Positions 1 to 17,801 of a DNA stretch of 17,801 nt are shown here, one piece after another (position 1 is the first letter of the stretch; each line of letters opens with the position of its first letter). The stretch is from Eggerthellaceae bacterium. Lineage in GTDB: Bacteria > Actinomycetota > Coriobacteriia > Coriobacteriales > Eggerthellaceae. Position numbers and translations under genes: made by a program. The notes beneath the pieces were generated by a model. It saw only the letters and a program-made list of their open reading frames with translations, did not search any database and was not told the DNA's origin. The stretch lies in NCBI GenBank assembly GCA_017533165.1, contig JAFXIM010000120.1, positions 1 to 17,801 of the forward strand. Reading direction: 5' to 3'.

Positions 1-7
1 AACGGAA

Positions 8-37
8 ATAAAAAAGGTCAGCCGCATGGACTGACCT
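8..37 (-). terminator. Intrinsic terminator of tRNA-Ala
   Basis: Read on the minus strand, a 7-bp stem (AGGTCAG / CTGACCT, plus-strand arms at 15-21 and 31-37) is followed directly by a run of T residues. It begins 8 nt past the CCA end of the tRNA, so it most likely ends the tRNA transcript. Confidence 0.8.
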
Positions 38-45
38 GGAAATTA

Positions 46-121
46 TGGTGGAGCATAGGGGGATCGAACCCCTGACCTCATGGCTGCCAGCCATGCGCTC
101 TCCCAGCTGAGCTAATGCCCC
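46..121 (-). tRNA. tRNA-Ala (anticodon GGC)
   Basis: The minus strand gives a full 76-nt cloverleaf with an encoded CCA end. The acceptor arms GGGGCAT and ATGCTCC pair with a single G3:U70 wobble, the known identity element for alanyl-tRNA synthetase. The D arm (GCTC/GAGC), the anticodon stem CATGG/CCATG around loop CTGGCAG, and the T arm AGGGG-TTCGATC-CCCCT are all intact. The anticodon GGC reads GCC and, by wobble, GCU codons. Confidence 0.97.
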
Positions 122-139
122 GTAAAAAGTGCGTTGACT

Positions 140-145
140 ACTATA
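140..145 (-). promoter_or_regulatory. Possible -10 box for tRNA-Ala
   Basis: On the minus strand TATAGT lies 18 nt upstream of the mature tRNA 5' end, which would leave a short leader for RNase P to remove. There is no good -35 match about 17 nt further upstream, so this is a weak assignment. Read-through from the upstream Mrp gene is an alternative. Confidence 0.35.
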
Positions 146-167
146 GCAGATGCGCTATGACTTAGTC

Positions 168-190
168 TCGAGAAATTTAAAATTTCTCGA
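168..190. repeat. 23-bp AT-rich palindrome over the Mrp stop codon
   Basis: Arms TCGAGAAATTT (168-178) and AAATTTCTCGA (180-190) are perfect 11-bp complements around a single base. The palindrome includes the last two sense codons and the TAA stop of the Mrp gene. It lacks a T-run on either side, so it is not a standard terminator. It may be a mRNA 3'-end hairpin or a protein site. Confidence 0.5.
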
Positions 191-1010
191 CCTGGGCGAT
201 CACCTCGTCGAGAGCGCCATCAAGCTGGTACTCCTCGATCTTACCCTCGTCAACCAAACGCGCGAAGGCGGGATCCATGGGAAGCGTAGCCGTTGCGGGG
301 ATGGCGTACTTCTCGGCTACGGCCGCACCCTGGGGCTCGCCGAAGATGTAGTGCTTCTTCTCGCATTCGTCGCACTTGAAGTAGGCCATGTTCTCGACGA
401 GGCCGACAACCGGAACCTCGAGCGAATGAGCGAGGTTGACCGCCTTACCGACGATCATGGCAACCAGATCCTGCGGAGCGGAAACGGTCACGATGCAATC
501 GACTGGCAAGGACTGGAACACGGTGAGGAACACGTCAGAAGTTCCAGGAGGCATGTCGACGAACAGGTAATCGATGTCTCCCCAAACGGTTTCCTGCCAG
601 AACTGGGTGATGACACCGGAAACCACCGGGCCGCGCCAGGCAACGGGCACGTCGGCCTGGGGAAGCATGAGGTTGACCGACATCACCTTGATGCCGCTTT
701 CGGTTGTGGGGGGAACGATGCCATCTTCGCAGCCCTGAAGGCCGCCCGTAAGGCCAAAGGTCTTTGGGATAGAGGGGCCCGTCACGTCTGCATCGAGAAT
801 GGCGACAGAATGGCCGCGTCTGTTCATCTCGCTTGCGAGAAGGCTGGTGACAAGCGACTTGCCAACGCCACCCTTGCCAGAAACAACGCCTACGACATGC
901 TTGATGGCAGATGCCTTGTTAGGCTCGAGGGTACGCGGGCCCTGAGGAGCAGTGCGATCACCGCAGCCGGAAACGCCGCAGCTCGAGCAGGAACCGGAGC
1001 AATCGGACAT
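177..1010 (-). CDS. Mrp/Nbp35-family P-loop ATPase, Fe-S cluster carrier
   Basis: This 277-residue protein belongs to the Mrp/ApbC/Nbp35 branch of the SIMIBI NTPases, which bind a bridging [4Fe-4S] cluster at a dimer interface and hand it to apoproteins in the cytoplasm. Visible features are the deviant Walker A GKGGVGKS (residues 45-52), the switch region DADVTGPS, the family motif DMPPGTSD, and the C-terminal cluster-binding pair in FKCDEC. The N-terminus has four extra cysteines (4, 8, 11, 16) in an Nbp35-like tail. I chose the ATG at 1010 because GAGGAA lies about 8 nt upstream; the open frame continues 16 codons further to 1058, but that segment is basic and unlike the family. It lies upstream of tRNA-Ala on the same strand. 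The stop codon lies inside a near-perfect palindrome (168-190). Confidence 0.93.
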   Translation of the reverse strand: MSDCSGSCSSCGVSGCGDRTAPQGPRTLEPNKASAIKHVVGVVSGKGGVGKSLVTSLLASEMNRRGHSVAILDADVTGPSIPKTFGLTGGLQGCEDGIVPPTTESGIKVMSVNLMLPQADVPVAWRGPVVSGVITQFWQETVWGDIDYLFVDMPPGTSDVFLTVFQSLPVDCIVTVSAPQDLVAMIVGKAVNLAHSLEVPVVGLVENMAYFKCDECEKKHYIFGEPQGAAVAEKYAIPATATLPMDPAFARLVDEGKIEEYQLDGALDEVIAQVEKF

Positions 1011-1176
1011 AGTGGATTCCTCTTTCTCTTTGCGTCGCCGAAAACGCGCCATGCGCAAAAGCAGACCGCCAAGCTGGCAGAGGGGAATGCGTGCTCGTGA
1101 TGACGTGTCATGCGACTATCTCATGTTACATGCCGCATCATAGCACTGATTTGGGGGTGACGCGCAAGGGGCCGAG

Positions 1177-1210
1177 CATAAAAGATGGCCGCTACTTCGA
1201 GCGGCCATCT
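1177..1210 (-). terminator. Terminator of the 98-residue protein gene
   Basis: An 11-bp perfect stem (AGATGGCCGCT, arms 1183-1193 and 1200-1210) with a 6-nt loop is followed on the minus strand by TTTTATG. It begins 28 nt after the stop codon at 1238. The T-run is short but the stem is strong. The stretch between it and the Mrp start (1011-1176) shows no other convincing element. Confidence 0.7.
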
Positions 1211-1237
1211 AGGTGCATATTAAGTTGTAGATCGTGG

Positions 1238-1534
1238 CTATTCCTTGATGGAGGCGTAGAAAGTAGCCTGATCGAACAGATCGGTGATGGACTTGCCGTC
1301 GGCAAAAGGAAGACTGAGGAACTCACCGATGGTCGGGACAAGCTCGCTGCAGTCAACATAGTGACCCTTCTCATTCAGCTGAGCGGTGTCCTGAACGCGC
1401 CAATAACGATCGTTCACGTCAGTGAGGTAGTAGGTTGCGCCTTCGACCTCCATGTAGACGGAATGGTTTGCGTGCAGGTAAGTCCTCAGATCATCGTAGG
1501 ATATTTCGAGAACCTCGGCGGCTTTCACTCCCAT
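1238..1534 (-). CDS. Small protein of unknown function (98 aa)
   Basis: I do not recognise this protein. It is 98 residues, soluble and acidic, with no signal peptide or membrane segment. The middle (about 24-50) is rich in Tyr, Trp, Val and Asp and looks like short beta strands (VYMEVEGATYYLTD); the C-terminal third looks helical. One cysteine occurs near residue 62. It appears real rather than a shadow: it has its own AGGAAAGGGG ribosome site before the ATG at 1534, a plausible promoter just upstream, a clear terminator downstream, and no overlapping gene. It stands alone between the Mrp gene and the metH operon. It may be a lineage-specific regulator or binding protein, but nothing seen supports a specific role. 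Confidence 0.75.
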   Translation of the reverse strand: MGVKAAEVLEISYDDLRTYLHANHSVYMEVEGATYYLTDVNDRYWRVQDTAQLNEKGHYVDCSELVPTIGEFLSLPFADGKSITDLFDQATFYASIKE

Positions 1535-1569
1535 GATGGCCCCTTTCCTTTGGGTGTAACGTTGAACCC

Positions 1570-1596
1570 ATAATACTAAAAAGCACCGTCACGCAA
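1570..1596 (-). promoter_or_regulatory. Possible promoter of the 98-residue protein gene
   Basis: On the minus strand TATTAT (plus coordinates 1570-1575) lies 35 nt upstream of the ATG, with TTGCGT 15 bp further upstream (1591-1596). The spacing is shorter than ideal. The region is AT-rich compared with its surroundings. Confidence 0.4.
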
Positions 1597-1642
1597 GACG
1601 TGAACTTCAACAAACTTAGACGAGCGCACCATCCCTCAGCAA

Positions 1643-1663
1643 ACGCCCGGACACGTGGGGCGT
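1643..1663 (-). terminator. Weak hairpin after metH
   Basis: ACGCCC (1643-1648) pairs with GGGCGT (1658-1663) across a 9-nt loop, 18 nt past the metH stop on the minus strand, followed by TTTGC. The stem is short and the T-run minimal, so termination of the metH operon here is uncertain. Confidence 0.35.
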
Positions 1664-1680
1664 ATGCCGCTATGCGCACA

Positions 1681-4248
1681 TCAGAGAGAGTCGAAGTAGC
1701 GCGTGGCAATACGCGCGCCTTCCGCAGCATCCTTGGCGTAGAAATCGGCACCGATCTGCTTGGCGTAAGACTCGGTCAGAACCGCCCCTCCAACCAAAAC
1801 CGCACATTCGGGGGCGCGCTCGCGCAGCAGGGCTATGGTCTGCTCCATGGCCTTCACCGTGGTGGTCATGAGCGCGGAAAGACCGAGCAGGCGCACCTTG
1901 CGCGCAACCACCTCCTCGACGATCTTTTCCGCAGACACATCGCGACCAAGGTCGATGACGGCAAAACCGTAGTTCTCAAGCAGCATTTTCACGATGTTCT
2001 TGCCAATATCGTGAATGTCTCCCGCAACGGTGGCCACGATGATCTCGCGACGCGACTGAGGCCCCTGATCACCTGCAGCGGCCTCAGCAGCCGAGGCCTG
2101 CTGACGAACTACGTCGAAACCGGCCTTAACCGCCTCGGCGGAAGCCATGAGCTGTGGAAGGAAGAACTCCCCTGCGTCGTATTTCAGGCCCACCAAATCA
2201 AGAATGGGAACGAAAACGGCGTTGATCACCTCGAGCGCCTCATGCCCCTCAAGCAAACGCTCGCTAACTCGGGCAAGTGCAGATGCACGCCCGGCAAGCG
2301 CCGCCTCGGCAGCCTCGGCCACGAGATCGGCATCCTGGACGAAAGCCTCGGCCACGGCGATGGGGCAACCCCCAACAGCAGGAGACGAAACGCGCGCAGC
2401 CACGCCTTGAGCCGAGTCGGAAGGAGCTTGCGAAAGCCCCACGGCAAGCGTGCCTGCACCGTCAACTCCGGGCACGTCATAGGGGTCGACCGCCGTCGCG
2501 TACTCCCCCAAGAAAGACGCAGCTCCCACATCCTGGCCGTTGATGACGCGGAAAGCAGCAACGGCATCGCGATAGCGCGCAGAGAGCGGGTTCAAAATGG
2601 GAAGGTCAAGACCAGCCCCAAAGGCCGCCAGCAAGAAGCTTGCGTTGAGAAGAGGGCGGGCGGGCATACCGAAGCTCACATTGGAAACGCCGAGCACGAC
2701 GCGCACGCCAAGTCGCTCCTTGACAAGGGTGATGGCGCGCAGAATCTCCCGGATCTCGCTTTGGTTGGTGGCGGCAGCCATAACCAGACAATCAATGGCA
2801 ACGTCACAGCGCGGAATGCCGTAGGTTGCCGCCGCATCGACGATCTTTTGCGCAATGGCAAAGCGACCCTCGGCCGTAGGCGGAATGCCGTCTTCGTCCA
2901 GCGTCAGGCCCACAACAGAGCAGCCGTAGCGCTTGACCAGGGGAAGCACGCTTGCCATGCTCTCCGCCTTTCCGTTGACGGAGTTCACCAAAGGTTTACC
3001 CGCATAGGCGCGCACGGCAGCCTCGATGGCGGCAGGGTCGGATGAGTCTATCTGCAAGGGCGTGGTGATGGTTGCCTGGAGAACGTCTACCAGCTCCGCG
3101 AGAACTCGCGGCTCGTCTATGTCTGGAAGACCAGCGTTGACGTCGAGGATATCCGCCCCGGCCTTTTGCTGATCGAAGGCCTCCCCCACCACGTAATCGT
3201 ACTCGGCCCTTCGCAGGGCCTCCTTCAGGCGCTTCTTTCCCGTAGGGTTGATGCGCTCGCCAATAACAGCCACGAGGCTTTCTCCCTGGGGCAAGACCAC
3301 AGCCTCTTGGGCACTCGTGACGCAGAACGCCTCTTGGTAAGCAGGACGAACAGGCTTGCGCGCGCAAAGCAGCTTCTCCAGCTCTGCGATAAAACCCGGA
3401 TCGGTGCCGCAGCAACCGCCCACGATAGTGGCTCCCGCATCAAGGATGCGCTCCATAGAGGCCGCAAACCGATCGGGAGTGACATCGTAGACGGTTTGGC
3501 CATCCTGCACGCGCGGTAGGCCGGCGTTGGGCTGCACCATGAGAGGGCAGCGCATATGCGGCGCCATCTGCTCAACGAGGGGAATGAGCTCATCGGGGCC
3601 AAGCGAACAGTTCATACCGACGGCGGCAACGCCGAGGGAGGAAAGCGTAATGGCGGCTATGGCAGGCGTGGTTCCCAAGAAAGTGCGCCCGTCTTCGCCA
3701 AAGGTCATGGTTACGAACACGGGAAGCTGCGTTTCCGTCGTAGCAGCCAAAACTGCAGCCTTAGCCTCGCGCAGATCCGACATGGTTTCTACGACGATGA
3801 GGTCGCAACCGGCATCACGTGCGGCGCGCGCCTGCTCAGCGAAGACCTCGTAAGCGAGTTCAAAGCTTAGGAGCCCCATAGGCTCAAGCAGGGCACCCGT
3901 CGGGCCTATATCGCCGGCAACATAGCGGGCACCGGATGCGCGAGCTGCCGCAGCCGCAGCCTCGTAAACCTCCGCGACGCTAGTCGCACCTCCCAACTTT
4001 AGTGCGTTCGCGCCAAAGGTGTTCGTGGTGGCAACATGTGCGCCCGCCTCGACGTAAGCCCGGTGGATAGCCGTGATGGCCTCCGGCTTCTCGAGGTTAA
4101 GCAGATCTGGGTTCTCCCCCCGCAAGGTGAGACCCGCACGCTGCATCATAGTGCCGAACGCGCCATCGAACAGGAGAAACTCCCTCCCCTCGAGCACGCG
4201 GCGCAGGTATTGGTCTTTGATCTGCAGGCTATCGAGATGTGCCGCCAT
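1681..4248 (-). CDS. metH: Cobalamin-dependent methionine synthase lacking the reactivation domain
   Basis: This enzyme moves a methyl group from 5-methyl-tetrahydrofolate via cobalamin to homocysteine, making methionine. Three modules are visible in 855 residues. The homocysteine domain (about 1-310) carries the zinc ligands Cys214, Cys279 and Cys280. The pterin-binding barrel begins near VIGERINPTGKK (about 325-590). The helical cap and Rossmann cobalamin domain carry the lower-ligand motif Asp744-x-His746-x-x-Gly749. The protein ends right after the cobalamin domain, whereas E. coli MetH (about 1,227 aa) continues with a SAM-binding reactivation domain. That function is encoded by the gene just upstream, whose 3' end overlaps this start by 20 nt, so the two are probably translationally coupled. 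The ATG at 4248 is preceded by GGAAGGG. It is the last gene of the U32-metF-reactivation-metH operon. Confidence 0.95.
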   Translation of the reverse strand: MAAHLDSLQIKDQYLRRVLEGREFLLFDGAFGTMMQRAGLTLRGENPDLLNLEKPEAITAIHRAYVEAGAHVATTNTFGANALKLGGATSVAEVYEAAAAAARASGARYVAGDIGPTGALLEPMGLLSFELAYEVFAEQARAARDAGCDLIVVETMSDLREAKAAVLAATTETQLPVFVTMTFGEDGRTFLGTTPAIAAITLSSLGVAAVGMNCSLGPDELIPLVEQMAPHMRCPLMVQPNAGLPRVQDGQTVYDVTPDRFAASMERILDAGATIVGGCCGTDPGFIAELEKLLCARKPVRPAYQEAFCVTSAQEAVVLPQGESLVAVIGERINPTGKKRLKEALRRAEYDYVVGEAFDQQKAGADILDVNAGLPDIDEPRVLAELVDVLQATITTPLQIDSSDPAAIEAAVRAYAGKPLVNSVNGKAESMASVLPLVKRYGCSVVGLTLDEDGIPPTAEGRFAIAQKIVDAAATYGIPRCDVAIDCLVMAAATNQSEIREILRAITLVKERLGVRVVLGVSNVSFGMPARPLLNASFLLAAFGAGLDLPILNPLSARYRDAVAAFRVINGQDVGAASFLGEYATAVDPYDVPGVDGAGTLAVGLSQAPSDSAQGVAARVSSPAVGGCPIAVAEAFVQDADLVAEAAEAALAGRASALARVSERLLEGHEALEVINAVFVPILDLVGLKYDAGEFFLPQLMASAEAVKAGFDVVRQQASAAEAAAGDQGPQSRREIIVATVAGDIHDIGKNIVKMLLENYGFAVIDLGRDVSAEKIVEEVVARKVRLLGLSALMTTTVKAMEQTIALLRERAPECAVLVGGAVLTESYAKQIGADFYAKDAAEGARIATRYFDSL

Positions 4249-4939
4249 GGCATACCCTTCCTTCGCGATAGATCGGACAGGTTTGCCTGCGATCGCAGCT
4301 CTCGCACGCTTGACGCGAAGCCGCTTCAGCAGGACCTTCGTTGGAAACCGGATCGGAGAACAAGCCTATGATAGCGGTCACGCTCTTCGCAGGAACGAGC
4401 AAATTGGCAGGCGTGAGGCCCAAGCCGAGCACCTTGCCCGCGTTCAACGCATCGAGCAGATCGGGCTGCACGTCAAGGGGGAGGTCACCATAGCCCGGGC
4501 TGAAACGTCCGCCGGCATACAGGCCCTGAAGCTCAGCCCAAGCGCTTATCTTCTCATGTAAAAGGCGGGCGGCATCTTCAGCCATCGATGAGGCGAATGC
4601 GTCGAGCAACATGCCGTCCGTTGCTGAAAGGGCCATCTCCCGGCGAAGCACGCGCTCGCTTTGCGCGCCAAGCGTTACCGCCATGACCACCACGCACGAC
4701 GCGCCGTTCAAGTGAGAGGCTATGTCTTTGCCCGGCAGGACAAGCGCGTCGGGCTCGTATGCAGCAAAGACCCCGCTCGCCACAAAGCCTTCGCAGTGCG
4801 ATCGAGCTATCTCAAGACGCTTGCGCATACCTTCGCCAAGGCGTTGCCCCGCATAACCCAGATAGCCCAAGGCCTCGTCGGCGTCAGGCTGCGCGTCAAC
4901 GACAAGCGCTCTGCGCTCCGCCACTTGATTGCCGGTCAT
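4229..4939 (-). CDS. Free-standing methionine synthase reactivation-domain protein
   Basis: This 236-residue protein matches the SAM-binding activation domain of MetH, which reductively methylates inactive cob(II)alamin. The diagnostic stretch is RFSPGYGDLP (145-154), equivalent to the R-x-x-P-G-Y motif that binds SAM in E. coli MetH, followed by LVPAKSVTAIIGL (181-193). The C-terminus has four cysteines (212, 215, 221, 230) in a C-x2-C-x5-C-x8-C array not present in E. coli MetH; it could hold a metal or Fe-S cluster, perhaps for electron delivery, which is inference. It starts 10 nt after the metF stop and overlaps metH by 20 nt. No good Shine-Dalgarno precedes the ATG, so it probably depends on coupling to metF. 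Having it next to a MetH that lacks this domain strongly supports the split-enzyme reading. Confidence 0.88.
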   Translation of the reverse strand: MTGNQVAERRALVVDAQPDADEALGYLGYAGQRLGEGMRKRLEIARSHCEGFVASGVFAAYEPDALVLPGKDIASHLNGASCVVVMAVTLGAQSERVLRREMALSATDGMLLDAFASSMAEDAARLLHEKISAWAELQGLYAGGRFSPGYGDLPLDVQPDLLDALNAGKVLGLGLTPANLLVPAKSVTAIIGLFSDPVSNEGPAEAASRQACESCDRRQTCPIYREGRVCHGGTSR

Positions 4940-4949
4940 GAGCAGCGGC

Positions 4950-5813
4950 TTAGAACCCTGCAGCGCGGATAGCTGTCACGGTCGCTCGGGCAACCTCGGG
5001 CTTGTTCATGCAATACACGTGCAAGCCGTCTACACCATGCTGAGCCAGATCGACGAGCTGCTTGCAAGCGTACTCAATACCCGCCTGGGTCAGTGCCTCA
5101 GGATCGTTTTCGTACTTGGCGAGGATTTTGACGATGGCCGAAGGAAGCGAAGCTCCACACATGAACACCATGCGCGAAATCTGGTCCTTGCTCATAAAGG
5201 GCATGATGCCGTGCGTAATGGGAAGGGTGATACCCGCGGAATCGGCAGCGTCCATGAAGCGGTATATGCGCTCGTTGTCGAAGCAAAGCTGAGTAACGAA
5301 GAAGTCGGCGCCAGCATCCTGCTTCTGCTTGAGGTACTCGATATTGGCCTTCTCGCATTCGCACTTGATGTGACCCTCGGGATAAGCTGCCGCGCCCACA
5401 CAAAAGCCCGCCTCGGCCATGAGGGGAATTAGATCCTTTGCGTAGCGGAAGGCATCAGATGGCTCCTTGCCGGCAACAACGTCACCGCGCAATGCGAGCA
5501 CGTTTTCGATGCCGCGCTCGCGCATGTCGGTGATAGCGTCAACGATAGAGGCATGGCTCGCGTTAATGCAGGTAATATGAGCAACCGTCGGAATGGAGAA
5601 CTCGTCGGCAATCATGGCGGCGATGGCCGGGGTTGCCTGAGCGTTGCCGCTGCCGCCTGCGGAACAGGTAACGCTGATAAAGCTCGGGTTGAGTTCGGCA
5701 AGCTCACTTGCCATGGCACGCGCCGTCGTCAAAGTGAGGTCGCCCTTCGGTGGGAAGATCTCAAAGGAGACGGGCATTTTGCCTGTTTCGAAAATACTGG
5801 AGACGGTGGTCAT
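4950..5813 (-). CDS. metF: 5,10-methylenetetrahydrofolate reductase
   Basis: This 287-residue flavoprotein reduces 5,10-methylene-THF to 5-methyl-THF, the methyl donor for MetH downstream. Family motifs are SFEIFPPKGD (16-25, with the likely catalytic Glu18), ISVTCSAGGSG, AHITC, NVLALRGD, and PITHGIMPFMS near the end of the barrel. The length fits bacterial MetF (about 290). I take the ATG at 5813 rather than the longer frame to 5867: it has an excellent TAAGGAGGAG site, and that site is formed by the last codons of the U32 gene, whose stop is only 4 nt away. The 18 extra upstream residues are Arg/Lys-rich and not family-like. No FAD-electron partner such as MetV is seen nearby, so the reductant cannot be assigned. 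Confidence 0.95.
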   Translation of the reverse strand: MTTVSSIFETGKMPVSFEIFPPKGDLTLTTARAMASELAELNPSFISVTCSAGGSGNAQATPAIAAMIADEFSIPTVAHITCINASHASIVDAITDMRERGIENVLALRGDVVAGKEPSDAFRYAKDLIPLMAEAGFCVGAAAYPEGHIKCECEKANIEYLKQKQDAGADFFVTQLCFDNERIYRFMDAADSAGITLPITHGIMPFMSKDQISRMVFMCGASLPSAIVKILAKYENDPEALTQAGIEYACKQLVDLAQHGVDGLHVYCMNKPEVARATVTAIRAAGF

Positions 5814-5817
5814 GGTT

Positions 5818-7233
5818 TTACTCCTCCTTAGGATCCGGCGCTTTGTGCGGGGGTGGCGTTTTGGCAAGCGGGTCTTCGTGCCGCGCGGAGCGCCTGAAGG
5901 TTCTAACGCGCACGAACGAGCCCGCTTCTACAGACTCATCGATGTCGAATCGATACAGGTCGCACGAGCGGTTTGCCACCGCAACGGGCGTAGGTTTCGG
6001 GTTGGGAGCATCTTCGCTTGGCGCAGGCAACCAGGTGAGGTTGCGGATGGTATGCTGCTTCACCTCTTTGCGCGGAGCAAGGATCTCGATAGAGTCGCCC
6101 TCGCAATAGCGATTGCGGCAGCGTGTCACAAGTCGATAGCACGGCGCGGACTCACCCTGCTGGGCGATCTCCGAGGCACCGCTTGCGTCCGAAGCGCCGC
6201 TTGCGCCCGAAGGCACCGGCTCGCATGACACCACATCTGCCACGTGCATGGTTTGCTGCTCATAACCATCGTAGCTGGTTGCTTGGTTGGCCTCGCCGAA
6301 GTAGAAACCCGTCCCATAGGGCCGATGCGACACGTCCTCGAGCTCCGCGGCCACGTTTTCCCAAGGCTCTCCATCGAGCACACGACGATAAGCTCCCACC
6401 ACGCTGGCAACGTAGAACGCCTTCTTGTTGCGCCCCTCGATCTTGATGGAAGAAACGCCCGCCTCTTCAAGTTGGCGCAGGTAGGGCAGCATGTTCATAT
6501 CGCGGGCATTCACGATGAAGGTACCTCGACCATCTTCCTCGATGGGAAAATGTTCGCCGGGACGCTTCTCTTCCTCAAGCGTATAGCTCCAACGGCAGGG
6601 CTGCGTGCAGTGCCCCTTGTTTCCCGAACGGCCCGTGAGATAGGTGCTTATAAGGCAGCGCCCCGAGACAGCCATGCACATGGCGCCGTGAACGAAGGCC
6701 TCGATTTCAAGATCGGCAGGAGTTTCGGCGCGCATGCGACGGATGTCGTCGAGGCTCATCTCGCGAGCGCACACGATGCGCTTCGCTCCAAGCGAGTGCC
6801 ACATACGCGCCGCCTGCGCATTGGCAACCGAAGCCTGGGTGCTCACATGCAAGTCAACATCAGGGGCAAACTCCCGAGCGAGGGAGAAAGCACCCAGATC
6901 GGAAATGATGAGGGCGTCAACCTTTGCCTCGTTCATGGCGCGGAAAAACTCCGGCAGCTCATCGGTATCGGCAGGGTTCATGAGCACGTTGCAAGTCACG
7001 TGCACCTGCACGCCGCGGTCGTGCGCATATGCAACCGCAACGGGAATTTGATCCATGGTGAAGTTGGCGGCGCGGGCGCGCATGCCGAATTTATCCGCAG
7101 CCAGATAGACCGCATCGGCACCAAAACGAATGGCAGCCTCGAGCTGCTCCATGCCGCCAGCGGGAGCCAAAAGCTCCATGCGAATGGGCTTAGGCACCGC
7201 GAAGACGTCGCTATGTGAGGGGATGTTTTCCAT
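5818..7233 (-). CDS. U32-family Fe-S protein, TrhP-like (tRNA hydroxylation)
   Basis: This 471-residue protein belongs to the 'peptidase U32' family, whose studied members are mostly RNA hydroxylases (TrhP for tRNA 5-hydroxyuridine, RlhA for 23S rRNA) or ubiquinone hydroxylation factors, not proteases. The N-terminal TIM-barrel opens with MELLAPAGGMEQLEAAIRFG. The signature EAFVHGAMC...SGRC...GHCTQPC supplies four cluster cysteines (186, 193, 209, 213). A U32 C-terminal beta domain follows (RNRYCEGDSIEILAP), which together with the length favours the TrhP branch. A Ser/Gly/Ala low-complexity insert (SGASGASDASGAS) lies between the two. It is the first gene of the metF/metH operon. The start at 7233 has no Shine-Dalgarno but a TAAGAT box 7 nt upstream, hinting at a leaderless message; a second ATG lies at residue 19. 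Confidence 0.85.
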   Translation of the reverse strand: MENIPSHSDVFAVPKPIRMELLAPAGGMEQLEAAIRFGADAVYLAADKFGMRARAANFTMDQIPVAVAYAHDRGVQVHVTCNVLMNPADTDELPEFFRAMNEAKVDALIISDLGAFSLAREFAPDVDLHVSTQASVANAQAARMWHSLGAKRIVCAREMSLDDIRRMRAETPADLEIEAFVHGAMCMAVSGRCLISTYLTGRSGNKGHCTQPCRWSYTLEEEKRPGEHFPIEEDGRGTFIVNARDMNMLPYLRQLEEAGVSSIKIEGRNKKAFYVASVVGAYRRVLDGEPWENVAAELEDVSHRPYGTGFYFGEANQATSYDGYEQQTMHVADVVSCEPVPSGASGASDASGASEIAQQGESAPCYRLVTRCRNRYCEGDSIEILAPRKEVKQHTIRNLTWLPAPSEDAPNPKPTPVAVANRSCDLYRFDIDESVEAGSFVRVRTFRRSARHEDPLAKTPPPHKAPDPKEE

Positions 7234-7240
7234 GGCTGCG

Positions 7241-7246
7241 ATCTTA
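7241..7246 (-). promoter_or_regulatory. Possible -10 box giving a leaderless U32 transcript
   Basis: TAAGAT on the minus strand ends 7 nt before the ATG at 7233. With normal spacing, transcription would start at or next to the A of ATG. No ribosome site exists in that gap. A poor -35 match (TTGGCG, 19-bp spacing) lies in the preceding terminator stem. Confidence 0.4.
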
Positions 7247-7254
7247 GCAGATCA

Positions 7255-7303
7255 AAAGGCGAATCCGCCAAGCAAGGGCCCTACGCGGGCGTGCTTGGCG
7301 GAT
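7255..7303 (-). terminator. Terminator of the VWA protein gene
   Basis: A perfect 12-bp stem, ATCCGCCAAGCA (7263-7274) with its complement (7292-7303), encloses a 17-nt loop that can pair further (GCCC/GGGC). On the minus strand it is followed by TCGCCTTTTG. It begins 24 nt after the VWA stop codon. Confidence 0.75.
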
Positions 7304-7327
7304 CGTGGAGGGCAAGGGGAACTAGAC

Positions 7328-7987
7328 CTACTTACGTTTACCGCGCTTGCGGGTATCGCGATCGATGTCAGCCTTCCAACTCGCTCCCATCGAGCGAGGC
7401 TCGGGCGCACTTCTCATACAGCAAGTCGCCTCCGCTACAGCGCCATACATAAGACCGGCGCCCTGGGAATCGTTGAGGTAGGTAGCCGCGCGATCGGCGG
7501 TAATGCCAATCCTGCCCGCTTCCTTGGCGGCGTCGATGTTGGCGCCGAGGAACAAAAACTCCCAGCCTTCGTCCTGCTTCTTGCCGATCAGGCGCTTGAT
7601 GCGCTCATAGGAAAACTCGGTGCTGGCGTTTTCGTAGCCATCGGTGGTGATGACGAAAACGGTCTTCTCGGGAACGTGGTCCTCGGGAAGGTAACGATGC
7701 ACGCGCTCGATGAACTTGACGGACTTGCCCACCGCGTCGAGCAGGGCCGTAGATCCGCGCACATAATAAGCCTCGGCTGTCAGTTGCTCGACCTCGGCTA
7801 TGGGCTTGCGGTCCACGATCACCTCGGTTTCGTGATCGAACAGAACCAGAGAGACGAAGGCATCACCTTCGGCCTCGGCGTTCTTCTTGAGAACGGTGTT
7901 GAACCCGCCAATGGTGTCATCTTCCATGCCGCACATCGATCCGCTGCGATCGAGGATGAACACGAGCTCGGTCAGATCTTTCTTCAT
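7328..7987 (-). CDS. Von Willebrand factor A domain protein
   Basis: This is a single-domain cytoplasmic VWA protein of 219 residues, a metal-dependent protein-interaction fold. The MIDAS site is complete: D13-x-S15-x-S17 in DRSGSM, Thr80 in RGSTALLD, and Asp116 in ITTDGYENAS. FLFLGANIDA and the helices after it fit the family's C-terminal strand. A basic tail (about 208-219, RDTRKRGKRK) could contact nucleic acid, which is inference. No signal peptide or membrane segment is visible. The ATG at 7987 is preceded by GAAAGGA; the longer frame to 8053 lacks a ribosome site. It lies 107 nt downstream of the epimerase-HTH gene on the same strand and may share its transcript. VWA genes of this kind often act with partners encoded nearby, but no AAA+ ATPase is seen here. 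Confidence 0.88.
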   Translation of the reverse strand: MKKDLTELVFILDRSGSMCGMEDDTIGGFNTVLKKNAEAEGDAFVSLVLFDHETEVIVDRKPIAEVEQLTAEAYYVRGSTALLDAVGKSVKFIERVHRYLPEDHVPEKTVFVITTDGYENASTEFSYERIKRLIGKKQDEGWEFLFLGANIDAAKEAGRIGITADRAATYLNDSQGAGLMYGAVAEATCCMRSAPEPRSMGASWKADIDRDTRKRGKRK

Positions 7988-8094
7988 GGCTTTTCCTTTC
8001 GTAGGCTGAACTCTTGGGTCCAGCTTACGAAAACCGAAAAGCCGATAGGTCAACTGGCAGGCGACATTTGATGCGCACCCACCGCGAAAGCCAC

Positions 8095-9594
8095 CTACAG
8101 CAGAGGCTGGTCGTAGCGATAGAGCGCCTCGTTGATAGCCATGACGTCGTAAATCTCGTTCACGATGAAGTACTCGACTATGACGTCGGCTTTACTCGAA
8201 TGCGAAAGGGCAAAACCCGCGCGCTCGAGCAGCCCTTGAGTTTCATCAAGGGAGAGCTCGAGGGCAACTGCTAAGGCGAGCACCGTTTTCTTGGCAGGAC
8301 GATACTCGTGCGAGCTTCTGATCTTCGAAAAGAGCTGCCTGCTCATGCCGGCGCGTTTGTATACCTCAACGTCGCTCATGCCGCGAGCGTCAATGAGCTC
8401 CATGAGCAACACCGAGAAGGGCGCATCGAGAGCGTCGAGGGCGTCAAGCAAACTGGTTTGGCCCACAGCCTCAAGGGGCACAGGCGCACAGGAAGCCTGC
8501 TCGCAGGGTGCGGGCGCGCACGGGGCCGAGGGCACAAGCTGGGCCAAATCAGGTGCCGGCGCAGCCCCGAAGGCGGGGCTTGAAGCGGAAACGCCCGGCG
8601 GCATGGCTCCATCAGCTTCCCGGAGGGCAGCGGTCGGGAACCAGTCGGGCATAAGCCTTCGACGGCGAGTTGGGGATTTGCCGCGCTTACCTTCCCCATC
8701 CGCATCGGCCGAAGCAACTGGATGCGCAGCTAATTGTCCTTGCGGGAAGGGCTCGTAGATTCGCGCGAGGTAGTCCTCCAACTCATACAAGGGCATGGGA
8801 TTGGGAATGAGGCGAGCATGCTCGTCAAAACGCACACCAAGGTTTGCGGGAATGATCTCACCCACATAGCGCGCCGCCGAGGGTCTGATCAGGCCCTTCT
8901 TACAGGCAATCATGGTCACCGTGGCATCGGCCTGCACGCAAGGATGAGCACATTGGCCCGTCTGCGCGTCAAGGCCGCTCGGAACGTCGGCCGACACCAC
9001 GAGCACGCCGCGATGGCGAGCTCGATCAAGCAGCTTCATCCACGTAGCAAAGGGCTCCCTGACCTCAGTGCCCGAAAAGCCCACGCCGAGCATGGCATCA
9101 ATGACGAGATCTACGTCGACAAGAGCTTTACGCACGCTCTCGGCATCGGGATTGACCAGAACGGGAAAGGCGCCCGACACGCGCAGGGCCTCGCTGCGAG
9201 CGGGCTCGGAACGCAAGTCCTCGGGGGCACAGGGGCTTACGAGCGTCACCTGACAACCAGCCGCAGCCAACGTGTCAGCCGCCGTCCAGCCATCACCGCC
9301 ATTGTTGCCCGCACCCGCTAAAACGAGCACGCGGGGCAAATCGAAGGGAAACCCCGACCCGCACGACCTCCGTATAGCACAGCGGCTAAGCGAGCAGGCA
9401 CCGCATACGCCCGAAAGCTCGAGCGGCGCAAAGCCAGCCCTCCCCTCCTCGCGCACGTCGGCGAACAGGGCTATAGCAGCATCAGCCAAAGCCGAGCCAG
9501 CTCGACGCATGAGACCGTCAAGCTTTCCCCCGCTTTGCGCGATACGTCGCTCGATGTTTATGACGTCTTCGACATTGAGAACCCGTCTGCGCAT
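8095..9594 (-). CDS. NAD(P)HX epimerase domain fused to a C-terminal HTH-like module
   Basis: The first 279 residues are a YjeF_N/NnrE domain, which interconverts the R and S forms of hydrated NAD(P)H for repair by a dehydratase. Motifs are GAGNNGGDG (94-102), VIDAMLGVGFSG and ADVPSGLD. A cysteine-rich insert (Cys64, 67, 72, 78) precedes the GAGNNGGDG loop. An Ala/Pro-rich linker (280-392) leads to a 107-residue helical module (393-499) with the phrases VEVYKRAGMSRQLFSKIR, KKTVLALAVALEL and DQPLL. From memory this resembles the XRE-like tail of many macrodomain proteins. The usual NnrD dehydratase partner domain is absent. I prefer the ATG at 9594: AAGGGA sits 5 nt upstream and the family begins here. 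ATGs at 9600 and 9648 (AGGAG 10 nt upstream) are alternatives. The linker stays in frame with no sign of a frameshift. Confidence 0.85.
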   Translation of the reverse strand: MRRRVLNVEDVINIERRIAQSGGKLDGLMRRAGSALADAAIALFADVREEGRAGFAPLELSGVCGACSLSRCAIRRSCGSGFPFDLPRVLVLAGAGNNGGDGWTAADTLAAAGCQVTLVSPCAPEDLRSEPARSEALRVSGAFPVLVNPDAESVRKALVDVDLVIDAMLGVGFSGTEVREPFATWMKLLDRARHRGVLVVSADVPSGLDAQTGQCAHPCVQADATVTMIACKKGLIRPSAARYVGEIIPANLGVRFDEHARLIPNPMPLYELEDYLARIYEPFPQGQLAAHPVASADADGEGKRGKSPTRRRRLMPDWFPTAALREADGAMPPGVSASSPAFGAAPAPDLAQLVPSAPCAPAPCEQASCAPVPLEAVGQTSLLDALDALDAPFSVLLMELIDARGMSDVEVYKRAGMSRQLFSKIRSSHEYRPAKKTVLALAVALELSLDETQGLLERAGFALSHSSKADVIVEYFIVNEIYDVMAINEALYRYDQPLL

Positions 9595-9683
9595 TCCCAT
9601 CCCTTCATCGTTGGTCCGTTCGCTCGACCCAAGCCCTTCGACCGGCATCGCCTGTTTGCTCCTGCGAGCAAGCGCTTTGTGAA

Positions 9684-9711
9684 CATTGTAGACCGCACTT
9701 CACGTACAATG
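9684..9711. promoter_or_regulatory. Inverted repeat in overlapping divergent promoters
   Basis: CATTGTA (9684-9690) and TACAATG (9705-9711) are perfect complements with a 14-bp spacer. Each arm contains a TACAAT -10 box for one of the two divergent genes, so both promoters occupy the same DNA face to face. GTGAA and TTCAC just outside and inside add partial symmetry. Both -35 regions are poor. The element may be an operator that regulates both directions. Confidence 0.5.
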
Positions 9712-9745
9712 GCGATATTCGCAAAACTCCGAGGAAGAGGCTTTC

Positions 9746-10492
9746 GTGGAAAACGAGATCAACACCACGGCCAATGAGGCCAGCGCAGACAAGGTGGCCG
9801 AGGCGCTGTCGCTGCTCGCGCGTGAGCGCGGCAAAATCGAAAAGCGCATCGATGCGTACGAGGCGGGCGAATTCGGGGCAACCCACGAATCGCTTAACCC
9901 CATAGGCGTACAGGTTGCCTGCGAGACCCTGTCCGACCATATGTCTCCTGAAGTCGCCGAAGCGCTCAGACGAGAGTCGGAAGCCCTCGATGCGGTCAAC
10001 GCCCGCTATGATGCGCTCGAAGACTCCATTGACGCCGTTATCGCAAGGCTCACCGAGCAGCGCGCCGACCTGGTCAAGGATCATGCGGAAAAGCGCAAGG
10101 CCGCCAATGCCGGCAACATGACCAAGGGCTTCTGGCCCGTATACGGCGGATTGTTCCTGTGCATAGTTGCCGTGTTCGCCACGCGAGGGCTGGGGTTTGG
10201 CATGCCGGGCGCCATCGTCGCCGGCGTTTTGGGCTATGCGGCTGGCTCCTATATCTTCAAGTACCTAGCTAACCGCTTCATAAAGACCGACACGGCCGCC
10301 ATCGAGAAGGCAGCCGAAGAGCTCGAGGCCATTCGCGACGAATACGATCGCGTCGCAGACGAGGTGAACGAGAAGAAAGATCAACTTGACCTTGTTGAGC
10401 GAGCTGAAGAGGCCATCGACGAACTGCAGATGTTCATCCAGGACGCCCTCGATGACTTCGACGAGGACGACTTTGACGAGGAAGAAGACTAG
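9746..10492 (+). CDS. Membrane protein with coiled coils and acidic tail, unknown function
   Basis: I do not recognise a named family. The 248-residue protein has a helical, charged N-terminal half with heptad-like spacing (about 14-120), two adjacent hydrophobic helices (about 129-146 and 152-172, the second Gly-rich), a second charged helical stretch (about 182-233), and a tail in which nearly every residue after 236 is Asp, Glu or Phe. This predicts a hairpin in the membrane with both coiled coils on the same side, probably cytoplasmic. It starts with GTG at 9746, with AGAGG 5 nt upstream; no ATG start fits better. It is the only plus-strand gene here, divergent from the epimerase-HTH gene, and ends at a strong terminator. 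It might be an envelope-stress or scaffold protein; that is a guess. Confidence 0.85.
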   Translation: MENEINTTANEASADKVAEALSLLARERGKIEKRIDAYEAGEFGATHESLNPIGVQVACETLSDHMSPEVAEALRRESEALDAVNARYDALEDSIDAVIARLTEQRADLVKDHAEKRKAANAGNMTKGFWPVYGGLFLCIVAVFATRGLGFGMPGAIVAGVLGYAAGSYIFKYLANRFIKTDTAAIEKAAEELEAIRDEYDRVADEVNEKKDQLDLVERAEEAIDELQMFIQDALDDFDEDDFDEEED

Positions 10493-10523
10493 CGAAAGCC
10501 AAGCCATCGAAACCCAAGCAACC

Positions 10524-10573
10524 CCGCCGCCCGAGTGAGCTGACTGGCTCCACTCGTGCGGCGGAGCTTTTTT
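10524..10573 (+). terminator. Strong terminator of the membrane protein gene
   Basis: CCGCCGC (10524-10530) pairs with GCGGCGG (10558-10564); CGAGTG/CACTCG and AGC/GCT extend the stem past one C-T mismatch. It is followed by AGC and six T residues. It starts 31 nt past the stop codon. Confidence 0.92.
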
Positions 10574-10589
10574 CGCCGTAATGCCCGCC

Positions 10590-10615
10590 GGCCAAAAGAT
10601 GCATCCATGTCGACA
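10590..10615 (+). repeat. Repeat unit 1 (outer, plus orientation)
   Basis: It begins GGCCAAAAGATG and ends TGTCGACA. It is a near-identical inverted copy of unit 4. Confidence 0.85.
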
Positions 10616-10641
10616 AGTTAACGAGAAATCGGGCCTTTTCT

Positions 10642-10667
10642 GGCCAAAAGCACCGTTGATGTCGACA
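10642..10667 (+). repeat. Repeat unit 2 (inner, plus orientation)
   Basis: It begins GGCCAAAAGCAC and ends GATGTCGACA. Its middle is the most divergent part. Confidence 0.8.
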
Positions 10668-10703
10668 GAAACGCCCGTCAAAAGAGAACGGAACCCGTAA
10701 AAG

Positions 10704-10729
10704 TGTCGACATCGAGGCACATCTTGGCC
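10704..10729 (-). repeat. Repeat unit 3 (inner, minus orientation)
   Basis: Read on the minus strand, it begins GGCCAAGATG and ends GATGTCGACA. It shares the GATGTCGACA end with unit 2. Confidence 0.8.
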
Positions 10730-10755
10730 AAATAGGACTGTTTTGGTTGATTATT

Positions 10756-10781
10756 TGTCGACATGGACGCATGTTTTGGCC
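10756..10781 (-). repeat. Repeat unit 4 (outer, minus orientation)
   Basis: Read on the minus strand, it begins GGCCAAAACATG and ends CCATGTCGACA, matching unit 1 at 24 of 26 bases. Confidence 0.85.
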
Positions 10782-10879
10782 AAAGATCCCTAGGTACGGG
10801 GGTGCGGCTCGTAAAAGACAATGACGCCGAAGCAAGGGGAGCCATCAGCCGCCCAAACAAGCAGATGCCTTGGAATAGC

Positions 10880-10920
10880 GAAGCCCGTATGCGAACTCAA
10901 TTCGTTCGCATACGGGCTTC
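10880..10920. repeat. 17-bp perfect hairpin without T-run
   Basis: GAAGCCCGTATGCGAAC (10880-10896) is exactly complementary to 10904-10920 around a 7-nt loop. Neither strand has a T-run afterwards. It lies 71 nt beyond the cysS stop and may act as a 3'-end stabiliser or a U-less terminator between the convergent genes. Confidence 0.7.
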
Positions 10921-10946
10921 AGTGCAAGTAAACCTCGTTGTCGGCA

Positions 10947-10983
10947 CATTGACGGCCACGTAATCCAAGCGCCGCCGTCAATG
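10947..10983 (-). terminator. Hairpin just after cysS
   Basis: CATTGACGGC (10947-10956) pairs perfectly with GCCGTCAATG (10974-10983) over a 17-nt loop. It begins 7 nt past the cysS stop on the minus strand. There is no T-run, so termination is uncertain; it may work together with the hairpin at 10880-10920. Confidence 0.4.
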
Positions 10984-10990
10984 CGGCAGC

Positions 10991-12484
10991 TTACGCGCCA
11001 TAGGTAACGCGAGCACCCTGCGGGGTGTCCTCGATCACAAAGCCAAGGTTCTTCAGGCCATCGCGAACACCATCCGCCACAGCCCAGTTCTTCTCCTTGC
11101 GGGCGGCAGCGCGTGCATCCAACAAAGCCTGGACGGCCTCAGCCGGATCGGTGCCGGCAAATCCGGCGATCTCGGCGGCAAGGGATACAACCTCGATCGG
11201 GTAAGCTTCGCCAGCCTCCTCAACAAGGGCGATGCCCAAAACATCCATAAGCTCGACGATGCATTCGCGCGCTGCGGAAACGGCCTCGACATCGGCAGGC
11301 GACAGGCTCTTGTCAGCCACGGCGGCATTGACCTCACCCACCAAGGAGAAGATCTCACCGAGTGCCGCAGGAGCATTGAAGTCATCATCCATGGCGTCCG
11401 TGAAGCCCTCGCGCGCAGCAGCGACGCGGGCAACAAGGGCAGCGCTGTCAACCGCAGCTCCACCTTCGGCTGCCGTCTCAACAAGCCAATCGAGGTTCTT
11501 TACCGCGTTCTCGATACGCGTAAGCGCCGAGTCTGCCTCAGCCAAACGATCCTCGGAGAAATCAAGCGGGGAACGGTAATGCGTCTGCAGCATGAGCATA
11601 CGCAGAGCGGCCGGACGCGTGGTCTCAAGCACCTCGAACAGCAGCATGAAATTGCCGAGCGACTTGCTCATCTTCTCCTGGTTGATCTGAAGCATCCCAG
11701 AGTGCATCCAATGATTGGCGAAGGTGCAGCCGTACGCGGCCTCGGACTGGGCGCGCTCGTTTTCGTGATGCGGAAACACCAGGTCAGAGCCACCGCCGTG
11801 AATGTCAAAGGGCAGACCTAGGTATTTGTGGGACATAGCCGAGCACTCGATATGCCAACCCGGACGACCCTCACCCCAGGGGGACGGCCAAGAAGGCTCG
11901 CCGGGCTTTGCAGCCTTCCAGAGAGCGAAGTCGAGCGGGTCGCGCTTGCGGTCTTCGAGGCCCTGGCCGTCAGCGCGAAGCTCGCGGTGACCGCCTTCCA
12001 TCTCGTCGATGTTGCGGCCGGAAAGCTGGCCGTAGCCCTCATAGGAACGGACGGCAAAGTACACATCGCCCTCAACGGCGTACGCGTGCCCACCTGCAAT
12101 GAGCTCCTCGATGAGCTCAATCATGGTTCCGATCTCCTCAGTGGCCTTCGGGCGCACGTCCGGATCCTTCACACCTGCCTCATGCATGTCGGCAATGAAG
12201 CGCTCGGTGTACTCGGAAGCAACCTCGGCGGCGGTGCGGCCCTCTTCGTTGGCGCGCTTGATAATCTTGTCGTCAACGTCAGTCACGTTCTGAACGAAGG
12301 TGACGTCATAGCCGCGCCACATGAGGTAGCGGCGAATGGTATCGAAGCTAATGAAGGTACGAGCATTGCCGATGTGGATACGGTTGTAAACCGTAGGGCC
12401 GCACACGTACATGCTGACCTTGCCCTCGCGCAGGGGCACGAGCTCCACCTTGCGACGTTCTTTAGTGTCGTAAAGCTTGATCAT
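10991..12484 (-). CDS. cysS: Cysteinyl-tRNA synthetase
   Basis: This class I aminoacyl-tRNA synthetase charges tRNA-Cys in the cytoplasm. The HIGH motif appears as HIGN (37-40) in [17 protein letters not shown], and KMSKS is at 271-275. The zinc site that selects cysteine is complete: Cys28, Cys214, His239 and Glu243, offset by 5 from E. coli after the first ligand. The C-terminal helical region ([16 protein letters not shown] and beyond) recognises the tRNA; the total of 497 residues is a little longer than E. coli (461). The ATG at 12484 has AGGAG 8 nt upstream. It lies 67 nt downstream of cysE on the same strand, so cysteine synthesis and charging are probably co-transcribed. A small GCCC/GGGC hairpin followed by TTT lies in that gap (12505-12517) and could attenuate read-through. 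Confidence 0.97.
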
Positions 12485-12551
12485 GGTTTATCTCCTATTC
12501 CAAAGCCCTTTTGGGGCAGTTTTCATCCTTGCAAAGAATACCGCATACTCG

Positions 12552-13226
12552 TTAATCATGCTGCGAAAGACGGGCCTCGAGCTCCTTAATACGCTGCTCG
12601 AGCTGCTCGATACGATCGGCATCCAACGCGAAACGCTCCTCGATGGGGTCGGGCAGGTTCTCCTTGCGATTAACCTTGTCCACCTGCTCGCTGTGGACGC
12701 GCTGGCCGTCTCGCACCACGATATGACCGGGAATGCCGACCACGGTGCAGTTTGCGGGAACGTCCTTAACCACCACGGCACCGCCGCCGATTTTGGAGTT
12801 GTCTCCAATGGTGATGTTGCCGAGCACCGCAGCACCCACGCCTACGGTGACGTTGTTGCCCAGAGTGGGATGGCGCTTGCCAACCTCATTGCCCGTTCCG
12901 CCCAAGGTGACGCACTGGTAGATGGTGCAGTCGTCGCCGATGATGGTGGTCTCGCCGATGATGACGGCCATGGCATGATCGATGAAGAAGCGGCGGCCAA
13001 TCTGAGCGCCGGGGTGGATTTCCACGCCGGTCATGAAGCGGGTGAACTGCGAGGAAATGCGCGCCAAACGCTTGAGGCCGTGATTCCACAACCAGTGCTC
13101 AACCACATGGGACCAACGTGCGTGCAAACCTGGATAGGTCAGCCAGATGATAAACGAGCTTTGCGCGGCGGGATCGCGCTCCTTAACGGCCTGGATGTCT
13201 TCTTTGATGATGCGGAATATGTTCAT
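12552..13226 (-). CDS. cysE: Serine O-acetyltransferase
   Basis: This enzyme transfers acetyl from acetyl-CoA to L-serine, giving O-acetylserine, the first step of cysteine synthesis. The left-handed beta-helix of hexapeptide repeats runs from about residue 65 to 170 ([44 protein letters not shown]). The catalytic pair is Asp83-His84 in [11 protein letters not shown], and KRHPTLG supplies a second conserved histidine. At 224 residues it is the short form seen in Gram-positive and anaerobic bacteria, lacking most of the E. coli N-terminal helical domain. The C-terminal 35 residues look like a coiled coil. The ATG at 13226 has AGGAG 8 nt upstream, and that site can be sequestered in a hairpin. 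No cysK is in the window. Confidence 0.95.
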
Positions 13227-13229
13227 GAT

Positions 13230-13276
13230 GGTCTCCTGAGTTGAATTTGAGCGCTGTCGCGTCGATGCAGGAGACC
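13230..13276 (-). promoter_or_regulatory. Hairpin sequestering the cysE ribosome-binding site
   Basis: In the cysE leader (minus strand) GGTCTCCTG (13268-13276) is perfectly complementary to CAGGAGACC (13230-13238), which contains the Shine-Dalgarno. The 29-nt loop has some further pairing. If formed, the 9-bp stem hides the ribosome site 4 nt before the ATG. I found no T-box sequence or other known riboswitch core in the 198-nt leader. Confidence 0.5.
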
Positions 13277-13380
13277 TTCGCTCAGCACCAACTTGGTCAA
13301 GCCGGATGCAAGGCGTTTAGTGATCAAAGCCACCTGCTGCACGACCGATCGTACATACACACGTGAGAAATGCGCACATA

Positions 13381-13415
13381 GGGCGCTTTGAATGTATCGA
13401 AGTACAAAGCTGCCC
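13381..13415 (-). terminator. Hairpin after ispF
   Basis: GGGC and GCTTTG (13381-13390) pair with CAAAGC and GCCC (13405-13415) with one bulged base, 9 nt past the ispF stop on the minus strand. The following sequence (TATGTGCG) has no T-run, so it may be a weak terminator or part of the cysE leader fold. Confidence 0.4.
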
Positions 13416-13424
13416 GATGTTGCG

Positions 13425-13928
13425 CTAGGAACATCGACACAGAAGACAGGTGGCCGTGGCGGAAATGCCCTCTTCACGGCCCTCGAAGCCGAGTCGCTCG
13501 GTGGTGGTTGCCTTGACGCCGACGTTGTCGACGGAAATGCCCATGGCGGCGGCGAGGTTTTCCCTCATCTGATCGCGATAGGGAGACAGCTTGGGCGCCT
13601 GAGCGGCAATCACGCTGTCCACATCGAGAATCTCAAAGCCCAAACCGCGGACGTGATCGGCCACAGCGGCAAGCAGCTTCAAAGAGTCGGCGCCTTTGTA
13701 AGCGGGGTCGGTGTCGGGAAAGAGCTTGCCTATGTCTCCTCCACGGCATGCTCCCAAAAGGGCGTCGGAAACGGCATGGGCCAATACATCGGCGTCGGAA
13801 TGACCGAGCAAACCGCGAACGTGGGGAATGTCAACGCCACCCAAAATGAGCTTGCGGCCCTCGGCAAAGGCGTGGACGTCATAGCCCAAACCCGTCCGCA
13901 AGCCTGCCATGTTCACGTCTGCGACCAT
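13425..13928 (-). CDS. ispF: 2-C-methyl-D-erythritol 2,4-cyclodiphosphate synthase
   Basis: This MEP-pathway enzyme cyclises CDP-methylerythritol 2-phosphate with loss of CMP. The metal ligands are Asp17 and His19 in GYDVHAF and His51 in GHSDADVLAHA; the substrate loop KATTTERLGF is at 139-148. At 167 residues it is only slightly longer than E. coli IspF (159), with about 8 extra N-terminal residues and a Cys-rich end (CLLCRC). The start overlaps the ispD stop as TAATG, a sign of translational coupling, and GGAG lies 7 nt upstream. IspD makes CDP-methylerythritol two steps before IspF; the kinase IspE between them is not in this window. Confidence 0.97.
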   Translation of the reverse strand: MVADVNMAGLRTGLGYDVHAFAEGRKLILGGVDIPHVRGLLGHSDADVLAHAVSDALLGACRGGDIGKLFPDTDPAYKGADSLKLLAAVADHVRGLGFEILDVDSVIAAQAPKLSPYRDQMRENLAAAMGISVDNVGVKATTTERLGFEGREEGISATATCLLCRCS

Positions 13929-14758
13929 TACTTAGCTCCCCTGTTGAGAACGGCGGACGCCAAAATTTCATAGTCCTCGGGGACGGTGAGCTTGATGTTG
14001 TCACGCTTGCCTTCCACCATAAGGATCTTACCGCCCAAGCGCTCGATGAGCGATGCGTCATCGGTGCCGACGAAACCGTCAGACAGAGCGCTTGCATGCG
14101 CGCGACGATAGATGCCGGTACGGAAGATCTGCGGAGTTTGCGCGTTCCAGAACACGCTGCGGTCGGGCGTACCCATGATGACGCCATCTTCAACCACTTT
14201 GAGCGTATCGACGGTGGGGTGGCCCACCACGGCGCCGTCGCAGTCGAAGTTGCCCTTGACGGTGTTGATGGTGTGCAAAATAAGGTCAGGAGTGATGAGC
14301 GGACGGGCACCGTCATGCAACACGACATACTCGAATTCATCGCCCACCTTCTCCAAACCGGAGAAGGCCGACTCCTGGCGGATAGACCCCGAAGGAGCCA
14401 CGACGATGGGGGTTACGAAGGAATAGGGCTCGATGGCGGTTGCGAGATACTCCTCGGTGCGATCCTTCGGGCAGACGACCACGATGAGACCGATATCGCC
14501 CACAGCGTCAAAGGCTTCGACCGACCAGGTAAGCACCGGCTTGCCCGCAATCTCGACCAGCTGCTTGCCACCCTCCTTGCCAAAGCGCTCGCCAGAACCG
14601 CCTGCTAAGATAACGGCGGCCGTGAGAGGCTTTTTATCTACCTTGCCCTCGAAGCGATTGCCGGCATTGCCCAAGGCGTCGAAGTCCAATTCGTCCATGA
14701 CGAAGTCAGGCTCGACCAAAACAGCGGCTTCGTGAATGGGATCGACGATTTGAGACAT
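13928..14758 (-). CDS. ispD: 2-C-methyl-D-erythritol 4-phosphate cytidylyltransferase
   Basis: This enzyme joins CTP and methylerythritol 4-phosphate in the MEP isoprenoid pathway. The nucleotide-binding loop ILAGGSGERFG (50-60) with Lys65, the HDGARPL motif, HPTVDTLK, TPQIF and TDDASLIE are all present. The protein is 276 residues, against about 236 in E. coli. The difference is an acidic N-terminal extension of about 45 residues (DPIHEAAVLVEPDFVMDELDFD) before the catalytic fold. The extension is probably real, since the ATG at 14758 has a strong AAGGAG 6 nt upstream and internal starts do not. It is the first gene of the ispD-ispF pair, with a terminator for clpC ahead of it. Confidence 0.96.
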   Translation of the reverse strand: MSQIVDPIHEAAVLVEPDFVMDELDFDALGNAGNRFEGKVDKKPLTAAVILAGGSGERFGKEGGKQLVEIAGKPVLTWSVEAFDAVGDIGLIVVVCPKDRTEEYLATAIEPYSFVTPIVVAPSGSIRQESAFSGLEKVGDEFEYVVLHDGARPLITPDLILHTINTVKGNFDCDGAVVGHPTVDTLKVVEDGVIMGTPDRSVFWNAQTPQIFRTGIYRRAHASALSDGFVGTDDASLIERLGGKILMVEGKRDNIKLTVPEDYEILASAVLNRGAK

Positions 14759-14792
14759 GGCATCTCCTTGCTCGGGATGGTGTTAACTTCAC

Positions 14793-14798
14793 AGTATA
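14793..14798 (-). promoter_or_regulatory. Possible -10 box of ispD-ispF
   Basis: TATACT on the minus strand lies 34 nt upstream of the ispD ATG, after the clpC terminator. No good -35 match sits 16-18 bp upstream, so the call rests on position and on the -10 alone. Confidence 0.35.
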
Positions 14799-14846
14799 GA
14801 TCAACACGCCCGCAATCTTAGGGCGGCTTTGCGGAAGGTACGCGCA

Positions 14847-14880
14847 GGCAAAACGAAAGGGGCTACCGAAGTAGCCCCTT
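14847..14880 (-). terminator. Terminator of clpC with UUCG tetraloop
   Basis: On the minus strand a perfect 10-bp stem, AAGGGGCTAC and its complement (arms 14871-14880 and 14857-14866), closes on a C(UUCG)G tetraloop and runs into TTTCGTTTTG. It starts 31 nt past the clpC stop. Confidence 0.9.
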
Positions 14881-14911
14881 CGAAACACCAAGTTTGCAGC
14901 GTGCGTTGCCG

Positions 14912-17479
14912 CTAGTCAGCAGCGCCGCCGGAGACACCCGCACCACCGCGGGAGGAGCCAGTGTGCCCCAAGTCGAAGTTGGTCAGCAGAAGTTCCGCCT
15001 CACGCGCAATGCTGTCGCGCTTGCGCGGTGCCGGAATGGAGCCGCTGCCGGCTTCGAACACCAGCTCGCCGTCTGCGACATGCACGTCGATGACCGAACC
15101 CGACGTCCACTTGCCCTCGAGAATCTGCTCGGACAGGGGGTCTTCCAACATACGCTGGATGGCGCGGCGCAGCGGGCGGGCACCGAAGGTAACGTCAGTT
15201 CCCTCCTTGGCGATGAGCTTGCGAGCCTCCTCGTCGAGGTTGATGGTCATGTTCTGGGCGATGAGGCGGTCGCGCAGGTCGGCCACCATGAGCTCGACGA
15301 TCTCGCCGATCTCTTCCTCGGTGAGCGACTTGAACACGATGATCTCGTCGAGGCGATTGAGGAACTCGGGCCTGAACATGCGCTTCATCTCGGCCATGAC
15401 GCGGCTCTTGATCTCCTTGTCGGAAAGACCACGGTCACCCGCTGCGGAAAAGCCGAGCGTGGTGGTTTGGGCGATGTCTCGCGCACCGACGTTGGAGGTC
15501 ATGATGATGACGGTATTGCGGAAGTCAACGGTGCGGCCCTGAGAGTCGGTCAGACGTCCCTCTTCCAGAATCTGGAGCAGGATGTTGAACACGTCCGGAT
15601 GGGCTTTTTCGATCTCGTCGAAGAGAACCACCGAATACGGGCGCTGGCGCACGGCCTTGGTGAGCTGACCGCCCTCGTCAAAGCCAACGTAGCCCGGAGG
15701 GCTGCCCACTAGGCGAGATACGCTGTGCTTTTCCATGTACTCGGACATGTCGAAGGAAAGCAGCGCGTCTTCGGAGTTGAACAGGAACTCTGCCAGAGCC
15801 TTGGAAAGCTCGGTCTTACCCACGCCCGAGGGGCCGAGGAAGATAAAGGAGCCTGCGGGACGACGCGGATCCTTCAAGCCGGAGCGCGAACGGCGGATGG
15901 CCTTCGAGAGAGCGGTAACCGCCTCTTCCTGACCGACGATGCGCTCGTGCAACACGCCCTCCATGCGAAGCAGCTTCTCGGTTTCGGCTTCGGTAAGGTT
16001 GCTCACGGGCACGCCCGTGGTCATGGACACGACATCGGCGATGTCTGCCATAGTGACCTGGCTCACCGTTTTCGCGGAATCTGCCTCCCACTGCTTTTCG
16101 GCCTGCTCGCGCTTTTCCTTGAGTGCCGTTTCCTCGTCACGCAGCAAAGCCGCGCGCTCGAAGTCCTGGCTGCCAATGGCGACGTCCTTTTCGGAACGTA
16201 CGCGACGAAGCTCGTCGTCAAGCTCACGCAGCTCCTTGGGCAGGGTCATGTTACGAATGCGCATGCGCGCGCCCGCTTCATCAAGCACGTCAATGGCCTT
16301 GTCGGGAAGGTAGCGGTCCTGGATGTAGCGACCGGAAAGGGCGACGGCGGCCTGCAGTGCCTCATCGGTGAACTTGACCTGATGGTGAGCCTCGTAACGA
16401 TCGCGCAGGCCCTCCATGATGCGAACTGCCTGCTCCTCGTTGGGCTCGTTGATGGTGAGGGGCTGGAAGCGACGCTCGAGCGCCGAGTCCTTTTCGAGGT
16501 GCTTGCGATACTCCTCGAGTGTGGTGGCGCCGATGATCTGAATCTCGCCGCGAGACAGCGGCGGCTTCAAGATGGCCGCAGCGTCAATGGAGCCCTCGGC
16601 CGATCCAGCGCCGATAATGGTATGGATTTCGTCGATGAACAGAAGGACGTCACCCGCGTCGATAACTTCCTTGATGACCTTCTTCAGACGGTCCTCAAAC
16701 TCACCGCGGTACTTGGAGCCGGCAACGAGCGCTGAAACGTCCAGGGTGATCAAGCGCTTTTTGCGCAGCAAGTCAGGCACCTGGTTGGCAACGATGAGCT
16801 GCGCCAAGCCCTCGACTATGGCCGTCTTTCCGACGCCGGGCTCGCCTAAGATGAGCGGGTTGTTTTTCTGGCGGCGGGAAAGGATCTGCATGACGCGCTC
16901 GATCTCAGCAGCACGGCCGATGACGGGATCGAGCTTGCCGTCGGACGCCTTCTTCGTGAGGTCGGTGCCGAACTCCTTGAGCATGCTGTCGGACGGGCCA
17001 CCCGCAGGGTCAAAGCCGGTACGACCAGCATACACTGCGCTCTGGCCCACGAGGTCATTCAGCGCGCCGCGGATGTCGTCACCCGATACGCCCATGCGCG
17101 CAAGCACCTCAAGCGCGGTACCCTCGCCTTCGCGAACAATGCCGAGCAGAAGATGCTCGGTGGAGATATAGGACTGGCCCATCTGCATGGCCTCGCGCAG
17201 GGAATTCTCAAGCACGCGCTTCACGCGAGGCGTGAAGGAAAGGTGCCCGGTGATGTCAGAGGACTCGTCGATGGTGACAACCTGACGAATCATCTGCACC
17301 GTGGCCTCATAGCTCACGTTCAAGCGATCGAGAGCCTGGGCGGCAAGACCGTCCTTTTCCTGGATGAGGCCGAGCAGCACATGCTCGGTGCCGACGAAGG
17401 GCTGATGCAGGGCGCGGGCCTCATCCTGCGCGAGCACCAAGACCTTGCGGGCTTTATCGGTGAACTTCTCAAAAGACAT
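14912..17479 (-). CDS. clpC: ClpC-type AAA+ protease ATPase
   Basis: This is a Hsp100 unfoldase that feeds substrates to ClpP. Two Clp-N repeats (about 1-145) precede the first AAA+ module with Walker A GEPGVGKT (212-219) and the DEIHTIIGAGSAEGS loop. A UVR-like middle region (DFERAALLRDEETALKEK, about 425-445) distinguishes ClpC from ClpB and ClpA. The second AAA+ module has GPSGVGKT (549-556), FDEIEKAHPDVFN, and the conserved C-terminal D2 domain. The total of 855 residues is longer than B. subtilis ClpC (about 810), mostly from a Gly/Ser-rich tail. The ATG at 17479 has AGGAGG 6 nt upstream. No ctsR, mcsA or mcsB genes adjoin it; instead a CIRCE operator lies 42 nt ahead of the start, suggesting HrcA control. 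Confidence 0.96.
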   Translation of the reverse strand: MSFEKFTDKARKVLVLAQDEARALHQPFVGTEHVLLGLIQEKDGLAAQALDRLNVSYEATVQMIRQVVTIDESSDITGHLSFTPRVKRVLENSLREAMQMGQSYISTEHLLLGIVREGEGTALEVLARMGVSGDDIRGALNDLVGQSAVYAGRTGFDPAGGPSDSMLKEFGTDLTKKASDGKLDPVIGRAAEIERVMQILSRRQKNNPLILGEPGVGKTAIVEGLAQLIVANQVPDLLRKKRLITLDVSALVAGSKYRGEFEDRLKKVIKEVIDAGDVLLFIDEIHTIIGAGSAEGSIDAAAILKPPLSRGEIQIIGATTLEEYRKHLEKDSALERRFQPLTINEPNEEQAVRIMEGLRDRYEAHHQVKFTDEALQAAVALSGRYIQDRYLPDKAIDVLDEAGARMRIRNMTLPKELRELDDELRRVRSEKDVAIGSQDFERAALLRDEETALKEKREQAEKQWEADSAKTVSQVTMADIADVVSMTTGVPVSNLTEAETEKLLRMEGVLHERIVGQEEAVTALSKAIRRSRSGLKDPRRPAGSFIFLGPSGVGKTELSKALAEFLFNSEDALLSFDMSEYMEKHSVSRLVGSPPGYVGFDEGGQLTKAVRQRPYSVVLFDEIEKAHPDVFNILLQILEEGRLTDSQGRTVDFRNTVIIMTSNVGARDIAQTTTLGFSAAGDRGLSDKEIKSRVMAEMKRMFRPEFLNRLDEIIVFKSLTEEEIGEIVELMVADLRDRLIAQNMTINLDEEARKLIAKEGTDVTFGARPLRRAIQRMLEDPLSEQILEGKWTSGSVIDVHVADGELVFEAGSGSIPAPRKRDSIAREAELLLTNFDLGHTGSSRGGAGVSGGAAD

Positions 17480-17521
17480 GGAAGCCTCCTATCGTGAGGT
17501 TTCGTGTGTATCGAGAACATG

Positions 17522-17548
17522 GTAGCACTCCCCTTGTGAGAGTGCCAA
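17522..17548 (-). promoter_or_regulatory. CIRCE operator (HrcA binding site) of clpC
   Basis: GTAGCACTC, 9 bp, GAGTGCCAA matches the CIRCE consensus (TTAGCACTC-N9-GAGTGCTAA) at 16 of 18 arm positions with exactly the right spacing. It lies in the clpC 5' region, ending 42 nt before the start codon. HrcA normally represses groE and dnaK through this site and releases it on heat shock. An 8-bp inverted repeat, AGAACATG and its complement (17514-17521 and 17567-17574), flanks it. Confidence 0.88.
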
Positions 17549-17711
17549 TTCGCGAAGCATTCGTAACATGTTCTGCATAAAGAGCCCGCGTCGCGCAAAG
17601 AAAATAGCTGCCCTGCGCAACCAATCGTCGCGTGCTTCTAATCGACCTTCGCGCCCTTCGCCTAAGGCTTACCGAGCTCTCAAGGCGTAAAGACGCAAGA
17701 TCATAGCTCAC

Positions 17712-17750
17712 AAAAATGCACCCGGACCTACACGGTTCGGGTGCATTTTT
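17712..17750. terminator. Bidirectional terminator
   Basis: AAAAATGCACCCG (17712-17724) pairs perfectly with 17738-17750 around a 13-nt loop, giving a GC stem with A/T tails that work on both strands. No gene in the window ends at it on the plus strand, so it probably ends a minus-strand gene beyond the right edge and insulates clpC. The 322 bp right of the clpC start hold this, the CIRCE site and no credible gene; the last 51 bp are too short to judge. Confidence 0.88.
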
Positions 17751-17801
17751 CTGCGAAGCGGTTTGCCATCGAGCTCGCGGTGACGTTATCGAGCGTATGC
17801 C

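What the first reader, a model, noticed from the sequence alone, without database searches (positions are those of the whole stretch)
10590..10781. Four-unit mirror repeat island with exact 52-bp register
Four 26-bp units (GGCC, 14 bp, TGTCGACA) lie as two direct copies then two inverted copies, spaced 52 bp within each pair and facing each other over 36 bp. Both ends of the unit are palindromic. Ends and spacing are kept while the spacers drift, which suggests selection on protein-binding sites or on a folded RNA. The outer pair (24/26 identical) and inner pair (19/26) could form a long stepped hairpin. I do not recognise it as a described REP, BIME or MITE family; 52 bp is close to five helical turns, so the units of each pair would face the same side of the DNA.
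Basis: partly seen in the sequence, partly recalled or inferred. Interest (0 to 1): 0.72.

Follow-up and report, generated by a model that had tools for sequence, protein, structure and literature searches.

The report
Helix-phased DNA repeat clusters between genes
The four-copy repeat is one member of a scattered family of non-coding elements in Eggerthella-type gut bacteria, whose sites mostly lie a whole number of DNA helix turns apart, so they probably bind a protein that bends or wraps the DNA.

Summary
In detail: four exact GGCC-N14-TGTCGACA units, two direct then two inverted, 52 bp apart within each pair, 36 bp between pairs. The exact motif is at chance level in relatives (138 genomes of one family, probably Eggerthellaceae); the window's own genome is not held. 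Loosening the search showed a dispersed intergenic family. The outer half of the unit (CTGGCCA plus an A/T run) is shared between genera; the inner "tag" differs between them. GGCC centres mostly lie whole helical turns apart: direct pairs 52 bp in three lineages (32, 42, 74 in another), facing pairs mostly 126, 136/137, 147/148 or 157; window 52, 84, 52. Exceptions exist, chiefly 144 bp in two lineages. Most measured elements also carry a central GACCTGG core, phase-locked to both ends, but the window copy does not. In seven compared copy pairs, spacer letters drift while length stays within 1 bp. Target duplications, RAYT linkage and Rfam matches were not found. Best reading: a double-stranded DNA platform for a bending or wrapping protein near gene 3' ends, working like E. 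coli BIME-1/RIB without being a REP. The protein is unknown.

The parts
10590..10615 (+). Unit U1: GGCC, A-run, lineage tag TGTCGACA
10642..10667 (+). Unit U2, 52 bp after U1; with its 5' flank (CTTTTCTGGCCAAAAGCACC) it carries the unit end shared with related genera
10668..10703 (.). 36-bp spacer between the facing pairs; no GACCWGG core here
10704..10729 (-). Unit U3, inverted; GGCC centre 84 bp (8.0 turns) from U2 and 136 bp from U1
10756..10781 (-). Unit U4, inverted, 52 bp from U3; 24/26 identical to U1
10524..10573 (+). GC-rich hairpin (stem 10524-10537 / 10551-10564) followed by a T-run 10568-10573, read as the intrinsic terminator of the upstream gene; lies between gene and element
9746..10492 (+). 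248-aa ORF whose 3' end lies 98 bp before the element
10991..12484 (-). cysS (cysteinyl-tRNA synthetase), convergent, stop 210 bp after the element

Best explanation
The island is one copy of a dispersed family of intergenic double-stranded DNA elements. Each unit has a GGCC palindrome with an A/T run on its inner side (shared across genera) and, roughly 16-22 bp further in, a tag that differs between genera. Units, and in most measured copies a central GACCTGG core, are mostly placed a whole number of B-DNA turns apart, so the GGCC sites face the same side. The most likely mechanism is a protein (nucleoid-type, or gyrase) that binds units and core on one face and bends, loops or wraps the 11-21 turns between the outermost units, near gene 3' ends, much as IHF does at E. 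coli BIME-1/RIB elements. Shown: the family, the turn-locked spacing, length conservation in seven copy pairs, the genomic position of the copies that could be classified. Inferred: that a protein binds, that DNA is bent or wrapped, and the role in local chromosome topology.
For: Shared unit end with dispersed inverted pairs in G696/G698. All 19 GGTTTACGC words in 381 kb of G696 sit in such units (contigs chosen mostly because they had hits). Facing-pair distances of 22 elements: 126 x7, 136 x6, 137 x3, 144 x1, 147 x4, 148 x1; R at 10.5 bp 0.92, 0 of 20000 uniform simulations as high. 33 non-window sequence clusters: R 0.873, best period 10.4, 0 of 5000 (clusters not fully independent). One value per lineage and class, with the main exceptions: R 0.80, 0 of 20000; without G696/8, R 0.73, 19 of 20000. 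Core to downstream GGCC 64.5 or 75.5 in 29 of 37, upstream 61.5, 71.5 or 81.5 in 29 of 40. Direct pairs of similar units: 52 bp in 8 of 16, in three lineages. In seven copy pairs between related genomes the facing distance agrees to within 1 bp although spacers are 55-99% identical. 0 of 17 classifiable copies between divergent genes; a gene 3' end 20-165 bp away in 15 of 17.
Against: Off-phase cases: G642/G643 and G556 at 144 bp (13.7 turns), G644 at 40, 43, 124 and 219, L214 at 61. The window, G713 and G642 elements lack the core. Most copies come from one genus pair (G696/G698), so founder effects contribute. Arms within an element are slightly more alike than shuffled ones (111 of 20000 shuffles), which a hairpin would also give. 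No binding protein was identified. Gene calls were crude: a first, laxer version had 10 of 14 elements overlapping a called ORF, which I took for spurious and filtered; in the second, 13 of 32 copies could not be classified and 2 overlapped an ORF.
Confidence: 0.68

Rival explanations
1. Miniature mobile element (MITE or REPIN-like): the units are terminal inverted repeats, and turn-locked length reflects synapsis of two ends on a very short DNA during transposition.
For: Inverted ends, multi-copy dispersal, similar copies close together (two each on G696 C9, C264 and C295). Helical dependence of very short IS50 transposons is recalled from memory, not looked up.
Against: No target-site duplication of 4-9 bp above shuffled pairs at offsets 4-39 in 39 elements. 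Y1/RAYT transposase found in only 4 of 9 carrier genomes tested (drafts, may be incomplete) and without units within about 1.5 kb at four carrier loci. Similar copies in related genomes keep length with diverged spacers. Arrays with extra direct units and a separately phase-locked core are not typical transposon ends.
Confidence: 0.15
2. DNA gyrase loading sites: gyrase wraps the element with its cleavage centre at the core and its wrapped arms ending at the GGCC sites.
For: The E. coli gyrase motif is about 130 bp, symmetric, arms to -63 and +66, with 10.75-bp periodicity, and gyrase cleavage sites are overrepresented in BIME-2 (PMC6379681 passages). The commonest core geometry here is 61.5 or 71.5 bp upstream and 64.5 bp downstream. 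Copies lie near gene 3' ends, where positive supercoiling builds up (general knowledge).
Against: Gyrase needs no lineage-specific tag. Elements of 14-15 turns and the window's 18-turn array exceed 130 bp, and the window lacks the core. No cleavage data. The match is to one published motif and by geometry only.
Confidence: 0.2
3. Long RNA hairpin: a terminator, processing signal or regulatory RNA made from the inverted arms.
For: The window folds at -91 kcal/mol, z -8.7. Some arm changes are paired (L217/L218). Within-element arms are slightly more alike than shuffled.
Against: Spacing follows the B-DNA helical repeat including direct units and the core, which RNA pairing does not explain. In 9 of 28 elements the A/T runs of the two arms mismatch at two or more of four bases. 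The variable NN positions show no within-element match above shuffled. No Rfam match at gathering level to an element. A terminator-like hairpin already precedes the element.
Confidence: 0.07
4. Chance duplication relic: an inverted tandem duplication with no function.
For: Two direct plus two inverted copies can arise by template switching (general knowledge).
Against: Similar architecture and the same 52-bp register in other genera with different tags; spacer length kept against letter drift.
Confidence: 0.03

Closest known systems
E. coli BIME-1 / RIB elements (two inverted REPs around an IHF site)
   Same: Two oppositely oriented units around a core, intergenic, at 3' ends of transcription units (BIME-1 and IHF from passages of PMC2817692; RIB position only from a reference title shown there).
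   Different: Single units here are not clearly hairpins. Core is GACCTGG, usually followed by an A/T run. Spacing comes in several classes one helical turn apart and the tag is lineage-specific. Different phylum. The window copy lacks the core.
REPIN (REP doublets moved by RAYT)
   Same: Inverted pairs, extragenic, preferred spacings (71 and 110 bp in P. fluorescens, passages of PMC3116915).
   Different: REPIN spacing is fixed per type, here it steps by about one turn. Y1/RAYT not found in 5 of 9 carriers. The word 'helical' does not occur in the main text of that paper.
DNA gyrase wrapping motif / BIME-2
   Same: About 12 turns, near-symmetric about a centre, 10.5-10.75 bp phasing.
   Different: Here specific sequence tags and discrete sites; longer versions exist; no cleavage evidence.
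GTAG- and CGTC-tagged REPs (PMC3733652)
   Same: Mainly between unidirectional and convergent genes near 3' ends, often dimers (passages).
   Different: No such tagged unit hairpin recognised here (by eye); Eggerthella, Slackia and Cryptobacterium have 0 occurrences in its main text.

Membership tests
REP sequence | 20-40 bp unit that is itself an imperfect palindrome (hairpin) | tested here: not met
   Eight typed units (4 window, 2 G696/8, 1 G740, 1 G644) folded as DNA: none clearly more stable than shuffles; best is the G740 unit, z -1.8, 14 of 200 shuffles as stable
REP sequence | dispersed, intergenic, multi-copy | tested here: met
   in relatives only; the window's own genome is not held
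REPIN/RAYT | REP-associated Y1 transposase in the genome, flanked by the repeat | tested here: not met
   PF01797 in 4 of 9 carrier genomes searched; no units around it at L311, L312, L313, L315; the six G644 loci were not inspected for units
BIME-1/RIB | two inverted units around a conserved core | tested here: inconclusive
   core GACC[TA]GG in 19 of 22 elements of relatives; not in the window copy
BIME-1/RIB | core binds IHF | not testable with these tools
   no binding data
MITE | target-site duplication | tested here: not met
   39 elements, k 4-9, offsets 4-39; best k=4 count 3, reached by 74 of 300 shuffles
Gyrase strong site | about 130 bp with 10.5-10.75 bp phased arms around a cleavage centre | tested here: inconclusive
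   geometry fits the 126-bp class; cleavage not testable
Known RNA family | Rfam match | tested here: not met
   window and 16 loci: at gathering level only a tRNA and a tmRNA; a lax search of 10480-11000 gave seven hits, all below their gathering scores

The most novel reading that the evidence does not exclude
A genome-encoded set of bacterial DNA-wrapping or looping sites: a protein of Eggerthellaceae-type bacteria reads GGCC/A-run ends, a central core and a lineage-specific tag, and holds 11-21 helical turns in a fixed wrapped or looped complex near gene 3' ends. The tag evolves between genera while the helical geometry is kept.
Probability: 0.35. Interest if true: 0.88.

Novelty: new variant of a known kind. 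Interest (0 to 1): 0.7.

Why it matters
Dispersed palindromic repeats in bacteria are usually described by sequence and mobility. Here the conserved quantity is the helical register: copies in several genera mostly keep whole turns, with one turn added on either side of a core, while the letters drift. That is a strong sequence-level sign of a specific wrapped or looped nucleoprotein complex in a gut lineage where, to my knowledge, chromosome architecture is little studied, and it can be tested at once by half-turn insertions. It also gives a ready assay for the unknown protein: tagged DNA from a carrier genome as bait.

Tried and rejected
Exact motif as family signature: chance level in 399 genomes of the class of G002 (148 with a match), 36 of the class of G001 (5), 138 of the family of G494 (50). 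Paired TGTCGACA with 30-60 bp between: 5 of 296 genomes of the class of G494, none with the window's design by eye. Two-unit patterns and TGGCCAAAA-N10-TGTCGACA in viral contigs: 0 each. Element against plasmids and phages: only short weak hits, best E 0.6. Best single hit of the element in the 138 genomes was not a unit but G731 (E 7.3e-4, over the window's spacer); no unit lies in its 3 kb locus, so I set it aside. Synteny through the 248-aa gene: no relative in genome contigs, two distant ones in 138 genomes, eight proteins without a name in the large database. A 1.8-kb stretch between outward unit ends in G582 was looked at for a transposase: only ORFs of its first 1.5 kb (L194) were listed, no obvious transposase by eye, no family search run. 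The GGCC-to-core pattern matched in 58 of 138 genomes, but many hits look like coding sequence, so I do not use that as a count of carriers. Beyond PF01797 no search for the tag-binding protein was made.

Literature: ten full-text searches. No paper in the listings describes such repeats in Eggerthella or Coriobacteria, as far as titles and abstract starts show; several listings were capped (10 of 23, 10 of 44, 8 of 1,198, 8 of 25, 8 of 100), and only the open-licence PMC library was searched. Papers PMC6379681, PMC3116915, PMC2817692, PMC3733652 and PMC12306157 were seen as passages only. The IS50 length result is recalled.

Statistics caveats: one search used 22 of the 23 elements listed (G643 left out as the orthologue of G642; it is also 144 bp). 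In one search the reversed control pattern matched in one genome. One search used loci L081 upward, not L001-L080; its clusters are not fully independent (L217 and L218, similar copies in related genomes, fell into two clusters). Its low-identity control had only two pairs and says nothing; the control (11 pairs, R 0.73) is small and may contain true units. In one search weaker or overlapping matches also gave 17, 35 and 61. One search's table was typed by hand; it leaves out 115 in G696/8, 168, 178 and 210 in G740, 219 and 220 in G644, and 61 in L214. The seven pairs were picked by me as similar copies, so they are not a blind sample. The distributions cited were printed before that script failed; one search repeats the test.

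Full report
What is in the window. GGCC centres are 52, 84 and 52 bp apart. The element lies 98 bp after the stop of a 248-aa ORF and 210 bp before the stop of convergent cysS, behind a hairpin plus T-run that I take for the upstream gene's terminator. It folds well as RNA (z -8.7) and as DNA (z -6.1), as a long inverted repeat would.

Where the window comes from. No genome is held for it. I therefore take the family of G494 (138 genomes held) to be Eggerthellaceae; this is an inference.

The exact motif does not recur. In 138 family genomes 50 had at least one GGCC-N14-TGTCGACA, 0-3 each and none paired in the listing, much as in an unrelated class (148 of 399).

The wider family. A relaxed DNA comparison of the element with the 138 genomes gave only weak hits. 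The best (G731, over the spacer) has no unit near it. But in G696 and G698 several hits fell on the same 18-20 bases around the start of U2, some as inverted pairs 120-150 bp apart. Reading those places showed a dispersed intergenic repeat: TTTCTGGCCAAAAnCnCCnnGGTTTACGC and its inverted copy. In 381 kb of G696, from contigs mostly chosen because they had hits, all 19 GGTTTACGC words lie in such units. TTTTGGCCAGAAA occurs in 13 of 138 genomes, 23 times in G696 and 7 in G698, against a single match of the reversed control pattern. The outer half of the unit is shared across genera. The inner tag differs: TGTCGACA (window), GGTTTACGC and TGACGAC (both in G696/G698), GAATTCCGC (G695), GGTGACG (G740), TTGTCAGAGC (G713), CGAGTGAGC (G642/3), AGCTGTA (G644) (read by eye).

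Turn-locked spacing. In G696/G698 the distances between tag centres were mainly 28, 52, 91, 101/102, 112/113 and 122/123 (weaker or overlapping matches also gave 17, 35 and 61). In GGCC centres these are 63, 52, 126, 136/137, 147/148 and 157/158, i.e. 6, 5, 12, 13, 14 and 15 turns of 10.5 bp. A search that accepted any facing distance from 118 to 148 bp found 23 elements in 6 of 138 genomes, with the reversed control in one. In the 22 that I measured the distances were 126 (7), 136 (6), 137 (3), 144 (1), 147 (4), 148 (1); none of 20000 uniform draws was as periodic. Over all loci from L081 on, 53 of 58 distinct facing pairs had similar arms and fell into 34 clusters, one being the window; the 33 others gave R 0.873, best period 10.4 bp. 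With one value per lineage and class, main exceptions kept, R is 0.80 (0 of 20000); without G696/G698 it is 0.73 (19 of 20000). The window's 52 and 84 bp are 4.95 and 8.00 turns, and its U1-U3 and U2-U4 distances are both 136.

The 52-bp register. Among 16 distinct same-strand pairs of similar units, 8 are spaced by 52 bp: the window, five in G696/G698 loci (L186, L191, L222, L228, L229) and two in G644 (L197, L210). Six in G740 have 32, 42 or 74 bp, again whole turns. Two are off phase (61, 124).

The core. 19 of 22 elements hold GACC[TA]GG between the ends. Over the fetched loci its distance to the upstream GGCC is 61.5, 71.5 or 81.5 bp in 29 of 40 cases and to the downstream GGCC 64.5 or 75.5 bp in 29 of 37 (test repeated, 0 of 5000 simulations on either side). 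A turn is added on either side independently, and G740, with another tag, uses the same values. The core is usually followed by an A/T run. The window copy, G713 and G642 lack the core. In the window the second pair of units may take its place; that is a guess.

Length is kept while letters change. In seven copy pairs that I picked between related genomes (six G696/G698, one G642/G643) facing distance was equal in six and differed by 1 bp in one. Spacers were 59/82, 65/92, 63/80, 93/103, 61/111, 99/100 and 92/112 identical, with 0, 1, 4, 0, 4, 0 and 0 gapped positions. The 100 bp outside the elements needed 6-24 gapped positions per side in five pairs and 0-2 in the other two. Some pairs may be paralogues.

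Place in the genome. A first crude gene caller had 10 of 14 G696 elements overlapping a called ORF; most of these ORFs had low third-position GC and I tightened the filter. The second gave, for 32 copies, 11 tandem, 6 convergent, 0 divergent, 2 overlapping a called ORF and 13 unclassified; gaps of at least 150 bp in the long contigs were 54 tandem, 11 convergent, 16 divergent. In 15 of the 17 classified copies a gene 3' end lies 20-165 bp away. The window copy fits (98 bp).

What it is not. Not clearly a REP: none of eight single units folds significantly better than shuffles. Not shown to be RAYT-moved: PF01797 is found in 4 of 9 carriers tested and not beside units at four loci inspected. 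No target duplication in 39 elements. No Rfam family. An RNA-only role does not explain a B-DNA period that includes direct units and the core; arms within an element are only weakly more alike than shuffled arms (8.14 against 7.28 of 12 positions, 111 of 20000 shuffles; variable NN positions not at all), and 9 of 28 elements mismatch in the A/T run.

Mechanism. The simplest account is protein binding to double-stranded DNA on one face, with bending, looping or wrapping of 11-21 turns. E. coli BIME-1 (two inverted REPs around an IHF site; passages) is the nearest working analogue, and the gyrase motif (130 bp, arms to -63 and +66, 10.75-bp period; passages) is a striking geometric match to the 126-bp class. 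Which protein binds is open.

Against this reading: G642/G643 and G556 at 144 bp are off phase, as are several G644 distances and L214; most copies come from one genus pair; no binding data exist.

Noticed in passing
window 10880-10920: Perfect 17-bp inverted repeat with a 7-nt loop downstream of cysS, without a T-run; possibly a cysS 3'-end structure.
   Followed up: no
window 8095-9648 (-): YjeF_N domain protein with a C-terminal HTH_3 match below its cut-off; an unusual fusion if real.
   Followed up: no
window 9746-10492 (+): 248-aa protein, SLATT_1 match below cut-off, only eight relatives (62-94% identical), none with a name, in the large protein database.
   Followed up: partly
G696/G698, e.g. 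L235, L305, L252: A second tag subfamily (TGACGAC) in the same genomes shares the GGCC end and the GACCTGGG core; facing distances 146 and 156 bp in these loci.
   Followed up: partly
L230 1-273 and 457-611: An element lies about 180 bp downstream of a tmRNA match.
   Followed up: no
G644 (L309, L314, L316-L319): Six Y1 transposase matches with only two distinct scores, open frames of 181-200 aa; probably copies of an IS200-type insertion sequence.
   Followed up: no
L165/L167 (G670): Tandem repeats of about 21 bp beginning TGTCGACA, possibly coding; found while searching paired TGTCGACA.
   Followed up: no
L168 about 1499-1530 (G731): A stretch resembling the window's spacer, best blast hit of the element, with no unit near it.
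   Followed up: partly
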